From positions 186,001 to 250,000 of the forward strand of contig NZ_WHOL01000107.1 in NCBI RefSeq assembly GCF_009745975.1: a stretch of 64,000 nt of DNA, written 5' to 3'. Shown piece after piece: positions 1-64,000 of this stretch. The position numbers were made by a program, and so were the translations under genes. Source of the DNA: Actinokineospora pegani. GTDB lineage: Bacteria; Actinomycetota; Actinomycetes; Mycobacteriales; Pseudonocardiaceae. The stretch's first letter is position 1. Every line of letters starts with the position of its first letter. The notes under the pieces were generated by a model, which was given only the letters and a program-made list of their open reading frames with translations, was not told where the DNA came from and did not search any database.

Positions 1-2
1 AG

Positions 3-269
3 CAGCCGGTGTCGACCCTGTCCGGTGGGGAGCTGCTGCGCGCCACCCTGGCCTGCGTGCTGACCGCCGAGCCCGCCCCGCAGCTCCTGCTGCTCGACGA
101 GCCGACGAACAACCTCGACCTGACCAGCGTCGAGCAGCTCACCGAGGCGCTCAACGCCTACCGGGGCGCGCTGATCGTGGTCAGCCACGACCCGGTGTTC
201 CTCGCCGACATCGGCGCCACCCGCGAACTCGCGCTGGCCGACGGCGTGCTGGTCGAACGCCTGGGGTGA
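3..269 (+). CDS. ABC-F type ATP-binding protein, C-terminal end (partial)
   Basis: This is the last 88 codons of a gene that enters from the left edge. It carries the ABC signature (LSGGE), a Walker B segment followed by the D-loop (LLLLDEPTNNLD) and the H-loop (VVSHD), in the order expected for the second nucleotide-binding domain of a duplicated ATPase. The DEPTNNLD form and the absence of membrane segments point to the soluble ABC-F family, which acts on ribosomes in translation quality control or antibiotic protection. The visible part cannot separate a housekeeping EttA/Uup-like protein from a resistance protein. The next gene converges on it with only 5 bases between them. Confidence 0.85.
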   Translation, partial: QPVSTLSGGELLRATLACVLTAEPAPQLLLLDEPTNNLDLTSVEQLTEALNAYRGALIVVSHDPVFLADIGATRELALADGVLVERLG

Positions 270-274
270 CGGGC

Positions 275-1483
275 TCAGGGGAAGGCGGGCACCTTGTCCC
301 GGCTCGCCTCCCGCCGCGCCTTGACCTCCGGCGGCTCGGTGTGCGGCCCCGGCTTCGGCCGGGGCCCGCCACCGGGGAAGGCCAGCCGCAGGATGGTGCG
401 CTGCACCGCGCCCCACTGCTTGCCCAGCGGCCCGGTGTTGTACGGCAGCCCGTAGCGCTCGCAGATCTCGCGCACCTTCGGCGCGATCTCCTGGTACCGG
501 GAGCTGGGCATGTCCGGGAACAGGTGGTGCTCCACCTGGAACGACAGGTTGCCCGCCATGACGTGGAACAGCGGGCCGCCCTCGATGTTGGCCGCGCCGA
601 TGAGCTGGCGCACGTACCACGCGCCACGGCTCTCGTCGGCGACCTCCTCCTCGGTGAACATGAAGGTCTGGTCCGGGAAGTGACCGCAGAAGATGATCGC
701 GTGCGACCACACGTTGCGGATGATGTTGGCGGTGAAGTTCGCCAGCAGCGTCGACTTGAAGCCCTTCCTGCCCGCGAGCGCCGGGTGGACCAGGTAGTCC
801 TTGAGGACCTGACGACGCGCCTTCTGCCCGATGGCCTTGAACTCGTCGACGAGCTGCTTCTTGGACTTGCGGCCCTTCCTGATCGCCTCGAAGTCCAGGT
901 CGTGCAGCGCCACGCCCCACTCGAAGAACGCCATCAGCACGATGTTGTAGAGCGGCTGCGCCAGGTACACCGGGTGCCACTTCTGCCTGGCGTCGACCCG
1001 CATGATCTCGTAGCCGACGTCCTTGTCCTTGCCGATCACATTGGTGTAGGTGTGGTGGACGTAGTTGTGCGAGTGCTTCCACGCCGCCGCGGGGGACGCG
1101 GTGTCCCAGTCCCAGGTGGACGAGTGGATGTTCGGGTCGTTCATCCAGTCCCACTGGCCGTGCATGACGTTGTGGCCGATCTCCATGTTCTCCAGGATCT
1201 TGGCGATCCCGAGCCCGGCCGTGCCCAGCAGCCACGCGGGTTTGTACCTGGAGAACAGCAGGACCGCCCGCGAGGCCAGCGCCAGCCGCCGGTGGAAGGT
1301 GATCATGCTGCGGATGTAGCGGGCGTCGACCTCGCCCAGCTCGCCGAACACCTGGTCGTGCAGCGCGTCGAACTCGCGCGCGATCCCCGCCAACTGCTCG
1401 TCGGAGAGCTTGTACAGCGGGTTGTCCGGGTCGTAGGGGGTCGGTTTCGCCGTTTTCTGGCCCATCGCTGGCCCGTCTCCCAT
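275..1483 (-). CDS. membrane fatty acid (acyl-CoA/acyl-lipid) desaturase
   Basis: The 402-residue protein has the three histidine boxes of membrane di-iron desaturases: GHNVMH near residue 110, HSHNYVHH near 135 and QVEHH near 320, with hydrophobic stretches between them. These residues bind the two irons that insert a double bond in a fatty acyl chain. Its ATG lies 2 bases after the stop of the ferredoxin reductase gene upstream, so the two are translationally coupled and probably form a two-component desaturase like the mycobacterial DesA3/Rv3230c pair. A second ATG at 1465 is an alternative start. Regioselectivity cannot be read from the sequence. Confidence 0.9.
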   Translation of the reverse strand: MGDGPAMGQKTAKPTPYDPDNPLYKLSDEQLAGIAREFDALHDQVFGELGEVDARYIRSMITFHRRLALASRAVLLFSRYKPAWLLGTAGLGIAKILENMEIGHNVMHGQWDWMNDPNIHSSTWDWDTASPAAAWKHSHNYVHHTYTNVIGKDKDVGYEIMRVDARQKWHPVYLAQPLYNIVLMAFFEWGVALHDLDFEAIRKGRKSKKQLVDEFKAIGQKARRQVLKDYLVHPALAGRKGFKSTLLANFTANIIRNVWSHAIIFCGHFPDQTFMFTEEEVADESRGAWYVRQLIGAANIEGGPLFHVMAGNLSFQVEHHLFPDMPSSRYQEIAPKVREICERYGLPYNTGPLGKQWGAVQRTILRLAFPGGGPRPKPGPHTEPPEVKARREASRDKVPAFP

Positions 1484-1485
1484 CG

Positions 1486-2583
1486 TCAGAGGTCGATCTC
1501 AATCTCGCCGTCCGGCGCGCTGACACAGGTGCGCACCATCTGCCCGTCGGCGACGGTGACCGCCCCGGTCCGCAGATCGCGCACGGCACCGTCGCGCAGC
1601 CTGCCCACGCACGAGTGGCAGATGCCCATCCGGCAGCCGTAGGGCAGCGTGACGCCCGCCCGCTCGCCGCCGACCAGGATCGACACCCCGGACTCGCACT
1701 CGGCCCGCCCGTCGGAGACCCGGAACCGGACGCTGCCACCGGCGCCCTCGCCGCCACCGGTGCCGATCACCGGCTGGAAGCGCTCCACGTGCAGGTTGTC
1801 GCCGACACCCGCGCCGTCGAAGTGCCCGGTGACGGCGTCGATCATCTTGCGCGGCCCGGACAGGAACACCTGCCGCTCCCGCCAGTCCGGGCAGCGCTCG
1901 TCGAGGCTGGCCGGACTGAACCGCTCCTCGGTCGCGGTGTGTACCTCGCACAGGCGGTACCCGGGATTGCGCTCGGCCATGCGCCGCAGCATCGTCCCGA
2001 AGATCACGTCGTTCTTGTCGCGCGCGCTGTGGATGTGCAAGACGTCGTGCAGCGCCCGTTCGCGCTCCAGTTCGCGCAGCATCGCCATGACCGGCGTGAC
2101 ACCGCTGCCCGCGGACAGGAACAGGGCCTTGGCGGGCAGCGGGACGGGGAGGGTGAACTCGCCCTCGACCTCGCCGAGGAACACCCGCCTGCCGGGCTGC
2201 AGGCTCTCGTTGAGGAACGGCGAGACCTTGCCGCCCTCGGTGCGCTTGACGGTGATCGACACCAGCCCGCCGGGGTGGTCGGGGTCGGAGGTGATCGTGT
2301 ACGCCCGCCAGTGCCGGATGCCGTTGATCTCCAGGCCGATCCGCAGGTACTGCCCCGGCCGGTGCCCTGGCCAGCGGAAGTGCGGGTCGACGACGATCGT
2401 GACCGCGCCACCGCGCTGCCTGCGCACCTCGGTCACCGTGCCGGTCGACTCGCGCGCCGACCAGTCGGGCCGCAGCAGGGCGAAGTAGTCGTCGGGCAGC
2501 AGCGGGGACGTCAGCACCCGGCCCAGCCTGCGCACCACCCGGTGCACCCGGGACAGCGCCGGAACCGCTCCGCGCTCGACCAT
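1486..2583 (-). CDS. NAD(P)H ferredoxin oxidoreductase with C-terminal 2Fe-2S domain, desaturase partner
   Basis: The 365-residue protein has an N-terminal FAD-binding domain (RAYTIT near residue 100), an NAD(P)-binding domain (LSAGSGVTPVMAM near 155) and a C-terminal plant-type 2Fe-2S ferredoxin domain with CRMGICHSC and a further Cys. This layout passes electrons from NAD(P)H through FAD and the cluster to a monooxygenase or desaturase. The ATG has a G-rich ribosome site (GAGGGGG) just upstream, and the desaturase follows immediately, so it is most likely the electron supplier of that enzyme. It is the first gene of a two-gene operon. Confidence 0.9.
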   Translation of the reverse strand: MVERGAVPALSRVHRVVRRLGRVLTSPLLPDDYFALLRPDWSARESTGTVTEVRRQRGGAVTIVVDPHFRWPGHRPGQYLRIGLEINGIRHWRAYTITSDPDHPGGLVSITVKRTEGGKVSPFLNESLQPGRRVFLGEVEGEFTLPVPLPAKALFLSAGSGVTPVMAMLRELERERALHDVLHIHSARDKNDVIFGTMLRRMAERNPGYRLCEVHTATEERFSPASLDERCPDWRERQVFLSGPRKMIDAVTGHFDGAGVGDNLHVERFQPVIGTGGGEGAGGSVRFRVSDGRAECESGVSILVGGERAGVTLPYGCRMGICHSCVGRLRDGAVRDLRTGAVTVADGQMVRTCVSAPDGEIEIDL

Positions 2584-2758
2584 CGCGCCCCCTCACGTTC
2601 GCCCGTTCGGGTAGTACCGATCGTCCGAGCATGACCCAGACCACGTCGGTTCGCGACTCCAACGGCGCGTTGGGGGGTCGTTACGCAGGTTGAGACACGG
2701 TCGGGTGGTGATCCACAGAACGGAGAGGGGAGCCGGGTGCCACGGCCTGCCCTGCGCC

Positions 2759-4858
2759 CTACCGGCTCTCGGCCACCGTCTGGGTGTGTGCGGGCTGGTC
2801 CAGGGTCGGCGGCTTGGCGGGCCACCAGAAGCGGTCGCCGAGCAGGAAGGCCAGGGCGGGGACGAGCAGGGTGCGCACGACGAGGGTGTCCAGGAGGACG
2901 CCGATGCAGACGATGGCGCCGATCTGGGCCAGGGCCACGACGGGGAGGACGCCCAGGACCACGAAGACGGCGGCCAGGAGGATGCCCGCGCTGGTGATGA
3001 CGCTGCCGGTGCGGGTGAGGGCCTCGTGCATGCCCTCGACGGCGCCGAGGCGTTCTCGTTCCTCGCGGGCCCGGGTGGCCAGGAAGATGTTGTAGTCGAC
3101 GCCCAGGGCGACGAGGAACAGGAAGGCGTAGAGCAGGACGCGGGTGTCGAAGGCGGCGAAGCCGAAGACGTGCTGGAACAGCCAGTTGCCCGCGCCGAGG
3201 CTCGCCACGTAGGTGGCGACGACGCTGACGATGAGGATGAGCGGGGCGACCAGGGAGCGCAGCAGCACCAGGAGCACGCCGAAGACCACCACCAGGATCA
3301 GCGGGATGATCACCGCGCGGTCGCGGGCCTCGGCGTCGTCCTGGTCGAGGGCGGACGCGTCGGCGCCGCCCACCAAGGCCTCCCGCAGCGGACCCGGCTG
3401 TTCGGCGTACGCGGCGCGGAGACCCCGCACGGCGTCGAAGGCCTCGTCGCTCTGCGGGGTGCCGGACAGCACCACGTCGATCCTGGTCCAGCCGTTCGCG
3501 CTCACCCCCGCGCGCGCCGAGGCCACGCCACCGACGCCATCGGCGACGGACACCGCCTCCTCGGCGACGGCCGCGGGGGCCACCACGCTCGTCTGCCCGC
3601 CGAACTGCCCGGGGAACGCCGCGGCGAGCCGTTCCGCGCCCCGCACCGCCTCCGGTTCGCCCAGCAACTGGTCGGTCTGGGTCAGGCCGACCGAGGCCCC
3701 GGCCAGGCCGAGGCTCAGGAACGCGATCAGCAGGACCGAGGCCGCGACGAACCGGACCGGCCACCGCCGCACCGCGGACCCGATCCGGACCCAGACCCGG
3801 TGCGACTCGGCCAGGTCGACCGGTCCGCTGTGGACACGGGGGACGAACGGCCAGAACAACCCGCGCCCGCACACCACGATCGCGGCGGGCAGCACCCCCA
3901 GGGCCATGACGAGCGCGATGGCGATGCCGATCGCGCACGCGATGCCCAGCGCCCGGTTGCCCTCGAGCGAGGCGAACACCAGCATCAGCAGGCTCAGCAC
4001 CACGGTCCCGCCGGAGGCGAGGATGGCGGGCCCGGCCCCGCTGACCGCCGTGCGCATCGCCGCCCGCGGGTCCGGCTCGACCAGCAGCTCCTCCCGGTAG
4101 CGGGCGATGAGCAGCAGCGCGTAGTTGGTGCCCGCCCCGAACACGAGGACGGACAGGATGCCCAGGATGGAGGCGTCCACCGGGATGTCGAAGGCGTCGG
4201 CGACCGCCGCGACGACGAACCGGGCGAGCCCGTCGGCCACGGCCACCACCGTCAGCGGCACCAGCCACAGCACCGGGCTGCGGTAGGTGATGATCAGCAG
4301 CAGCGCGACCACGCCCGCGGTGATCAGCAGCAGCCGCACGTCCGCCCCGGCGAACGAGTTCGCGGTGTCGGCCTGGAAGCCGACCGGGCCGGTCAGCCAC
4401 GTCTCGAGCCCGTCCGGCAGGCCCTCGGCCGCCGTCCGGCGCAGCGCGTCGGCCTGCGCGGCGATCCCGTCCGCGCCGGACTCGGCCGCCAGCGGGACGA
4501 CCACGAGCGCCGCCGTCCCGTCCGCGCTGACCTGCGGCCGCACCGCCCGCGGCGCCGACGAGCCCGCCGCGAGCGCCGCCGCCCGCCCGGCGATCGCCTC
4601 CTGGTGCGCCGGGGTCAACGCCGTCCCCCCGGGCGCGGCGAAGAGCACGAGCGCGGAGGTCTGGTCCGCGCCCGGGAACCGGTCCAGCACCTCGGCGGCC
4701 CGCGACGACTCGGCCGAGGCCGGGCCGCCCTGGGCGGGGACGGTGTCCCCGGAGGACGTGGGCAGCAGCGCGAACAGCGCGCCCACCACGGCGAACGCCG
4801 CGACGAGCAACACCACCGCGCTGATCCGCCCGGTTTGCACGCGTCCGAGAAACCTCAC
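2759..4858 (-). CDS. MMPL-family (RND-like) membrane transporter
   Basis: The 699-residue protein has the duplicated MMPL pattern: an N-terminal helix, an extracytoplasmic domain, a block of five helices, then a second copy of the same arrangement. Conserved segments include DIPVDASILGILSVLVFGAGTNYALLLIARYREE and FLFLVALGVDYNIFLATRAREER, typical of actinobacterial drug or lipid exporters. The reading frame stays open far upstream, but the GTG at 4858 is chosen because AAAGGAGG lies 5 bases before it and the hydrophobic start fits. A MarR gene is transcribed away from it across a 54-base gap holding a palindrome, so MarR repression is likely. The substrate is unknown. Confidence 0.9.
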   Translation of the reverse strand: MRFLGRVQTGRISAVVLLVAAFAVVGALFALLPTSSGDTVPAQGGPASAESSRAAEVLDRFPGADQTSALVLFAAPGGTALTPAHQEAIAGRAAALAAGSSAPRAVRPQVSADGTAALVVVPLAAESGADGIAAQADALRRTAAEGLPDGLETWLTGPVGFQADTANSFAGADVRLLLITAGVVALLLIITYRSPVLWLVPLTVVAVADGLARFVVAAVADAFDIPVDASILGILSVLVFGAGTNYALLLIARYREELLVEPDPRAAMRTAVSGAGPAILASGGTVVLSLLMLVFASLEGNRALGIACAIGIAIALVMALGVLPAAIVVCGRGLFWPFVPRVHSGPVDLAESHRVWVRIGSAVRRWPVRFVAASVLLIAFLSLGLAGASVGLTQTDQLLGEPEAVRGAERLAAAFPGQFGGQTSVVAPAAVAEEAVSVADGVGGVASARAGVSANGWTRIDVVLSGTPQSDEAFDAVRGLRAAYAEQPGPLREALVGGADASALDQDDAEARDRAVIIPLILVVVFGVLLVLLRSLVAPLILIVSVVATYVASLGAGNWLFQHVFGFAAFDTRVLLYAFLFLVALGVDYNIFLATRAREERERLGAVEGMHEALTRTGSVITSAGILLAAVFVVLGVLPVVALAQIGAIVCIGVLLDTLVVRTLLVPALAFLLGDRFWWPAKPPTLDQPAHTQTVAESR

Positions 4859-4873
4859 CCAAGCCTCCTTTAG

Positions 4874-4886
4874 TACAGATTTTGTA
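4874..4886. promoter_or_regulatory. probable MarR operator between MMPL and marR
   Basis: TACA-GATTT-TGTA is a perfect inverted repeat in the short divergent gap (4859-4912). It lies just upstream of the MMPL ribosome site and 27 bases before the MarR ATG, in an unusually AT-rich stretch for this genome. Position and symmetry suggest the MarR protein represses both genes here. This is inferred from context. Confidence 0.5.
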
Positions 4887-4912
4887 TTATCCAGGAGTTG
4901 TACCATGCCGGT

Positions 4913-5371
4913 ATGACCGACACGCCGAGCAGTCGCCGGGGGACTGACGTCGTCGAGGAGCTGCGGCAGTTGATGACCGGGTTCCGCGGCCTCGAACGGC
5001 GCATCGGCGACCACTTCGAGCTCAACGCCACCGACACGGCCGCGCTGGAGATCATCGCCCGGGTGCCGGGCACGACCCCGTCGCGGCTCGTCGCGGACCT
5101 CAACGTCTCCCGGGGCGCGGTGACCTTCGTCCTCGACCGGCTGGAGGCGGCCGGGCTCATCACCCGCGAGCCGAACCCGGCCGACCGGCGCGGCGTGGTC
5201 CTGCGGCCCTCCCCGGCCGCGGTCGCCGACGTGCGCACGATCATGGTCGGCATCGGCACCCGGCTGCAGGCCCACTTCGCCGCGCTTCCCCCCGAGCACC
5301 AGGACGCCGTGCTGGACTTCCTGCGCGAGGTGCGGACGAGCTTCGGCGTGCCGGAACCGGATCAGCGCTGA
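4913..5371 (+). CDS. MarR-family transcriptional regulator
   Basis: The 152-residue protein has a winged-helix DNA-binding core (TTPSRLVADLNVSRGAVTFVLDRLEAAGLITREPNPADRRGVVL) with the MarR wing DRR motif near residue 85 and helices on either side for dimerisation. The ATG at 4913 is preferred over an in-frame TTG at 4898, which would add five unsupported residues and leave no room for a ribosome site. It is divergent from the MMPL exporter, the usual arrangement for a MarR repressor that senses an exporter substrate and also controls itself. Confidence 0.85.
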   Translation: MTDTPSSRRGTDVVEELRQLMTGFRGLERRIGDHFELNATDTAALEIIARVPGTTPSRLVADLNVSRGAVTFVLDRLEAAGLITREPNPADRRGVVLRPSPAAVADVRTIMVGIGTRLQAHFAALPPEHQDAVLDFLREVRTSFGVPEPDQR

Positions 5372-5447
5372 GGGCGGGGCCTGGCGCCAGTCGAGGACCG
5401 CGGACCACCCATCGGCCCGAAGGCGGCGGGCAGACCGGGTGACCGCT

Positions 5448-6329
5448 CTAGCGGACGCCCACCAGCGCGGTGGCCGCGGTGATGGCGGCGGTCACCAGCG
5501 GGGAGGTGTCGTTGGCGCGCCAGAGCAGGTGGAAGCGGTGCTCCGGGCCCTTCTCGACCAGGGGCACCACCGCCACCCCCGGGTGCGACACGTCCGGGTG
5601 CACCAGCGCGACGCCCACCCCCGCGGCCACCATCGCCAGTTGCTGGTCCTGCTCCATCAGCCGGTGGTGCTTCCAGACCGGGGCGACGCCGTTCTCCGCC
5701 AGGAACCGGACCGTCGCGTCGTGCACGGACGGGGACACGTCGCGCTCCGGCAGCAGGAAGCCCTGGGCCTCGAACTCGCGCAGCGGCAGCCGGGTCTTGC
5801 CCGACAGCGGACCGGGGGAGGGGACGGCGACCTGGCTGTCGCGGTGGCAGCCGAGCAACAGGGACTCGACACCCTCCTCGGGGAGGGGGTCGCGGACCAG
5901 GGCGAGGTCGACGTCGCTGCGGTCCAGGGCCGCCAGCGCGCGCAGGCCCCACATGGGCGTGGCCACGACCTCCAGGCCCGCCCGGTCCTGCTCGACCTTG
6001 GCGCGCAGCGCCGCCGCCAGGTGCGCCGCGCCCGGGACGTAGCCCAGCCCCACCTGGCCCGACCAGCCCTCCCGCAGCGCCTTGGCCACGGAGTCGACCG
6101 CGCGCACGGCCGTCAGCGCGCGCAGCGCCTCGGACTCGACGCGCGCGCCCGAGGCCGTGAGCCGCACCCGGCGGACCGTGCGCTCGAACAGCGGCAGGCC
6201 GGTGGCCTTCTCGATCTCGTGCGACCAGCGGGTCAGGTCCTCGGCCCGCACGCCGAGGCGCTCGGCGGCGCGGCCGAAGTGCTGGGTCTCCCCGACCGCC
6301 ACCAGGTACTCAAGATCCCGAACATCCAC
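5448..6329 (-). CDS. LysR-family transcriptional regulator
   Basis: The 293-residue protein opens with a LysR winged helix-turn-helix (VRDLEYLVAVGETQHFGRAAERLGVRAEDLTRWSHEIEKATGLPLFERTVRRVRLTASG) followed by a two-lobed effector-binding domain. The GTG at 6329 is taken as start because the canonical domain begins there. The longer open frame upstream runs into the neighbouring promoter region. The helix-turn-helix is somewhat atypical (AEDLTRW where PSLSRQ is usual). A methyltransferase gene is divergent 107 bases away and may be a target. The effector is unknown. Confidence 0.85.
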   Translation of the reverse strand: MDVRDLEYLVAVGETQHFGRAAERLGVRAEDLTRWSHEIEKATGLPLFERTVRRVRLTASGARVESEALRALTAVRAVDSVAKALREGWSGQVGLGYVPGAAHLAAALRAKVEQDRAGLEVVATPMWGLRALAALDRSDVDLALVRDPLPEEGVESLLLGCHRDSQVAVPSPGPLSGKTRLPLREFEAQGFLLPERDVSPSVHDATVRFLAENGVAPVWKHHRLMEQDQQLAMVAAGVGVALVHPDVSHPGVAVVPLVEKGPEHRFHLLWRANDTSPLVTAAITAATALVGVR

Positions 6330-6436
6330 CCCGCCATCATGGCGCGGGGGACCGACAAGCCAATCCCCGGGGGAGCGCGCCCCAGCCGGCTGCAAACCCG
6401 TTCGCAGGCCCGCGAAGGCGTGGTTAAGGTCGTCGG

Positions 6437-7186
6437 GTGCCGGACGCGATCTTCGCCCACCCCCGCCTCGCACCCCTCTACGACGCCTTCGACGGCGACC
6501 GCGACGACTTGGCGGCCTACCTCGCGATCGCGGACGAGCTCGGCGCCCACCGCGTCGTCGACGTCGGGTGCGGCACCGGGTGCCTGGCCCTGCTCCTCGC
6601 GGGGACCGGCCGGGAGGTCGTGGGTGTCGACCCCGCCGAGGCCTCGCTCGCCGTGGCGCGGGCGAAGCCCGGGGCAGGCGCGGTCACCTGGCTGCACGGC
6701 GACGCCGAGGCGCTGCCCGCGGTGGCGGCCGACCTGGCCGTGATGACCGGCAACGTCGCATCGGTCTTCGGCACCGAGGCCGACTGGCGGCGAACCCTCC
6801 TCGGCGTCGGTCGCGCGCTGCGCCCCGGCGGACACCTCGTCTTCGAGACCAGGCGCCCGCGGCGCCGGGTGTGGCAGGACTGGCCGACCGAGAACCAGCC
6901 GATCACCCTCGACGTGCCCGGGGTCGGCCTGGTGGAGCGCCGCTTCGAACTCCTCGACGTGAGCCTGCCGCTCGTGACGTTCCGCCACACCTACCGCTTC
7001 CACGCCGACGGCGCGGTCATCACCTCGGACTCGACACTGCGGTTCAGCGACCAGGACGAGCTGGAGGCGAGCCTGGTGGCGACCGGCTACCGCGTGCTCG
7101 ACGTGCGGGAGGCGCCGGACCGGCCGGGCCGCGAGTTCGTGTTCCTCGCGGCCCGGCCGGGCGGTCAGACCTCGCCGACCCAGTAG
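6437..7186 (+). CDS. class I SAM-dependent methyltransferase
   Basis: The 249-residue protein has the SAM-binding motif VVDVGCGTGCLALLLA near residue 40, the acidic residue of the next strand (VVGVDPAEASL), and motif II/III regions (LAVMTGNVASVF and LRPGGHLVFETRRP). The fold is that of small-molecule methyltransferases, and no substrate is implied. The start is a GTG. The last 11 codons (ARPGGQTSPTQ) lie in a 35-bp repeat found again 341 bases downstream, so the 3' end has been duplicated. A divergent LysR gene lies upstream. Confidence 0.8.
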   Translation: MPDAIFAHPRLAPLYDAFDGDRDDLAAYLAIADELGAHRVVDVGCGTGCLALLLAGTGREVVGVDPAEASLAVARAKPGAGAVTWLHGDAEALPAVAADLAVMTGNVASVFGTEADWRRTLLGVGRALRPGGHLVFETRRPRRRVWQDWPTENQPITLDVPGVGLVERRFELLDVSLPLVTFRHTYRFHADGAVITSDSTLRFSDQDELEASLVATGYRVLDVREAPDRPGREFVFLAARPGGQTSPTQ

Positions 7187-7187
7187 G
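7153..7187. repeat. 35-bp direct repeat, copy 1 (end of methyltransferase gene)
   Basis: These 35 bases are identical to 7494-7528 and contain the final codons and stop of the methyltransferase. Confidence 0.9.
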
Positions 7188-7234
7188 CGCGGGCTCCGTG
7201 AGCAGCAGGCCCCTCCAGGTCTGAGCTGTCGGGG

Positions 7235-7456
7235 TCAGATGCGAACGCGGCGCTCGAAGCCCCGGCCGGGGTGCCAGGTCTCGACCACCACTCCGCCGTT
7301 GTTGGTGACGGTGGCGAGCACGACTTCGGTGACCTCGATCCGGAAGCGGTGCACATCGGAGCTGGCGGCCACGTCGTGTGCGAGGTCGGAGATCTTCGCG
7401 TCGCCGTCCCACGAGCCCGGGTCGTCTTCGGGGGTGTCCTCGGTCGGGCAGTGCAT
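7235..7456 (-). CDS. small hypothetical protein
   Basis: The 73-residue acidic protein has no family I recognise. It is rich in Asp and Glu at the N-terminus (TEDTPEDDPGSWDGD) and has a beta-strand-like core (RFRIEVTEVVLATVTNNGGVVVETW). It sits between the two copies of a 35-bp direct repeat, so it may have arrived with the duplication or insertion that made the repeat. No clear ribosome site precedes the ATG. It could be a real gene or a fragment. Confidence 0.4.
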   Translation of the reverse strand: MHCPTEDTPEDDPGSWDGDAKISDLAHDVAASSDVHRFRIEVTEVVLATVTNNGGVVVETWHPGRGFERRVRI

Positions 7457-7493
7457 GGCGATTCGAGGTGTTCGGCGCGCGGGAGGCGCCGGG

Positions 7494-7528
7494 CCGGCCG
7501 GGCGGTCAGACCTCGCCGACCCAGTAGG
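7494..7528. repeat. 35-bp direct repeat, copy 2 (relic of a methyltransferase 3' end)
   Basis: This copy is identical to 7153-7187. The bases just before it (7478-7493) resemble 7105-7120 and keep the methyltransferase frame, giving FGAREAPGRPGGQTSPTQ then stop. It looks like a second methyltransferase tail from which about 32 bases between two CCGGCCGGGC repeats were lost. The stop of the following minus-strand gene lies within it. Confidence 0.75.
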
Positions 7529-8552
7529 GGGCGATGTCGATCGTGGCGTTGCCCGCGGCGCCGGTGAAGGTGCCCGCGGACTGGGTGGTGAGGGTGTACC
7601 AGGAGTCCACGTAGTCCGGGTCGTCGGTCCACCACTTGCCGGGCATGGCGTTGATGATGGCGTTGACCAGGGGGATGTGGGCGCCGCCGTCGACGATCGT
7701 GAGCAGCGCGGAGATCAGGGTCTGCGCGAGGGACTGGTAGTTGGTGTCGCCGTCGTCCTCCATCAGGACGATGTCGGCGGCGTTGTACTTGAAGTGGTTC
7801 CAGTGCACGACGAGTTGGCCCGGGTAGTAGTCGCGGTCCTCGTCGTCGAGGTAGGGCATGTCGACCGGATCGATGGCGACCCGGCCCTGCGGGCCGAAGC
7901 CGCCGACCAGGGTGAACATCTCCGCTTTGCCCTTGGGCCAGGGCTCCTGCTTGTCCCCGACCCTGATCCGGTTGACCTTCGTCGCCCAGTACCCGCCCCG
8001 CGCGGCGGCCCGCTCGGCCGCCAGCCCCTTGGCCGCCACCGCCTCGCGGACCACGTCCATGCCGATGGTGGTCGCGGTCTCCACGTCGACCTCCACCAGC
8101 AGCACCGGCTGGTCGGGGATGACGCCCAGGGTCAGCGTCCTGGCGCCGCCACCGGGGGCGTAGGCGCGGAACGTCGTCCCCTCGTCGTCATCGGGCACCG
8201 CCGCGACCAGCGGCTTCTCCCCGCCTGCCAGCGCGGCCGCCATGCCGCTGTCGCCCAGGCGCACCCGCAGCAGGTCGGCCGACCCGGCGGGCAGGCCCTT
8301 GGCCGCGAGCAGGTCGGCGTTGGCCCGGTCGACGGCCCGGCGCACCGCGCCCGCGCCGACCGACCGCGCGTCCACGCCATCGGTCCCGACAGCCGGGACC
8401 GGACCGTGCCCGACCTCGACCGCGATGGCCCGCGCCACCCGATCGGTGATCTGCCCGACGGGCCCAGCCGCGGGGGCCGCCTCGGCGGCGGTGACGCCGG
8501 TGATCGTGGCGGCCAGCACCACCACGGCGAGTCCCATCTTGGAAACCCTCAT
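7506..8552 (-). CDS. secreted protein of unknown function
   Basis: The 348-residue protein starts with a Sec-type signal peptide (MRVSKMGLAVVVLAATITGVTAAEAA, cleavage after about residue 26). The mature part is Ala/Gly-rich at first, then becomes acidic and aromatic (PYLDDEDRDYYPGQLVVHWNHFKYNAADIVLMEDDGDTNYQSL). I do not recognise the family with confidence; its length and layout recall the DUF3103-type secreted proteins, which is only a suggestion. The ATG at 8552 is chosen because the signal peptide begins there, although the frame is open further upstream. Its last codons lie in the duplicated segment shared with the methyltransferase 3' end. Confidence 0.75.
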   Translation of the reverse strand: MRVSKMGLAVVVLAATITGVTAAEAAPAAGPVGQITDRVARAIAVEVGHGPVPAVGTDGVDARSVGAGAVRRAVDRANADLLAAKGLPAGSADLLRVRLGDSGMAAALAGGEKPLVAAVPDDDEGTTFRAYAPGGGARTLTLGVIPDQPVLLVEVDVETATTIGMDVVREAVAAKGLAAERAAARGGYWATKVNRIRVGDKQEPWPKGKAEMFTLVGGFGPQGRVAIDPVDMPYLDDEDRDYYPGQLVVHWNHFKYNAADIVLMEDDGDTNYQSLAQTLISALLTIVDGGAHIPLVNAIINAMPGKWWTDDPDYVDSWYTLTTQSAGTFTGAAGNATIDIAPYWVGEV

Positions 8553-8660
8553 CGCCAGCTCCTCGTTGTGAAAGGATTTCCACAAGCGTGGTCTGTTGGC
8601 GGGCGAGCGACAAGAGGGCGAATGGCGGAGTCGATCACCAGCGATCACAGTTGGACATGA

Positions 8661-8742
8661 CCACGCCGACGTCGCGCCCACCTCGGTGCCCACCTGGGTG
8701 TGCCAGTTGGGCGGCTCTGGGGTGCGCGCGACGTCGGCGTGG
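8661..8742 (-). terminator. long hairpin, possible terminator
   Basis: A perfect 17-bp inverted repeat (8661-8677 with 8726-8742, core GCCGACGTCG) encloses a 48-base loop. It lies between the SRPBCC gene stop and the next minus-strand gene, where a terminator is expected. No T-run follows, so a regulatory or recombination role is not excluded. Confidence 0.45.
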
Positions 8743-8777
8743 CTTCTCGCCCACCCGGGGGTGTGGCGACGTGGCCG

Positions 8778-9218
8778 CTATCGGGCCTCGATGACCGTCT
8801 TGAACTCGGCGGCAGCCCGCTCGACCTTCTTCTGCGGGTCGGCGAACAGCGAGGCGACGGCCTCGCCGAGCTTGCCCGCGGGCGGGTCGTAGGACAGGCT
8901 GATCTCGAACCCCGTGCGGCCGTTGCCCTTGTCGTCGAACCGGACGACGCCCGCGTTGCGCACATCCGGGTCGGTGCCCTCGACGGTCGCCCAGGCGATC
9001 TTGTGCGGGGCCTCGTCCTCGACGACGTTGGCCTCCCAGGTCAGCGTCTTGCCCATCGGGCCGTCCACAGTCCACACGGTCCGGTGGCCGCCACCGTCCT
9101 TGGCCTTCACCTCGCGCACGTCGGACAGCACCTGCGGCAGCTTGTCGAACGAACGCCACCAGTCGTAGCAAGCCTGCGCCGGGGCGTTTACCTCGATGTA
9201 GTGCGCAACGGCACCCAA
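8778..9218 (-). CDS. SRPBCC-family (START-like) protein
   Basis: The 146-residue protein matches the polyketide-cyclase/dehydrase (SRPBCC) pattern: an opening strand and helix (HYIEVNAPAQACYDWWRSFDKLPQVLSDVREVKA), a central sheet and a long C-terminal helix ending VERAAAEFKTVIEAR. These proteins form a hydrophobic cup that binds a small ligand, and no catalytic residue is predictable. The best start is a TTG at 9218 with AAAGGA about 9 bases upstream. The F420-type oxidoreductase gene precedes it on the same strand 61 bases away, so the two may be co-transcribed. Confidence 0.75.
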   Translation of the reverse strand: MGAVAHYIEVNAPAQACYDWWRSFDKLPQVLSDVREVKAKDGGGHRTVWTVDGPMGKTLTWEANVVEDEAPHKIAWATVEGTDPDVRNAGVVRFDDKGNGRTGFEISLSYDPPAGKLGEAVASLFADPQKKVERAAAEFKTVIEAR

Positions 9219-9279
9219 GTGAACCAGTCCTTTCGTGAACGTTCGGCTGTTGTCGCGGGAGTACCCGGCCGGAGCGGGC

Positions 9280-10233
9280 CTAACCGCGGAACGCGGGAAT
9301 GACCTCCTTGCCCCACAGGCGGAAGAACTCCTCGTGGTCGGAGCCGATCTGCTGCACGTAGACCTCGTCGGCGCCCGCGTCGACGAACTCGCGCACCGCG
9401 CCCGCGTGCCGGTCCAGGTCGGGCCCGCACACCACCTGCTCGCCGATGGCCTCGGGGGTCACCAGGCTGGCGGCGGCCTCGAAGTCCCTGGGCCGGGGCA
9501 TGGTCTGCGCCAACTGACCCGCCAGGCCCTCGTTGCGCCAGAGCCGGTGCGCGGTCGCCTTGCCCTGCTCCTCGGTCTCCGCCCAGCACACCTTGAGCCC
9601 GGCCTGCACCGGCTTGCCGCCGCTGCCCTTGCGGAACCGCCCGATGAGGTCGGCGTCGGGCAGCACCGTGCAGTACCCGTCGCCGATGCGCGCGGCCAGG
9701 TCGGTCGCCTGCGGGCCGAAACCGGAGACGTAGATCGGCACCGGCCGCTCGGGCAGCGTGTAGATCCGCGCCTCCTGCACCTCGTAGTACTCACCGTGGA
9801 AGCTGATCTCCTTGCCGGTCAACAGCTTCCTGATCAGCTCGACCGACTCCTCGAGCATGTCCAGGCGGACGCCGGGGGAGGGCCACGGGTCGCCCAGGAT
9901 GTGCTCGTTGAGCGCCTCGCCGCTGCCCAGGCCGAGGATGAAGCGCCCGTCGGTCTGCACCGCCGCCGTCGCCGCCGCCTGGGCGATGATCGCCGGGTGC
10001 ACGCGCACGGTCGGGCAGGTCACCGCGGTCGTGATCGGCAGCGACACCGCCTCGGACAACGCCCCGATGACCGACCACACGAACGGGCTGTTGCCCTGCT
10101 CGTCCAACCAGGGGTGGAAGTGGTCGGAGATCCACAGCCGCTCGAAGCCCGCCTCCTCGGCCAGTCTCGCCTGGCGGACCAGCTCCTTGGGGCCGAACTC
10201 CTCGCTGGACAGGAAATACCCGATGCTCACCAT
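9280..10233 (-). CDS. F420-dependent LLM-class oxidoreductase (G6PDH-like family)
   Basis: The 317-residue protein is a luciferase-like TIM barrel. It starts with SIGYFLSSEEFGPKELVRQARLAEEAGFERLWISDHFHPW and has the phosphate/F420-binding segment RFILGLGSGEALNEHILGD near residue 105. The DHFHPW motif and overall layout match the F420-dependent glucose-6-phosphate-dehydrogenase-like subfamily common in actinomycetes. It would transfer a hydride between an alcohol or hydroxy substrate and coenzyme F420. The true substrate is unknown; related enzymes oxidise mycolic or sugar alcohols. Confidence 0.85.
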   Translation of the reverse strand: MVSIGYFLSSEEFGPKELVRQARLAEEAGFERLWISDHFHPWLDEQGNSPFVWSVIGALSEAVSLPITTAVTCPTVRVHPAIIAQAAATAAVQTDGRFILGLGSGEALNEHILGDPWPSPGVRLDMLEESVELIRKLLTGKEISFHGEYYEVQEARIYTLPERPVPIYVSGFGPQATDLAARIGDGYCTVLPDADLIGRFRKGSGGKPVQAGLKVCWAETEEQGKATAHRLWRNEGLAGQLAQTMPRPRDFEAAASLVTPEAIGEQVVCGPDLDRHAGAVREFVDAGADEVYVQQIGSDHEEFFRLWGKEVIPAFRG

Positions 10234-10348
10234 GGCCCGGGGTTACCCGCGGCCGGTTGTTTCACTCTCGGGTATCCCCGATTGGTGATGCACGCATGCC
10301 TATGTTCTGATGGATTGGCACCCGTCGTCCACACAGGAGCGATCAGCG

Positions 10349-10645
10349 ATGACCACGACCCACGCCGAGCACCCCGCCCACACCCACGCCCACGGGGAGG
10401 GCTGCGGCCACACCGCCATCCAGCACGGTGACCACGTGGACTACGCGCACGACGGCCACCTGCACCGGGACCACGACGGCCACTGGGACGAGTGCGAGCC
10501 CGCCGACCACGTGCCGCACGAGCACACCGACCACGTCCACGGCGAGGGCTGCGGCCACACGGCCGTCCAGCACGGCGACCACGTCGACTACGCCCACGAC
10601 GGCCACCGCCACGCCGCCCACGGCGACCACTACGACGACCACTGA
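10349..10645 (+). CDS. histidine-rich metal-binding repeat protein
   Basis: The 98-residue protein has about a quarter histidine plus many Asp and Glu. It is built from two near-identical units, each beginning GEGCGHTA-x-QHGDHVDYAHDGH (about residues 17 and 63), joined by a second His/Asp-rich stretch. The single Cys of each unit sits beside His, as in zinc- or nickel-binding proteins. Similar short proteins occur near zinc uptake or Zur-regulated genes, but no such neighbour is present here. An AGGAG site lies 9 bases before the chosen ATG. It has no signal peptide or membrane segment, so it is probably a cytosolic metal buffer or chaperone. Confidence 0.8.
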   Translation: MTTTHAEHPAHTHAHGEGCGHTAIQHGDHVDYAHDGHLHRDHDGHWDECEPADHVPHEHTDHVHGEGCGHTAVQHGDHVDYAHDGHRHAAHGDHYDDH

Positions 10646-10652
10646 GGCAAAG

Positions 10653-10686
10653 CGTGGGTGGGACCGCGCCCGCGGCCCCACCCACG
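10653..10686. terminator. bidirectional hairpin between convergent genes
   Basis: CGTGGGTGGG pairs perfectly with CCCACCCACG, and the loop holds a further CCGCG/CGCGG pairing. It separates the convergent His-rich gene and the carboxylesterase gene. Confidence 0.6.
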
Positions 10687-10688
10687 TC

Positions 10689-12113
10689 TCACGTCCTCGA
10701 TCGAGCCGCTGACCAGATGTCCCGCGACTCTGGGATCGGGTAAAGCGCCTCGGTGATGTCGGTGTCCCACCGCCGGGTGACCTGGTCGTTCTCGGTGAAC
10801 GGGGCCCAGCCGGGGTCCCCGGTCCTGGCGAACCCGGTCCACGAGGCGCGCAACGCCGCCGACAGCGCTTCGAAGCTGTCCGGCACCGGGGAGCCCAGGA
10901 CCATGGCGGCGATGGGCGAGTCCGCGATGCCGAAGGTGAACGGCACATCGATGCCGTGGCAGGCGCCCAGCGGCCCCTCCCAGGCGAAGTCGTAGAGCCA
11001 GGTCCGCCCGCCCGCCGCCGCGTGGGCCTGGGCTGTCCACGTCGTCGGCATCCGGAACAGGCTGTCGGACATGATCGTGTCGATCAGCTCCCGGTCGGCC
11101 AGGCCCGGGTACGCCGCCCGGTAGTCGGCCAGCGCCGAGTCGGGCAGCGGACCCGCCGCCACGATGTCCTCCGGGGTGGCCGCGCTCAGATCGATCATCG
11201 TCGAGAACAGCCGGAACTCGTCGTGGGTGAACCCGCAGACCAGCTCCACGTCCCGGCCCGCGCCCCGGGCGATCAGGTTCCACGGCTGGTCGGTCAGCAG
11301 GTCGCCGTCGACCACCGGGCCGAAGGCGGTGATCCCGATTCGAGCCCGGCGCAGCGGCGCGCTCTGGGCGGCCAGCACCGCCTCCAGTGGCACGCTCGCG
11401 AAGTCGGACGGATCGATCCCCAGCTCATCGGCCACGACCCGGGTGACCTCCCGCGCCTGCTCCAGGCTCCGGTACCCCGACGGCACGCTCTGCGCGATCG
11501 CCCGGCGGAACAGGCCCAGGTCGGCGGCCAGCAGCACCGCGATCGACCCGGCGCCCGCCGACTCGCCGAAGACGGTCACGTTCGCCGGGTCGCCGCCGAA
11601 CGCCGCGATCTCCGACCGCACCCACCGCAGCGCCGCCACCTGGTCCAACAGGCCCCGGTTCGCGGGGGCGCCGGGCACCACGCCGAAGCCGTCGAAGCCC
11701 AGCCGGTAGTTGAGCGTCACGACTACGACGCCGCTCTCGGCCAGCCGGGTCGCGTCGTAGCCGGGCAGCGACGACGACCCGTTCTGGTACGCGCCGCCGT
11801 AGATCCACACCATGACCGGCAGCCCCGTCCCGCCGCCCTCGGGCACGTAGACGTTCACCGACAGGGAGTCCACGCCGTCCCCGGGCGACCACGGCGAGGG
11901 CATGCCGGGGACGAGCGGACCCTGCGGCGGCGCGACGCCGAACCTGGTCGCGTCGCGCTCGCCGGACCAGGGCACCACCGGAGCGGGGCCCTGGAACCGC
12001 AACGGCCCCTCGGGGGCCGCGGCGTAGGGGATGCCCAGGAACCTGGTCACCCCCGCGCCCGCGCTGCCCCGCACCGATCCGGACGACGTGCGCACGACCA
12101 GGTCCACGGCCAC
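10689..12113 (-). CDS. type B carboxylesterase
   Basis: The 474-residue alpha/beta hydrolase has the oxyanion-hole segment VMVWIYGGAYQNGSS near residue 105, the nucleophile elbow FGESAGAGS (Ser about 185), an acid region GFTHDEFRLF and the His motif CHGIDVPFTFG. These define the esterase/lipase type B family that cleaves carboxylic esters. There is no signal peptide, so it is cytoplasmic. It is the third gene of a TetR/hydrolase/esterase operon. Its GTG directly follows the TAG of the gene before it, giving coupled translation. The TetR regulator suggests the esterase is induced by its substrate or a related toxic ester. Confidence 0.88.
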   Translation of the reverse strand: MAVDLVVRTSSGSVRGSAGAGVTRFLGIPYAAAPEGPLRFQGPAPVVPWSGERDATRFGVAPPQGPLVPGMPSPWSPGDGVDSLSVNVYVPEGGGTGLPVMVWIYGGAYQNGSSSLPGYDATRLAESGVVVVTLNYRLGFDGFGVVPGAPANRGLLDQVAALRWVRSEIAAFGGDPANVTVFGESAGAGSIAVLLAADLGLFRRAIAQSVPSGYRSLEQAREVTRVVADELGIDPSDFASVPLEAVLAAQSAPLRRARIGITAFGPVVDGDLLTDQPWNLIARGAGRDVELVCGFTHDEFRLFSTMIDLSAATPEDIVAAGPLPDSALADYRAAYPGLADRELIDTIMSDSLFRMPTTWTAQAHAAAGGRTWLYDFAWEGPLGACHGIDVPFTFGIADSPIAAMVLGSPVPDSFEALSAALRASWTGFARTGDPGWAPFTENDQVTRRWDTDITEALYPIPESRDIWSAARSRT

Positions 12114-12965
12114 CTACTTCAAGTTGTGGGCGAGTTCGCCCTGCTCGCCGAAAAGCTGCTGGGTCCACTTTCGCAGAAGCTCGGTGTTGTCGTTGTCGTT
12201 CGGGTGGAAGCCCACGCGGTTGTAGTCGCGAATCCGCTGGCGGACCTCCTTGGTCAGGAACGGCGAGTGCCGCAGCGCCGCGAAGCTCTTGAGCAGCCGC
12301 TTGGGGTTGCGGGCCGCCTTGTCGCCCGCCAGGGAGGCCAGGGTGTGCATGGTGACGCCGAACAGGAAGCTGCACGTCATCCAGCGCATGGTCCAGATGC
12401 GCCGCTTCTCCGTGCCGCCCACGGCCCGGTAGACGTCGAACGCGACCGCCTTGTGCTCGGACTCCTCGATCGCGTGCCACAGCAGCACCGACCGCACCTC
12501 GCTGGTGCCCAGCAGCTCCTGCGCGCGCGGGTCGATCAGCAGCGTCTCCGCCAGCGCCGCGGTGTAGTGCTCCAGCGCGGAGGTCACCGCCAGCGAGGAG
12601 ATCTTCGGCAGCCGCTTCCAGTACATGCTCAGCGCCCGCTTGACCATCTGGTCGACCCGGTGCGTCGGATAGCCCATCTCCTGGAGGCGGTCGTTGAGGT
12701 CGCGGTGCTCGCGGCCGTGGGTGACCTCCTGGCCGATGAACCCGGCGACGTCCTTCTTGAGCTGCGGGTCGGTGATCCGGTCGGAGTAGTGGCGCACCGA
12801 GCGGACGAAGAAGTCCTCGCCCTCGGGGAACATCGCCGACAGCGTCGCGACGATGTGGCTCATCACCAGGTCGTCCTGGACGTAGTGGCGCCGCTCGCCG
12901 GTCTCCAGACCGGTCGCGGGGCCGTAGTCGAACCGGATGCGACGCGGTTTGATCGGGATGGACAT
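12114..12965 (-). CDS. predicted metal-dependent hydrolase (PF10118-type)
   Basis: The 283-residue protein matches the helical metal-dependent hydrolase family. Conserved His and Glu residues are spread over helices: GQEVTHGREHRDLN near residue 80, ALEHYTAALAE near 130 and LLWHAIEESEHKAVAFDVY near 165, a ferritin-like di-metal arrangement. The activity is not established for the family. The ATG has a GGAGGC ribosome site 8 bases upstream. It lies between tetR and the esterase in one operon, which suggests a joint role in handling a hydrophobic or ester compound. Confidence 0.8.
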   Translation of the reverse strand: MSIPIKPRRIRFDYGPATGLETGERRHYVQDDLVMSHIVATLSAMFPEGEDFFVRSVRHYSDRITDPQLKKDVAGFIGQEVTHGREHRDLNDRLQEMGYPTHRVDQMVKRALSMYWKRLPKISSLAVTSALEHYTAALAETLLIDPRAQELLGTSEVRSVLLWHAIEESEHKAVAFDVYRAVGGTEKRRIWTMRWMTCSFLFGVTMHTLASLAGDKAARNPKRLLKSFAALRHSPFLTKEVRQRIRDYNRVGFHPNDNDNTELLRKWTQQLFGEQGELAHNLK

Positions 12966-12982
12966 GGCTTGTGCCTCCGGGG

Positions 12983-13672
12983 TTACGCGGGGTCGGGGAT
13001 GAGGAACGCGGCGTCGTGCAGGTGCGGGGCGGCGGAGACCAGCAGCTTGACGAAAGCGCGGACCTCCGCGCCGCGGCCCGCCGGGTCGCCGTCGGGCAGG
13101 GCGTTGAGCGCCAGGCCGCTGAACAGGGCGTGCACGCCGCGCAGCGCCTCGCTCAGGAACGGGCGGTCGGCCAGGTCCGGGAAGAACTCGGTGAACACCT
13201 CGGCGGTCACCTCGGCGATGCGGTCGGGCATCGGCGCCAAGACCTCGGCCAGCTCCGGGTTGTGCCGGGCGGCGACCATCAGCTCCAGCAGCACCAGGCC
13301 GCCGGTGTCGGCGTAGAACGACCACAGCACGCCCAAGCCCTCGGCCGGGGTCCGCCGGTCCGGGGCGATGGCGCCGAAGCGGGCGCGGAACTCATCCACC
13401 TTGGACTCCAGCAGCCGCTGCGCCGCGGCGCTGACCAGGTCGGCCTTGGTGGGGAAGTGGTGGGCCAGCGCGCCGCGCGACACCCGCGCCCGGCGCACGA
13501 TGTCGTTGGTCGAGGCGCCGCCGTAGCCCAGCTCGGCCACGCAGCCGATCGTGGCGTCGAGCAGCCGCGCGCGCATCGCCCCGGCGCGCTCGGCCTGCGG
13601 CACGCGCACGCCTGCCCGTTCGGGGGAGAGCTGTCGGCGATGACGGATCACGGGTGGACGGTAGACCGACAT
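12983..13672 (-). CDS. TetR-family transcriptional regulator
   Basis: The 229-residue protein has an N-terminal TetR helix-turn-helix (ARLLDATIGCVAELGYGGASTNDIVRRARVSRGALAHHFPTKADLVSAAAQRLL, about residues 37-90) and a helical ligand/dimer domain. The start is placed at the ATG at 13672. The open frame further upstream crosses a 20-bp palindrome that is almost certainly its operator. It is first in an operon with a metal-dependent hydrolase and a carboxylesterase and probably represses all three. A divergent MFS gene starts 161 bases away and may share control. Confidence 0.85.
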   Translation of the reverse strand: MSVYRPPVIRHRRQLSPERAGVRVPQAERAGAMRARLLDATIGCVAELGYGGASTNDIVRRARVSRGALAHHFPTKADLVSAAAQRLLESKVDEFRARFGAIAPDRRTPAEGLGVLWSFYADTGGLVLLELMVAARHNPELAEVLAPMPDRIAEVTAEVFTEFFPDLADRPFLSEALRGVHALFSGLALNALPDGDPAGRGAEVRAFVKLLVSAAPHLHDAAFLIPDPA

Positions 13673-13677
13673 CCACA

Positions 13678-13697
13678 AACAGGCAAGCCTGCCTGTT
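13678..13697. promoter_or_regulatory. TetR operator candidate
   Basis: AACAGGCA-AGCC-TGCCTGTT is a perfect 8+8 inverted repeat ending 6 bases before the tetR start codon. It suits autoregulation of the tetR-hydrolase-esterase operon and possibly control of the divergent MFS gene. Confidence 0.65.
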
Positions 13698-13833
13698 CGC
13701 GCGCACCATTGACTGAAATGGGAGGTTAATCCCAACTGTGTAGGCTCACCGGCGTGACGGACGTCGTCGCCGCACGAGCCTGCCCCGCGGGTGGCAGCGG
13801 CCTTCCTGGCGCGCGCGGCGGGGTAGCCCACCG

Positions 13834-15234
13834 ATGACCCGCCCGCTGACCGGACCCGGTCTCGCGGTCCTGCTGTTCGCCGGGCTGCTGCCGATGGCGG
13901 ACGCCTTCATCGTGAACGTCTCGTTGCCCACGATCGCCACCTCGCTCGCCGCGGACAACGCCGACTTGTGCCTCGTCGTCGCCGGCTACGGCATCGCGTT
14001 CACCGTCTTCCTCACCCTCGGCGGCAGGCTCGGCGACGCCTACGGCCGCCGCACCGTGCTGCTGCTCGGCCTGCTCGCGTTCACCGCCGCCTCGATGGTG
14101 TGCGCGTTCGCCCCCACCACGGGTTGGCTGGTCGGCGCCCGCATCGCCCAGGGCGCGGCCGCCGCGCTCATCCCGCCCCAGGTCCTCGGCACGATCTCGG
14201 CCACCACCCCGCCGGCGCGCTGCCCGCGGTCGATGAGCCGCCACACCGCCGTCAGCGGACTGGCCGCCATGGGCGCCCTGTTCGTCGGCGGCCTGCTGAC
14301 CTCGGTCGACCTGTGGGGCACCTCTTGGCGGCTGATCTTCCTGGTCAACCTGCCGGTCGGCATCGCCGCCGTGCTGCTGACCGCGCTGGTCGTGCCGGAG
14401 ACCCGCTCGGCCACCCCCGCGGGCATCGACCCGCGCGGCACCGGCCTGCTGGCCGTCGCGGGTCTGCTGCTGCTCATCCCGCTCAACCGCGGCCCGGTGC
14501 TGGGCTGGCCGTGGTGGACAGTGGCGATGCTCGTGCTCGTCCCCGCCGCCGGGTACGCGCTGTGGCGGGTGGAGACCCAGGTCAGCGCCGCCGGACGGGC
14601 GCCGCTGCTGCCGCCCAGCCTCCTGGCCACCCCGGCGGTGCGCCGCGGCCTGCTGACCGTCGTCCCGTTCCTCGCCGCCTGGGCCGGGTGCCTCTACGCG
14701 CTGCCGCTGACCCTGCAGCAGGGCTTCGGGCTGGACCCGCTGTGGGCCGGACTCGTGGTCGTGCCCCTCGCGGCCGCCTTCCTGGCGGGCTCGCTCACCG
14801 TCCCCGCCCTGCGCGCCCACCTCGGTGACCGGGCGACCACCTGCGGCGCGCTCGCCCAGGCCGGGGGAGTGGTGTGGCTGCTGTCGTGCGTCGCCACCGG
14901 GGTCCTGGCCACCTCGGCGTGGTCGGCGCTGCCCGGCCTGGCCCTGGTCGGCTTCGGCCAGGCCGTCGTCGTCGGCAGCACCCAGATCTCCATCCTGGCC
15001 GCCATCCCCACCCGGCACGCGGCGGTCGGCGGGGGCGTGCTGGTCACCACCCAGCAGGGCGCGATGACCATCGGCGTCACCGCCCTGGGCAGCGTCTTCG
15101 GCGGGGTCCTCGCGGTGAGCCCGCACTCCGCCGCGTTCGGCGTCGTCCTGGCGGTGCAACTCGCCGCGGGCCTGGCCGTGGTCCTGGCGGTGCGCCGTGG
15201 GATCGGGCGGGCGCTGACGGTCAGCCCGCGCTGA
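13834..15234 (+). CDS. MFS multidrug-type transporter (DHA2-like)
   Basis: The 466-residue protein has about 14 hydrophobic segments. The MFS motif A appears as GGRLGDAYGRR near residue 68, and a first-helix D-x-F-I-V-N-V-S-L-P motif typical of DHA2 proton antiporters occurs near residue 20. Such proteins export drugs, dyes or small metabolites using the proton gradient. The gene is divergent from the tetR operon with a palindrome in between, so TetR may control it. The 3' end overlaps the convergent acetyltransferase gene by 14 bases. Confidence 0.85.
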   Translation: MTRPLTGPGLAVLLFAGLLPMADAFIVNVSLPTIATSLAADNADLCLVVAGYGIAFTVFLTLGGRLGDAYGRRTVLLLGLLAFTAASMVCAFAPTTGWLVGARIAQGAAAALIPPQVLGTISATTPPARCPRSMSRHTAVSGLAAMGALFVGGLLTSVDLWGTSWRLIFLVNLPVGIAAVLLTALVVPETRSATPAGIDPRGTGLLAVAGLLLLIPLNRGPVLGWPWWTVAMLVLVPAAGYALWRVETQVSAAGRAPLLPPSLLATPAVRRGLLTVVPFLAAWAGCLYALPLTLQQGFGLDPLWAGLVVVPLAAAFLAGSLTVPALRAHLGDRATTCGALAQAGGVVWLLSCVATGVLATSAWSALPGLALVGFGQAVVVGSTQISILAAIPTRHAAVGGGVLVTTQQGAMTIGVTALGSVFGGVLAVSPHSAAFGVVLAVQLAAGLAVVLAVRRGIGRALTVSPR

Positions 15235-15685
15235 GGTCGAGGGTCATGAAGACGCTGTGCGGGTCCAGGACGTAGTCCGCGAACGGCGCGCAGTAGGCGA
15301 ACCCGAACTTCTCGTAGAGCGCCCGCGCGGGGGCGAAGAACTCGGCCGACCCCGTCTCCAGGCTCAGCCGCCGGAACCCCATCCCACGCGCCTCGGCCAC
15401 CAGGTGCCCCAGCACCGCCCTGCCGACCCCACTGCGCCGCACCCCCGGCCGCGTCCGCATCGACTTGACCTCGCCGTGCTCGTCATCGAGCCGCTGCACC
15501 GCCGCACACCCGACAACCCGCCCACCGACCCGCGCGGACCAGAACGTCACCCCGGGCTCGCGCAACCCCGCCAGGTCCAGCGCGTGCTTGCTCTCCAGCG
15601 GACTCGTCTCCCGCATCTGCGCGACGTGCTCGGCGAGGAACTCCGCGATCTCGGGTCCACTGAGGTCGTCCAGCTCGATCTCCAC
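15221..15685 (-). CDS. GNAT-family N-acetyltransferase
   Basis: The 154-residue protein has the acetyl-CoA-binding motif MRTRPGVRRSGVGRAVLGHLVAEARGMGFRRLSLETG (about residues 75-112), with the R-x-x-G-x-G/A loop as RRSGVG and the C-terminal ALYEKFGFAYCAPFADY typical of small GNAT enzymes. The GTG start at 15685 leaves a complete domain, although no strong ribosome site is visible. The acceptor amine is unknown. The gene is convergent with the MFS gene and divergent from the phosphatase. Confidence 0.82.
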   Translation of the reverse strand: MEIELDDLSGPEIAEFLAEHVAQMRETSPLESKHALDLAGLREPGVTFWSARVGGRVVGCAAVQRLDDEHGEVKSMRTRPGVRRSGVGRAVLGHLVAEARGMGFRRLSLETGSAEFFAPARALYEKFGFAYCAPFADYVLDPHSVFMTLDLSAG

Positions 15686-15733
15686 GACCGGAGGATAGGC
15701 AACGGCAGCGCGGCGGTGGGCGTCATTGCGAGC

Positions 15734-16450
15734 GTGCACACCACGAGAGACCTGGACTGGCCGGACACCTACAACGTGCGGGACCTCGGGGGTCTTCCCA
15801 CCCGCGACGGGAGAACCACGCGCTGGGGCGCCGTCGTGCGGGGTGACCACCCGGGCAACCTCACGGTGGGCGGGTGGGCGGCGCTTCGGGCGCACGGGGT
15901 GCGGACGCTGGTGAACCTGACCGGCGACGAGTACGAGCCGGGGGAGGGGCTTGAGGTCGTCCACGTGCCGCTGGACGACTTGGACGACGGTGAGTTCTGG
16001 GATGTGTGGGGGCGTGGCCTGGACTGCACGCCGCTGTACTACGGGGCCTTCCTGGACCGGTTTCTCGGGCGGGTCGCCCGTGTGGTCGCCGCTGTCGCCG
16101 ACGCTCCCGCGGGCGGGGTGTTCGTGCATTGCGGCGGTGGGCGGGATCGGACTGGTTTGGTCGTGCTGCTGCTGTTGGCGGCTGTGGGTGTTCCCGCCGA
16201 GGTGATCGCGGACGACTACGTGGTGAGCACAGCCAGGTTGGAGCCCGCGTGGGTAGCGCTGGGGGCGGGGGACCAGACCCGGAAGATCGAGCAGTTGATC
16301 GCCTCGGAGGGGACCACGGCTCGCCAGGCGGTTCTGGACGCTGTCGCGTCGCACGACATCCAGGACTACCTGGTGGGGGTTGTGGGCGCGGTGCGGGTCG
16401 AGGCGATCCGAGATCGTTTGGTTCTAAAGTATAAACTATCGACTATCTAG
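15734..16450 (+). CDS. tyrosine-protein phosphatase (DSP/PTP-like)
   Basis: The 238-residue protein has the signature HCGGGRDRTG (HC-x5-R-T/S) near residue 130, which holds the catalytic Cys and phosphate-binding Arg, and the N-terminal NVRDLGGLPT motif found in bacterial tyrosine phosphatases of the MptpB/LipA type. It should hydrolyse phosphotyrosine, or phosphoinositides in some relatives. GTG at 15734 is used; GTG at 15716 is possible. The last residues (VLKYKLSTI) are coded by abruptly AT-rich sequence, so the native C-terminus may have been replaced by an insertion or deletion at about 16425. Confidence 0.8.
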   Translation: MHTTRDLDWPDTYNVRDLGGLPTRDGRTTRWGAVVRGDHPGNLTVGGWAALRAHGVRTLVNLTGDEYEPGEGLEVVHVPLDDLDDGEFWDVWGRGLDCTPLYYGAFLDRFLGRVARVVAAVADAPAGGVFVHCGGGRDRTGLVVLLLLAAVGVPAEVIADDYVVSTARLEPAWVALGAGDQTRKIEQLIASEGTTARQAVLDAVASHDIQDYLVGVVGAVRVEAIRDRLVLKYKLSTI

Positions 16451-16680
16451 ATTAATTGACTGTCGATCGAACAGATCGAACAGATCGGGCAGGGCTACAG
16501 GGGCGACAAGACCGTGTCGACCCGGCGGGCTATACGCGTCCAGGTCTTGTTGGTGCGGTCGACACTGAGGATGACGCCCGTCGCCCAGATCGTGGGCACC
16601 GGATGCTCTGTGTTAATTATTAACTATTCACTATCAAGATACACAGCAGTTAAAAACAACCAACAAACCACCAAAACCAG
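16451..16680. other. AT-rich island, no convincing gene
   Basis: Base composition drops sharply in AT content relative to the surroundings being GC-rich: TTAATTATTAACTATT lies near 16613-16628 and A-rich sequence follows to 16680. Three tandem 9-mers occur at 16465-16491 (GATCGAACA twice, then GATCGGGCA). On the minus strand about 34 codons ending at about 16494 read like a protein tail (SVDRTNKTWTRIARRVDTV) and may be the relic of a lost gene. The stretch looks like the scar of a recombination or insertion event. Confidence 0.5.
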
Positions 16681-16719
16681 CCGCTACGAGGGGGCCGATC
16701 CTGAGCTCCCTCGTAGCGG
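16681..16719 (-). terminator. rho-independent terminator of the tetR-MFS operon
   Basis: A perfect 12-bp stem (CCGCTACGAGGG with CCCTCGTAGCGG) lies just after the MFS stop. In the minus direction it is followed by a T-rich run (from about 16680 down to 16650), the classical terminator layout, which is rare in this genome. Confidence 0.8.
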
Positions 16720-16727
16720 TCGGGGGG

Positions 16728-18296
16728 CTAGTGGCCCGAGGCGGCCAGCTCGGCGGCGAGGCGTTCGTCGCCGGATTGGGTCTTGAGGGGCTTTTCCTTG
16801 ATGAGCAGGACGGCGATCAGTGCGACGGCGGCGATGGGGGTGGCGATGAGGAACAGGTGTGCCGTGGCGGTGGAGTAGACGTCCTGGACGATGAGGCGGA
16901 TGGGGTCGGGCAGGACTGACAGGTCGGGGACCTCGGTGCTGCCGCCGGTGGTGGGGGTGCCGGGGATGCGCTCGGCGAGGTCGCTGCTGATGCGGTTGGC
17001 CAGGACGGCGCCGAGGGCGCTGACGCCGATCGCGCCGCCGAGGCTGCGGAAGAAAGTGATGGTGGAGGTGGTGGCGCCGAGGTCCTTGGCGGGGACGTCG
17101 TTCTGGGCGACCAGGACCAGGTTCTGCATGAGCAGGCCGATGCCGATGCCGAACAGGGCCATGTACACCCCGATGAGGACGAGGCTGGTGTCGGTGGAGA
17201 TGGTGGCCAGCAGCGCCATGCCCGCGACGGTGATGACGCCGCCGGAGACCAGGTAGGTCTTCCACTTGCCGTGCTTGCTGATGAGCTGCCCGGCGACGGT
17301 GGAGGAGATCAGCAGGCCGAAGACCAGCGGGAGGCTGAGCAGTCCGGCCTCGGTGGGGGACATGCCGTGGCCGATCTGGAAGAACTGGGACAGGAACACG
17401 GTGCCGCCGAACATGGCGGTGCCGACGAAGGCGGAGGCGATGACCGCCATGGCCACGGTGCGGTTGCCGAAGATGGACAGTGGCACGACGGGGTCGGCGG
17501 CGCGGGACTCCACGAGGATGGCGAGTGCGAGGAGCGCGATGCCCGCGGTGACCAGGGCGGCGGTCCAGCCGGAGGCCCAGTCGAAGGTGTTGCCCGCGAG
17601 GGAGGACCAGATGAGCAGGGTGGAGACGCCGGTGACGATGAGGGCGGCGCCGAGCCAGTCGATGGTGACCTGCTTGCGGATGGTGGGGAGGTTGAGGGTC
17701 TTCTGCAGCAGGATGATGGAGGCGAGGGTGAAGGGGACGCCGATGAGGAAGCACCAGCGCCAGCCGAGCCAGGAGGTGTCGACGATGACGCCGCCGATGA
17801 GGGGTCCGGCGACGGTGCCGACGCCGAAGACGGCGCCGAAGATGCCCGCGTAGCGGCCGAGTTCGCGGGGCGGGATGATGGCGGCCATCACGATGGTGGC
17901 GAGTGCGGTGATGCCGCCCGCGCCGATGCCCTGGGCGATGCGGCTGACGATGAGGAATTCGATGTTGGGTGAGATCCCGGCGAGCAGGGAGCCGAGGGCG
18001 AACATGCCCAGTGAGGCTTGGATGAGCAGTTTGCGGCTGTAGAGGTCGGCCATCTTGCCCCAGAGGGGGACGGTGGCGGTCATGGCGAGCAGTTCGGTGG
18101 TGATGACCCAGGTGTAGACGGATTGGGAGCCGTTGAGGTCGTTGATGATGCGGGGCAGGGCGTTGGCGACGATGGTGCCCGCGAGGACGGCGACGAACAT
18201 GCCGAGCATGAGGCCGGAGATGGCTTGCAGGACTTCGCGGCGGTTGGTGAGTTGGCGCGGTGCCGGTGTGGTCGGCCCGGTTGTGGTGTCGGACAT
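16728..18296 (-). CDS. EmrB/QacA-type MFS exporter (DHA2 family)
   Basis: The 522-residue protein has 14 predicted membrane segments. DHA2 features include GTIVANALPRIINDLNGSQSVYTWVITTELL, motif A as GKMADLYSRK and motif C as GAVFGVGTVAGPLIGG. It should be a proton-driven exporter of hydrophobic or cationic compounds. The start is the ATG at 18296; the frame stays open far upstream only because of base composition. It follows tetR by 14 bases in the same operon, so it is likely repressed by that TetR. Its position beside the lysine genes may be coincidental, or it may export an amine intermediate. Confidence 0.9.
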   Translation of the reverse strand: MSDTTTGPTTPAPRQLTNRREVLQAISGLMLGMFVAVLAGTIVANALPRIINDLNGSQSVYTWVITTELLAMTATVPLWGKMADLYSRKLLIQASLGMFALGSLLAGISPNIEFLIVSRIAQGIGAGGITALATIVMAAIIPPRELGRYAGIFGAVFGVGTVAGPLIGGVIVDTSWLGWRWCFLIGVPFTLASIILLQKTLNLPTIRKQVTIDWLGAALIVTGVSTLLIWSSLAGNTFDWASGWTAALVTAGIALLALAILVESRAADPVVPLSIFGNRTVAMAVIASAFVGTAMFGGTVFLSQFFQIGHGMSPTEAGLLSLPLVFGLLISSTVAGQLISKHGKWKTYLVSGGVITVAGMALLATISTDTSLVLIGVYMALFGIGIGLLMQNLVLVAQNDVPAKDLGATTSTITFFRSLGGAIGVSALGAVLANRISSDLAERIPGTPTTGGSTEVPDLSVLPDPIRLIVQDVYSTATAHLFLIATPIAAVALIAVLLIKEKPLKTQSGDERLAAELAASGH

Positions 18297-18310
18297 CGTT
18301 CCTCGGGTGG

Positions 18311-18922
18311 TCAGGGCCGGGCCGGTGGCGTGAGGCCGTGGGTGAGCAGGGTGAAGACCTCGTTGATGTGGTCGCCGAGGGCTGGGGTGGTGGGGTCGCC
18401 GGGGGTGCGGAGCCATTGGGTGAGGGCGACGCGGAAGGCGCTGGTGATGGTGGCGGCTGTGGTGCGTGGGTAGGTGTGGTCGGCGGGGAGGCCGAGGCGG
18501 TCGGCGAAGGCTTCGGCGAGGGTGTGTTCGGTGGCGGCTCCGCTGAGGAAGGCGCGGTTGAGCATGTCGGGGTGTTCGCGGATGACGGAGAGGCGGGCGA
18601 GCCAGAGTTTGTGGTCGTGGTCGATGGTGGTGAGTTCGTTGTGGAGGAAGGTGCGGGCGGTTTCGAGGGGGTGTTGGTCGGGTGGGCTGGTGGTGATGTG
18701 GGCGCGGATGCGGTCGTCGGCTCCGGGGTCTGGGTTGAGGACGGCGTCTTCTTTGGTGGCGAAGTAGTTGAAGAAGGTGCGGGTGGAGACGCCTGCGCGG
18801 GTGGCGATGTCGTCGGTGGTGATGTTGTCGTAGCCGTGTTCGGTGGCGAGTTCGACGGCGGCGCGGACGAGGGTGGTGCGGGTTTGGCGTTTTTTGCGGT
18901 CGCGGAGGCCTTCGGTGCCCAT
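18311..18922 (-). CDS. TetR-family transcriptional regulator
   Basis: The 203-residue protein has a TetR DNA-binding domain (RTTLVRAAVELATEHGYDNITTDDIATRAGVSTRTFFNYFATKEDAVL, about residues 15-62). The F-F-N-Y-F-A-T-K form is common in the AcrR/MftR-like subgroup. The C-terminal domain is helical. ATG at 18922 is preferred because the upstream extension crosses a likely operator. It leads an operon with the EmrB-like exporter and probably represses it until an export substrate binds. Confidence 0.85.
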   Translation of the reverse strand: MGTEGLRDRKKRQTRTTLVRAAVELATEHGYDNITTDDIATRAGVSTRTFFNYFATKEDAVLNPDPGADDRIRAHITTSPPDQHPLETARTFLHNELTTIDHDHKLWLARLSVIREHPDMLNRAFLSGAATEHTLAEAFADRLGLPADHTYPRTTAATITSAFRVALTQWLRTPGDPTTPALGDHINEVFTLLTHGLTPPARP

Positions 18923-18954
18923 GGTGGTCACAGTACCGGCTGTTTGTGCAGTGG

Positions 18955-18968
18955 CTGCAAGTTTGCAG
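18955..18968. promoter_or_regulatory. TetR operator candidate
   Basis: CTGCAA-GT-TTGCAG is a perfect inverted repeat 32 bases before the tetR start, with a further TGCAG at 18948. It is a plausible autoregulatory site for the tetR-exporter operon. Confidence 0.5.
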
Positions 18969-19030
18969 GGAGTGTAGTGAGTCACGTTGTCTGCGGGCTG
19001 GGGTTGCTGGTCTGTTCCTGCCGGGGTGGG

Positions 19031-20446
19031 TCAGTCGGTGTGGTGGGTCCAGTGGTCGCGGCCCGCGGCGGGCAGGGTGGTGATCGGGTCGTAGTAGGGG
19101 TAGCGGCGGTGGAGGACGTCGGTGTCGTCGGTGTCGCGTTCGGAGCCCGCGAGGTAGTTCTTGGTCCAGTAGGAGATGCCGAGGTCGCGGTCGTAGTCGG
19201 CGAGTTGGTGGACCCAGCGCTTGCCGACGTAGGGGACGTCGCAGATGATGCGGGGGGTGGCGTAGCCGGGGAGGTAGCCCATGATGGCGTGTTGGAGGTT
19301 CTGGGCTTCCCAGACGGCGACGCGCCAGTGTTCGGCGTTGGGGATCATGTCGCACATGTAGAAGTAGTAGGGCAGGATCCCGGCTTCTCCTTGGAGTGCG
19401 AAGCAGAGGTCGAGGAGGGCTTCTGGGGTGTTGTTGACGCCGCGCATGAGGACGCCCTGGTTGCGGATGTCGCGGACGCCGACGTCGAGGGCGGTGCGGG
19501 TGGCCTCGGCGACGAGGGGGGTGACGGATTGGGTGTGGTTGACGTGGGTGTGGATGGCGAGGTTGACGCCGCGGCGGTGGGCGGTGCGGGCGACGCGTTC
19601 GAGGCCTTCGACGATGGTGGGTTGCAGCCAGTGCTGGGGTAGTGCGGCGAGGGCTTTGGTGGCGAGGCGGATGTCGCGGACGGTGTCGATGTCGAGCAGG
19701 CGCATGAGGAAGGTCTCGAGTTGGCGCCAGGGGACGTTGGCGACGTCGCCGCCGGAGACGACGACGTCGCGGACGCCGGGGGTGGCTTTGAGGTAGGTGA
19801 TCATGGCGTCTTGGCGGTCGGTGGGTTTGAGGGCGAGTTTGTGCTTGTCGACCTGGGGGGTGTTGTTGCCGACGAGGTCCATGCGGGTGCAGTGGCCGCA
19901 GTACTGGGGGCAGGTGGAGAGGAGTTCGGCGAGGACTTTGGTGGGGTAGCGGTGGGTGAGGCCTTCGACGACCCACATCTCGGCTTCGTGGAGTGAGTCG
20001 CGGGTGGAGTGGGGGTGGCTGGGCCAGTGGGGGTCGCGGTCGGTGGCGATGGGGAGCATGTAGTTGCGGATGGGGTCGGCGCGGAAGGCGTCGGTGAAGG
20101 CGGTGGGGGTGGTGTCGGCGTGGGGGGCCATGGTGTTGAGCATCTGCGGGGGGATGAGCATGGACATGGTGGCGTGGTTGTGCTGGTCGGCGGCGAGGTC
20201 GTCGTAGAAGTCGTCGGTGAGCAGGTTGCCGACGACGGCGCGGAGTTGGGTGGGGTTCTTGACGCAGTGGGCGCGTTGCCATTGGGCGTCGCGCCATTGG
20301 GTGTCGGTGGTGTCGTGCCAGGCGGGGAAGCGGCGCCAGTCGGGTTCGGTGAGGGTGCGCCGGGTGTACTCGTAGGGCTGGGCCGGGTGGTCGCCGTGGG
20401 GTGTCGGGGGTGTGGTGGTCGCGGTCCGGTCGTCGAGAGTTGGCAT
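19031..20446 (-). CDS. kamA: L-lysine 2,3-aminomutase (radical SAM)
   Basis: The 471-residue enzyme carries the radical-SAM cluster motif CPQYCGHC (Cys 179, 183, 186) and the aminomutase core around it (VVSGGDVANVPWRQLETFLMRLLDI, LAIHTHVNH, LPYYFYMCDMIPNAEHWR). The C-terminal DVPYVGK lysine corresponds to the PLP-binding Lys, although the usual glycine-rich DAPGGGGK form is changed. It should convert L-lysine to L-beta-lysine using 4Fe-4S, SAM and PLP. ATG at 20446 has GGAGGA 6 bases upstream. It is divergent from kdd across an 83-base promoter region, and the pathway context supports lysine as substrate. Confidence 0.9.
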   Translation of the reverse strand: MPTLDDRTATTTPPTPHGDHPAQPYEYTRRTLTEPDWRRFPAWHDTTDTQWRDAQWQRAHCVKNPTQLRAVVGNLLTDDFYDDLAADQHNHATMSMLIPPQMLNTMAPHADTTPTAFTDAFRADPIRNYMLPIATDRDPHWPSHPHSTRDSLHEAEMWVVEGLTHRYPTKVLAELLSTCPQYCGHCTRMDLVGNNTPQVDKHKLALKPTDRQDAMITYLKATPGVRDVVVSGGDVANVPWRQLETFLMRLLDIDTVRDIRLATKALAALPQHWLQPTIVEGLERVARTAHRRGVNLAIHTHVNHTQSVTPLVAEATRTALDVGVRDIRNQGVLMRGVNNTPEALLDLCFALQGEAGILPYYFYMCDMIPNAEHWRVAVWEAQNLQHAIMGYLPGYATPRIICDVPYVGKRWVHQLADYDRDLGISYWTKNYLAGSERDTDDTDVLHRRYPYYDPITTLPAAGRDHWTHHTD

Positions 20447-20529
20447 GTTTTCCTCCTCGCCGAGAGCTTCGCGTGAAGATATGCTGTCAGATGTGCGGTT
20501 GGACGCAAATCTTTCGGCAGGAGGGTGAC

Positions 20530-21564
20530 GTGGTCGTGAGTTCGCCGTTGGGTTTGCACCGGGTGTTGGAGCCTGCGGGGGTGTTGCCGCAGCGGGCGTG
20601 GCGGTTGGACGCCGATCCGGAGCCGGGGGTGGACGAGGTGGTGGTGGCGGTGGAGGTGCTCAACCTGGACGCGGCGTCGTTTCGGCAGTTGCGGGAGGAG
20701 CACGGGTCGGGTGCGGCGGTGCGGGCGGCGGTGCTGGGGATCGTGGCCGAGCGGGGGAAGATGCAGAACCCGGTGACGGGGTCGGGTGGGATGTTGTCGG
20801 GGACGGTGGTGGCGGTGGGGCCTGAGTCGCGGTTGGGGTTGGTGGTGGGGGACCGGGTGGCGTCGTTGGTGTCGTTGTCGTTGACGCCGTTGCGGATCAC
20901 CGATGGGTTGGTCCGGTGGGGTGGGGATTCGGAGCAGGTGCCGTGTGCGGGGACGGCGGTGTTGTTCGGGCGGTCGGTCGTGGCGCGGTTGCCGGGGGAT
21001 CTGCCGGAGGGGGTGGCGTTGTCGGTGTTGGACGTGTGCGGGGCGCCCGCGTTGACCGATCGGGTGGTGCGTGCGGCGGGGGTGGGGGCGTCGGTGTGCG
21101 TGTTGGGTGGTGGGGGCAAGTCGGGGTCGTTGTCGTTGGCGGCGGCGCGGGCGGCTGGGGCGGGTCGGGTGGTGGCGTTGGTGCCGACGGAGGGGGAGGC
21201 GGTGGCGGTGCGGGCGTCGGGGTTGGCCGGTGAGGTGGTGGTGGCTGACGCGCGGGACCCGGTGGCGGTGGCGGGTGCGGTGGGGGAGCCGGTGGATGTG
21301 ACGGTGGTGTGCGTGGATGTGGCGGGGTGTGAGCACGGGGCGGTGTTGGCGACGGCGGATGGGGGGACGGTGGTGTTCTTCTCGATGGCGACGTCGTTCT
21401 CGGCGGCGGCGTTGGGGGCGGAGGGGTTGGCGGCGGATGTGCGGATGCTGGTCGGGAACGGGTATGTGCCGGGGCACGCGGAGTTCGCGTTGTCGCTGTA
21501 TCGGGGTGAGGCCGGGGTGCGGGGGTTGTTCGGTGCGCGCGAGCGGCAGACTCCTGTGTCATGA
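20530..21564 (+). CDS. kdd: L-erythro-3,5-diaminohexanoate dehydrogenase
   Basis: The 344-residue protein matches the Kdd family, a diverged medium-chain-dehydrogenase fold. It has an N-terminal segment VEVLNLDAASFRQL, a middle GVVLGIVAERGKMQNPVTGSGGMLSGTV-like region and a nucleotide-binding loop CVLGGGGKSGSLSLAAARAAGA near residue 200. It oxidises 3,5-diaminohexanoate to 3-keto-5-aminohexanoate with NAD(P). GTG at 20530 follows AGGAGGG by 4-5 bases; GTG at 20536 is the alternative. It is the first gene of an operon whose next four genes overlap in series. Leucine is often coded TTG, reflecting the G-rich strand. Confidence 0.88.
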   Translation: MVVSSPLGLHRVLEPAGVLPQRAWRLDADPEPGVDEVVVAVEVLNLDAASFRQLREEHGSGAAVRAAVLGIVAERGKMQNPVTGSGGMLSGTVVAVGPESRLGLVVGDRVASLVSLSLTPLRITDGLVRWGGDSEQVPCAGTAVLFGRSVVARLPGDLPEGVALSVLDVCGAPALTDRVVRAAGVGASVCVLGGGGKSGSLSLAAARAAGAGRVVALVPTEGEAVAVRASGLAGEVVVADARDPVAVAGAVGEPVDVTVVCVDVAGCEHGAVLATADGGTVVFFSMATSFSAAALGAEGLAADVRMLVGNGYVPGHAEFALSLYRGEAGVRGLFGARERQTPVS

Positions 21565-23180
21565 CGAGCGCGGAGACGACAGTGTTGGTGGGTGGCCGGG
21601 TGCATTCCCCGGCTGATCCGCATGCCACGGCGATGGCTGTGCGGGATGGGGTGGTGGTGTGGTTGGGGCAGGACCGGGTGGGGCGGGCGTTGCACCCGGG
21701 TGCTGAGGTGGTTGACCTGGGTGGGGCGTTCGTGGCGCCCGCGTTCGTGGACGCGCATGTGCACGCCACGGCGGCGGGGTTGTTGTTGACCGGTTTGGAC
21801 CTGACCGGGTGTGGGTCGTTGCGGGAGTGCCTGGACTTGGTGGCGGGGTACGCGCGTGCGGGTGGCCCGGTGTGGGGGCATGGGTGGGATGAGACGGGGT
21901 GGCCGGAGGGGCGGGCGCCGTCGCGGGCGGAGGTGGACGCGGTGGCCGGTGGTGTGCCGGTGTATTTGTCGCGGGTGGATGTGCACTCGGCGGTGGTGTC
22001 GTCGGCGTTGGTGGACCGGGCGGAGGGGGTGGCGGGGGTCGCGGGGTTCGACGCGGTGGGGCCGTTGTCGCGGGAGGCGCACCACCGGGTGCGGCGGGTG
22101 GCGTTGGGGTTGATCACTCCTGGGCAGCGGGGGGTGGCGCAGGAGGGGTTCTTGCGGCACGCGGCGGCGCGTGGGGTGGTGGCGGTGCACGAGTGCGCGG
22201 GGCCGGACATCTCCGGGCGTGCGGACCTGGCGGCGTTGTTGGCGGGGTGTGCGGCGGATCTGCCGGAGGTGGTGGGTTATTGGGGGGAGTGCGGGTCGCC
22301 GTCGTTGGTGGCGGAGTTGGGGGTGCGTGGTTTGGGGGGTGATTTGTTCGTCGATGGGGCGATCGGGTCGCGCACGGCGGGTCTGGTGGCTGATTACGCG
22401 GACGCGCCGGGGTCGCGGGGGTCGTTGTACCTGGACGCGGCGGCGGTCGCCGAGCATGTGGTGGTGTGCACGGAGGCGGGGGTGCAGGCGGGGTTCCACG
22501 TGATCGGTGACGGGGCGGTGGCGGAGGTGGTGGAGGGGTTCGCGCGGGCGGAGGCCAGGGTGGGGCGTGCGGCGTTGGCGGGGTCGCGGCACCGGTTGGA
22601 GCACGTGGAGATGGTGTCGGGGGAGCAGGCCGACCGGTTGGGTCAGTGGGGTGTGGTGGCCTCGGTGCAGCCGTTGTTCGACGCGTTGTGGGGTGGGCCG
22701 GAGGGCATGTACGCGCGGCGGTTGGGGGTGGAGCGGGGGTCGGCGTTGAACCCGTTCGCGCGGTTGGCCGCGGCGGGGGTGGTGTTGGCGTTGGGGTCGG
22801 ACGCGCCGGTGACCCCGGTGGACCCGTGGGCGGCGGTGCGGGCGGCGGTGTGCCACCGCACGCCGGGGTTCGGGTTGTCGCCGCGGGCGGCGTTCACCGC
22901 GCACACCCGTGGTGGGTGGCGGGCCGGTGGGGTCGATGACGGGGTCACCGGGTCGTTGGTGCCGGGGGCGCCTGCGCATTACGCGGTGTGGGACGCGGGT
23001 GAGTTGGTCACCGCCGCGCCGGACTCGCGGGTGCAGCGGTGGTCGACCGATCCGCGTGCCCGTGTCCCCGGGTTGCCCGCGTTGCACGACGGCGCGGTGT
23101 TGCCCACCTGCCTGCGCACGGTGCGCGCCGGGCGGGTCATCTACGACCGGGAGGAGTCCCATGCCCCTGCTCGACCTTGA
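21561..23180 (+). CDS. amidohydrolase family protein (YtcJ-like) in the lysine operon
   Basis: The 539-residue protein has an amidohydrolase-3 TIM barrel: metal-binding HVH in FVDAHVHATA near residue 73, a VHECAGPDISG region, FHVIGDGAV near 313, RLEHVEMV near 338 and the catalytic Asp in LALGSDAPVTP near 412. Such enzymes hydrolyse amides or imines of small molecules. It overlaps kdd by 4 bases and kamD by 20 bases, so it is firmly part of the operon. It is not a recognised step of the aminomutase pathway and sits where the cleavage enzyme Kce might be expected. It might act on a cyclised or acylated diamino acid; this is speculation. Confidence 0.85.
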   Translation: MTSAETTVLVGGRVHSPADPHATAMAVRDGVVVWLGQDRVGRALHPGAEVVDLGGAFVAPAFVDAHVHATAAGLLLTGLDLTGCGSLRECLDLVAGYARAGGPVWGHGWDETGWPEGRAPSRAEVDAVAGGVPVYLSRVDVHSAVVSSALVDRAEGVAGVAGFDAVGPLSREAHHRVRRVALGLITPGQRGVAQEGFLRHAAARGVVAVHECAGPDISGRADLAALLAGCAADLPEVVGYWGECGSPSLVAELGVRGLGGDLFVDGAIGSRTAGLVADYADAPGSRGSLYLDAAAVAEHVVVCTEAGVQAGFHVIGDGAVAEVVEGFARAEARVGRAALAGSRHRLEHVEMVSGEQADRLGQWGVVASVQPLFDALWGGPEGMYARRLGVERGSALNPFARLAAAGVVLALGSDAPVTPVDPWAAVRAAVCHRTPGFGLSPRAAFTAHTRGGWRAGGVDDGVTGSLVPGAPAHYAVWDAGELVTAAPDSRVQRWSTDPRARVPGLPALHDGAVLPTCLRTVRAGRVIYDREESHAPARP

Positions 23181-24735
23181 TGCCGCGGTGGTGGCCAGGG
23201 CGCGTGCCCTGGCCGCGCGGGCGGCGGAGCCGGTGGTGGGGTTGGCGCGCGCGCACACCACTGTCGCCGTGGAGCGCGCGACGTTGCGTTTGGCGGGGAT
23301 CACCGGGGCCGACACCGCGCACCGGGCGGGGGATGTGCCGTGGGTGAACCGGGTGGTGGACACCGTCCGGGAGCAGTGCGGGTTGGAGCACGGGGTGGTG
23401 TTGCCGGTGTTCCACGCGGTGGGTGAGCTCGGTTTGGGGTCGTTGACGGAGTTGGCGGAGGCCACCGCCGCCGGGCAGGTGCGGTTCACGGTGCCCGCCG
23501 GGGCGGCGGCGGCGCGGGCGGGTCGGGCGGCGCGGGTGGCGGTGGGGCGGGGGTTGCGCGCGGTGGACCGGGCGAAGGTGGCGCGGGACCGGTTGGTGGC
23601 CAGGTTGGGGGACCCGCCGCGGCGGCCGTGGGTGTACTTGATCGTGGCGACCGGTGACATCGATGAGGACGTGGTGCAGGCGGCGAGTGCGGCGCGGGCG
23701 GGGGCGGATGTGATCGCGGTGATCCGCTCGACGGGGCAGTCGCTGTTGGATTATGTGCCGGAGGGGGCGACCCATCACGGGTTCGCGGGCACCTACGCCA
23801 CGCAGGAGAACTTCCGGATCATGCGCGCGGCCATGGACGTGGTGTCCGGGGAGGTGGGCCGGTATGTGCGGGTGACCAATTACGCGTCGGGGTTGTGCAT
23901 GCCCGAGATCGCGGTGTTGGCCGGGTTGCAGCGGTTGGACATGATGCTCAACGACTCGATGTACGGCATCCTGTTCCGCGACATCAACCCGGTCCGCACG
24001 TTCGTCGACCAGCGGTTCTCCCGGCAGGTGCACGCGCGTGCGGGAATCATCATCAACACCGGTGAGGACAACTACCTGACCACCGACGATGCGGTGGGCG
24101 CCGCGCACACGGTGACGGTGTCGCAGTTGCTCAACGAGCGGTTCGCGCACGAGGCGGGGTTGCCCGACGCGTTGGTGGGGTTGGGGCACGCGTTCGAGAT
24201 CGATCCGGCGGTGCCGGAGTCGTTCCGGTTGGAGTTGGCGCACGCGTTGTTGGCGCGGGAGCTGTTCCCGGACGCGCCGTTGAAGTGGATGCCGCCGACC
24301 AAGCACATGACGGGCAACGTGTTCGCCGGGCATCTGCTCGACGGGTTCTTCAACCTGGCGGGGGTGTTGACGGGGCAGTCGATCCTGCTGGTGGGGATGA
24401 TGACCGAGGCGGTGGCGACGCCGTTCCTGTCGGATCGGGACCTGGCGCTGGCCAATGTGCGGTACGTGTTGGGGGCGGCGGGGGCGTTGGCGGAGGATTT
24501 CCGGCCCGCGCCGGGCGGGTTCATCGTCTCGCGCGCGCACCGGGTGTTGGGTGAGGCGGTGGAGTTGTTGGAGCGGGTGGTCGAGGAGGGGTTGTTGACC
24601 GCCATCGCCCGGGGCACGTTCGGGTTGATGAAACGGCCGCCGGAGGGGGGCAGGGGCGCCGACGGGGTGGTGGAGAAGGCCGACGGGTACCTCAACCCGG
24701 CCAGCGACATGCTCGAGGGTGGGCAGACCCGGTGA
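23161..24735 (+). CDS. kamD: beta-lysine (D-lysine) 5,6-aminomutase alpha subunit
   Basis: The 524-residue protein is the large TIM-barrel subunit of adenosylcobalamin/PLP-dependent lysine 5,6-aminomutase. Characteristic segments include VYLIVATGDIDEDVVQAASAARAGADVIAVIRSTGQSLLDYVPEG, YATQENFRIMRAAMD, VTNYASGLCMPEIAVLAG and LKWMPPTKHMTGNVF. Together with KamE it moves the terminal amino group of beta-lysine from C6 to C5. ATG at 23161 has a GGAGG site 6 bases upstream and lies inside the end of the amidohydrolase gene. Its stop overlaps the kamE start by 4 bases. Confidence 0.93.
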   Translation: MPLLDLDAAVVARARALAARAAEPVVGLARAHTTVAVERATLRLAGITGADTAHRAGDVPWVNRVVDTVREQCGLEHGVVLPVFHAVGELGLGSLTELAEATAAGQVRFTVPAGAAAARAGRAARVAVGRGLRAVDRAKVARDRLVARLGDPPRRPWVYLIVATGDIDEDVVQAASAARAGADVIAVIRSTGQSLLDYVPEGATHHGFAGTYATQENFRIMRAAMDVVSGEVGRYVRVTNYASGLCMPEIAVLAGLQRLDMMLNDSMYGILFRDINPVRTFVDQRFSRQVHARAGIIINTGEDNYLTTDDAVGAAHTVTVSQLLNERFAHEAGLPDALVGLGHAFEIDPAVPESFRLELAHALLARELFPDAPLKWMPPTKHMTGNVFAGHLLDGFFNLAGVLTGQSILLVGMMTEAVATPFLSDRDLALANVRYVLGAAGALAEDFRPAPGGFIVSRAHRVLGEAVELLERVVEEGLLTAIARGTFGLMKRPPEGGRGADGVVEKADGYLNPASDMLEGGQTR

Positions 24736-25469
24736 GCGGGCACGTGCGCCCCTACGGCGACACCCGCGGCGACGGGATGGCGCAGTTGTCGTTCACCCTG
24801 CCGGTGCCGCACGGGCCGCGCGCCGACGGCGCCGCCCGGCAGTTGGCGAACAAGATGGGCATGGACCCGGCGATGGTGGTGCACTCGCACCCCATCGGTG
24901 AGGAGTTCACGTTCTTCGTCGTCTACGGCTCGGTGACCCACCTGGTCGACCTGGGCGCGGTGCGGGTGGTCGAGCGCGACTACCCGCTGTTGCCGCCCGC
25001 GGAGGTCGACGCCGCGGTGCGGCGGTCGCTGCGGCGCAAGCTGGTCGTGGTGGGGGCGTGCATCGGCTCCGACGCCCACACCGTGGGCATCGACGCGATC
25101 CTCAACGTGAAGGGGTTCGCCGGGGAGAAGGGCTTGGAGTACTACCGGGAGCTGCGGGTGGTGAACCTGGGCGCGCAGGTGGGTGTGCCGGAGCTGGTGC
25201 GCCGTGCGCGGGCCGAGCGCGCCGACGCGGTCCTGGTCTCGCAGGTGGTGACCCAGCGTGAGGCGCACCTGCTCAACACCCGGGAGATGTCGGCGGCGTT
25301 CCGGGAGGCCATGGGCGCGGCCGGGCCGCTGCTGGTGGTGGGTGGCCCCCGGTTCGACCCGTTGATGGCCGGTGAGCTGGGGGTGGACCGGGTCTTCGGC
25401 CGGGGCACCACCCCCGGGGAGGTCGCCTCGTACCTCGTGCACGCCCTGACCGGGAGGACCGCCGCGTGA
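24732..25469 (+). CDS. kamE: beta-lysine (D-lysine) 5,6-aminomutase beta subunit, B12- and PLP-binding
   Basis: The 245-residue subunit has the cobalamin-binding D-x-H-x-x-G motif (DAHTVG; cobalt-ligand His about 116). Eleven residues later Lys 127 lies in ILNVKG, the same spacing that separates the cobalt-ligand His from the PLP-binding Lys in the characterised clostridial enzyme. An N-terminal dimerisation region precedes a Rossmann-like B12 domain. Function requires adenosylcobalamin and PLP. The GTG start overlaps the kamD stop and the gene overlaps kal by 4 bases, so the chain kdd-amidohydrolase-kamD-kamE-kal is translationally coupled. Confidence 0.93.
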   Translation: MSGHVRPYGDTRGDGMAQLSFTLPVPHGPRADGAARQLANKMGMDPAMVVHSHPIGEEFTFFVVYGSVTHLVDLGAVRVVERDYPLLPPAEVDAAVRRSLRRKLVVVGACIGSDAHTVGIDAILNVKGFAGEKGLEYYRELRVVNLGAQVGVPELVRRARAERADAVLVSQVVTQREAHLLNTREMSAAFREAMGAAGPLLVVGGPRFDPLMAGELGVDRVFGRGTTPGEVASYLVHALTGRTAA

Positions 25470-25867
25470 CCGCCGTCGTCGGGTTGAGCGTCACCCACCG
25501 CCGCTACGTGCCCCACTCCCACGCCCACTACGGGGGCGGTCTGGTGGAGGGGGCGTACTCGTTGGGGCTGTTCGGTGACGTGGCCACCGAGCTGTCGGTC
25601 CGCGCCGACGGCGACGAGGGCCTGTTCGCCGGCTACGAGGCGGTGGAGTTCTCGGCGCCGCTGCGCGCGGGCGACGTCGTGGAGGCCACCGCCACGATCA
25701 CCCGGGTGGGGACCCGGTCGCGGGGGGTGGTGTTCGAGGCGCGGGTGGTGTGCCGGGCGACCCCGGAGGTGGGGCCGTCGGCGGCCCGGGTGTGTGACCC
25801 GCCGATCGTCGTCACCCGGGCGAGGGGCACTGTTGTGGTCCCCGCCGCCCGGGACTCCGGAGGGTGA
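25466..25867 (+). CDS. kal: 3-aminobutyryl-CoA ammonia-lyase (hotdog fold)
   Basis: The 133-residue protein has a single hotdog domain. The pattern RRYVPHSHAHYGGGLVEGAYSLGLFGDVATELSVRADGDEGLFAGYEAVEFSAPLRAGDVVEATATI matches the short Kal family, which removes ammonia from 3-aminobutyryl-CoA to give crotonyl-CoA in lysine degradation. A generic thioesterase reading is possible from the fold alone, but the operon position after kamE and the His/Gly-rich first helix support Kal. It is the last gene of the operon. Confidence 0.85.
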   Translation: MTAVVGLSVTHRRYVPHSHAHYGGGLVEGAYSLGLFGDVATELSVRADGDEGLFAGYEAVEFSAPLRAGDVVEATATITRVGTRSRGVVFEARVVCRATPEVGPSAARVCDPPIVVTRARGTVVVPAARDSGG

Positions 25868-26025
25868 CCACTGGTGGGTAACCGTGGTTGTGACTCGTCC
25901 GAGTGAGTGATCTTCTGGTGTGTGGGCCGGATGGAGCAAGGAAGTGCTTGCACCGGTTAGCGCGGGGCTGGTAAACCGCCGGGGAACCACAGGAAGCGGC
26001 GCGGGGCAGCCAGTTGCGGAGGGCC

Positions 26026-28089
26026 ATGTCGACCGAGCTCGTCGAGGTGGAGCAGATCCTCGGCCACACACCGGGCAAGGTCTGGGAACTCATCGGAGAG
26101 CCCACCCTGTACCCGAGGTACGTCCGCGAGGTCGCCGCCGTGGAGCGGGTCGCGGGCGGCTCGCGCAACCCGCGCTTCCGGGCGCGGTTCAGCCTCGGCG
26201 GCGGCCCGCCCGTCCTCGACGAGGTCGAGGTGCTGGTGTCGCGGCCCGGGGAGCACCTGGTGCTGGTCAGCCCGCGCTGGCAGGAGGGGCACCTGAGCGT
26301 GCGCCTGGAGCGCGACGGGCGCCGCCGCACCCGCGTGCAGGTCACCCTGTCGCTGCCGGAGGCGTTGACCGCGGGCACGGCGCTGACCGCGGGGTCCTGG
26401 GTGCGCAGGCGCGTGCGCAAGGCCCTGACGCTGATGGACCACCACCTGGCCGGGCGGGCGCTGACCGTCTCGCCCACCCGCATCGACCAGGCCGCCAAGG
26501 GGCAGACGGCGCTGTCGGTGGCGCGCACCCTGGCCAGGGCCGGGGTGCTGGCCCCCGGGCGCCCCGACAAGATCGCCCGCCAGCTCGCCGAGCTCAACCG
26601 GTGGGGTGCGACCTTCGCCGGCGGCTACCGCGCCGCCGCCGTCCGCCACCCCGACCACGTCGCCCTGCGTGACGAGCGCGGTGAGCTGACCTTCGCCGAG
26701 GTCGACACCCGCACCACCCGCCTGGCCAACGGCCTGGCCGGGCTCGGGGTGCGCCAGGGCCGCCGGGTGGCGGTCCTGTGCCGCAACCACTCCGGGCTGG
26801 TCGAGGCCACCATCGCCTGCGGCAAGCTCGGCGCGGACGTGGTCATGTTCAACACCGGCCTGTCCGCCGACCAGCTCGCCGACCTCATCGCCGAGCACCG
26901 GCCCATCGCGCTGCTCGCCGACGCCGAGTTCGCGCCGCTGTTCCACAACCTGCCCCGGGCCCTGACCTGGGTGTCGACCTGGGGTGCGGCCCCCGGCGAC
27001 CGCACCGCCGCGGGGGTGGTCGCCGACGGCTCCCCGCACCCGGCGCCGCCCCCGGACAAACCCGGCCGGGTGATCGTGCTCACCTCCGGCACCACCGGCA
27101 CCCCCAAGGGGGCCCGCCGCCGCACCCCGTCCGGTCTCGGCGCCGCCGCCGCGGTGCTCTCCCGCATCCCGCTGCGCGCCGGGGAGCGCATGCTGGTCTC
27201 CGCGCCCCTGTTCCACACCTGGGGGCTGGCCGCGGTGCAGTTGGGCATGCCGCTGCACGCCCGCATCACCCTGCAGCGGCGGTTCGACCCGGAGGCGGCG
27301 CTGCGCGCCATCGCCGAGCAGCGCGTCACCGCGTGGTTCGCGGTGCCGATCATGCTGCAGCGCGTCATGGCCCTGCCCCCGCAGGTCCGCGCCCGCTACG
27401 ACACCTCCTCGCTGCGGGTGGTCGCCTCCAGCGGGTCGGCGCTGCCGCCGTCGCTGGTCACCGGGTTCATGGACGCCTACGGCGACATCCTCTACAACCT
27501 CTACGGGTCCACCGAGGTGTCCTGGGCGGCCATCGCCGACCCCGCCGACCTGCGCGCCGCGCCCACCACCGCCGGGCGCTGCCCCACCGGCACCAAGGTG
27601 GGCATCCTCGACGGCGACGGCAGGCCGCTGCCGCCGGGCACCGTGGGTCGCATCGCGGTCGGCAACGACATGCTCTTCGACGGCTACACCTGCGGGGCCC
27701 GCACCGAGATGCACGACGACCTCATGGTCACCGGCGACCGCGGCTACCTCGACGCCGACCGGCGGCTGTTCGTCTCCGGCCGCGACGACGACATGATCGT
27801 CTCCGGTGGGGAGAACGTGTTCCCGCGCCCGGTCGAGGAGCTGCTGATGACCATCGACGACGTCGCCGACGTGGCCGTGGTCGGTGTCGCCGACCACGAC
27901 TTCGGGCAGCGGTTCGCCGCCTACGTCGCGCTCAAGCCCGGCTCGCGCATCGGCGCCACCGCCGTCCAGGAGTTCATCCACGACCACCTGGAACGGCCCT
28001 CGGTCCCCCGCGACGTAATCTTCGTGCGCAAAGTCCCGCGCAACGCGACCGGCAAGGTCGTCAAGCGCCTGTTGGTGGAGCAGGAATGA
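26026..28089 (+). CDS. SRPBCC - acyl-CoA synthetase fusion protein
   Basis: The 687-residue protein joins an N-terminal SRPBCC-like ligand-binding domain (about residues 1-140; VEQILGHTPGKVWELIGEPTLYPRYVREV) to a full AMP-dependent ligase. The ligase has VIVLTSGTTGTPKG near 350, LYGSTEVSW near 490, the DRGYLDADRRLFVSGRDDDMIVSGGENVFP hinge region near 575 and the C-terminal catalytic Lys in NATGKVVK. It should activate a carboxylic acid as an acyl-adenylate and form its CoA thioester. The N-terminal cup could bind or present the hydrophobic acid. ATG at 26026 is used; a TTG at 26014 is possible. A lipoprotein gene overlaps its end by 4 bases. Confidence 0.85.
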   Translation: MSTELVEVEQILGHTPGKVWELIGEPTLYPRYVREVAAVERVAGGSRNPRFRARFSLGGGPPVLDEVEVLVSRPGEHLVLVSPRWQEGHLSVRLERDGRRRTRVQVTLSLPEALTAGTALTAGSWVRRRVRKALTLMDHHLAGRALTVSPTRIDQAAKGQTALSVARTLARAGVLAPGRPDKIARQLAELNRWGATFAGGYRAAAVRHPDHVALRDERGELTFAEVDTRTTRLANGLAGLGVRQGRRVAVLCRNHSGLVEATIACGKLGADVVMFNTGLSADQLADLIAEHRPIALLADAEFAPLFHNLPRALTWVSTWGAAPGDRTAAGVVADGSPHPAPPPDKPGRVIVLTSGTTGTPKGARRRTPSGLGAAAAVLSRIPLRAGERMLVSAPLFHTWGLAAVQLGMPLHARITLQRRFDPEAALRAIAEQRVTAWFAVPIMLQRVMALPPQVRARYDTSSLRVVASSGSALPPSLVTGFMDAYGDILYNLYGSTEVSWAAIADPADLRAAPTTAGRCPTGTKVGILDGDGRPLPPGTVGRIAVGNDMLFDGYTCGARTEMHDDLMVTGDRGYLDADRRLFVSGRDDDMIVSGGENVFPRPVEELLMTIDDVADVAVVGVADHDFGQRFAAYVALKPGSRIGATAVQEFIHDHLERPSVPRDVIFVRKVPRNATGKVVKRLLVEQE

Positions 28090-28640
28090 CGACACGCACA
28101 GCACGCACCGCACTGGCGGCCCTGGCCGCGCCCGCCCTCGCCCTGGCCCTGGCCGCGGGGTGCTCGACGGAGGACCCGTCGGGGCCCCCGCAGCCGACCC
28201 CGATCGGCGACGGCCCGCTGGCCACCGCCGACCCGTGCGGGCTGCTGCCCGCCTCGGCGGTGTCGACCGCCGGGCTCGAGCGGTCGACACCGGACGCGGT
28301 CCCCAACACCCACCCGTCGAACTTCCGCGACTGCGGTTGGCGCCACAACACCGACGGCAAGACCGACTACCAGCTCACCGTCGGCATCATCGCCGACCCC
28401 GCCTACCCGCGGATCCCCGAGGGTGACACCTTCGTCGTCGACCAGTACAAGTCCGCGGGCCGTGACGGCACCCGCCTCAAGTACACCGAGGTCGACGGCT
28501 GCCAGTTCGTCACCGACACCGGCCCCCAGGAACGGGTCATGATCCTGGTCGTGGCCCTCACCGGCGGCGTCGACCAGGCCTGCGGGCTGTTGGAGAAGCA
28601 CGCCGCCGAGGTCGTGCGCGCCCTGCCCGGCGGAGTCTGA
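28086..28640 (+). CDS. DUF3558-type lipoprotein
   Basis: The 184-residue protein has an N-terminal signal ending in the lipobox LAAGC (Cys about 26), then a DUF3558-like domain starting DPCGLLPASAV and containing paired Cys residues (DCGW and GCQF) that may form a disulfide. Such proteins are anchored on the outer face of the actinobacterial membrane, and their function is unknown. The start codon overlaps the stop of the acyl-CoA synthetase gene (ATGA), so the two are co-translated, although a functional link is not obvious. Confidence 0.82.
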   Translation: MTTRTARTALAALAAPALALALAAGCSTEDPSGPPQPTPIGDGPLATADPCGLLPASAVSTAGLERSTPDAVPNTHPSNFRDCGWRHNTDGKTDYQLTVGIIADPAYPRIPEGDTFVVDQYKSAGRDGTRLKYTEVDGCQFVTDTGPQERVMILVVALTGGVDQACGLLEKHAAEVVRALPGGV

Positions 28641-28657
28641 CCGGCGGGTTCCGACCG

Positions 28658-28690
28658 GCCCTGGGCGGCGTCCCGGACGCCACCCAGGGC
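28658..28690. terminator. strong hairpin terminator between convergent genes
   Basis: A 16-bp stem (28658-28673 with 28675-28690, one G-T pair) has a minimal loop around CCCGG. It ends transcription of the lipoprotein gene and probably also of the convergent propeller gene. Confidence 0.75.
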
Positions 28691-28695
28691 ACGAC

Positions 28696-29529
28696 TCACC
28701 CGGTGACGTGGGCGAGGAACCCGGACTCGCACGCCACCCACACCCCGTCCTCGGCCACCGCCAGCCCGTGCGGCTCGGCGCCCGGCGGCAGGTCGACGTG
28801 GGTGAACGCCCCGTCGGCGTAGACGCCGACGCGGGAGGCGCCCCACTCGGTGAACCACACCCGGTCGAGGCCGTCGACGACCACCGCGTGCGGCTTGGCG
28901 GCCTGGTCGGGCAGCGGGATGGGGCGGACCAGGCCGGTGGCGGTCACGAACACCAGGTGACCGGTGTCGATCACCACCACCCACGCCCCGCCCTGCACCG
29001 CGCACACGCCCACCGGGCCCGCCTGGGCCATGGGCAGCGGCACGACCGTCACCGACGACCCCACGACCTTGGCCACCGCGCCCGCCCGGTTGAGCGCGCA
29101 CCAGACGACGCCGTCCGGACCCACCGACACCGCCGCCGGGAACCCGCCCGGGGGCAGGTCCACGTACCGCGCCCGCGACGGGTCGTCCTCGCGCAGCACC
29201 CCGAGCCGGTCGGTGGCCATGTCCGAGAACCACACCGACCCGCCCGCCGCGGCCACCCCGTACACCGACCCGCCCACGTCCACCAGGGCCTCGGCGCCCA
29301 CCCGGCCCAGCGCCCCGCGCGGGCCGTGCCCGGTGTCGAGGCTGGCGCCGAACCACGGGCCCGACATCACCATCGGCGCGCTGCCGCCCGGCGGGAGCTC
29401 GATCCTGGCCCCGGTCAGGCTGACCAGCGCCGAGGCCCGCACCAGGGTCGTCCACACCTCCCCGTCGACGATCGACACCCCGTAGGGGGCCTCGGCGGCG
29501 GTGGCGATTTCGCGCAAGGTCACGTCCAC
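28696..29529 (-). CDS. Vgb/SMP-30-like beta-propeller protein
   Basis: The 277-residue protein is made of about six repeats of 40-45 residues with the pattern P-x-G-V/A-x(n)-G-x-V-W-x-x (e.g. APYGVSIVDGEVWTT, VYGVAAAGGSVWFSD, PVGVCAVQGGAWVVV, PHAVVVDGLDRVWFTEW, PHGLAVAEDGVWVAC). This is the virginiamycin-B-lyase-like six-bladed propeller. True streptogramin lyases need a His/Glu/Mg2+ site that I cannot assign here, so antibiotic inactivation is only a possibility. There is no signal peptide. GTG at 29529 begins the first blade. Confidence 0.7.
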   Translation of the reverse strand: MDVTLREIATAAEAPYGVSIVDGEVWTTLVRASALVSLTGARIELPPGGSAPMVMSGPWFGASLDTGHGPRGALGRVGAEALVDVGGSVYGVAAAGGSVWFSDMATDRLGVLREDDPSRARYVDLPPGGFPAAVSVGPDGVVWCALNRAGAVAKVVGSSVTVVPLPMAQAGPVGVCAVQGGAWVVVIDTGHLVFVTATGLVRPIPLPDQAAKPHAVVVDGLDRVWFTEWGASRVGVYADGAFTHVDLPPGAEPHGLAVAEDGVWVACESGFLAHVTG

Positions 29530-29652
29530 AGGGCCCGACGGTACAACCCTCGAGGTCGACCTCATCCCCAGCACACCCACCCTGACCCTCGAGTAGAGGT
29601 TGAGACCGTGGCCCGGCAGGGGCGGCAACGCCGCTGGTCGTAGGCTGTTCGG

Positions 29653-31254
29653 GTGGCCGCTCCCACCCGCTCCCCGGACACCGGTCCGGACTCGCCCGCC
29701 CGTCGACACCGGCACCTGGTGGCGCTGCGCTGCGTCGTGGCGGTGGCGGGCGGGGTGCTCGTGTTCCTGGCGTGGCCGCCGCGCACCGCCTGGTGGCTGG
29801 CCCCGGTCGGGTTGGCCGTGCTCGCCGTCGTGCTGCACGGGCGCCGGGCCCGCGCCGGGTTCGGCTACGGCACCCTGTTCGGGCTCGGCCTGATGACCCC
29901 CGCCCTGGCCTGGACCGGCGAGTTCGTCGGCCCGGTCGCCTGGCTGCCGCTGAGCCTGCTGCAGGCGCTGTTCGTCGGTGTGGCCGCCGCGGCGATGACC
30001 GTCGTGGCCCGGCTGCGCGGCGCGGTGGTGTGGATGGCGCTGCTGTGGGTGGCGGGGGAGACCCTGCGGTCGGTGTTCCCGTTCGGCGGGTTCCCCTGGG
30101 TGCGCCTGGCGTTCAGCCAGCCCGAGGGCCCCTACCTGCCGCTGGCCGCCCTCGGCGGGGCGCCGCTGATCGCCCTGGCCGTCGCGCTCAGCGGGTTCGG
30201 CCTCGGCGAGGCCGCGCGCCGGATCGCCGCCCGCGCCGGTTCCGTGCGCGCCCTGGCCGCACCGGTCGCCGCCGCCGTGGTCCCGCTGCTGGCCGGGGTC
30301 GCCGCCACCGGCGCCGTGGGCGTCGACGCCAACGCCGGTCAGGCCACCGTCGCCGCCGTCCAGGGCAACGTCCCCCGCGCCGGGCTCGACTTCAACGCCC
30401 AGCGCCGGGCCGTGCTCGACAACCACGTCGCCCGCACCGAGCAGCTCGCCGCCGACGTCCGCGCCGGGACCGTGCCCCGGCCGCAGCTGGTCATCTGGCC
30501 GGAGAACGCCTCCGACATCGACCCCCTGCGCAACGCCGACGCCCGCGCCCTCATCGACCGCGCCGCCCGCGACATCGGGGCCCCGATCGCCGTCGGGTCG
30601 GTCCTCATCGGCGACGACCGGCTGCCGCGCAACACCGTCATCCACTGGGACCCGCAGGCCGGGCCCGTGGACACCTACACCAAGCGGCAGTTGCAGCCCT
30701 TCGGCGAGACCATGCCCTACCGGTCGCTGTTCCGGCTGTTCAGCCCCGCGGTGGACCGGGCGGGCGACTTCCAGCCCGGCGCCGACCCCACCGTGTTCGC
30801 CATGGGCCCGGCCAGGGTCGCCCTCGCCACCTGCTACGAGGTCGCCTTCGACGGCGTGGTCCGCGAGTCCGTGCTCAACGGGTCCACCCTGCTCGCCGTG
30901 CCCACCAACAACGCCACCTTCGGCCGCACCGAGATGACCTACCAGCAACTGGCCATGGACCGCGTCCGCGCCGTCGAGCACGGCCGCGCCGTCGTCGTCG
31001 CCGCGACCAGCGGTGTCAGCGCCATGATCAGCCCGGACGGGACCGTCGCGCAGCGGACCGGTCTTTTCACCCCCGCCGCGCTGGTCGCCACCCTGCCGCT
31101 GCGCTCGACCACTACGATGGCGGATCGACTCGGCGCGTGGCCGCAAGCGGCTATGGTGGCCGCCGCGCTCGCGGCACTGGTGACGGCACTGGTGGCGGGC
31201 AGGCGCGGACGGAAGGCGGGCGCGGGGGGACAGGCAGGCGACCCCGCGCCCTGA
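29653..31254 (+). CDS. lnt: apolipoprotein N-acyltransferase
   Basis: The 533-residue protein has N-terminal hydrophobic helices (to about residue 230) and a nitrilase-like periplasmic domain. The catalytic triad is visible as Glu in VIWPEN (about 280), Lys in [11 protein letters not shown] (about 340) and Cys in ATCYEVAF (about 395). A final membrane helix lies near 500. It adds a third acyl chain to the N-terminal Cys of lipoproteins. The following gene is a polyprenol-phosphomannose synthase; in mycobacteria these two functions are also paired (Ppm1 region). The start is a GTG. Confidence 0.9.
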
Positions 31255-31316
31255 CACGCAGCACCGACACCGGCCCAAGGCCCCGCGCGCCGCGCGGACG
31301 AGGAGGAGAACCCCGC

Positions 31317-32084
31317 ATGGCGGAGCAGCCGCACGACCCCGCACACCTCGACCCCGTCCTGGTGGTGATCCCGACCTACAACGAGCGGGAGAACCTCGGG
31401 GTCATCGTCACCCGGCTGCACGCCGCCCTGCCCCAGGCGCACGCCCTCGTCGTCGACGACGGCAGCCCCGACGGCACCGGCGACCTCGCCGACGAGATGG
31501 CCGCCGCCGACGAGCGCGTGCACGTGCTGCACCGCACCGAGAAGGCCGGGCTCGGCGCCGCCTACCTCGCCGGGTTCACCTGGGCCCTGGAACGCGAGTA
31601 CGCCGTCATCGTCGAGATGGACGCCGACGGGTCCCACGCCCCCGAGGACCTGCCCCGGATGCTCGACGCCCTCACCGACGCCGACCTGGTCCTGGGGTCG
31701 CGGTACGTGCCCGGCGGCAAGACCGTCAACTGGCCGCTGCGCCGCCAACTGCTCTCCCGCGGCGGCAACGTGTACTCCAAGCTCGCCCTCGGCGCCAAGG
31801 TCAACGACATCACCGGCGGCTACCGGGCCTTCCGCCGCGCCGTGCTCGAGAAGCTCAAGCTCGGCAACGTCGCCTCCCAGGGGTACTGCTTCCAGGTCGA
31901 CCTCGCCTGGCGCACCATCGAGGCCGGGTTCACCGTCGTCGAGGTGCCCATCACCTTCACCGAGCGCGAGATCGGCGTGTCGAAGATGAGCGGCAACATC
32001 GTCCGCGAGGCGCTGTGGCGGGTCACCAAGTGGGGCCTGCGCCGCCGCGGCAACCAGGTCAAGGCCCTGCTGCGGATCAAGTAG
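31317..32084 (+). CDS. ppm1: polyprenol-phosphate mannosyltransferase
   Basis: The 255-residue GT2-family enzyme has [16 protein letters not shown], the nucleotide-binding [10 protein letters not shown], the metal-binding VEMDADGSH and the conserved GGYRAFRR and [13 protein letters not shown] segments of dolichol/polyprenol-phosphate mannose synthases. It transfers mannose from GDP-mannose to polyprenyl phosphate, supplying glycolipid and protein mannosylation. An AGGAGGAGAA ribosome site precedes the ATG. It is 62 bases after lnt and surely in the same operon. Confidence 0.92.
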
Positions 32085-32094
32085 GGTCGCGGCG

Positions 32095-32484
32095 GTGGGC
32101 GCCAGGCAGTACACCGGCTCGCCGGAGGACGCCGACATCCGCCGCGCCGACTCGCTGGCCAGGGAGATCTTCTCCGACGTGGCCAACAAGTGGGCGCTGC
32201 TGATCATCGAGACCCTCGGCGGGCGCACCCTGCGGTTCAGCGGACTGCGCGACGAGGTCCAGGGCATCAGCCACAAGATGCTCACCCAGAACCTGCGCAT
32301 GCTCGAGCGCAACGGGCTGGTCCGGCGCACCGTGCACCCCACCGTCCCGCCCCGCGTCGAGTACGCCCTCACCGAACCCGGGCACGGCCTGCGCGCCACC
32401 ATCGACCTCATGTGCGGGTGGACCCACGACAACATCGCCCACATCGAGGCCTCCCGCCGCCACTTCGACACCGGGCGCGGCTAG
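32095..32484 (+). CDS. HxlR-family winged-helix regulator
   Basis: The 129-residue protein has the HxlR winged helix (NKWALLIIETLGGRTLRFSGLRDEVQGISHKMLTQNLRMLERNGLVRRTVHPTVPPRVEYALTEPG, about residues 28-95). Such proteins respond to aldehydes, quinones or redox state. The GTG start is 11 bases after ppm1. Its TAG stop lies inside the CTAG at the left end of a MITE-like element, so the original 3' end may have been slightly different. It is convergent with a RidA-family gene. Confidence 0.85.
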   Translation: MGARQYTGSPEDADIRRADSLAREIFSDVANKWALLIIETLGGRTLRFSGLRDEVQGISHKMLTQNLRMLERNGLVRRTVHPTVPPRVEYALTEPGHGLRATIDLMCGWTHDNIAHIEASRRHFDTGRG

Positions 32485-32587
32485 GTCGTGTTTCGAAAGC
32501 CCGTGTTCGCGACAGCCGCGCCGGATGCGGCCAGGAACCACCCCGATCACGACTCTCATCGAACGAGACTTCCGAAACACGACCTAG
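32481..32587. mobile_element. 107-bp MITE-like element with terminal inverted repeats
   Basis: The ends are inverted copies: CTAGGTCGTGTTTCGAAAG at the left, and the right end read on the minus strand is CTAGGTCGTGTTTCGGAAG, one mismatch in 19. CTAG at both tips fits a 4-bp target duplication as made by IS5-family transposases. The inner 65 bases code for nothing obvious, so it is non-autonomous. The CTAG copies hold the TAG stop codons of both flanking convergent genes. Confidence 0.7.
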
Positions 32588-32991
32588 TCCAGCACCGCGA
32601 CGACCTCCAACTCCACCAGGTGCTCGGGCACATCCAGGGCGGGTGTGCCGAACAACGACGCGGGCGGCGTCGTCGTGGCGCCCACCGCCGCCCTGCCCCG
32701 GGCGATCCCCTCCGCCACCACCGACATCATCGCGGGCTCGTACCGCACCACGTGGAAGGTCAACCGGACCGCGTCGTCGAACGTCGCCCCCACCGACGCC
32801 AACGCCGTCGCCGCGTTGCGGTAGACCTGCTCCACCTGCGCGGCCAGGTCACCCACGTGCAGGTGCGCCCCGTCGGCGTCCCACGACACCTGACCGGCCA
32901 CGTGCACCGTGCGCGACCCCGTCGACACCGACACCTGGTGGTACAGGTCGCTCTCGGGAAGCCCTCGCGGGTTCACCAGCGTCACAGCCAT
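32584..32991 (-). CDS. RidA/YjgF-family protein
   Basis: The 135-residue protein has the Rid fold: YHQVSVSTGSRTVHVAGQVSWDADG, QVEQVYRNAATALASVGATFDDAVRLTFHVV and the C-terminal PALDVPEHLVELEVVAVLD. RidA proteins hydrolyse reactive enamine/imine intermediates. The canonical active-site Arg region (normally SRS or R-x-x-V-E-V near the end) reads LVELEVVAV here, so the activity may differ (Rid2-7 type). The stop codon lies in the CTAG end of the MITE-like element. The region upstream holds GGTTA-CTGGA-TAACC (33016-33030), a possible control site. Confidence 0.8.
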   Translation of the reverse strand: MAVTLVNPRGLPESDLYHQVSVSTGSRTVHVAGQVSWDADGAHLHVGDLAAQVEQVYRNAATALASVGATFDDAVRLTFHVVRYEPAMMSVVAEGIARGRAAVGATTTPPASLFGTPALDVPEHLVELEVVAVLD

Positions 32992-33171
32992 GATCCTGCC
33001 CTCTACTCTCTTCCGGTTACTGGATAACCGTAGGAGAGCGAGCAGGTCGGGCGGAAGGACGCACTTTCCAGTGACTGGGGAACCCGCCGGTTACCCAGCA
33101 GCTCCAGCCACCCGCCACACCTCGCGGATGTGGCCGCCGACACGGCGACCCGGAGCGCCCCCGGACGTGGA

Positions 33172-33207
33172 ACGGCCGCCCAGGCGGGGGGAGTCCCGGG
33201 CGGCCGT
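33172..33207 (-). terminator. rbpA terminator hairpin
   Basis: ACGGCCGCCC pairs perfectly with GGGCGGCCGT around a 16-base loop, about 20 bases after the rbpA stop on the minus strand. Confidence 0.6.
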
Positions 33208-33226
33208 GGTCGTGCGGGTGTGGCGG

Positions 33227-33568
33227 TTACGCGGGGCGTCGTCGTGCGCGCAGGTCCTGGAGCCGCTCGGTGAGCAGGTCCTCCAGCTCCGGGATCGACC
33301 GCCGCTCCAGCAGCATGTCCCAGTGCGTGCGCGGCGGCTTGACCTTCTTCGGCTCCGGAGCCGACCCGTCGAGCATCTTCGACTCCAGGCCGTGCAGCCT
33401 GCACTCCCACACCGAGGGGACCTCGGCGTCGTCGGAGAAGGGGACCTCGAAGTCGTGGTCCTTCGGGCACGCGTACCGGACCGTGCGTCGGGGGGCGAGG
33501 TCGTGGTTGCGGTCGGTCTCGTAGCTGACCGCACCCAACCGGCTTCCACGCAGAACTCGGTCGGCCAT
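33227..33568 (-). CDS. rbpA: RNA polymerase-binding protein RbpA
   Basis: The 113-residue protein matches RbpA: the N-terminal MADRVLRGSRLGAVSYETDRNHDLAPR, a zinc-ribbon-like core (RYACPKDHDFEVPFSDDAEVPSVWECRLHG), a basic linker (PEPKKVKPPRTHWDMLLERR) and the sigma-interaction helix SIPELEDLLTERLQDLRARR. It binds the beta subunit and group I/II sigma factors and stabilises open promoter complexes. It is actinobacteria-specific and supports the taxonomic reading. The canonical start is the ATG at 33568; about 240 bases of upstream control sequence precede it. Confidence 0.96.
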   Translation of the reverse strand: MADRVLRGSRLGAVSYETDRNHDLAPRRTVRYACPKDHDFEVPFSDDAEVPSVWECRLHGLESKMLDGSAPEPKKVKPPRTHWDMLLERRSIPELEDLLTERLQDLRARRRPA

Positions 33569-33807
33569 TGGCGGTGTCCTTCCTCTCGGCTCGTCCAGCG
33601 GAGCCCGGGTGTTGCTCACCCAGTGCAACGAGCGACCAGGGGAAAGGATTCCCCGATCCCTCGATGCGATCGCTCAGGGTGACAACCTTCACCCGTCAAC
33701 GACTACGTCTTCTTGGAAGATGCCCGTTTTCGTCGTCCGTGAAGCCTCGCGGCGCGAATTGCGCCGCATCTCACCCGCTCGAGTGATCATAGCCGCCCAC
33801 CGGGCGT

Positions 33808-34599
33808 TCAGGCGAAACTGAGCTGCCCCTGCACGTCCACCCGCGCCCCGAGGTCGCCGAGCCGGAAGTGGCGCCTGCACAGGACCTGATAACGCACCGT
33901 AGTTGAGGCGTGGTCGACTTGTTCGGGGGTGTCATCGCTGTGCGTGATAAACCGAGCTGTCTCCGTGTCGGCGACGACCACCGTGTCCCCTTCGCGGATG
34001 ATCTTGCCGGCCACCACCCTGGCGTTGAACCGCGCGGGCAGCCCGCACCAGCACAGCACGTCGACCTGCACCGGCTGCAGCTCGTCGGCCAGCTCGAACA
34101 GCCGCGCCGCCCCCGGGAACAGCCTGCTGCGGAAGTCCGTGGCGATCCCGAAGCAGTACACGTCGACCTGGTGGTCGTCGGCCAGCGCCGCGAGCTGGTC
34201 GACCTGCGCCGGGGTGAGGAACTGCGCCTCGTCGACGATCAGGTAGTCCACGCCCCGGCCCGCCGCCCACTGCTCGCGCACCAGCGACCGCAGGTCGACC
34301 TCCGCGTGCACCTCGACCGCCTCCCGGGTGATCCCGATGCGGCTGGTGATCTGCGGGCGCCCCGACCGGTCCAGGTGCACCAGCAGCAGCCCGCGGCGGC
34401 CCTGCCTGGCGTGGTTGTGGTCCACCTGCAGCGCCAGCGTCGACTTCCCGCAGTCCATCGGCCCGTAGTAGAACCGCAGGTGGCCCACCACCGGCATGGA
34501 CCGCCGCGACCCCGAGGCCGGGACCGCCGACAGCGCGTCGGTCGGGTCGTGCGGGGACCCGGGGTGGACGGGGGCGGGGGTGCTGGGCTCGGCGCTCAC
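33808..34599 (-). CDS. tdk: thymidine kinase (type II)
   Basis: The protein has the Walker A loop GPMDCGKST, the Walker B-like VDYLIVDEAQFL, the lasso-region zinc Cys residues (LCWCGLPARFNARVV and LCRRHF) and a length typical of TK1-like enzymes. It phosphorylates thymidine for salvage. GTG at 34599 lies 11 bases after the stop of the transporter gene and gives 263 residues with a Pro/Ser-rich leader. An ATG at 34497 (MPVVGHLRF) would give the classical length of about 229 and may be the true start. The gene follows the UMF1-type transporter on the same strand. Confidence 0.88.
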   Translation of the reverse strand: MSAEPSTPAPVHPGSPHDPTDALSAVPASGSRRSMPVVGHLRFYYGPMDCGKSTLALQVDHNHARQGRRGLLLVHLDRSGRPQITSRIGITREAVEVHAEVDLRSLVREQWAAGRGVDYLIVDEAQFLTPAQVDQLAALADDHQVDVYCFGIATDFRSRLFPGAARLFELADELQPVQVDVLCWCGLPARFNARVVAGKIIREGDTVVVADTETARFITHSDDTPEQVDHASTTVRYQVLCRRHFRLGDLGARVDVQGQLSFA

Positions 34600-34610
34600 G
34601 GCGTCAGACC

Positions 34611-36038
34611 CTAGAGCAAGTCCGGCGGGCGGTTGCCGACCGCGGCGATGGCGCGCCTCACCGGCACGAACGCCATCAGCACCAGGCCGATGACGAAGAA
34701 CACCACCAGCGAGATGATCGCGTACCGGTAGGAGCCCGTCATCGAGGCCATCACCGCGAACAGCAGCGGCCCCAGCCACGACGTCGCCCGCTCGCCGATC
34801 TCGTAGACCGAGAAGTACTGCGCCTCCTTGCCCGGCGGCACCATCTGCGAGAACAGCGACCGCGACAGCGCGTTCGTCCCGCCCAGGACCAAGCCGATGC
34901 CCCCGGCCAGCGCGTAGAACTGGAGGGCCTGCCCGGCCTGCACGAAGTAGGCGAAGCCGACCACCACCACCCACACCGCCAAGCTGCCCATGATCGTCTT
35001 CTTGGCGCCGACCCGCTTGGCCACCTGCCCGTGCAGCAGCCCGCCGATGAACGCCACGAACTGCACGATCAGGATCGTGGTGATCAGCACGTCGGTCTCG
35101 AACCCGAGCTCCTCGGACCCGTACTGGGCCGAGACGTTGGCGACCGTGGCGATGCCGTCGGTGTAGATCAGGTAGGTGCCCAGGAACGCCAGGGTCAGCG
35201 GGAACGCCTTCGCGTGGCGCAGCGTGTCGCGCAGCTCCCGGAACCCCGCGGTCAGCGCGCTGCCCTCGACCGGGGCCAGGTGGGAGCGGTCGTGGTGCCC
35301 GCGCAGCCGCCGCAGCGGGATCAGGGTGAACAGCGACCACCAGACGCCCGAGGTCACGAACGCGATCTGCGCGGCCTGCCCCTCGGTGATGCCGATGCTG
35401 TCGCGGAACAGGTAGACCGCCAGTTGCAGCGCCAGCGCCACCCCGCCGCCGAGGTAGCCGAACGCCCACCCGTTGGTCGAGAGGCGGTCGCGCTCGTCGG
35501 CCGCGGCGATCTCGGGCAGGTAGGAGTAGTAGATGACCACCGAGGTGCCGTAGCCGATGTTGCCCAGGGTGAACAGCACCACCCCCAGGCCCCAGTTGCC
35601 GCCGGAGACCAGGGCCATCGCCGCGGTGGCCACCGACCCGCCGATGGCGAACCCGGCCAGCAGCGGCTTCTTGTTCGTCGACCGGTCGGCGATCGCGCCC
35701 ATCAGCGGCACGACGAGCACCTGGATGACCGTGGCCACGCTGAGCAGGTAGCCCCACAGCGACCCGGCGGGCAGGTGCAGGCCGAACAGGGAGATGTCGC
35801 AGTTGACGAGCCTGTTGCCGTCCCCGGCCGCGTCCACGCACGGCGTGGGGCCGTTGGTGGCCGTGTCCGCCTCGGCGGCCGTCGCGGCCACGCTGGTGAG
35901 GTAGAGCGAGCCGAACACGGTGGTCACCGAGGTGGGGAACACCGAGTTCGCCCAGTCGTACCAGCACCACCCCCGTTGTTCGCGGCGGCGGGCCTGCGCC
36001 TCGTCCGCCGGGGGTGCGCCCTCGTCGACCGTGCTCAC
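34611..36038 (-). CDS. UMF1/Atg22-family MFS transporter
   Basis: The 475-residue membrane protein has about 12 segments and UMF1 features: an N-terminal CWYDWANSVFPTSVTTVFGSLYL, an MFS motif A-like PLMGAIADRSTNKKPLL and the C-terminal GGTNALSRSLFSQMVPPGKEAQYFSVYEIGERATSWLGPLLF, which is diagnostic. The family resembles fungal vacuolar amino acid effluxer Atg22, but its bacterial substrate is uncertain. GTG at 36038 has GGAGG 9 bases upstream. Thymidine kinase follows 11 bases after. Confidence 0.88.
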   Translation of the reverse strand: MSTVDEGAPPADEAQARRREQRGWCWYDWANSVFPTSVTTVFGSLYLTSVAATAAEADTATNGPTPCVDAAGDGNRLVNCDISLFGLHLPAGSLWGYLLSVATVIQVLVVPLMGAIADRSTNKKPLLAGFAIGGSVATAAMALVSGGNWGLGVVLFTLGNIGYGTSVVIYYSYLPEIAAADERDRLSTNGWAFGYLGGGVALALQLAVYLFRDSIGITEGQAAQIAFVTSGVWWSLFTLIPLRRLRGHHDRSHLAPVEGSALTAGFRELRDTLRHAKAFPLTLAFLGTYLIYTDGIATVANVSAQYGSEELGFETDVLITTILIVQFVAFIGGLLHGQVAKRVGAKKTIMGSLAVWVVVVGFAYFVQAGQALQFYALAGGIGLVLGGTNALSRSLFSQMVPPGKEAQYFSVYEIGERATSWLGPLLFAVMASMTGSYRYAIISLVVFFVIGLVLMAFVPVRRAIAAVGNRPPDLL

Positions 36039-36281
36039 GTGCGGTGCCTCCTGACCTGGTGGGTGACGCGGAGGGTACGGCGTGCCCGCGCGGCGCGGTC
36101 GGGCCGGCACACAGCCGATGCCCAACGTTCACCCGCCGCCGCCGAACAGCCCACACCGTGTACCCCCGAAAAGGGGTACGCCCGTTCGTGGGCGCACGCG
36201 GTTGCGGGTGGCGACCAGTGATGCCGGTGTGCCCGATGAGGTGATTGTGGACAGTGGGGCGGCCGCTTACCGTCGAGGGGC

Positions 36282-36938
36282 ATGGCTGGTCAACGAGGGT
36301 TCGCCCGGTTGCTGACACCGCTCGCCGCCCTCGCCGCGGTCTGGGCGGGCGCGGCCGCGGCCTCGGCCGACCCCGGGCACGGCGACTGGCACCGCCTGCG
36401 CCAGTGCGAGTCCGGCGGCCGCTACGGCATCGCCACCGGCAACGGCTACTACGGCGCCTACCAGTTCGACCTGCCCACCTGGCGCAGCGTCGGCGGCGCG
36501 GGCATGCCGCACCAGGCCGCACCCGCCGAACAGGACTACCGCGCCCTCTACCTCTACCGCATGCGGGGCTGGCAGCCCTGGGAGTGCGCGCGCAAGCTCG
36601 GCCTGCGCCCCGACGCCGACGCGGGCAGCAAACGCGTCCCCACCCGCGCCGAGTCCGCCCACATCGGCGGCGACCCCACCCCGGCGCCGCCCCCACCTGC
36701 CGGAACGCCCCCGTGGCCGGGCGTCGTCTACACCTACGGCGACTGCGCCGACGCCCTGCGCGTCTGGCAACTGCGCATGAACACCAACGGCTACGACTTC
36801 GAGGGCACCGGCTGCTACTACGCCGAGACCCGGACCGCCGTGCTCGCCCTGCAGCGCGCCAACGGCATCAACGACTCCGGCAAGCTCGGCCCCACGACCT
36901 GGCGCGCCGCCTGGGAGGGCTCCCCGCCCCGGCGGTGA
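36282..36938 (+). CDS. Rpf-like transglycosylase with peptidoglycan-binding domain
   Basis: The 218-residue secreted protein has a signal peptide (cleavage near ASA-DPG, residue 29). An Rpf/transglycosylase-like domain follows (WHRLRQCESGGRYGIATGNGYYGAYQFDLPTWRSVGG, catalytic Glu about 43), then a Pro-rich linker and a C-terminal peptidoglycan-binding-like domain (RVWQLRMNTNGYDF...TRTAVLALQRANGINDSGKLGPTTW). Rpf proteins cleave peptidoglycan and promote resuscitation and growth. Cys pairs in the Rpf domain and the C-terminal domain may form disulfides. Confidence 0.9.
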   Translation: MAGQRGFARLLTPLAALAAVWAGAAAASADPGHGDWHRLRQCESGGRYGIATGNGYYGAYQFDLPTWRSVGGAGMPHQAAPAEQDYRALYLYRMRGWQPWECARKLGLRPDADAGSKRVPTRAESAHIGGDPTPAPPPPAGTPPWPGVVYTYGDCADALRVWQLRMNTNGYDFEGTGCYYAETRTAVLALQRANGINDSGKLGPTTWRAAWEGSPPRR

Positions 36939-36975
36939 CCCCCTCGGGGGTGGCGCGAGGCCACCCCCCGAGGGG
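36939..36975. terminator. bidirectional GC-rich hairpin
   Basis: CCCCCTCGGGGGTGGC pairs with GCCACCCCCCGAGGGGG with one bulged base. It starts right after the Rpf-like gene stop and serves the convergent hydrolase gene as well. Confidence 0.7.
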
Positions 36976-36983
36976 GCGTTCGA

Positions 36984-37916
36984 TCACGCCGCGGCGATGA
37001 TCCGGTACCACGGGTCGGACTGCAGCGCCGCCAGCACCGAGGCGGGCAGCATCGGCTCCAGCGACTCGCGCGCGGTGACCACCGCGGCGCGCGGGCTGGC
37101 CCCGCCGAGCAGTTGCTGGATCTGCCACGGCGTGCCCACCGGGATGGGCAGCGGCGGGCCGTAGCTGATCCGCGGCGGCTGGGTGTGGAAGGTCAGCCCG
37201 TCACCGGTGTCGACCGCCGGGTCGAGCACGTAGGCGTGGTCGCCGCTGGCGTAGCCGATCAGGCCGTTGGCGAACGCGGCCAGGTTGGTGATCATGTTGG
37301 TGGAGTTGCAGATGCCGTCGTTCTCGTTGCACACGTCGCGCACCGGGATGTCGCCGAAGTCGCGCCCGCCGAGCATCGTCACCCCGGGCAGGAACGTGGG
37401 CAGGTTCGTCTCGATGCCCCCGGCCACGCCGCCGCGGCCGCCGTCGCCGAAGGACCGGCGCGGGTTGCCGTAGAGCGTGCCCGACAGCAGGTGGTGCGGG
37501 ATGACGGTGCTGTTCGCGTACTGCTCGAGCACCTCGCCCGCCACCACCGCGCCCTCGGAGTACCCGGCCAGCCGCAGGTGCGTCTGCGGGCACGCCGCGT
37601 GGTGCGCCCGCACCGCGGCGTCGAGCTTGGCCGCGCCCTCCGCCACCGACTCGTCCAGCGCCTTGTCGTCCACCACCGGGAACACGCCCGTGTAGTAGGG
37701 GACCTCGATGATCTGGTATCCCGGCGGCGGGTTCTGGTTGAACGCCGACGCCCGCCAGTTGGCCAGCGTCTCACCGTTGCCGTACCCGTCAGTCTCGAAC
37801 ACCGCGATGTCCGCGCACGCGACCGCCCCCGGCGTGGCGCTCGCCTGGGGAACCACGGCCACGGTCGCGGCGGCCGCGACCGCCGTGACCGCGACGAGCG
37901 GGGTCTTCCACTTCAT
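36984..37916 (-). CDS. secreted PE-PPE/cutinase-like serine hydrolase
   Basis: The 310-residue protein begins with a signal peptide (KWKTPLVAVTAVAAAATVAVVPQASA). Its alpha/beta hydrolase domain has the nucleophile elbow LAGYSEGAVVAG (Ser about 137), an Asp in the Cys-flanked VCNENDGICN and His in SGDHAYVLDP, matching the PE-PPE-domain hydrolases of actinobacteria. It probably cleaves ester bonds in extracellular lipids or esters. ATG at 37916 is the start of the signal peptide, with GGAG upstream. The promoter region holds a palindrome at 38042-38059. Confidence 0.85.
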   Translation of the reverse strand: MKWKTPLVAVTAVAAAATVAVVPQASATPGAVACADIAVFETDGYGNGETLANWRASAFNQNPPPGYQIIEVPYYTGVFPVVDDKALDESVAEGAAKLDAAVRAHHAACPQTHLRLAGYSEGAVVAGEVLEQYANSTVIPHHLLSGTLYGNPRRSFGDGGRGGVAGGIETNLPTFLPGVTMLGGRDFGDIPVRDVCNENDGICNSTNMITNLAAFANGLIGYASGDHAYVLDPAVDTGDGLTFHTQPPRISYGPPLPIPVGTPWQIQQLLGGASPRAAVVTARESLEPMLPASVLAALQSDPWYRIIAAA

Positions 37917-38041
37917 GTGCACTCCAGCTTGTTCCGGTCGAGCCGTGTCAGCAAGACACGAGCACTTTCCCCGCACTCGACCGTGATCCGGGAGCGCGCG
38001 GCCGGGACATGCCATGACCTCGGCGAGGCGCCGACGTTTCT

Positions 38042-38059
38042 ATGTACACCAACGTACAT
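38042..38059. promoter_or_regulatory. palindrome ATGTAC-N6-GTACAT upstream of the hydrolase gene
   Basis: This perfect 6+6 inverted repeat lies in an AT-rich spot 126 bases before the hydrolase start and just after the stop of the phosphodiesterase gene. It resembles the operator of a dimeric regulator; no regulator gene is adjacent. Confidence 0.4.
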
Positions 38060-38087
38060 CAATGATAGCGTGCCGCCACCGCGGCGC

Positions 38088-38873
38088 TCAGCCCCACTGA
38101 CGGCGTTCGACCAGCACGTCCCGCAGCACCGGGGGGTTGTCCGTCATCAGCCCGTCCACCCCCAGGTCCAGCAGTCGGTGCATCGTCGGCGCGTCGTCGA
38201 TCGTCCACACGTGCACCTCCGCCCCCCGCCGCTTCGCCGCGGTGATCAGGCGGGCGTCGACCACCGTCAGGAACCCCTGCCGGACCGGCACCTGGGCCAC
38301 CAGCGGCCGCGGGGACAGCCGCGACGGCAGGACGGGGAGGCGGCCGGAGGCCCACAGGCCCAGCATGGCGCGCACGCCCATCGACGTCAGGGCCCGCGGA
38401 CCCGCCATGGCGCGCACGCGGGCCATGCGGGCCTCGGAGAACGACGCCAGGCACACCCGCCCCCAGGCGTCGGCCTCGGCCAGCACGTCCAGCACCGGCT
38501 CGATGGCGCGGTCGGCCTTGATGTCGATGTTCAACCGCGCCCCGGGGACGGCGGCGAGCAGCTCGGCCAGGGTCGGCAGCGGCTCGCGGCCCGCGATGTT
38601 GGCGCGCCGCACGAGGTCCCACGGCTGGGCGGCGATCGGGCCGGTGGCGTCGGTGGTGCGGTCCAGCAGCGGGTCGTGGTGGACCACGGCCACCCCGTCG
38701 CTGGTGGCGTGGACGTCGGTCTCGAGGTAGGTGTAGCCCTCGGCGACGGCGCGGCGGAACGCCGACAGGGAGTTCTCCATGCCCGCCAGGTCGTCGCGGT
38801 GCCAGCCGCGGTGCACGAACGCCCTGGGGTGCGGCCCGGCCAGGAAACCGTGGGTGCGGGGTTCTGTCAGCAC
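38088..38873 (-). CDS. glycerophosphodiester phosphodiesterase
   Basis: The 261-residue GDPD-family TIM barrel has the conserved FVHRGW, ENSLSAFRRAVAEGYTYLETDVHATSDGVAVVHHDPLLDRTT, LNIDIKAD and C-terminal VHVWTIDDAPTMHRLLDLGVDGLMTDNP. Both catalytic His residues (HRG and HHDP) and the metal-binding Glu/Asp of ETDVH are present. It hydrolyses glycerophosphodiesters to glycerol-3-phosphate. There is no signal peptide, so it is cytoplasmic. GTG at 38873 gives the standard length. Confidence 0.93.
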   Translation of the reverse strand: MLTEPRTHGFLAGPHPRAFVHRGWHRDDLAGMENSLSAFRRAVAEGYTYLETDVHATSDGVAVVHHDPLLDRTTDATGPIAAQPWDLVRRANIAGREPLPTLAELLAAVPGARLNIDIKADRAIEPVLDVLAEADAWGRVCLASFSEARMARVRAMAGPRALTSMGVRAMLGLWASGRLPVLPSRLSPRPLVAQVPVRQGFLTVVDARLITAAKRRGAEVHVWTIDDAPTMHRLLDLGVDGLMTDNPPVLRDVLVERRQWG

Positions 38874-38940
38874 GCCAACGAGTGTGCCCCAGCGGCGTGG
38901 CCCGGGAGTGGCGCGGCGGTGTCCGCTAGCGTCCGGGAAC

Positions 38941-39294
38941 ATGACCGAACCCCTGACCGCGCCCGCCCGCCGGGGCGCGCCCCGGCACTGCGGCTGGTGC
39001 GGGCTGGAGATCGGCGGCGACGCCCGCGGCGGGCGGCCCCGCCGCTACTGCGCCCAGTCCTGCCGCCAGCGCGCCTACGAGCGGCGGTCGGCCGTGCAGC
39101 GCGGCGGACTGCCCGAGGACGCCGTGGTGCTCTCCGCCGGGGAGTTGGCCGACCTGCAGGACCGGTTGTTCCAGCTCCGGTGCGCCGCCGAGGACATCGT
39201 CACCGCTATGGGTGACGGCGTGTCCCCCGATGAGCTGCGGAACCTTGCCGAGCGTGTCGGCTCGGCCGCGCAGGGCCTCGAACGTCTACGCTGA
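38941..39294 (+). CDS. small zinc-ribbon-type protein
   Basis: The 117-residue protein has an N-terminal metal-binding module HCGWCGLEIGGDARGGRPRRYCAQSCRQRAYERRSA. The paired Cys (C-x2-C and C-x3-C) and the YCAQSCRQRAYERR tail are the pattern of a short zinc finger often seen in small actinobacterial proteins. The rest is helical (ELADLQDRLFQLRCAAEDIV). Nucleic-acid binding is likely but unproven. It lies 76 bases before a diguanylate cyclase gene. Confidence 0.75.
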   Translation: MTEPLTAPARRGAPRHCGWCGLEIGGDARGGRPRRYCAQSCRQRAYERRSAVQRGGLPEDAVVLSAGELADLQDRLFQLRCAAEDIVTAMGDGVSPDELRNLAERVGSAAQGLERLR

Positions 39295-39370
39295 ACGGCA
39301 CCGGTCCACTACCCTACGTGCGCGAGTCTCGCGGACCGAGCCGCAGGGACAACGGGGTGAGGAGGCCGGG

Positions 39371-41071
39371 GTGACACACCCTCCGGGGGACCCGTCCGCG
39401 GTGCTGGCCACGACCGACGCCGCCTTCGCGCTGACCGACCTGGACGCGCAGGTGCGGTGGGCCAACCCCGCGATGGCCGACCTGCTGGGCATGACCACCG
39501 ACCAGGTCCTCGGCCGCTCGCTGACCGCCCTGCTGCCCGGCGCCCCGAACAGCCCCCAGGGCGACGGCGCCGAGGACGTCGTGGTCTCCCTGCCCCGCCC
39601 CGACGGCGCCGGGCACCGCTGGCTCGAGGTCCACTGCACCAAGTCCCACGACGAGCTACTCCTCTACCGGGTCACCGACGTCACCCGGTGGCGGGCCCGC
39701 GAACTCGACAGCGCCGGGCTCGCCGGGCACCAGGACGAGCTGCTGCGCCTGGTCGACGAGGACCCGCTCACCGGCCTGCCCAACCGCCGCGCCCTGACCC
39801 GCGAGCTCGAGCGCCAGCTCGCCCTGGGCGCGCGCGGGGCCTTCCTGCTGCTCGACCTCGACCACTTCAAGGACATCAACGACCTGCACGGCCACCCCAC
39901 CGGCGACCGGGTCATGTGCGCGCTGGCCTCGCTGCTGCGCGACCGCACCGGCCCGGGCCAGATCCTCGGGCGCCTGTCCGGCGACGAGTTCGCCGCCGTG
40001 CTCCCCGACGTCGACGAGCGCGCCGCGGTGGCCACCGCCGACCGGCTGCGCAACGCCATCGCCGCCATCCCCATGTCCGGGGTCGCCGGGGCGTCGCGGG
40101 TCACCGTCAGCATCGGCATCGCCATGTTCGGCTCCGGCGTCGGCTGGGACGAGGTCCTCGCCTTCGCCGACATGGCCCTCTACGCCTCCAAGGCCGCGGG
40201 CCGCAACCGGGCCACCGTCTACGAGCAGGGCCACTACCAGGACACCGCGCTGCGGGTCACCGTCGTCGAGCGGGTCCGGGCCGCGCTGCGCGACGGCGGG
40301 TTCACCCTGCACGCCATGCCCATGGTCAAGCTCGCCTCCGGCCGGGTCATCGGCCACGAGCTGCTGCTGCGCCTCGAGGACGGCCGCGAGCCCCGGCTGG
40401 GCCCCGGCGAGTTCCTGCTCGCCGCCGAGCGCTCCGACCTGGTCTTCGAGATCGACCGGTGGGTCGCCGACAAGGCGATCCAGGCCCTCGTCGAGCACCC
40501 GTGGCCGGGGCTGCGGTTCAACGTCAACGTCTCCGGCCGCACCCTCGAGGACGAGGACTTCGGCGACTTCGTCCTCGACCGGCTCACCGCCGCCGGGGTC
40601 GCCCCCGGCCGGTTGGGCTTCGAGATCACCGAGACCGCCGCGGTCACCAACCTCGACGCCGCCCGCTCCCTGGCCCAGCAGCTGCGCGCGTCGGGCTGCC
40701 GGATCACCCTCGACGACTTCGGGTCCGGGTTCGGCTCGTTCGTGCACCTCAAGCAGCTCCCCATCACCGGGCTCAAGATCGACGGCGAGTTCATCCGCGG
40801 CATCGACTACGGCTCCCGCGACACCGTGCTCGTGCAGGGCCTGGTCGACATCGCCCGCGGCCTGGGTCTGTCGGTGGTGGCCGAGTGGGTCGAGCGCGCC
40901 AGCCAGGTCGAGGCCCTGTCCCGGCTCGGCGTGCGCGTCGCCCAGGGCTTCCACCTCGGCAAGCCCGAACCGCTCGAGGACCTGCTCTCACGCCCGCACG
41001 GGGTGTGGATGCGCAAGCCGGTGCTCATGCAGGACATCCCCCCGCAGCCCCCGGCCACCCCCGCGCAGTAG
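39371..41071 (+). CDS. PAS-GGDEF-EAL cyclic-di-GMP protein
   Basis: The 566-residue cytoplasmic protein has an N-terminal PAS domain (about 10-115; DAAFALTDLDAQVRWANPAMADLLGM), a GGDEF domain (DEDPLTGLPNRRALTREL, signature LSGDEF about residue 205) and an EAL domain (about 300-550; GHELLLRLE, NVNVSGRTL, EITETAA, DDFGSGFGS, LKIDGEFI, QGFHLGKPEP). SGDEF is a tolerated cyclase variant. EAL reads ELL, but the other metal and substrate residues (N, E, DD, K, E) are present, so phosphodiesterase activity is plausible. GTG at 39371 follows GAGGAGG. Confidence 0.92.
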   Translation: MTHPPGDPSAVLATTDAAFALTDLDAQVRWANPAMADLLGMTTDQVLGRSLTALLPGAPNSPQGDGAEDVVVSLPRPDGAGHRWLEVHCTKSHDELLLYRVTDVTRWRARELDSAGLAGHQDELLRLVDEDPLTGLPNRRALTRELERQLALGARGAFLLLDLDHFKDINDLHGHPTGDRVMCALASLLRDRTGPGQILGRLSGDEFAAVLPDVDERAAVATADRLRNAIAAIPMSGVAGASRVTVSIGIAMFGSGVGWDEVLAFADMALYASKAAGRNRATVYEQGHYQDTALRVTVVERVRAALRDGGFTLHAMPMVKLASGRVIGHELLLRLEDGREPRLGPGEFLLAAERSDLVFEIDRWVADKAIQALVEHPWPGLRFNVNVSGRTLEDEDFGDFVLDRLTAAGVAPGRLGFEITETAAVTNLDAARSLAQQLRASGCRITLDDFGSGFGSFVHLKQLPITGLKIDGEFIRGIDYGSRDTVLVQGLVDIARGLGLSVVAEWVERASQVEALSRLGVRVAQGFHLGKPEPLEDLLSRPHGVWMRKPVLMQDIPPQPPATPAQ

Positions 41072-41097
41072 GGTCGCCGCCTCGGAGGTGGTGCCCG

Positions 41098-41913
41098 GTG
41101 GGAGTCGCCCGCGCTGATCTGCGCGCGGACTGCGCGTCGTGCGTCGGCCTGTGCTGCGTCGTGCCCGCGTTCGCCCGCTCCGCGGACTTCGCCGCCGACA
41201 AACCGGCCGGGACCCCCTGCCCGAACCTGGGTGCGGACTCCCGCTGCGGCATCCACACCGAACTCCGCCGCAGCGGGTACGCCGGGTGCGTGGTCTACGA
41301 CTGCTTCGGCGCGGGCCAGTGGATCACCCGCGAGGTCCTCGGCCCCGACGGCTCCCGCACCGACCCGCGCCTGGCCACCCTGTTCCCCGCCGTCCGCGAC
41401 CTGCACGAACTGCTCGCCCACCTCGCCGAGGCCCAGACCTGGGACGCCGCGGCCGCCCTGCGCCCCGCCCTGGCCGACGCCGAGGCCGAGGTCCGCGCCG
41501 CTCGCGCCCGCGCCCCCGAGGTCGACCTCGACGCCCTGCGCGCCGAGGTCTCCGCCCTGCTCCTGGCGGCGGGGGAGAAGGTGCGCGGCCCCGAACGGGC
41601 GGCAGGCCGCCCCCGGCCCGGGGCCGACCTCCGCCACGCCAACCTGCGCGGCGCCATGCTCCTCGAGGCCCGCCTGCGCGGCGCCGACCTGCGCGCGGCC
41701 AACCTGCGCGGGGCCCTCCTCGTCGGCGCCGACCTGCGCTCGGCGGACCTGCGCGAAGCCGACGTCATCGGCGCCGACCTGCGCGCGGCCGACCTGCGCG
41801 GCGCGGACCTGCGCGGCGCCCTGTTCCTCACCGCCGCCCAACTCGAGTCCGCCCGCGGCGACACCACCACCCGCCTGCCCGCACCCCTGACCCACCCCGG
41901 CCACTGGGCGTGA
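41098..41913 (+). CDS. Cys-cluster (YkgJ-like) plus pentapeptide-repeat protein
   Basis: The 271-residue protein has two parts. The N-terminal part (to about residue 85) has a Cys-rich metal-chelating pattern (RADCASCVGLCCVV, PCPNLGADSRCGIH, CVVYDCFGAGQ). The C-terminal part (about 180-255) has about 12 pentapeptide repeats of A-D/N-L-R-x (e.g. LRGADLRAANLRGALLVGADLRSADLREA) forming a right-handed quadrilateral beta-helix. The pairing is seen in several actinobacteria, but its function is unknown. GTG start with a GGAGG site upstream. It overlaps the following methyltransferase gene by 4 bases. Confidence 0.85.
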   Translation: MGVARADLRADCASCVGLCCVVPAFARSADFAADKPAGTPCPNLGADSRCGIHTELRRSGYAGCVVYDCFGAGQWITREVLGPDGSRTDPRLATLFPAVRDLHELLAHLAEAQTWDAAAALRPALADAEAEVRAARARAPEVDLDALRAEVSALLLAAGEKVRGPERAAGRPRPGADLRHANLRGAMLLEARLRGADLRAANLRGALLVGADLRSADLREADVIGADLRAADLRGADLRGALFLTAAQLESARGDTTTRLPAPLTHPGHWA

Positions 41914-42659
41914 CGCCCGAGGAGGTCGTCGCCGACCTGCGCGCCGCCGGGTGCGTGTTCGCCGAGGACGAGGCCGGGTTGCTGCTGGAGACCGGTGCCG
42001 AAGGGCTCGCCGAGCGCGTGCGGCGGCGGGTGGCGGGGGAGCCGCTGGAACACCTGCTGGGGTGGGCCGCCTTCGACGGGGCGCGGGTCCCCGTCGACAC
42101 CGGTGTGTTCGTGCCTCGGCGGCGAACCGAGTACCTGGTGGACCTGGCCGCGCCGCTGCTCGGCCCCGGGGACGTGGCCGTCGACCTGTGCTGCGGCTGC
42201 GGCGCCGTCGGGATCGCGCTGGCCGCCCGGGTGCCCGGCGCCGAGGTCCACGCCGCCGACCTCGACCCGGTCGCCACCGCCTGCGCGGCCCGGTCGCTGC
42301 CGCGCGTGCACACCGGCGACCTGTTCGCCGCCCTCCCACCCGACCTGCGCGGCCGCGTCGCGGTGATCGCCGTCAACGCCCCCTACGTGCCGACCGACGA
42401 GATCGCGATGATGCCCGCCGAGGCCCGCGACCACGAACCCCGCACCGCCCTCGACGGCGGCCACGACGGAGTCGGCTTCCACCGCCGCATCACCGCCGAG
42501 GCCCCGCACTGGCTCGCCCCCGGCGGCCACCTGCTCATCGAGACCAGCCGCCGCCAGGCCCCGCTCACCGCCGCCGCCCTCACCGAGGCGGGCCTGACCA
42601 CCCAGGTCCACCACGATCCCGAACGCGACTCGACCATCGCCCACGGCACGGCACAATGA
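41910..42659 (+). CDS. HemK/PrmC-like N5-glutamine methyltransferase paralogue
   Basis: The 249-residue protein resembles PrmC: an N-terminal helical domain with LLGWAAFDGARVPVDTGVFVPRRRTEYLVDLA (the PrmC R-x-x-T-E signature), the SAM motif DLCCGCGAVGIALAA and the active-site motif as NAPYVPTDEI. The canonical motif is NPPY; Ala for Pro is unusual and may mean a substrate other than release factors. GTG start overlaps the pentapeptide-repeat gene stop. It is probably a paralogue rather than the housekeeping PrmC. Confidence 0.85.
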   Translation: MTPEEVVADLRAAGCVFAEDEAGLLLETGAEGLAERVRRRVAGEPLEHLLGWAAFDGARVPVDTGVFVPRRRTEYLVDLAAPLLGPGDVAVDLCCGCGAVGIALAARVPGAEVHAADLDPVATACAARSLPRVHTGDLFAALPPDLRGRVAVIAVNAPYVPTDEIAMMPAEARDHEPRTALDGGHDGVGFHRRITAEAPHWLAPGGHLLIETSRRQAPLTAAALTEAGLTTQVHHDPERDSTIAHGTAQ

Positions 42660-42663
42660 CCAG

Positions 42664-43203
42664 GTGAGGGTCTTCCGCAGACGTCCGGCCCCCGGGTTCT
42701 GGGACCACTACGCCGGGATCGAGGCCGCCATGCGCGCCTCGGCGGGCGACCTGCCCCTCCGCTTCGCCGCCGGGTGGGCCGACCCGCCCATGGTCGCGCT
42801 GTGGAACGTCACCGAGGACGGCGCCGCCGACCTGGCCACCCTCCAGCACGGCGACCCCGCCGACCCCAGCGCCCCGACCCTGCTGATCGCCGTGACCCGT
42901 GGACCGGCCGAGGCGCTGGTCAGCCACCTCCGGCACTTCAACAACCCCACCGCGCCCACCACACCGGGCAGCACCCAGACCGGCACCGTCGAGGTCCGCC
43001 TCGACGGACGCGCCCACACCTTCGGCCTCTGGCGGTCCGAGAACCGCTGGCTCGCCGCCACCGACCTCGACGACGGGCACGCCCTCGCCCTCGACGGCCG
43101 CGCCCTGCCCCCGCACGGCCACCACCTGCACCTCGTCGACGACCTCGAGCCGCACCTGGCCGCCCGCCGCCGCTGGATCGACAAGCACCACGGCGCCCGC
43201 TGA
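42664..43203 (+). CDS. hypothetical protein
   Basis: The 179-residue soluble protein starts 5 bases after the methyltransferase stop and is likely co-transcribed. No family is recognised. It opens RVFRRRPAPGFWDHYAGIEAAMRASAGDLPLRFAAGW and has a beta-rich second half (TGTVEVRLDGRAHTFGLWRSENRWLAATDLDDGHALALDGRALPP) ending in a basic helix. There is no signal peptide or membrane segment. It converges with the recombinase gene with no gap. Confidence 0.6.
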   Translation: MRVFRRRPAPGFWDHYAGIEAAMRASAGDLPLRFAAGWADPPMVALWNVTEDGAADLATLQHGDPADPSAPTLLIAVTRGPAEALVSHLRHFNNPTAPTTPGSTQTGTVEVRLDGRAHTFGLWRSENRWLAATDLDDGHALALDGRALPPHGHHLHLVDDLEPHLAARRRWIDKHHGAR

Positions 43204-44412
43204 TCACGCCCCGCCGAACACCCGGGCGGCCACCTTCGCCGCCGACGAGCGGGCCGGGTCCGGGGCGGCGGCGTTGTAGACGTGCCGGGTCGTGTCCGTG
43301 CTGGCGTGACCGACGTCGACGGCGATGTCGGTGAAGTCCGCGCCCTCGGCCACCGCCGTGGTCACGTAGTAGTGGCGCAGGGCGTGCGGGTGCAGGGTCG
43401 CCGCCAGGCCCGTGCCGTCCGGGTCGACCGCGGCGGCGATGCGGCGCAACAGCTCCCACACCGCCTGCCGCGTGCACCGCCGCCCGTTGCGGTTGACCAG
43501 CAGCGGCGTCGTCCCCGCCGCCACCCGGCCCCGCACCGCGGGCACCACACCGCCGGCGCGGTCCGCCGCGGCCAAGTACTCGTCCAGCACCACGGCCACC
43601 GGCTCGGCCAGGTACACGATGCGGTCCTTGCCGCCCTTGCCCGCCACCCGCAACGCCCGGTGCCCCCGGTTGCGGTGCAGGTCGGCCCGGTCCAGGCCGC
43701 ACAACTCGCTGACCCGCACCCCCGCGGTGAACAGCGCCACCACCGCCCGCGCCCGCAACCGGTCAGACTCCCGCTGCCGGGGCAACCGGCCCGCGAAGTG
43801 GAACAACGCCGCCACCTCCGCGTCGGCGAGCACCACCGTCCGCGACACCCCCACCGACGTCAGCCCCAACCGCTTGCGGTTCAACGCCGCCGGGTTCACC
43901 TCCACCACGTCCTCGACCACCAAGTGGTCGTAGAACGCCCGCACCGCCCCCAACATCTTGTCGCACGTCGAGCCCGCCGCTCCCGCCTCGACCAGATCCC
44001 CCACCCACACCTTCACATGCGACGCCCGCGCCGCCACCGGATCAAGGCCCCGCGACGCGCACCACCGGAACCAGTGCAGGTGGCGCAACCGCCCCGGCGC
44101 CCCCGGCGGCGGGGTCGCCCCGGACCGCGCCACCACCCCCGGCTTGCGCATCACCCCCGTGTACCGGCGCACCGCCCGCGCCCACACCTGTTCACCCGAG
44201 GCGCCCGCCCACCGCTCGATGTCGGCCACCGACACCGGCAGCCCCAACGCCTGACCCGCGTAGGTGTGCCGGGTCGCGGTGTTGCCGTACCCGGCCAACC
44301 AGTCCGCGACCGCCGTCAACAACCCGGCGGGGTCGGCCACCCCGGGCCACACCCCGGCCGTGTCCACATCCGAACCCGGTACGACCAGTTCCCCCTGCTC
44401 CACGCACCGCAC
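43204..44412 (-). CDS. tyrosine recombinase/integrase
   Basis: The protein of about 402 residues has a SAM-like N-terminal core-binding domain and a C-terminal catalytic domain. The tyrosine-recombinase residues are visible: Arg in GVRVSELCGLDRAD, Lys in VAGKGGKDRIVYL, the HPHALRHYYVT box (H-x-L-R-H), the VGHASTDTTRHVY segment with the second His and catalytic Tyr. The reading frame is open through a palindrome to 44493 but lacks ATG/GTG starts there; GTG at 44412 or 44403 is preferred, without a clear ribosome site (possibly leaderless). It is divergent from the coiled-coil gene. It may be the integrase of a decayed element or a chromosomal XerC/D-like enzyme. Confidence 0.88.
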   Translation of the reverse strand: MRCVEQGELVVPGSDVDTAGVWPGVADPAGLLTAVADWLAGYGNTATRHTYAGQALGLPVSVADIERWAGASGEQVWARAVRRYTGVMRKPGVVARSGATPPPGAPGRLRHLHWFRWCASRGLDPVAARASHVKVWVGDLVEAGAAGSTCDKMLGAVRAFYDHLVVEDVVEVNPAALNRKRLGLTSVGVSRTVVLADAEVAALFHFAGRLPRQRESDRLRARAVVALFTAGVRVSELCGLDRADLHRNRGHRALRVAGKGGKDRIVYLAEPVAVVLDEYLAAADRAGGVVPAVRGRVAAGTTPLLVNRNGRRCTRQAVWELLRRIAAAVDPDGTGLAATLHPHALRHYYVTTAVAEGADFTDIAVDVGHASTDTTRHVYNAAAPDPARSSAAKVAARVFGGA

Positions 44413-44456
44413 CCTAGCGGTGAGGCGCGGCCTGACCGGCTGCCATTGGGCCCCGA

Positions 44457-44500
44457 ACAGTCCTTGCCAACAGAAGCACACTTCTGTTGGCAAGGACTGT
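44457..44500. repeat. perfect 20-bp-arm palindrome with CACA loop
   Basis: The arms 44457-44476 and 44481-44500 are exact reverse complements around 4 bases. It lies in the divergent region between the recombinase and the coiled-coil gene. Beyond it, AGACTATAGTCT (44533-44544) and AGTTAACT (44557-44564) add smaller palindromes in an AT-rich spacer. A recombination crossover site, replication/partition site or operator are all possible. Confidence 0.8.
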
Positions 44501-44564
44501 CGGCAGGACCGATTTGATCGGTTAGTTAGATAAGACTATAGTCTATGGCAAGTTACAGTTAACT

Positions 44565-45716
44565 ATGAGAGTGGCGAGTGTGGGCGAGTCAGAGCAGATC
44601 AGCGTGGTGATCGACGAAGCGGCAGGCTGTCTGTGCTGTGGGCAGGAACTCCCGGAGCGCACCGGGGCCCGGGGCGGACCCCGGCTGCGGTACTGCCCCG
44701 AGGGCACCGGCCGCTGGGACGACGGGGAGTTCTCCTGCAAGCGACACGGGGCGGCGGTCGTGCTGTATCGGGTCGCACGCGGTGGCGAGCAGGGAGAAGA
44801 CCCGTTGGCCGTGCTGGAGCGGGAGCTGGGGCGGGTCGAGGACGTTCTCGCCCCGGTGGCCGACGCGCTGCGGCAGACCACCGCGGCCGTCGAGCAGCAG
44901 CGTGCGGTCGTGCGGGAGGAAGGGCGCCGGGTGGGGGAGGCCGAGGCGCGGGCCGAGCAGGAGCGGCAGCGGGCCGACGCGGCGGATGAGGCGCGGGTGC
45001 GCGCGGAGGCGGCGGCCGAGCAGGCCGGGCAGCAGGCGCGCGCGGCCGAGAAGCTCCGGGACGACGCCCGTGAGCAGGCCCGGCAGCAGCACGAACGGGC
45101 GGAGCACGCCGCCAAGCAGGCCGACACCGCCGAGCGCGCCCGGCAGGACGCCGTCCGCGCCGCCGAGGACGCCGCCCGCACCCGCGACGCCGTCGCCGAG
45201 CAGGTGGGGCGGTTGCGGGAGCGGCAGGAGGCGGACCAGGAGGCGCTGAGCCAGGCGCGTGCGGAGCTGGACCAGGTCCGCGGCGAGCGCGACCGCGCGA
45301 AGCAGGACCGCGACCAGGCCCGTGAGCGGGCCGAACGCGACGCGCTGCGCGTCGAGCAGGAACGGGCCGAACGCGACCGGGTCGCCCTGCGGGCGCTGAC
45401 CGCCGAGGAGACCGTCACCCGTCTCGGCGCCGATCTCGTCCAGGCGCGCGAGCACGTCACCGTCCTGACGACCCAGGTTGGCGGGCTCGTCAGCGAACGC
45501 GACAGCCTCACCGCCGAGCGCGGCGAACGGGTGCGCGCCGAGGGTGAGCTGGCGGTCGCGCGCGCCGCGCTGACGCGACGCGAGGCCGACCATGCCGCGC
45601 TCGAAGCGCGGTGGGAGGCGGTGGCGCAGATCGCGGCAGGGGTGCCCGAGGCGGCCGCGGCCGACGAGACAGTGCGTCGGGTGCTCAGCGGTCTCGCCGG
45701 TCGAGGCGGTGTGTAA
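44565..45716 (+). CDS. zinc-cluster/coiled-coil protein (KfrA-like architecture)
   Basis: The 383-residue protein has an N-terminal Cys cluster (Cys 22, 24, 25, 44, 58 and His 61; GCLCCGQELPERTGARGG...RYCPEGTGRWDDGEFSCKRH), probably a zinc site. Residues about 75-345 are one long Ala/Glu/Arg coiled coil with no proline breaks. The C-terminus is short and helical. The layout resembles plasmid-type KfrA or SMC-hinge-less DNA-associated coiled coils, but the DNA-binding domain is not a recognised KfrA_N, so the name describes shape only. No clear ribosome site precedes the ATG. It is divergent from the recombinase across an AT-rich palindromic spacer. Confidence 0.75.
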   Translation: MRVASVGESEQISVVIDEAAGCLCCGQELPERTGARGGPRLRYCPEGTGRWDDGEFSCKRHGAAVVLYRVARGGEQGEDPLAVLERELGRVEDVLAPVADALRQTTAAVEQQRAVVREEGRRVGEAEARAEQERQRADAADEARVRAEAAAEQAGQQARAAEKLRDDAREQARQQHERAEHAAKQADTAERARQDAVRAAEDAARTRDAVAEQVGRLRERQEADQEALSQARAELDQVRGERDRAKQDRDQARERAERDALRVEQERAERDRVALRALTAEETVTRLGADLVQAREHVTVLTTQVGGLVSERDSLTAERGERVRAEGELAVARAALTRREADHAALEARWEAVAQIAAGVPEAAAADETVRRVLSGLAGRGGV

Positions 45717-45749
45717 CAGCCCCGCGAGGGGTGACGATGTTCAAGGTGT

Positions 45750-45789
45750 AGCGGCCCGCTCGGGAACCCCCGACCTCGAGCGGGCCGCT
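45750..45789. terminator. bidirectional hairpin between convergent genes
   Basis: AGCGGCCCGCTCG pairs perfectly with CGAGCGGGCCGCT around 14 bases, between the coiled-coil gene and the RHIM-like gene. Confidence 0.75.
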
Positions 45790-45796
45790 CGCGCGT

Positions 45797-46195
45797 CTAC
45801 AGGCGGATGTCGCCGCTGACGTCGCCCGCGATCTGGATAGCGGTGCCGTGCACCGTGCCGGAGATGGTCTGGTTGACGAAGCGCACGCTCGACGCGTCCG
45901 CCTTGGTCGCGGCGACCGCCTCCCGCAACCGGACGGCGAACTCCTCGTCATCGGCCGCCGCCGCCTCCAGCGACAGCGCCACCCGGTTCTGGGTCAGTTG
46001 ACCGACCTCGCCCCGCGCGGCCTCCAGCTCCAACCGCTGCACGGCCGAATCGCCACCCAGCTTGCCCATCACCAGCTCGCCGACCCGGTCCACCGCCGCG
46101 TCGATGGCGGCGTCGGCCACCCCGTCCGCGCGTGTCGCCGCCCGGCGGGCCTTGGCGACCACCCAGGCAATGACGATCCCGACAACGACCTCCAC
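45797..46195 (-). CDS. small protein with N-terminal hydrophobic helix and C-terminal RHIM-like motif
   Basis: The 132-residue protein begins with a hydrophobic segment (VEVVVGIVIAWVVAKARR, residues 2-18) and continues with amphipathic helices to about residue 100. It ends in the pseudopalindromic motif TISGTVHGTAIQIAGDVSGD (residues 110-129). The G-x-V-x-G/I-Q-x-x-G pattern resembles the RHIM core I/V-Q-x-G and the RHIM/PP-like class of bacterial amyloid signalling sequences, which link NLR-type sensors to small helical cell-death effectors. GTG at 46195 follows GGAAGGGG by 6 bases. No NLR partner is visible in the window. Function is inferred from shape only. Confidence 0.7.
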   Translation of the reverse strand: MEVVVGIVIAWVVAKARRAATRADGVADAAIDAAVDRVGELVMGKLGGDSAVQRLELEAARGEVGQLTQNRVALSLEAAAADDEEFAVRLREAVAATKADASSVRFVNQTISGTVHGTAIQIAGDVSGDIRL

Positions 46196-46639
46196 GAGAC
46201 ACCCCTTCCGGCAGACTGACGCTGCCTCAAGCACACCACACCCGGCGCCGGTGATCATCGGAATCCGCCCGACTGGCGCCACCGCCACCCACCGGCAGGA
46301 CATGATCATCCACCGGACCCCGCACCCGACCGGCCGGTGGTGCGGCGGGTCGGATTCACCACCCCGCGGGGCGAGGCGCGGGCGACAGGAAGTCTTGGGG
46401 CCCGCCCCGCTCGCGCAAGCAATCCTGCGATGGACGACGGCGGTCGCAGCACCCCGAGCTGGGGCAATGTCTTCTACCAGGGCACGAACATCCCGTTGTG
46501 GGGCGGCGACGGCCTGGAGACCAGCGTCAGTTCCATGATGAACCGCGCACAGGTTCAACGATCACTGCGGCACGTGAGGGCCCGACACGCGATCGAAAAC
46601 GCACCTTGACAGCATGTGTCCGGAATTCCGGATATTCAC
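46196..46639. other. 444-base gap with no convincing gene
   Basis: The only candidate is a plus-strand frame at about 46430-46609 (MDDGGRSTPSWGNVFYQGTN...), a 59-residue product without a clear ribosome site or known family. The stretch is slightly less GC-rich near its right end. It may hold the remains of a lost gene. Confidence 0.35.
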
Positions 46640-47878
46640 TCAGGTGAACAGCGTCCGGTACAGCAGGAACAGGTTCAGCCCCGAGATCATGACCGCCAGC
46701 ACCATGCCCACGGCGGTGGTCAGCGGCTTGTTCACCAGTTCCCCCATCACGTCGCGGCGACGGCCCAAAAACACCAGCGGCAGCAGCGCGAACGGGATGC
46801 CGAACGACAACACCACCTGCGACAGCACCAACGCCCGCGTCGGGTCCACCCCGAGCGCCAGCACCCCCAGCGCGGGGACCATGGTGGCCAACCGGCGCAG
46901 CGACAACGGGATGCGGCGGCGCAGGAACCCCTCCATGACCACCTGGCCCGCGTAGGTGCCGACACTCGACGCGGCCAGGCCCGAGGCCAGCAGCGCCACC
47001 GCGAACGCCACCGCCGCCCCGCCGCCCAGGGTCACGCCCAGCCCGGCGTGCATGTCCTCGAGCGATTCCGCGGGCAGGTCGGTGCCGTGCAGCGCCCCGG
47101 CGGCGACCAGCAGCATCGACACGTTCACCAGCCCGGCGAGGCTGAGCGCGATGCCCAGGTCGACGGTGTTGGCGCGCAGCGTGCGGCGCAGCTCGGCGGC
47201 GTCGCCGCGGTGTTGGTGCTGGGTCAGCGCGGAGTGCAGGTAGATCGCGTGCGGCATGACCGTGGCCCCGAGCATGCCGGTGGCCAGCAGGACGCTGTCC
47301 ACTCCGGCGAACCCGGGGACCAGGCCCGCGCCCGCCTCGGTCAGCGGCCCCAGTTTCAGCGTTTGGTACAGGAACCCGGCCAGCACGATGGCCAGCAGCG
47401 TCACGATGACGGTCTCGAACGTGCGCCTGCCGCTGGGCGCCAGCGCCAGGATCGCGAACGACACCACGGCGGTGATCAGCGCCGCCGGGAACAGCGGGAT
47501 GCCGAACAGCAGGTTCAGCGCCACCGCCGCGCCGACGAACTCGGCCAGGTCGGTCGCCATCGTCACCAGCTCGGCCTGCACCCACAACCCGCCAACCACC
47601 GGGCGCGGGTAGCGCTCGCGGCACAGCTCCGGCAGGTTGCGCCCGGTGGCCACGCCCAGCTTCGCCGACAGGTACTGGATGAACATGGCCGCGACCGACG
47701 CCGAGACGATCACCCACAGCAGCAGGTACCCGTACCCGGCGCCGCCGGACATGTTGGTCGCGAAGTTCCCCGGGTCGACGTAGGCGACCGCGACGACGAA
47801 CGCGGGCCCCATCAGTCCCGCGATCGTCCGCAACCTCGTCCGCAGTGTCCTGCCGGACCGCACCGCCGACTCGACCAC
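46640..47878 (-). CDS. mntH: NRAMP-family Mn2+/Fe2+ transporter
   Basis: The 412-residue protein has 11-12 hydrophobic segments and the NRAMP signatures: DPGN in the first helix (VAYVDPGNFATN, about residue 34) and the MPH motif in the sixth (TVMPHAIYLHSAL). Together these bind divalent metal and couple transport to protons. It should import manganese or iron. GTG at 47878 has GAGGAGG 6 bases upstream. No MntR-type operator was recognised. Confidence 0.92.
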   Translation of the reverse strand: MVESAVRSGRTLRTRLRTIAGLMGPAFVVAVAYVDPGNFATNMSGGAGYGYLLLWVIVSASVAAMFIQYLSAKLGVATGRNLPELCRERYPRPVVGGLWVQAELVTMATDLAEFVGAAVALNLLFGIPLFPAALITAVVSFAILALAPSGRRTFETVIVTLLAIVLAGFLYQTLKLGPLTEAGAGLVPGFAGVDSVLLATGMLGATVMPHAIYLHSALTQHQHRGDAAELRRTLRANTVDLGIALSLAGLVNVSMLLVAAGALHGTDLPAESLEDMHAGLGVTLGGGAAVAFAVALLASGLAASSVGTYAGQVVMEGFLRRRIPLSLRRLATMVPALGVLALGVDPTRALVLSQVVLSFGIPFALLPLVFLGRRRDVMGELVNKPLTTAVGMVLAVMISGLNLFLLYRTLFT

Positions 47879-48029
47879 CCCGAACCTCCTCACCTGCTGG
47901 GGCCACGCCCACGCCGATGATTCACGGCCGTGGCCGGCGCGCACAACGCCCCTGGGCCGAGACCGCCCCGGGCTGCCCCCGCAGGACAACTACCCGCGCG
48001 CCACCACGCACACCGCTCACAAAACCGGG

Positions 48030-48767
48030 TCAGGCGACAAGCAGGCGCACGCCGAGCTCGGCCGCGTCGAGGTCGACCAAGCCGCGGTTGCTCTCGGCCC
48101 ACCGGCCGCATGCGAGATCCTCGCGGAGGCCGCGCACCGCCCGCTGCTCGGCGGCGGGCCCGACCCTGGCCCAGATCGACATCCCGCGGCGGGTGTCCTC
48201 GTCCAGGTACGCCTCGGGCCTGCGCCAGTAGGCCTCGTAGAAGCCGTCCGCGCAGTCCCACGGGATGGGCACCGGGTCCACCCGGGCCCCGATCGAGCGG
48301 GCCAGCTCGTCCAGCGACGGCCGGTCGACGACAAGACCAGCGCGCTCGGGCAGGTAGTCACGATCCAGCCAGAACAGATCGAGGGCGCTGAAGTCCTTCG
48401 TGAGCACCACCACGCGGCGAGCGACACGCCGCATCTCGCGCAGACCCGCGATCGGGTCCTGCCAGTGGTCGATGGTGGCGAGAGCCATCGCGGCGTCGAA
48501 GGACTGGTCCTCGAACGGCAGGTTCTCCGCGAAGGCGGCCACGCACGGCGCCGCGCCCGCGGGGCGCTGCGCCCGCATGACCGCCGACGGTTCGACCGCG
48601 GTGACCGCACGGTCGGGGGGCTCGTAGGAGCCACTGCCCGCACCGACGTTGAGCACGGTCCGCGCGCCGGCGAGCGCGGCCCAGAGCTGGGTCGCGATGC
48701 GCGGCTCGGTGCGCCGCGTGACGGTGTAGGCGGCTCCGATGGTGTCGTAGAACTGCGCGTGGGACAT
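48030..48767 (-). CDS. class I SAM-dependent methyltransferase (type 11)
   Basis: The 245-residue protein has motif I as VLNVGAGSGSYEP near residue 40, VTAVEPSAVMRAQ for the acidic strand and the LPFEDQSFDAAMALATIDHWQDPIAGLREMRRVARRVVVLT segment of ubiE/COQ5-like small-molecule methyltransferases. ATG at 48767 has a GGAGG site 7 bases upstream; the longer frame starting at 48839 is not needed. The substrate is unknown. Confidence 0.85.
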   Translation of the reverse strand: MSHAQFYDTIGAAYTVTRRTEPRIATQLWAALAGARTVLNVGAGSGSYEPPDRAVTAVEPSAVMRAQRPAGAAPCVAAFAENLPFEDQSFDAAMALATIDHWQDPIAGLREMRRVARRVVVLTKDFSALDLFWLDRDYLPERAGLVVDRPSLDELARSIGARVDPVPIPWDCADGFYEAYWRRPEAYLDEDTRRGMSIWARVGPAAEQRAVRGLREDLACGRWAESNRGLVDLDAAELGVRLLVA

Positions 48768-48929
48768 CAGGCCGCCTCCATCTCCGGGTGGTGGGTCGCC
48801 CGCCCGCAGATCGTTGTCGGGGTCCACCGTGACCTCCATACTGCCCGCGCTCGGCCAGGGACATCGCCGACACCGCCGAGACGGTGACCGGATCCCCGGC
48901 GCTCACCGGGTGCGGAGTCCTAGAGTCGG

Positions 48930-51185
48930 GTGGTGACCGACGGCACACCGTTCCGCACCGCCCTGCTCGGGCTCCTCGCCGCCGCGGTGGTCGCCGTGGT
49001 GGCGTTGCTGGGGTTCGCCCCGCCACAACCGCGGGGGGCCGAGGCGGAGGGGTTCTCGGCCGAGCGGGCGTTCGTCCACGTCGAGCGGGTCGCGCAGCGG
49101 CCGCACCCGATCGGGACCGACGACAACGCCCGGGTGCGGCAGTACATCGCCGACACCGCCACCCGGTTCGGCGCGGTGGTCGACACCGAGACCGACGACG
49201 TGCTGCTGGCCCGTTCCGGGGTGCAGCGGCTGGCCACCGTGCACAACGTCGTCGCCAAGGTCGCGGGCACCGACCCGCGGCCACCGCGGGCGATCACGCT
49301 GGTGTCCCACCACGACTCGGTGCCGACCGGGCCCGGGGCCGCCGACGACGGGGCCGCCGTCGCCGCGATGCTGGAGACGCTGCGCACCACCGCGGCGAAC
49401 CCGCCCCGCAACGACGTGGTGTTCCTGTTCACCGACGGCGAGGAACTCGGCCTGCTCGGCGCGCGCGCCTACACCGAGCGCCACAGCGTGGCGGGCCCGG
49501 TGCTGAACTTCGAGGCGCGGGGGAGCGGCGGCCCGGTGTGGATGTTCCAGACCGGGGCGGACAACGCCGACCACATCGAGGCGTTCGCGGGCGCGTCCAG
49601 CCGTCCGATCGCCAACTCCCTGGCCGCCGCCGTCTACACCCTGCTGCCCAACAGCACCGACTTCACCGTGTTCACCGAGGCGGGCGCGCGGGGGCTCAAC
49701 TCCGCGTTCATCAACGAGGTCCACGACTACCACTCGCCCAACGACACCCCCGAGACCCTCGACCGGGGCAGCCTGCAGCACCACGGTGAGACGATGGTCG
49801 GCCTGGTCGACGACCTCGGCGACGACGACCTCGGCGACGACGACCTCGGCGACGACGACCTCGGCGGCGGCCCCGGCGGGCGGGCGGTCTACTTCGACCT
49901 GTTCGCCCGGGTCCTGGTGCACTACCCGGACGCGCTGGTCGTCCCGCTGGCGCTGGTCACGGTCGGGCTGCTGGTGTGGTTGCTGGTCCGCGCCCGCCCG
50001 GCCCGGCTGGTGACGACCACCCTGGCGGCCCTGGGGACCGTCGCGGGCGCGGCGGCGCTGGGGGCGGCCGTGTGGTTCGCGGTGGCGCTCGTGCGGCCCG
50101 GGCTGGAGTTCCTGCCGCTGAGCGAGCCCTACAACCGGGGCTGGTTCCTCGGCGGGTTCACCGCGCTGGCGCTGGCGGTGCTGGTCCTCGGCGTGCGGGT
50201 GCTGCGCCGCCGCTCGCTGACCGACCTGCTCTCGGCGACGACGACGCTGACGGCCGTGCTGCTGCTGGCGGTGGTGTTCACGCTGCCCGGCGGGTCGTTC
50301 CTGTTCCAGTGGCCGCTGCTGGCCGCCCTGCCCGCCCTGTGGTGGGTGGGCCGCGAGCGCGAGTCGGACACCGTCGGCGTCGCGTTGGCGATCCCGCCGG
50401 TCCTGGTCGCCGCCGCGCTGTTCCCGACCGTCTCGCTGAGCCTCTACACGGCGCTGGGCACCGCGCTGGCCGCCGCGGCGATGGCCGCGACCCTGCTCGG
50501 CGCGCTGCACCTCATCCCGCTGCTGGGCCAGTTCCCCGCCCCCGGCCGCGCCGCGGGCGCCCTGGCCGCCGTCGCCGTGCTGCTCATCGCCACCGGGACC
50601 GCGCTGACCGGCTTCACCCCCACCCAGCCCCGTCCCGACTCGCTGATCTACCTGCGCGAACCCGCGGGCGCGACCTGGCTGTCCCCCGATCCGGCCACCG
50701 ACCCGTGGACGGTCAAGGCGCTGGGCGACAACCCGGAGCGGGTCGACCTGTCCGACACCTACCCGCTGCTCGGCGACCCCGTGCTGCGCGCCCCGGCCCC
50801 CGCCCACGACCTGCCCGCCCCCGCCGCCCAGGTGCTCACCGACGCCACGACCGACCGCCGTGAGGTGTCCGTTCGGGTCAGCCCCGCCCCGCAGTCCTGG
50901 CGCACGCAGCTCACCGTCACCTCTGCGGTGACCGAGTGCGCCGTCGACGGGACGAAGGTGGACGCCACCGTCCCGCTGGAGCTCTACGGCAAGCGCGACG
51001 GCGCCACCCTGACCTGCTCGGCGCCGACCGGCGCCACCCTCGACCTGCACCTGGCCGACCAGTGGATCGGCCTGCCCGACGGTCCGGCCGCCACGGCGGG
51101 CCCCCGCCCGCCCGACTCGATCCTGGTGCCCTCGGGCACTCGCCCCCACGACTGCGCGCTGGTCACCGCGACCGCCCGGTTCTGA
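48930..51185 (+). CDS. M28-family metallopeptidase with multi-pass membrane domain
   Basis: The 751-residue protein has a signal-anchor, then an M28 peptidase domain (about 45-290). Metal ligands are visible as SHHDSVP, GAADDGAAVA and FTDGEELGLLGARAY, with a further His in VHDYHSPNDTPETL. The second half has about 8 membrane helices and a C-terminal soluble domain ending before 751. The layout matches the actinobacterial M28/membrane-permease-like proteins (ERMP1-like). A DDDLG tandem repeat links the two halves. Its stop TGA directly abuts the convergent gene (TGATCA). It probably cleaves peptides outside the cell. Confidence 0.88.
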   Translation: MVTDGTPFRTALLGLLAAAVVAVVALLGFAPPQPRGAEAEGFSAERAFVHVERVAQRPHPIGTDDNARVRQYIADTATRFGAVVDTETDDVLLARSGVQRLATVHNVVAKVAGTDPRPPRAITLVSHHDSVPTGPGAADDGAAVAAMLETLRTTAANPPRNDVVFLFTDGEELGLLGARAYTERHSVAGPVLNFEARGSGGPVWMFQTGADNADHIEAFAGASSRPIANSLAAAVYTLLPNSTDFTVFTEAGARGLNSAFINEVHDYHSPNDTPETLDRGSLQHHGETMVGLVDDLGDDDLGDDDLGDDDLGGGPGGRAVYFDLFARVLVHYPDALVVPLALVTVGLLVWLLVRARPARLVTTTLAALGTVAGAAALGAAVWFAVALVRPGLEFLPLSEPYNRGWFLGGFTALALAVLVLGVRVLRRRSLTDLLSATTTLTAVLLLAVVFTLPGGSFLFQWPLLAALPALWWVGRERESDTVGVALAIPPVLVAAALFPTVSLSLYTALGTALAAAAMAATLLGALHLIPLLGQFPAPGRAAGALAAVAVLLIATGTALTGFTPTQPRPDSLIYLREPAGATWLSPDPATDPWTVKALGDNPERVDLSDTYPLLGDPVLRAPAPAHDLPAPAAQVLTDATTDRREVSVRVSPAPQSWRTQLTVTSAVTECAVDGTKVDATVPLELYGKRDGATLTCSAPTGATLDLHLADQWIGLPDGPAATAGPRPPDSILVPSGTRPHDCALVTATARF
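49806..49865 (+). repeat. in-frame 15-bp tandem repeat
   Basis: One GTCGACGACCTCGGC unit is followed by three GACGACGACCTCGGC units, encoding VDDLG and then DDDLG three times in the linker of the M28 protein. The unit length is a multiple of three, so slippage would change linker length without frameshift. Confidence 0.85.
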
Positions 51186-52082
51186 TCAGAGCTCGGCCAG
51201 CACGCGCAGTGCCCAGTCCGCGAACTCGTCGACGTCGGCGGCGACGGCGTGCGGGTCGACGAAGGTGTCCGGGAACCCGGCCGCCCCCAGTGACCTGATG
51301 GTCCCGGCGAGGGCGCCGACCGTGGCCGAGGGCAGCGCGTTGACCCGCACGACCGCGGCGATGTCGGTGCTGTTGCCCGCCTCCTGGGCGGCCGCGGCGA
51401 TGGTGTCGCGGGCGCGTCGCAACGGCGCGGGGTCGGCGGGCTCGTCGGCGGCGACGACGGCGGGCAGCCAGCCCGCGCCACGGCGGCCGATGCGGCGCAG
51501 CGCGGCGTCGGCCCGCCCGCCCAGGTGCACCCGCTCGGTGCGCGTGGGTTTGAGGCCGACGTGGGAGGGGGCGATCGACCAGGCCGGACCGTCGTGTTCG
51601 ACCACGTCGTCGGACCACCAGCGCTCCAGCGCGTCCAGCGCCGAGTCCACCCGGGCCCCGCGCCCGTCCCACGGCACCCCGGCCGCGGCGTACTCCTCCG
51701 GCGACCAGCCCGTCCCGAAGCCCGGCACCACCCGACCGCCCGAGACCACGTCCAGCGACGCGAGCGCGCGGCCCAGCAGCGCGGGGTTGTACCAGGGCAG
51801 GTTGAGCACGTTCGTGCCCAACCGGACCCGGGTGGTGGCCGTGGCGGCGACGGTCAGCACCACCAGCGGGTCGACCGTCGTGCGGAACATCGCCGGGATC
51901 GTGTCCCGCCCGGCGTAGCCCACCGAGGGCTCCACCGGCACCAGCAGCCGGTCGCCGACCCACAGGCTGTCCGCGCCCGCCGCCTCGACCCGCGCGCTGA
52001 AACCGGACACGACCTCGCCGAGGCGCCCCCGACCGGCCTCGACGACCCGACCGAACTGCGGCACCGAGAACCCGACACCCAT
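51186..52082 (-). CDS. LLM-class F420-dependent oxidoreductase
   Basis: The 298-residue luciferase-like protein opens GVGFSVPQFGRVVEAG and has WVGDRLLVPVEPSVGY, VRLGTNVLNLPWYNPALLGRALASLDVVSGGRVVPGFGTGWSPEEYAAAGVPW and a C-terminal FADWALRVLAEL, typical of F420- or FMN-dependent actinobacterial LLM enzymes. The substrate is unknown. It converges with the M28 gene with no gap and is divergent from a small membrane protein gene. Confidence 0.85.
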   Translation of the reverse strand: MGVGFSVPQFGRVVEAGRGRLGEVVSGFSARVEAAGADSLWVGDRLLVPVEPSVGYAGRDTIPAMFRTTVDPLVVLTVAATATTRVRLGTNVLNLPWYNPALLGRALASLDVVSGGRVVPGFGTGWSPEEYAAAGVPWDGRGARVDSALDALERWWSDDVVEHDGPAWSIAPSHVGLKPTRTERVHLGGRADAALRRIGRRGAGWLPAVVAADEPADPAPLRRARDTIAAAAQEAGNSTDIAAVVRVNALPSATVGALAGTIRSLGAAGFPDTFVDPHAVAADVDEFADWALRVLAEL

Positions 52083-52147
52083 GAGGTCATCTTCCGCCCG
52101 CTCGGCCCGGTTCCGCCACCCAAACCCGCCGCACTACCCTGCCCACC

Positions 52148-52519
52148 GTGCAGGAGCAGGACAAGTGGGCGCGTCGCCGGGAACGGCGGCGAGCCGAGGC
52201 CGACACCGCCCCGCGGCCACCGCGCCCGGTCATCACCGCGGCCGTGCTGGCGCTGGCCGCCGCCCTGGCCTGGTTCGCCCTGGCCAGCGTCTTCCTCATC
52301 CTCTACCTGGCCGCGCACGCGCTGACCACCCGGCCGTGGCGCGGGCCCCGGATCGCCGCCACCGCGATCACCCTGCTGATGTGGGGGTTCGCCGTCGCGC
52401 TGCTGCCCGACATCGCCGACGCCACCGTGCGCGGGCTCGTTGTCATCGGCATCGCGCTCTCGGCCGCCGCGCAGGTGCTGCTCTACCTGCCTGCCAGCAA
52501 CCGCTTCTACCGCCGCTGA
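52148..52519 (+). CDS. small membrane protein
   Basis: The 123-residue protein has a charged N-terminus (DKWARRRERRRAEAD) and three hydrophobic segments (about 30-55, 68-88 and 92-116), so it is a three-pass membrane protein with the N-terminus inside. I recognise no family. GTG start. It overlaps the convergent DUF1992 gene by 13 bases at the 3' end. Confidence 0.7.
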   Translation: MQEQDKWARRRERRRAEADTAPRPPRPVITAAVLALAAALAWFALASVFLILYLAAHALTTRPWRGPRIAATAITLLMWGFAVALLPDIADATVRGLVVIGIALSAAAQVLLYLPASNRFYRR

Positions 52520-52962
52520 CCCCACCAGCGCCGCCGCGACCGCTCCACGGCGGTCACCGGCCCCGGCGCGGGCTCCGGCCCGGGGCGCGCCGCGCGCCAC
52601 CCGTCGACCACGGCGTCCTCGTCGACGAACCGCACCAGCACCGGGCCCGACCCGGTGCGCATCCACTGGTCGATGCGGGCGTTCAGGTCGGACACCACCT
52701 CGCGCACGGCGGCCTCGGTCCGCAGCCCGCCGATCCGCTCGGGCAGCAGTTCCACCTCGCGGCGCAACCGCAACTGCGGCGGCAGCATCTCCTGCGTCGA
52801 CACCCCCTCGCGGCGCAGGTACCCGGTCAGCCAGTCCCCGCCGCGCGGCAGGGGCTTGCCCGCCCCCGGCAGGTCGTCGAGATCGCCCCGGTCACGGGCC
52901 TCGCGGATCCGCGACTCCACCCAGGACTCGAAGTCGACACCCGACGGCTTGCGCTCGGTCAT
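52507..52962 (-). CDS. DUF1992 (DnaJ-homologue subfamily C member 28-like) protein
   Basis: The 151-residue protein matches DUF1992: FESWVESRIREARDRGDLDDLPGAGKPLP near residue 10 and LRLRREVELLPERIGGLRTEAAVREVVSDLNARIDQWMRTG in the middle. Human DNAJC28 shares the domain, but bacterial copies lack the J domain and the role is unknown. ATG at 52962 begins the conserved region. The 3' ends of this and the membrane protein gene overlap. Confidence 0.85.
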   Translation of the reverse strand: MTERKPSGVDFESWVESRIREARDRGDLDDLPGAGKPLPRGGDWLTGYLRREGVSTQEMLPPQLRLRREVELLPERIGGLRTEAAVREVVSDLNARIDQWMRTGSGPVLVRFVDEDAVVDGWRAARPGPEPAPGPVTAVERSRRRWWGQRR

Positions 52963-53069
52963 CCGGAACCTCCCCGCGAACACCTCGTCCCAGGCTACCC
53001 ACGACCACAGTCGGCGCCCGGTCGCGCGGGCTCACCCGGGCTCCATCCCGCGAGTGGGACGATCGGGCC

Positions 53070-53630
53070 ATGAGCAGCACCGCACCGGCGCCCCGCCCCC
53101 GCCTGGCCTGGCTCTACACCATCGGCGGCGGACTGGGCCTGCTCGCCGCCATCGCGCTGACGCTGGAGAAGATCGCCAAGCTGCGCGACCCGGACTACAT
53201 CCCCATCTGCTCGGTGGACGCGGTCGTGTCCTGCGGCTCGGTGATGGACAGCGCCCAGGCCGCGGCGTTCGGGTTCCCCAACCCGCTGCTGGGCATCGCC
53301 GCGTTCGCCGTGGTCGTCACCACCGGCGTGGCCATGCTCGCCGGGTTCGCCCCGCCCCGCTGGTACCAGGTGGGCCTGTGGGTGGGCACGCTGTTCGGGG
53401 TCGTGTTCGTGCACTGGCTGATGGTGGCCAGCCTCTACGACATCCGGGCGCTGTGCCCGTACTGCATGGTGGTGTGGGCGGTGATGATCCCGCTGTTCCT
53501 CTATTCCTCCCTGGACACCTGGCCGAGGCTGGCGCCGGTGCGCAAGGTGCACCGCGAGGTCCTCGCGCTCTGGTACGTGGTGGTCGTGCTGTCGGTGGCC
53601 ATCGCCTTCTGGGACTACTTCACCGGCTGA
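53070..53630 (+). CDS. vitamin K epoxide reductase (VKOR) family protein
   Basis: The 186-residue integral membrane protein has five hydrophobic segments, the CxxC redox site LCPYCMVVW (about residue 130) and the loop Cys pair in CSVDAVVSCGSVM, with an N-terminal four-helix core. In actinobacteria VKOR keeps the DsbA-like oxidase in its oxidised state to drive disulfide formation outside the cell, using menaquinone. The many secreted Cys-paired proteins in this window would need such activity. Confidence 0.92.
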   Translation: MSSTAPAPRPRLAWLYTIGGGLGLLAAIALTLEKIAKLRDPDYIPICSVDAVVSCGSVMDSAQAAAFGFPNPLLGIAAFAVVVTTGVAMLAGFAPPRWYQVGLWVGTLFGVVFVHWLMVASLYDIRALCPYCMVVWAVMIPLFLYSSLDTWPRLAPVRKVHREVLALWYVVVVLSVAIAFWDYFTG

Positions 53631-53672
53631 GCGGCGCCCGTCCTCCGCGGACACCCTGCTGAGAGCACCAGT

Positions 53673-53845
53673 TCAAGGTGAAGGTGACCAGCGTCGCGCC
53701 GTGCAGTCGATGTCGAGGTCGGGCCAGTGGTCTTCGGTGGCGTCCTCCGGGGCCCACTCCCTCGGGTGGTCGGCCCACCACGGGGCCGTGGCCGGGTGCT
53801 TGAGGAGGATCTTCTGGGCGACCTGGCGGGCCTCGCCTGTTCGCC
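53673..53845 (-). pseudogene. 3' fragment of an unknown minus-strand gene
   Basis: The reading frame ends in a coherent tail (RTGEARQVAQKILLKHP, PWWADHPREWAPEDATEDHWPDLD, then CTARRW) that looks like a natural protein C-terminus. It has no start and breaks at about 53845 where the DUF4383 fragment begins. It appears to be the surviving end of a gene deleted or truncated by recombination. Confidence 0.5.
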
Positions 53846-54199
53846 GTGTCCCTGCTGCACAACGCGGTGCACCTGGGCTTCGGCGTGGTCGGCCTGAGCA
53901 TCGCGCGGACCGTGGCGGGAGCGCGCGGGTACCTGCTGGGCGGCGGTGCCGTGGCGATCGTCCTGGGCGCGTACGGCTCGTTGGTCGACTACGGCAGCGT
54001 GGCCAACCTGTTGCCCGCGAACACCGCTGGCAACTGGCTGCACTTCGTCCTGGGCGCGGTGATGGTCGTGTCCGGTCTGGTCGTGCCCGGCAGGGCCCAC
54101 GTCGTGACCCGGGCGGGCACCCCGCCTGCCCGCCGTGGCCCGCCGGTAGCGTGTCGCGGGGAAGGTGGTGGTCGCGGTGGGCGAACGGGCTCGGATTGA
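53838..54199 (+). pseudogene. 5'-truncated DUF4383-type membrane protein
   Basis: The frame reads LFAVSLLHNAVHLGFGVVGLSIARTVAGARGYLLGGGAVAIVLGAYGSLVDYGSVANLLPANTAGNWLHFVLGAVMVVSGL, the C-terminal two-thirds of a DUF4383 protein, whose usual first membrane segment is missing. The sequence upstream belongs to an unrelated minus-strand fragment. It may still be translated from a GTG at 53846, but it is probably a pseudogene. Its end overlaps the cobF start. Confidence 0.6.
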
Positions 54200-54944
54200 C
54201 GTGGTCGGGATCGGGGCGGGCGACCCGGGGGACGTGACCGTGAACGCGGTGGCCGCCCTGCGCGGCGCCGACGTGTTCTTCTTCCTGGACAAGCCCGGCG
54301 AGGCGCGGGAGCTGTCGGACCTGCGGGAGGCCGTGCTGGCCGCGCACGTGCCCGACGGGGGCTACCGGGTGGTGCGCGCCGAGGACCCGCCGCGGGACCG
54401 GGCGGCGGCCGGGTACGCCGACGCGGTCGTGGACTGGCGCACCCGGCGCGCGGACGTGTGCGAGCGGATGATCGCCGAGAACCTGGGGCCGGGCGAGGTC
54501 GGCGCGTTCCTGGTGTGGGGCGATCCGGCGCTCTACGACAGCATCATCGCCGTCGTGGAGGACGTCGCGGGGCGGGGCACGGTGGGGTTCGACACGCGCG
54601 TGCTGCCCGGGATCAGCAGCATCTCGGCGCTGGCCGCCCGGCACGGGGTGACGTTCAACCAGGTCGCGGGGGCCGTGCAGATCACCACCGGCCGCAGGCT
54701 CGCCGCCGGGTGGCCCGACGGGGTCGACGACGTGGTCGTGATGCTGGACGCGGGCAACGCCTACCTGCGCTACGTCGACGAGCCGGGGCTCACCATCCAC
54801 TGGGGCGCCTACGTGGGCACCGCGGACGAGATCCTCGTCTCCGGGCCGCTGGGCGCGGTCGCCGAGCACATCCGCGAGACCAGGGACAAGGCCAGGGCGG
54901 CGAAGGGCTGGATCATGGACAGCTACCTGCTGCGCCGGACCTGA
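54177..54944 (+). CDS. cobF: precorrin-6A synthase (deacetylating)
   Basis: The 255-residue tetrapyrrole methylase has an opening IDVVGIGAGDPGDVTVNAVAAL, the second conserved loop FLVWGDPALYDS near residue 115 and PGISSISALAARHG near 150, the SAM-binding methylase family pattern, with the Phe-rich VFFFLDKPGE of CobF. It methylates precorrin-5 at C1 with loss of the acetyl group, a step only in the aerobic (late cobalt insertion) B12 route. GTG at 54177 fits the GGGGAAGG site. It stands alone here; KamDE in this window would use its final product. Confidence 0.9.
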   Translation: MGERARIDVVGIGAGDPGDVTVNAVAALRGADVFFFLDKPGEARELSDLREAVLAAHVPDGGYRVVRAEDPPRDRAAAGYADAVVDWRTRRADVCERMIAENLGPGEVGAFLVWGDPALYDSIIAVVEDVAGRGTVGFDTRVLPGISSISALAARHGVTFNQVAGAVQITTGRRLAAGWPDGVDDVVVMLDAGNAYLRYVDEPGLTIHWGAYVGTADEILVSGPLGAVAEHIRETRDKARAAKGWIMDSYLLRRT

Positions 54945-54978
54945 GACCCGCGCGGCCTGCCGGTGCGATCATGGTCCG

Positions 54979-55902
54979 GTGAAGGTTCTTGTCGTGGGCG
55001 CCAGCGGTCTCATCGGTCAGCACATCGTCAGCCGGTTGCGGGAGCGGGGGCACACCGTCGTCGCCGCGGCGCGCACGAGGCGTGCGGGAGTCGACCACGT
55101 CGTCGACGCGGGCACGGCCACCGTGGGGACGTGGCGGCCGGTCGTCGAGGGTTGCGACGGGGTCGTGTTCGCCGCGGGCGCCGACGACCGCGACGTCCCG
55201 AAGCGGCCGGTCTACCCGTCGCTGCACGCGGGCAACGTGAACTCGGTGGTCACCCTGTTGACGGCGGCGCGGGAGGCGGGGGCGAGCACGGCGGTCGTGC
55301 TCGGCTCGTACTTCACGCACTTCCACCGCGCGCACCCCGAGTGGGACCTGGTCGAGACCCACCCCTACATCCGCTCCCGCGTCGAGCAGGCCGCCCAGGG
55401 GCGCGCGGCGGCGGGCCCGGACCTGCCGGTGTCGGTGATCGAGGTCCCCTTCGTCTTCGGCCGCGCGGGCGAGCGGTTCCCGAACTGGGCCGATGGCCTG
55501 GTGAGGTGGGTCAGCGGCAGGTCGCCCCTGTTTGCCCCGCCCGGCGGCACCGCTACCACCACCGCCGCGGCCGTCGCGGAGTTGACCGTGGAGGCCCTGC
55601 TGGCGCGGTCCGGCGCGGACATCCCCGCCGTCGAGGAGAACCTGACCTGGGCCCAGCTCATCGGCAGGCTGGCGAGCGCCGCCGGGCGCCCCAGGCCGGT
55701 GCGGTCGTTGCCGCCCGCGGTGTTCCGGCTGGCTTTCACCCTCGCGGGCCTGGCTTACCGGCTCGCGGGCAGGGAACCCGGCCTCGACGCGGGCCAGGTC
55801 GGCTCGCTGCTGCTCAACACCCTCCACCTCGACGGCGCCACGGGCCGGTCGGTCGACCCCGCCATGCTCGAGACCGTCCAGGCGGTGCGCGACAAGGGGT
55901 GA
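54979..55902 (+). CDS. NAD(P)-dependent epimerase/dehydratase-like protein
   Basis: The 307-residue extended-SDR-like protein starts VKVLVVGASGLIGQHIVSRLRERGHTVVAAART with the G-x-x-G-x-x-G nucleotide loop. The SDR catalytic pattern is weakened: TAVVLGSYFTHFHRAH replaces the usual S...Y-x-x-x-K, so catalysis is doubtful and binding of a nucleotide sugar or NADP may be its role. It lies 34 bases after cobF on the same strand, though no functional link is clear. GTG start. Confidence 0.8.
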   Translation: MKVLVVGASGLIGQHIVSRLRERGHTVVAAARTRRAGVDHVVDAGTATVGTWRPVVEGCDGVVFAAGADDRDVPKRPVYPSLHAGNVNSVVTLLTAAREAGASTAVVLGSYFTHFHRAHPEWDLVETHPYIRSRVEQAAQGRAAAGPDLPVSVIEVPFVFGRAGERFPNWADGLVRWVSGRSPLFAPPGGTATTTAAAVAELTVEALLARSGADIPAVEENLTWAQLIGRLASAAGRPRPVRSLPPAVFRLAFTLAGLAYRLAGREPGLDAGQVGSLLLNTLHLDGATGRSVDPAMLETVQAVRDKG

Positions 55903-55921
55903 CCTCGCGCCCGCCCGGGCG

Positions 55922-56341
55922 TCAGGTGGCCGGGGCCGCCATCGCCTCGGCCGTGGTGGCGTGGATGGGGAAGACGGTGTCCAGCGCGGTGATCGAGAAC
56001 AGTCGCCGGATGCCGTCCTGGTCGGGGTCGATGCTCAGGTGCACGAGGACCGGCCGCGGGCGTTCGGCGGCCTCGCGGCGCAGGCGCATGAGGTGGTGCA
56101 GGCCGGTGGAGTCGAGGAAGCTCACGGCGGTGAGGTCGACGACCACGCTGGGCGGCGGGTCGCGGTGCTCGTCGAGCAGGCGCAGGGCCTGGTCGACCGA
56201 GCGGGCCAGCGGGTGGCTCAGGGCGATGTCGACCTCGCCGGTGAGGGTCAGGACCACGCAGGGGGGAGTCCAGGTGACCGAGGGAACGGTGCGGGTGCGG
56301 GCCATGGGTGTGGTTACCCGCCCGTCGACCTGCGCAAACAC
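55922..56341 (-). CDS. STAS-domain anti-sigma factor antagonist
   Basis: The 139-residue protein has a STAS domain: CVVLTLTGEVDIALSHPLARSVDQAL and the phosphorylation-site region VVVDLTAVSFLDSTGLHHLMRL, with the conserved Ser in DSTG. Such proteins bind an anti-sigma kinase when dephosphorylated and free the sigma factor. GTG at 56341 is 2 bases after the stop of the SpoIIE phosphatase gene, so the two are coupled. ATG at 56305 is an alternative. The partner phosphatase would activate this protein. Confidence 0.9.
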   Translation of the reverse strand: MFAQVDGRVTTPMARTRTVPSVTWTPPCVVLTLTGEVDIALSHPLARSVDQALRLLDEHRDPPPSVVVDLTAVSFLDSTGLHHLMRLRREAAERPRPVLVHLSIDPDQDGIRRLFSITALDTVFPIHATTAEAMAAPAT

Positions 56342-56343
56342 CG

Positions 56344-57495
56344 TCAGCGGTGGTGTCGGTAGACGACCAGGGCGGTGTCGTCGGGCGGGTCGGAGGGGGG
56401 CATGAGGTCGAGCAGCCGGTCGGCGATGGTGTCCGCCGAGAGCGTGGCCAGGGTGGTCAGGACCAGCGCGGCGCGGTCGATGCCCCGGTCGATGATCTGG
56501 TCGCGGCGTTCGACGAGGCCGTCGGTGTAGAGCAGCAGGGCGCCCCCGGGGTCGATGCGCTCGCGCCGCTCGGTGCGCCGCAGGCCGCGCAGGGTGGCCA
56601 GGGGCGGCTCACCGGTGCCGGGCAGCAGGCGGGCGCGGTGGCCGTCGGTGAGCACCGGCGGCGGGTGCCCGGCCGAGGCGTAGACGACCTCGCCGGTGCC
56701 GGTGTCGACGACGGCGCAGACGATCGTGGTCATGTGCGCCTCGGGCATGAGCAGGGCGAACCCGTCCAGCGCGGTCAGGGTGTGCGCGGGCCCCCGGTCC
56801 TCGAGCGCCAGGGCGCGGGTGGCGCTGCGCAACTGGCCCATCACCGACGCCGCGCGCAGTCCCTTGCCGGTGACGTCGCCGACGACCAGGGCGCAGCGGC
56901 CCCCGGGCAGGACGACCACGTCGTGGAAGTCGCCGCAGACCAGCAGCGGATCGGCGCCGGGGGACAGGTCGGTGGCGGGCCGGTAGCGGGCGGCGATCCC
57001 GGCGGGCAGCGAGGTGGTCGGCCCGAGGATCGCGTGCTGCAGGGTGGCGGCGATCTCGTTGAGCTCGCGTTCGCGGGTGGTGCGCATCGCCTGGTGCAGC
57101 ACGTCGCCGGTGATGTCGGTGAAGACGACGGCCAGCACCGGGCCGTGCTCGCCGCGCGGGGGCACGGTGAACGCGGTGAGCTCCTGGATGCGCCCCTGCG
57201 AGGTCAGCGACTTGGTGAACCGGGCCCGGTTGCCGTCGAGCCAGACCTCGTCGTAGGTGGCGCACCAGCCGTCGGCCTCGTCGGCGGGCACGATCTCGCG
57301 CAGCGTGCGCCCTACCGCGTCGCTGACCCCCGAGTGGGTGGTGAACGCCGGGTTCGTCCACAGGTAGCGGTAGTCGGGCTCCCGGCCGGGGTCGGCGCTG
57401 GTGCGCTCGATGAGGCAGACGCCCTCGTCCATGCCGAGCAGCACCTGCTCGTAGGTGGATTCCCACGCCTCGACCGCGTCCTGCGACCACACCAC
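56344..57495 (-). CDS. PAS - SpoIIE (PP2C-type) serine phosphatase
   Basis: The 383-residue protein has an N-terminal PAS domain (about 10-130; YEQVLLGMDEGVCLIER...YRYLWTNPAFTTHSG) and a SpoIIE-type PP2C domain. Acidic metal-binding residues appear in LVCGDFHDVVVLPGGRCALVVGDVTGKG and the final DDTALVV. It dephosphorylates a STAS-domain antagonist, here almost certainly the next gene. GTG at 57495 is used; the next codon is also GTG. The PAS domain may sense redox or a ligand. No kinase/anti-sigma gene is adjacent. Confidence 0.92.
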   Translation of the reverse strand: MVWSQDAVEAWESTYEQVLLGMDEGVCLIERTSADPGREPDYRYLWTNPAFTTHSGVSDAVGRTLREIVPADEADGWCATYDEVWLDGNRARFTKSLTSQGRIQELTAFTVPPRGEHGPVLAVVFTDITGDVLHQAMRTTRERELNEIAATLQHAILGPTTSLPAGIAARYRPATDLSPGADPLLVCGDFHDVVVLPGGRCALVVGDVTGKGLRAASVMGQLRSATRALALEDRGPAHTLTALDGFALLMPEAHMTTIVCAVVDTGTGEVVYASAGHPPPVLTDGHRARLLPGTGEPPLATLRGLRRTERRERIDPGGALLLYTDGLVERRDQIIDRGIDRAALVLTTLATLSADTIADRLLDLMPPSDPPDDTALVVYRHHR

Positions 57496-57516
57496 GGCTC
57501 TGCCCTTTCGCCCAGG

Positions 57517-57564
57517 AACGGGCCCTGGTCCGGTCGGGGCGCGCTGACCGGACCAGGGCCCGTT
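57517..57564 (-). terminator. proline operon terminator hairpin
   Basis: A perfect 19-bp stem (57517-57535 with 57546-57564) around a 10-base loop lies between the end of the proline dehydrogenase gene and the phosphatase gene, both on the minus strand, and probably separates the two units. Confidence 0.75.
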
Positions 57565-57692
57565 TCGGGTCCCGCGCCAGAGGGGGGATCTGCGCGGGCG
57601 TTCCCGTCGCGCAGTGGGGTACCTCCGGTCCGGACGGGTCAAACGGTCGGCTGTGGACGGCGGGTGTCGTGACCGGGTCGACGCGGTGGCGG

Positions 57693-58633
57693 TCAGTCGC
57701 GCGAGATCAGGGAGCGCAGGAAGAACGTCAGGTTGGCCGGGCGCTCGGCGAGGCGGCGCATGAAGTAGCCGTACCACTGCCCGCCGTAGGGCAGGTACAC
57801 CCGCAGCGTGTGCCGGTCCTCGACCAGGCGCCGCTGTTCGGCGTCGCGGATGCCGTAGAGCATCTGGAACTCCAGGTCGCGCGTCGAGCGGCCCGCGGGG
57901 AGGGCGAGGCGGGTGGCGGCGGCGATCATGGCGGGGTCGTGCGTGGCGACCATGGGGTGGCCGTCGCCGTCCATCAGGACGCGCAGGCAGCGGAGGTAGG
58001 CCTCGTCCACCGCCGCCTTGTCCTGGTGGGCGACCGACGCGGGTTCGCGGTAGGCGCCCTTGCACAGGCGGATGCGCGATCCCGGGCCGGACAGGTCGCG
58101 GCAGTCGGCCTCGGTCCGCTTGAGGTGGGCCTGCAGGGCGGCGCCGAGGGTGGGGAAGTCCGCGCGCAGTTCGCGCACGACCGACAGGGTGGAGTCGGTG
58201 GTGGTGTGGTCCTCGGCGTCGATGGTGACCAGGGCGCCCGCGGCCTGGGCCGCGGCGCAGATCGCGTGCGCGTTCTCCTGGGCGGTCTTGTGGCCGTCGC
58301 GGGGCAGAGACTGGCCCAGGGCGGACAGCTTCAACGACACCTCCAGCCCGTCGAGGGGGCCGACCGAGCGTGGCAGCGCGGCGAGGAGGGTGAGGTACTC
58401 GGCGGTGTTGGCCTCGGCCTGGGCGAGGTCGGTGGTGTCCTCGCCCAGGTGGTCGATGGTGACCGCGCGGCCGGAGGACAGGACCTCGGCCGCGGTGGCC
58501 ACCGCCTCGGCGGTGGTGGTCCCGGCGACGAACCGCTCGACCAGCGACCTCGTCGCCGGGGTCCGGGTGACGGCGCGGCGCACCCGGGGCGAGCGGGCGG
58601 CGGCGAGCAGGGCGGGGCGCAGCGGGTTGGCCA

Positions 58634-58634
<1 letters not shown>
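57693..58634 (-). CDS. putB: proline dehydrogenase (monofunctional)
   Basis: The 313-residue FAD-dependent TIM barrel has conserved PRODH segments LEVSLKLSALGQSLP, LVTIDAEDHTTTDSTLSVVREL, IRLCKGAYREP and the C-terminal VYLPYGGQWYGYFMRRLAERPANL. It oxidises proline to pyrroline-5-carboxylate and feeds electrons to the quinone pool. ATG shares one base with the stop of the P5C dehydrogenase gene (TGATG), so the two are coupled. Together they replace the bifunctional PutA of proteobacteria. Confidence 0.95.
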
Positions 58635-60280
<1,646 letters not shown>

Positions 60281-60405
60281 GGAACCTCCAGGTCGCCGCT
60301 CGGTGTGCCCTCCAGTGAACCCGCCCCGGGCCTGGGGTGATTCGGACAGGTGGACAAAGGTCCGCGCTGTTGTTTGTATGGTTGGCCAAAGACCTGGAGG
60401 TGGGC

Positions 60406-61944
60406 GTGGCCGGTGTGACGGTGGGGGAGTTGGTCCGGGCGCTGGACTCGACCGTGCTCGAGGCGCTGGGCGGGGTGGAGGTCACGGTGGCCTCGGTCGC
60501 GTTGGTGGAGGCCGCCGACCTGGTGGGGGACGGGTCGGGGGCGGACCTGCACCTGCATGTGGGGGTCAGCGCGGAGCAGACCGCGCGGTGGCTGGCAGGC
60601 GCCGGGCACCGGCCGCGGGCGGTGATGACCAAGGTCGCGGCCGAGCCCGTGCGGGCCGCCGCCCGGGACGCCGGTGTCGCGCTGGTGGCCGTGCACCCGC
60701 AAGCGCGCTGGGACCACCTGCTGCCGATGGTCCAGGGCGTGCTCGACCGCTCGCGCCGCCGCGCCTGCGACCCCGAGTTGGCGGGCACCGACTTGTTCGA
60801 CCTGGCCCAGGCGGTGGCGCGGGACGCGGGCGGGATGGTCTCGATCGAGGACGCCCAGTCCCGGGTGCTGGCCTACTCGGCCTCCGACGACAGCGCCGAC
60901 GAGCTGCGGACGCTGTCCATCCTGGGCAGGCAGGGCCCGCCGGACTACCTGCGTGCGCTGCGCGACTGGGGTGTGTTCGACCGGCTTCGCTCAGGCGACG
61001 AGGTCGTGGACGTCCCGGCCCACGACCGGCTCGGCACCCGGCGCAGGCTGGTCGTCAGCATCCGGCAGCCGCCGACCTACCTGGGCTCGATCTGGGTGCA
61101 GCAGGGCGACAAGCCGTTCACCGCCGAGGCCGAGGAGGTGCTGCGCGGCGCGGCCGCGATCGCCGCCCGCACGATCCTGCGCGACCTGGAGGCCCCCTCG
61201 ACCGAAGCGGTGCTGATCCAGCGGCTCTTCGGCGCCCGGGGCGGCGGGGTCGACGCCCCCTCGCTGGCAGGCGCGCTGAACCTGCCGCACACCGGCCGCG
61301 CCGCGGTGGTCGGCTTCGCCGCCGAGACCCCCGGCGTGGCCCCGGTGCGCAACACGCTGCGCCTGCTGGCCAGCGCGTTCCGCCGCGACTCCCTGGTCAC
61401 CGTCATCGGCGACCGCGCCTACCTGCTGCTGCCCGGCTACACCACCGCCGAGGCCGTCACCGCCTGGACCCGCCACCTCGTCGACGAGTTCGAGTCCACC
61501 CGCGCCACCCGCCTGCGCGCCGCCATCGCCCTGCCCGTCCCCGACCTGGCCCACGTCGCCACTGCCCGCACCGAGGTCGACCGCGTCCTCGACGCCACCC
61601 CCGCGCACACCCGCGTCACCACCCTCGCCGAGTCCCGCACCGCCGTCCTGCTCGGCGAGATCCTCGACCTGCTGGCCACCCGCCCCGACCTGCACGACCC
61701 CCGCCTGACCACCCTGGCCGCCTACGACCGCGACCACGCCACCGACCTCGTCCACAGCACCCACACCCACCTGACCCACCACGGCGACACCCGCGCCGCG
61801 GCCACCGACCTCACCGTCCACCCCAACACCCTGCGCTACCGCTTGCGCCGCGCCGAGCAGATCACCGGCCTGACCCTCGCCGACCCCGGGGACCGGCTGC
61901 TGCTCGAACTCCAACTGGCCCTGCTCGGACGAGCGCGGGGCTGA
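60406..61944 (+). CDS. PucR-family activator of proline catabolism
   Basis: The 512-residue regulator has an N-terminal PucR-type sensory domain (VTVGELVRALDSTVLEALGGVEV), a GAF-like/CdaR-like middle and the C-terminal PucR helix-turn-helix (RAAATDLTVHPNTLRYRLRRAEQITGLTLADPGDRLLLELQLAL). GTG at 60406 follows GGAGG by 6 bases. PucR members divergent from PRODH/P5CDH genes are the usual proline-inducible activators (PruR-like), so the target is inferred from position. The intergenic region 60281-60405 carries TTTGT/ACAAA-like motifs that could be its site. Confidence 0.88.
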   Translation: MAGVTVGELVRALDSTVLEALGGVEVTVASVALVEAADLVGDGSGADLHLHVGVSAEQTARWLAGAGHRPRAVMTKVAAEPVRAAARDAGVALVAVHPQARWDHLLPMVQGVLDRSRRRACDPELAGTDLFDLAQAVARDAGGMVSIEDAQSRVLAYSASDDSADELRTLSILGRQGPPDYLRALRDWGVFDRLRSGDEVVDVPAHDRLGTRRRLVVSIRQPPTYLGSIWVQQGDKPFTAEAEEVLRGAAAIAARTILRDLEAPSTEAVLIQRLFGARGGGVDAPSLAGALNLPHTGRAAVVGFAAETPGVAPVRNTLRLLASAFRRDSLVTVIGDRAYLLLPGYTTAEAVTAWTRHLVDEFESTRATRLRAAIALPVPDLAHVATARTEVDRVLDATPAHTRVTTLAESRTAVLLGEILDLLATRPDLHDPRLTTLAAYDRDHATDLVHSTHTHLTHHGDTRAAATDLTVHPNTLRYRLRRAEQITGLTLADPGDRLLLELQLALLGRARG

Positions 61945-62020
61945 GCGGCACCAGCCCGGGGGCCGCACCGCACCTGCCCGTGTCGCGTGGTGGACTCCCG
62001 CGTCTGGTAGGAGGTGGGGC

Positions 62021-63199
62021 ATGAGCGCGTCTGAGAACAGGGTCACCACGGCGGTCACCGAGGAGTTCTTCCTCGGGGCCGTGGAGCTGGAGGCGACCGA
62101 GCACGGTCTGCTACCGCACCGCCTGCCCCGGTGGGCGGTGGAGCAGTCCGGCGACGAACGGCTGGCCATGGCGCAGTCGCAGCCCTCGGGGGTGCGGCTG
62201 GCGCTGCGCACGGCGGCGACGGTGGTCGAAGCGGTCGTGCACCCGACGCGGACGGTGTACGCGGGGGCGCCGCCACGCCCGGCCGGGGTGTACGTGCTCG
62301 TCGTCGACGGCGAGGTGGCGGGGTCGGCGTCGGTGGACGCAGGCGATGTCGTGACCGTCGACATGGGCACCGGGGCGGCCCAGCGGCGGGCGGGCGAGTC
62401 CGGGGTGCTGCGCTTCGCCGGCCTGCCCGCGGCGGACAAGGAGGTGGAGATCTGGCTGCCGCACAACGAGACCACCCGCGTCTCGGAACTGCGCACGGAC
62501 GCCCCGGTGGCCGCCGTGGGCGACCGCGGGCGCCGCAGGTGGGTGCACTACGGCAGCTCCATCAGCCAGGGGTCCAACGCCGCGTGGCCGACCGGGACGT
62601 GGGTCTCGACCGCGGCGCGCGCCGCCGGGGTGGACCTGCTCAACCTCGGGTTCAGCGGCAACGCCCTGCTGGACCCGTTCGTGGCCCGCACGATCCGCGA
62701 CACCCACGCCGACCTGATCAGCGTCAAGATCGGCATCAACCTGGTCAACGCCGACCTGATGCGCCTGCGCGCCCTCGGCCCCGCCGTGCACGGCTTCCTG
62801 GACACCATCCGCGACGGCCACCCGCACACCCCGCTGCTGGTGGTGACCCCGCTGCTGTGCCCCATCCACGAGGACACCCCCGGCCCGGGCGCGATCGACC
62901 TCGAGGCCCTGCGCGCGGGAACACTCCGCTTCCGCGCGACCGGCGACCCCGCCGACCGCGCCGCGGGCAAACTCACCCTGACCGTCGTCCGCCAGACCCT
63001 CACCGACCTCGTCACCGCCCGCCAACGCACCGACCCCGCCCTCCACCTCCTCGACGGCCTCCACCTCTACGGCCCCGCCGACACCGCCGAACTCCCCCTC
63101 CCCGACGACCTGCACCCCGACGCGCCCACCCACACCCGCATCGGCCAGCGCTTCACCGACCTGGCCTTCGGCGACGGCGGCCCGTTCGCCTCGCGCTAG
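62021..63199 (+). CDS. SGNH/GDSL-family hydrolase
   Basis: The 392-residue protein has an N-terminal beta-sandwich-like region (about 1-165) and a C-terminal SGNH domain: block I YGSSISQGS (nucleophile Ser near 173), block II GFSGNA, block III GINLVN and block V DDLHPDAPTHTRIG with the catalytic Asp and His. It probably removes acetyl or similar esters from carbohydrates. There is no signal peptide. The ATG at 62021 has AGGAGGTGGGGC upstream. Confidence 0.9.
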   Translation: MSASENRVTTAVTEEFFLGAVELEATEHGLLPHRLPRWAVEQSGDERLAMAQSQPSGVRLALRTAATVVEAVVHPTRTVYAGAPPRPAGVYVLVVDGEVAGSASVDAGDVVTVDMGTGAAQRRAGESGVLRFAGLPAADKEVEIWLPHNETTRVSELRTDAPVAAVGDRGRRRWVHYGSSISQGSNAAWPTGTWVSTAARAAGVDLLNLGFSGNALLDPFVARTIRDTHADLISVKIGINLVNADLMRLRALGPAVHGFLDTIRDGHPHTPLLVVTPLLCPIHEDTPGPGAIDLEALRAGTLRFRATGDPADRAAGKLTLTVVRQTLTDLVTARQRTDPALHLLDGLHLYGPADTAELPLPDDLHPDAPTHTRIGQRFTDLAFGDGGPFASR

Positions 63200-63291
63200 G
63201 CCGGGCGCCGACGACGACCGGTCAGGACCCGGTCCGCCGGACTAAACCGCCGAAAGGTGTGAACCGGGCGCTGACGGGTACTTAACCCGAC

Positions 63292-64000
63292 ATGACCAAG
63301 CAGGTATGCGTGTTCGCGCCGTCGCCCACGCTCACGATCACCGTCGAGGACCTCGACGGCAGCCCCGACACCCACCTGCACGCGGGCGGACAGGGCATCT
63401 GGCAGGCCAGGATGATCACCGCCCTGGGCTCCCCGGTCGTGCTGTGCTGCGCCCTCGGCGGCGAGACCGGGCACGTGCTGCGCCACCTCATGGCAGGCCC
63501 CGACCTCACCGTCGAGGCCAGGGACGTCACCGCACGCAACGGCGCCTACATCCACGACCGCCGCGACGGCGACCGCAGCGTCCTGCTCGAACAACTCCCC
63601 GACCGCCTGACCCGGCACGAGGTCGACGACCTCTACGAGCGCGCCGTCGTCGCGGGCCTGGCCTCCGGGGTGACGGTGCTCAGCGGCTCGGTCGGCGACG
63701 CCGACTCCGAGGTCGTGCCCGTCTCGGTCTACCAACGCCTCACCGCCGACCTGGGCGCCAACGGCTGCCAGGTGATCGTCGACCTGGCGGGGGAGCGGCT
63801 CAACGCCGCACTGGAGGGCAAACCCGCCGTGGTCAAGATCAGCCACGAGGAACTCGTCGAGGACGGCCGCGCCGCCTCCGACTCCGTGCCCGACCTGACC
63901 AAGGCCGCCCGCGAACTCCTCGACCTCGGCGTCGGCCTCGTCGTGGTCTCCCGCGCCGCCGACCCCACCCTCGCCGTCAGCGACGACGCCGAACTGCTCG
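63292..64000 (+). CDS. PfkB-family carbohydrate kinase, N-terminal part (partial)
   Basis: The gene runs off the right edge after 236 codons. It starts TKQVCVFAPSPTLTITVEDLDG and has HAGGQGIWQARMITALGSPVVLCCALGGETG, DRSVLLEQLPDRLTRHEVDDLYERA and VSGSVGDADSEVVP-like segments, the pattern of 1-phosphofructokinase/tagatose-6-phosphate kinase members of the PfkB family. The catalytic GAGD loop lies beyond the window. No phosphotransferase genes are seen nearby. Confidence 0.8.
   Translation, partial: MTKQVCVFAPSPTLTITVEDLDGSPDTHLHAGGQGIWQARMITALGSPVVLCCALGGETGHVLRHLMAGPDLTVEARDVTARNGAYIHDRRDGDRSVLLEQLPDRLTRHEVDDLYERAVVAGLASGVTVLSGSVGDADSEVVPVSVYQRLTADLGANGCQVIVDLAGERLNAALEGKPAVVKISHEELVEDGRAASDSVPDLTKAARELLDLGVGLVVVSRAADPTLAVSDDAELL

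Follow-up and report, generated by a model that had tools for sequence, protein, structure and literature searches.

A CTAG-tipped MITE at the junction of convergent HxlR and RidA genes in Actinokineospora pegani

IS870 of Agrobacterium reportedly needs CTAG as its target and is said to obtain from that target the stop codon of its own ORF. MITEPsy1 of Pseudomonas syringae is a CTAG-targeting MITE whose ends, according to the accessible part of its description, resemble those of a full IS, ISPsy2 (PMC3189936). Further bacterial repeats, ERIC/IRU, Correia/NEMIS and RUP, are portrayed in the available part of a second source as non-autonomous elements of 100-200 bp that have TA tips and yield transcripts with long stem-loops, and RUP is thought there to be mobilised by an IS with matching ends (PMC2229807). 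Finally, convergent genes that overlap by 4 bp, at CTAG, TTAA, CTAA or TTAG, have been described, again as far as the part of the paper at hand goes (PMC2174442).

The locus reported here lies in a window of 64,000 nucleotides, by which we mean the whole stretch of DNA that was analysed. We think it very likely that a non-autonomous IS5-type MITE inserted at this locus into a CTAG that ended both of the convergent genes, HxlR and RidA, and that both stops survived the event. In our model, the TAG codons of HxlR and RidA would ancestrally have stood in one CTAG, giving a tail-to-tail overlap of 4 bp. An IS5-family transposase with a preference for CTAG, of the kind suggested by the elements of relatives, would act on the inverted ends in trans, with duplication of TA or CTAG upon insertion. 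Duplication of the palindromic CTAG would leave an intact stop for each gene and undo the overlap while neither protein changed. The one-strand hairpin inside the element would be kept by selection, either for spread of the element or for use by the host.

The element and its copies

The element occupies positions 32,481-32,587 of the window (107 bp) and is bounded by terminal inverted repeats of 19 nt, the left one at 32,481-32,499 on the + strand (CTAGGTCGTGTTTCGAAAG) and the right one at 32,569-32,587 on the - strand (CTAGGTCGTGTTTCGGAAG, read inwards), each of which includes a CTAG at its tip. The sequence-only reading had described a 107-bp segment with 19-bp inverted ends and CTAG tips, and this description stands, with one mismatch between the ends. 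The ends were supported by end searches and shuffles; an 18-nt end occurs twice in the window, both times as an end of the element, and not once in 100 shuffles of the window, at up to three mismatches. The left CTAG (32,481-32,484) carries the stop of the HxlR-type regulator gene (32,095-32,484, + strand, TAG at 32,482-32,484; product matching PF01638, E 7.7e-26), and the right CTAG (32,584-32,587) carries the stop of the convergent RidA-like (Ribonuc_L-PSP) gene (32,584-32,991, - strand, TAG on that strand at 32,584-32,586; product matching PF01042, E 1.1e-13), so that the earlier placement of the two stops in the two tips is confirmed by the coordinates. The two CTAGs would represent the two copies of the target, and CTAG, which flanks the element on both sides, also stands in the empty sites of relatives. 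Elsewhere in the window, a second near-perfect hairpin at 8,657-8,745 (MFE -71.6 kcal/mol, z -6.6 for 8,650-8,752) matches the element model weakly (E 4.6e-4) and is without the element ends.

When the segment was searched against the own genome assembly (128 contigs, 6.44 Mb), at least 61 match pieces were returned, with 40 of 121 candidates scored, and these fall at about 40 distinct places as counted among the matches listed; the 19-nt end gave 63 matches and its reversed control none. The element is thus multicopy and MITE-like, as had been proposed from the letters alone, and the opposite case named at the time, a segment without further copies that distant relatives have at the same position, is excluded by its copies and by its absence from the junction in relatives. 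Copies with two ends number 36 and range in length from 38 to 170 bp, a set that leaves out copies cut by contig ends or having one end only. Many copies measure 145-170 bp and contain an added apical palindrome of about 60 bp, which the window copy is without. Like other bacterial MITEs, the element is short (about 50-500 bp being the usual range), non-coding, multicopy and flanked by terminal inverted repeats, and the presence of relatives without it at the same site speaks for its mobility. The left flank of one copy (L057) was found at 100% identity in two contigs, C47 (37,942-38,153) and C88 (416-726), so that either one copy appears at two contig ends or the stretch is duplicated.

Beyond the own genome, the end pattern was matched in five of 150 genomes of the family, the own genome included, and in at least two of 394 genomes of the class (the own genome and G013), where G079 is not among the matches listed though it carries such ends. 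Viral contigs gave only two chance matches to the end pattern, and plasmids and phages gave no match to a long copy. Elements with the same inner sequence and different ends occur in relatives, both congeners and, with G079 and G106, members of a further genus in the family. In one relative, G012 (L318-L325), the same MITE core stands between several kinds of ends, some with TAA on both sides and others tipped CTAG. G079, of the other genus, has 48 matches to a close end sequence, CTAGGTCGTGTTTCGAATG (L112-L128), and at one of its copies (L115) the flanking gene on each side appears to stop in the CTAG of the element. Five contigs of G013 (C105, C169, C186, C195 and C244) break off within the element close to its apical palindrome, which looks as though assembly had failed at the hairpin. 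A covariance model (R1) recovers the window copy; over 800 kb of the own genome it gave four strong copies and some weak matches, and on 80 RidA loci of other organisms weak matches only, the best at E 0.001.

Ends, target duplication and a likely parent

An origin from the IS5 family had also been claimed from the sequence, together with the suggestion to look for a full transposon with the same ends. The first part is plausible in view of IS5-family elements tipped CTAGG in the genus; the second has no counterpart in the own genome, where searches of the 128-contig assembly found no intact IS5-family element with ends GGTCGTGTTTCGAAAG and no match to the PF13586 transposase. PF13586 transposases are present in eight of 16 genomes of the genus, and several IS5-family elements of the genus are 944-967 bp long and tipped CTAGG. 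That of G004, the one analysed, contains a pair of overlapping ORFs with matches to NF033580 (IS5 family) and to PF13340 plus PF13586. The end of the sister MITE in G004 is identical to the end of that genome's IS5 element (18 of 18 nt), and a MITE end of G012 agrees with an IS end from G002 at 17 of 18 nt; the ends of the own-genome copies, as tested for L058, agree with IS5-family ends at 13 of 18 nt at best. Taken together, these end sequences make an IS5-type parent transposon likely.

Among the transposases resident in the own genome, two groups were considered as parents and rejected. Elements with PF01609 (10 matches) have ends CTAGATGAGTGATTCCGTG or ends unlike those of the MITE, some of them being also tipped CTAG or located in CTAG sites. 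Elements with PF13358 (IS630-type; four matches) include none with such ends, so that the element does not share its ends with a resident IS630 element as an IS630/Tc1-type MITE does. An IS630 origin had been hinted at by tip bases that vary on the outer and are constant on the inner side, and was set aside in favour of the genus IS5-family elements tipped CTAGG. A separate multicopy element of the own genome (L102-L107, on contigs C81, C82, C86, C88 and C117), with a 318-aa DDE_Tnp_1 ORF and terminal sequences equal or close to CTAGATGAGTGATTCCGTG, is likewise found in CTAG sites and is located at contig ends.

The tip bases bear on the size of the target duplication. In the 36 copies, the inner base flanking the TA is constant at 72 of 72 ends and the outer base differs at seven of 72. 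We therefore lean towards a duplication of TA (2 bp) rather than of CTAG (4 bp), two outcomes that look alike at CTAG targets.

Age of the stop codons and siting of the copies

Scanning the RidA protein against bacterial and archaeal genomes yielded 80 loci, 14 of which have a convergent HxlR gene downstream as in the window, with HxlR proteins that are 66-80% identical. At five of these 14 loci (L150, L154, L157, L160 and L180), in Micromonospora thermarum, Paractinoplanes deccanensis, Antribacter soli, Paractinoplanes atraurantiacus and Micromonospora mirobrigensis, one CTAG is common to both stops and holds no insert. The other nine comprise one with a TTAA overlap in the same role, two in which the genes abut at TGA/TCA and six in which they are spaced, and the element is missing at this junction in the other actinomycetes examined. 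The RidA protein ends at the same residue position in all 14 convergent relatives, and the HxlR C-termini differ among them. Because CTAG is its own reverse complement and reads TAG on each strand, its duplication leaves each gene its stop. The shared CTAG without an insert, together with the constant end of RidA, argues that both stops are most likely older than the insertion.

Joined flanks of seven further copies were searched in 16 genomes of the genus, and most of these empty sites agree. The empty site of L057 is one CTAG that provides the stop of both convergent genes in G002 and G006; the copy's own left tip is TTAG, although the empty site of the relatives is CTAG, so that tips also mutate. 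The CTAG stop at L066, which follows the der gene, occupies the same codon in G002 and G011, the right-hand CTAG stop at L064 is already present in G014, G003, G008 and G005, and the left stop at L058 is found at the same codon, as CTAA, in G003 and G005. The exception is L042, where the left gene is a few codons longer in G004, G013, G010 and G011, suggesting that its left stop may be young and that not every stop is old. The L040 copies were seen in no aligned stretch of a relative, where the intergenic sequence could not be aligned to the base, and the flanks of L062 and L047 gave no usable match spanning the junction among the 16 genomes. Where a Pfam family was found, the domains of flanking genes (SpoIIE, STAS, peptidase M24, AraC-type HTH, MazG-like, sigma-70, MOSC and EngA KH) reach near the C-terminus, and those at two-stop copies other than the one in the window extend to their expected ends; in one set checked, three of 10 flanking proteins were without any Pfam family.

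These comparisons bear on the proposal of the sequence-only reading that the insertion reset both 3' ends. By that account, the element entered at or next to the 3' ends of HxlR and RidA and made each gene shorter or longer, the CTAG tips of the element now serving as stops. Both stops do fall in the tips, the HxlR C-termini are variable among relatives, and the longer left gene of relatives at L042 may illustrate such a change. All of this is outweighed by the common RidA end in the 14 relatives, by the five insert-free shared CTAGs and by the old CTAG stops at the empty sites of other copies, and we regard new stops at this junction as very unlikely. The comparison of C-termini with element-free relatives, which had been suggested along with the proposal, contradicts a reset for RidA and finds HxlR variable. 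We conclude that the 3' ends of HxlR and RidA are kept, not reset, at an element that is real, mobile and IS5-like; from the sequences of relatives, neither stop was, most likely, created by the insertion.

The siting of the other copies was assessed with gene calls from a home-made codon-usage score, trained on 152 long ORFs, rather than from a standard caller. By these calls, seven of the 36 copies lie on two stops, 19 on one, eight are intergenic without a stop and two are inside called genes; after joining of the flanks, the same copies divide into seven, 16, seven and six. The comparison set consisted of 220 element-free CTAG sites from 800 kb of the own genome, left after 18 of 238 sites had been dropped as parts of elements or IS ends, and included seven two-stop, 44 one-stop, 130 intergenic and 39 genic sites. 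Copies are thus on a stop more often than CTAG sites are (26/36 versus 51/220, Fisher 1.9e-8; 23/36 versus 51/220 with flanks joined, Fisher 3.9e-6), and they occupy two-stop positions in seven of 36 cases as compared with seven of 220. CTAG is scarce within genes, which contain 39 of the 220 sites though called genes make up 86% of the sequence. Being rare in genes and common at gene ends, CTAG is a target that spares genes and makes insertion nearly harmless. That stops are favoured further over other intergenic sites could reflect loss of insertions in promoters or a finer target preference.

The inner hairpin and comparison with known systems

Between the terminal repeats lie the arms of an inner hairpin (32,500-32,568, - strand), which are kept between species. 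The window copy folds better on the - strand (-71.3 kcal/mol, z -9.1) than on the + strand (-44.6 kcal/mol, z -5.1), and once copies had been oriented by motifs of the inner part, the strand complementary to that of the window was the better folding one in 58 of 59 (36 own copies and 23 others). The hairpin was aligned over 22 copies from 10 genomes in two genera, using four of the 16 long own copies; five of the 20 copies read from relatives (L322, L327, L329, L331 and L334), whose ends were not cleanly found, were left out of the alignment and of the strand-fold comparison. The consensus hairpin has 64 pairs, 36 of which show changes on both sides that preserve pairing, and 96.7% of cells in the alignment are paired, as compared with 81.7% after shuffling and 38-47% after sliding. 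Palindromic ends could covary for transposase binding alone; 21 of the pairs changed on both sides fall in the inner helix and go beyond that. Among mainly Watson-Crick pairs, imperfections on the chosen strand are G-U in 99 cases versus A-C in nine, a contrast that a structure predicted on that strand favours somewhat, and 10 pairs are mainly G-U while none is mainly A-C. These compensatory changes and the G-U imperfections on one strand suggest selection for a one-strand hairpin, which may act as RNA or as single-stranded DNA.

A mutational effect, for example deamination of C on one strand of an extruded palindrome, might produce a one-strand signal in place of selection for pairing. It would fit the asymmetric changes, which are mostly C>T on the chosen strand, and the A-T pairs, in which the preference for a strand is weak (A>G 11, T>C 6). 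In the G-C pairs of the 16 long own copies, C>T outnumbers G>A by 16 to 0, but unpaired sites are without this bias (C>T 2, G>A 7), a difference (Fisher 7.5e-5) that counts copies rather than independent events. With each variant counted once over the 22 rows, the preference is weaker (C>T 10 and G>A 2 in G-C pairs, three and three at unpaired sites). As pairing has moreover been preserved by changes on both sides in over half of the consensus pairs, we consider a purely mutational origin unlikely and favour selection on the hairpin.

The hairpin is strong, and copies are enriched at gene ends relative to intergenic CTAG sites, which invites the idea of a bidirectional transcription terminator that benefits the host and for which gene-end copies are retained. 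A search of 32,050-33,050 for an intrinsic terminator (a GC-rich stem followed by a run of T) gave no match, there being no U-tract, and the element has not been kept at the HxlR-RidA junction in relatives. The genes that end at single-stop copies are on the top strand in 11 cases and on the bottom strand in seven, with one ambiguous copy omitted; the orientation is thus unbiased, and a role in readthrough RNA gains no support from this split. Because CTAG targeting and the loss of harmful insertions largely explain the positions, we judge a terminator quite unlikely as the reason for them. A sigma-70 promoter scan found nothing, and Rfam gave no match at or above the gathering score, the matches below threshold being mostly microRNA-hairpin-like.

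We speculate, as a possibility that we would not yet call probable, that what is inherited is essentially the inner hairpin, as an RNA or single-stranded DNA of one strand, and that it persists by swapping its ends to match the IS5-type transposase present in the genome, be its target CTAG or TNA, with insertion into a shared stop remaining invisible to the host thanks to the choice of CTAG. If the hairpin core is truly kept while ends are exchanged, such MITEs would be more than decayed transposons, in that they would transmit a structure under selection. Where the target is a palindrome with a stop on both strands, its duplication changes no protein, even if two genes share it; this offers a mobile element a simple form of harmlessness, and convergent genes that overlap a way of coming apart. 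Two features seem to us worth following: an insertion at a shared CTAG that leaves both stops intact, and a one-strand hairpin that is conserved while the ends around it change. Among the matches listed in a search of the open-licence literature, no title concerned MITEs in the shared stops of convergent genes or a MITE core that changes its ends.

In IS870 the stop serves the IS's own ORF, whereas the stops at the present element are those of two host genes. Likened by description rather than by sequence, our element resembles MITEPsy1 and ISPsy2 in that the ends of the MITE resemble those of an IS; as compared with what the accessible part of that report describes, siting at stop codons, the one-strand hairpin and ends that differ between species are features of the present element (PMC3189936). 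ERIC/IRU, Correia/NEMIS and RUP, as portrayed in the available part of their source (PMC2229807) and again compared by description, not sequence, differ from our element, which has CTAG as its target, a core common to differing IS5-like ends and G-U pairs biased to one strand. The 4-bp overlaps of convergent genes correspond to the empty target site of the present element, and the part of that paper at hand does not discuss insertions into the overlap (PMC2174442). Thus the kind of element is already known, and what is new in comparison is an inner hairpin that has been kept in 10 genomes of two genera despite differing ends.

Follow-up and report, generated by a model that had tools for sequence, protein, structure and literature searches.

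A palindrome between recombinase and coiled-coil genes as the probable core site of a terminus-held recombination module in Actinokineospora and related genera

The locus examined here raises the question of why a long and exact palindrome should lie between a tyrosine recombinase gene and a coiled-coil gene in Actinokineospora pegani. The window (the whole stretch of 64,000 nucleotides analysed, positions 186,001 to 250,000 of contig NZ_WHOL01000107.1, hereafter C107) had been read earlier from its letters alone, and a recombination site, a replication or partition site and an operator were offered as possible roles. Our analysis indicates that the adjacent recombinase very probably uses the palindrome as its DNA crossover site, which has a dif-type core. 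Furthermore, we consider it likely that this is the core recombination site of a terminus-held module, comprising the recombinase, the site and the coiled-coil protein as helper, which resolves dimers. The features concerned are as follows.

43204..44412 (about), minus strand: XerD-like tyrosine recombinase ("type A"), catalytic R-K-H-R-H-Y intact, GTG start putative
44457..44500, no strand: full palindrome (20-bp arms, CACA loop)
44462..44475, plus strand: predicted left recombinase-binding arm (14 bp), CCTTGCCAACAGAA, in a layout conserved at 35 loci
44476..44481, plus strand: asymmetric central hexamer GCACAC, putative crossover region, from AA-N6-TT in 35/35 sites and a centre that is never self-complementary
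44482..44495, plus strand: predicted right recombinase-binding arm, TTCTGTTGGCAAGG, in the same conserved layout (35 loci)
44501..44564, no strand: AT-rich spacer with AGTTA/TAACT repeats and small palindromes, a candidate accessory or regulatory region
44514..44542, plus strand: promoter-like TTGATC-17-TATAGT, for the coiled-coil gene
44535..44562, minus strand: promoter-like TTAACT-16-TATAGT, for the recombinase gene
44565..45716, plus strand: protein with a Cys4 N-terminal domain and a long coiled coil, putative accessory or helper protein

The exact inverted repeat described earlier is present as stated, with perfect 20-bp arms ACAGTCCTTGCCAACAGAAG and CTTCTGTTGGCAAGGACTGT around the loop CACA, and at 73% GC only about 2e-5 inverted repeats with arms of at least 20 bp (loops of 3-10) are expected in the window. 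The repeat is intergenic and its flanking genes diverge; the TTG "start" at 44493, which takes the recombinase reading frame into the palindrome, is an open frame only. The palindrome can be re-read as two 14-bp arms that enclose an asymmetric 6-bp centre, CCTTGCCAACAGAA-GCACAC-TTCTGTTGGCAAGG, the four-nucleotide loop being the inner part of the hexamer. Such an arrangement is that of dif and of other core sites used by tyrosine recombinases. The window holds two more long hairpins, GC-rich and unlike the palindrome, at 7120-7160 (16-bp arms, 9-nt loop) and 57517-57564 (19-bp arms, 10-nt loop).

The original prediction was to be refuted if the palindrome were not conserved beside homologous recombinase or coiled-coil genes; the recombination-site option came through this test and is strongly supported. 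At 35 homologous loci of the Pseudonocardiaceae, the layout [arm]AA-N6-TT[arm] lies beside a Cys4/coiled-coil gene, usually with a XerD-like recombinase nearby. A MAFFT alignment of the mixed site types put in gaps, and a count anchored on the centre was used instead. By this count, pairs 1 and 2 are A-T and pairs 4, 8 and 9 are complementary in all 35 sites, and the inner 14-bp arms are 84% complementary overall; when right arms were dealt among sites complementarity was 54% (maximum 64%), and when arms were slid it was 23-34%. The arms thus co-vary: their sequences differ by type yet remain self-complementary, albeit imperfectly at many homologous sites, and not one of the 35 centres is self-complementary.

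Within the genus, the palindrome lies approximately 120-140 bp before the Cys motif of the coiled-coil homologues and has the invariant core ACAGAA-GNNCAC-TTCTGT (in the coiled-coil orientation), around which the outer arms differ between species while remaining largely self-complementary. Among the 16 Actinokineospora genomes, a search for the exact core ACAGAA-N6-TTCTGT gave a single copy per genome in the six that carry this module type and no copy in the remaining 10. One-mismatch matches in genomes lacking this type are sites of other types (e.g. GGTTACCGACAAAA-GGAGTG-TTCTGTCGGTAACC), which also adjoin a recombinase and a Cys/coiled-coil gene, and the ACGAAA-N6-TTTCGT set brings the count, over draft and complete assemblies together, to 16/16 Actinokineospora genomes with one module each. 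A scan of named genomes placed modules in Actinokineospora, Amycolatopsis, Actinosynnema, Actinophytocola and Pseudonocardia, and an order-wide profile search added more divergent ones from other genera of the family; when a different site type was sought by pattern across the phylum, in a sample too broad for the purpose, nothing was found. The palindrome is upstream of the coiled-coil gene at every locus. Gene order otherwise varies, in that the recombinase may lie 2-6 kb from the site or beyond the coiled-coil gene, several genomes have extra genes between recombinase and site, and in two (G086 and G174) no recombinase was found within about 9 kb of it. In three congeners a conserved gene (72-77% identical) lies across the site from the coiled-coil gene (L014:6897-7706, L016:4330-5220 and L017:5954-6616), which suggests that extra genes accumulate beside the site.

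The types of site are matched by the types of recombinase. Six site types coincide with six recombinase clades and require five changes on the recombinase tree, which is the minimum, whereas shuffled labels require at least 15 (mean 18.8). As the coiled-coil gene, site and recombinase travel together, this match alone cannot say which protein reads the arms; it is the dif-like geometry that points to the recombinase as their reader. In one Actinokineospora genome (G013) the neighbours of the locus match those in the window, and the module there is of the GGGGTGATAA type found in other genera; the module is thus exchanged as a whole. Two further genomes (G007 and G011) carry the Amycolatopsis/Actinosynnema module type at the same syntenic place.

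A second line of evidence is position. For eight genomes, dnaA and the site fall on a single chromosomal contig that is complete or nearly so, and there the distance of the site from dnaA is 0.447-0.516 of the chromosome, which corresponds to the replication terminus; the chance of such clustering under uniform positions, ignoring shared descent, is 1.7e-8. In 12 genomes canonical dif was located, at distances of 5-148 kb from the site. Using the Frankia dif quoted in PMC3025954 (CACGCCGATAATGCACATTATGTCAAGT) as the reference, the best match in C107 is at 256785, just beyond the window and 26 kb from the palindrome, which places the palindrome of this genome in the terminus as well and shows that it is not canonical dif. 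Its orientation relative to dif is not fixed (eight same, four opposite), and the GC content of the 34-mer site is 0.53 versus 0.73 for the window. The replication or partition role proposed earlier agrees with these data in location, at the terminus; however, we see no sign of an origin or centromere. A canonical XerD (over cut-off) and a second Xer-like gene were present in all 12 genomes tested, and thus a second resolution system would be redundant on paper.

Other features of this terminus were observed in passing. A second XerD-like recombinase (type B) is encoded at G000:C107:255478-256533, about 5.5-6.5 kb past the window end, and has its own dif-like palindrome at 256507, GATGGATAA-GGGCGA-TTATCCATC, about 280 bp from canonical dif; a similar arrangement near dif, TTTCATGCATAA-N6-TTATGCATGAAA, is found in several congeners and in G739 and G774. 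There is also a strong local GC skew of +0.26, on a near-zero background, at about 14000-24000 of the window (C107:200001-210000) and one of about -0.3 at C107:290001-320000, stretches that are perhaps long biased or repetitive genes.

With regard to the proteins, the catalytic R-K-H-R-H-Y set is intact in every recombinase homologue whose sequence covers the column, and the solved structures nearest to the recombinase profile are XerD and XerA. Against the XerS model the recombinase scores 41.7 bits (cut-off 267), which places it outside that equivalog. The coiled-coil protein matched no Pfam family and no specific NCBIfam family, the latter giving weak generic coiled-coil matches only, and a fold search with its N-terminus returned nothing with E below 1. 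Beyond it, 45797-46198 on the minus strand encodes a small protein with homologues in several congeners, the end of which, NQTISGTVHGTAIQIAGDVSGDIRL, we take to resemble amyloid-signalling-type motifs.

The earlier reading noted two further palindromes in the spacer between the site and the coiled-coil gene (44515-44570), and small palindromes do lie there, at 44508-44522 (ACCGATTTGATCGGT), 44533-44544 (AGACTATAGTCT) and 44551-44564 (AGTTACAGTTAACT). Over the 35 loci, GC content is 0.44 on the coiled-coil side of the site versus 0.69 on the opposite side, and AGTTA/TAACT occurs 47 times in the coiled-coil-side spacer versus seven expected from single-base shuffles. The two divergent promoter-like elements have one -10 palindrome in common, and a recombinase transcript begun at the minus-strand element would contain the site.

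Taken in sequence, these elements suggest how the module might work. A recombinase dimer would bind each site through its two inverted arms around the 6-bp asymmetric crossover region. Where one molecule holds two copies, as in a chromosome dimer or a post-replication cointegrate, the sites would synapse, and the coiled-coil protein, seated on the AT-rich repeats beside the core, may help synapsis or impose topological selectivity. Strand exchange within the hexamer would then resolve the dimer. Resolving dimers is the most probable role of the module, since a site that occurs once, in the terminus, can find a partner only on a sister chromosome or within a dimer. Against this reading, no recombination product was seen, and the redundancy beside XerD and the second Xer-like gene, the recombinase genes lying away from the site or not found near it, and the variable orientation relative to dif also count against it.

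It is also conceivable, though in our estimation unlikely, that the palindrome serves a small integrative element (IMEX-like or an integrase cassette) as attachment site, the element settling in the terminus with the recombinase and the coiled-coil protein as its mobility genes. Module types that do not follow species at one syntenic place (G013; G007 and G011), and the additional genes that separate recombinase and site in several genomes, are what such an element might leave. However, there is one exact core per genome, and a search for near-exact copies, which covered about 10 kb at the other end, found no second site or flanking half-sites. Furthermore, all 16 congeners carry the module, near the terminus wherever this is measurable, and viral contigs gave no confirmed relative. 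Plasmid and phage records held no match, and a plasmid or phage origin for the palindrome was rejected.

A considerably poorer account is that of an operator through which the coiled-coil protein or the recombinase regulates itself, with no recombination involved. Although the site is upstream of the coiled-coil gene everywhere and promoter-like elements adjoin it, an operator needs no constant 6-bp asymmetric centre, no AA/TT edges, no terminus position and no restriction to a single copy per genome, and site type tracks the recombinase tree with no exception. As a second role of a recombination site, an operator may nonetheless be entertained, given the divergent promoter-like elements in the adjoining spacer. 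A hairpin role, as RNA leader structure, terminator or hairpin-telomere site, would explain the perfect symmetry and co-varying arms, yet is scarcely credible for a site that lacks a T tract (the ground on which the terminator reading was rejected), is placed upstream of the promoter-like element of the coiled-coil gene and has many homologues with imperfect arms and none with a self-complementary centre.

The usual description of chromosome dimer resolution is that each chromosome needs a single Xer system. We would put at about even the chance that the termini of Pseudonocardiaceae have, beside XerCD/dif, an additional resolution module open to horizontal exchange and, in several genomes, a further recombinase and palindrome at dif, amounting to up to three tyrosine-recombination systems per terminus. 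Should a second terminus module be held across genera though exchanged between species, one may ask what XerCD/dif cannot do here; the recombinase/site pairs offer six specificities that could be tested at once. The combination of recombinase, site and coiled-coil partner is apparently undescribed, in that the open-licence papers searched gave no account of a second Xer/dif system for these genera; an earlier description elsewhere could have been missed.

Of the known systems, the first to be compared are XerS/difSL of streptococci and lactococci and XerH/difH of epsilon-proteobacteria, in which one Xer-like gene adjoins a dif-like terminus site whose inverted repeats flank a central region (PMC2731167, PMC5357621). 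The present module resembles them in its inverted arms and 6-bp centre, its terminus location, its linked recombinase gene (G086 and G174 excepted) and its one intergenic site per chromosome with GC below that of the genome. Unlike them, it does not replace XerC/XerD, as the genomes also have XerD and a second Xer-like gene, along with canonical dif; its recombinase falls outside the XerS model, and it includes a coiled-coil partner and six site types. In the TnpS/TnpT/rst system of Tn4651-type Tn3 transposons, a tyrosine recombinase and a divergent helper flank a core inverted repeat with accessory repeats, and variable genes can separate the two genes (PMC7157771, PMC4619425). Divergent recombinase and putative helper likewise flank the site in the window and several relatives, other orders also occurring, and the enriched spacer repeats beside the core are candidate accessory sites; by this analogy the coiled-coil protein may be an accessory protein. 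In contrast to TnpS/TnpT/rst, the module is chromosomal and terminus-bound and its putative helper has a Cys4 N-terminus. No Tn3 transposase (tnpA) was found among the nine neighbouring genes scanned, which are GDPD, GGDEF/EAL, methyltransferase, Nramp, peptidase and luciferase-like genes or without family. An IMEX or other integrated element has two flanking sites, whereas a near-exact search gives the module only one. Canonical actinobacterial XerCD/dif shares the inverted arms around a hexamer and the terminus location; the sequence of the site is, however, unrelated to dif, which is a separate site. The module is most likely a second, terminus-bound Xer/dif-like system that works like XerS/difSL with a TnpT-like helper, and may help to separate joined chromosomes.
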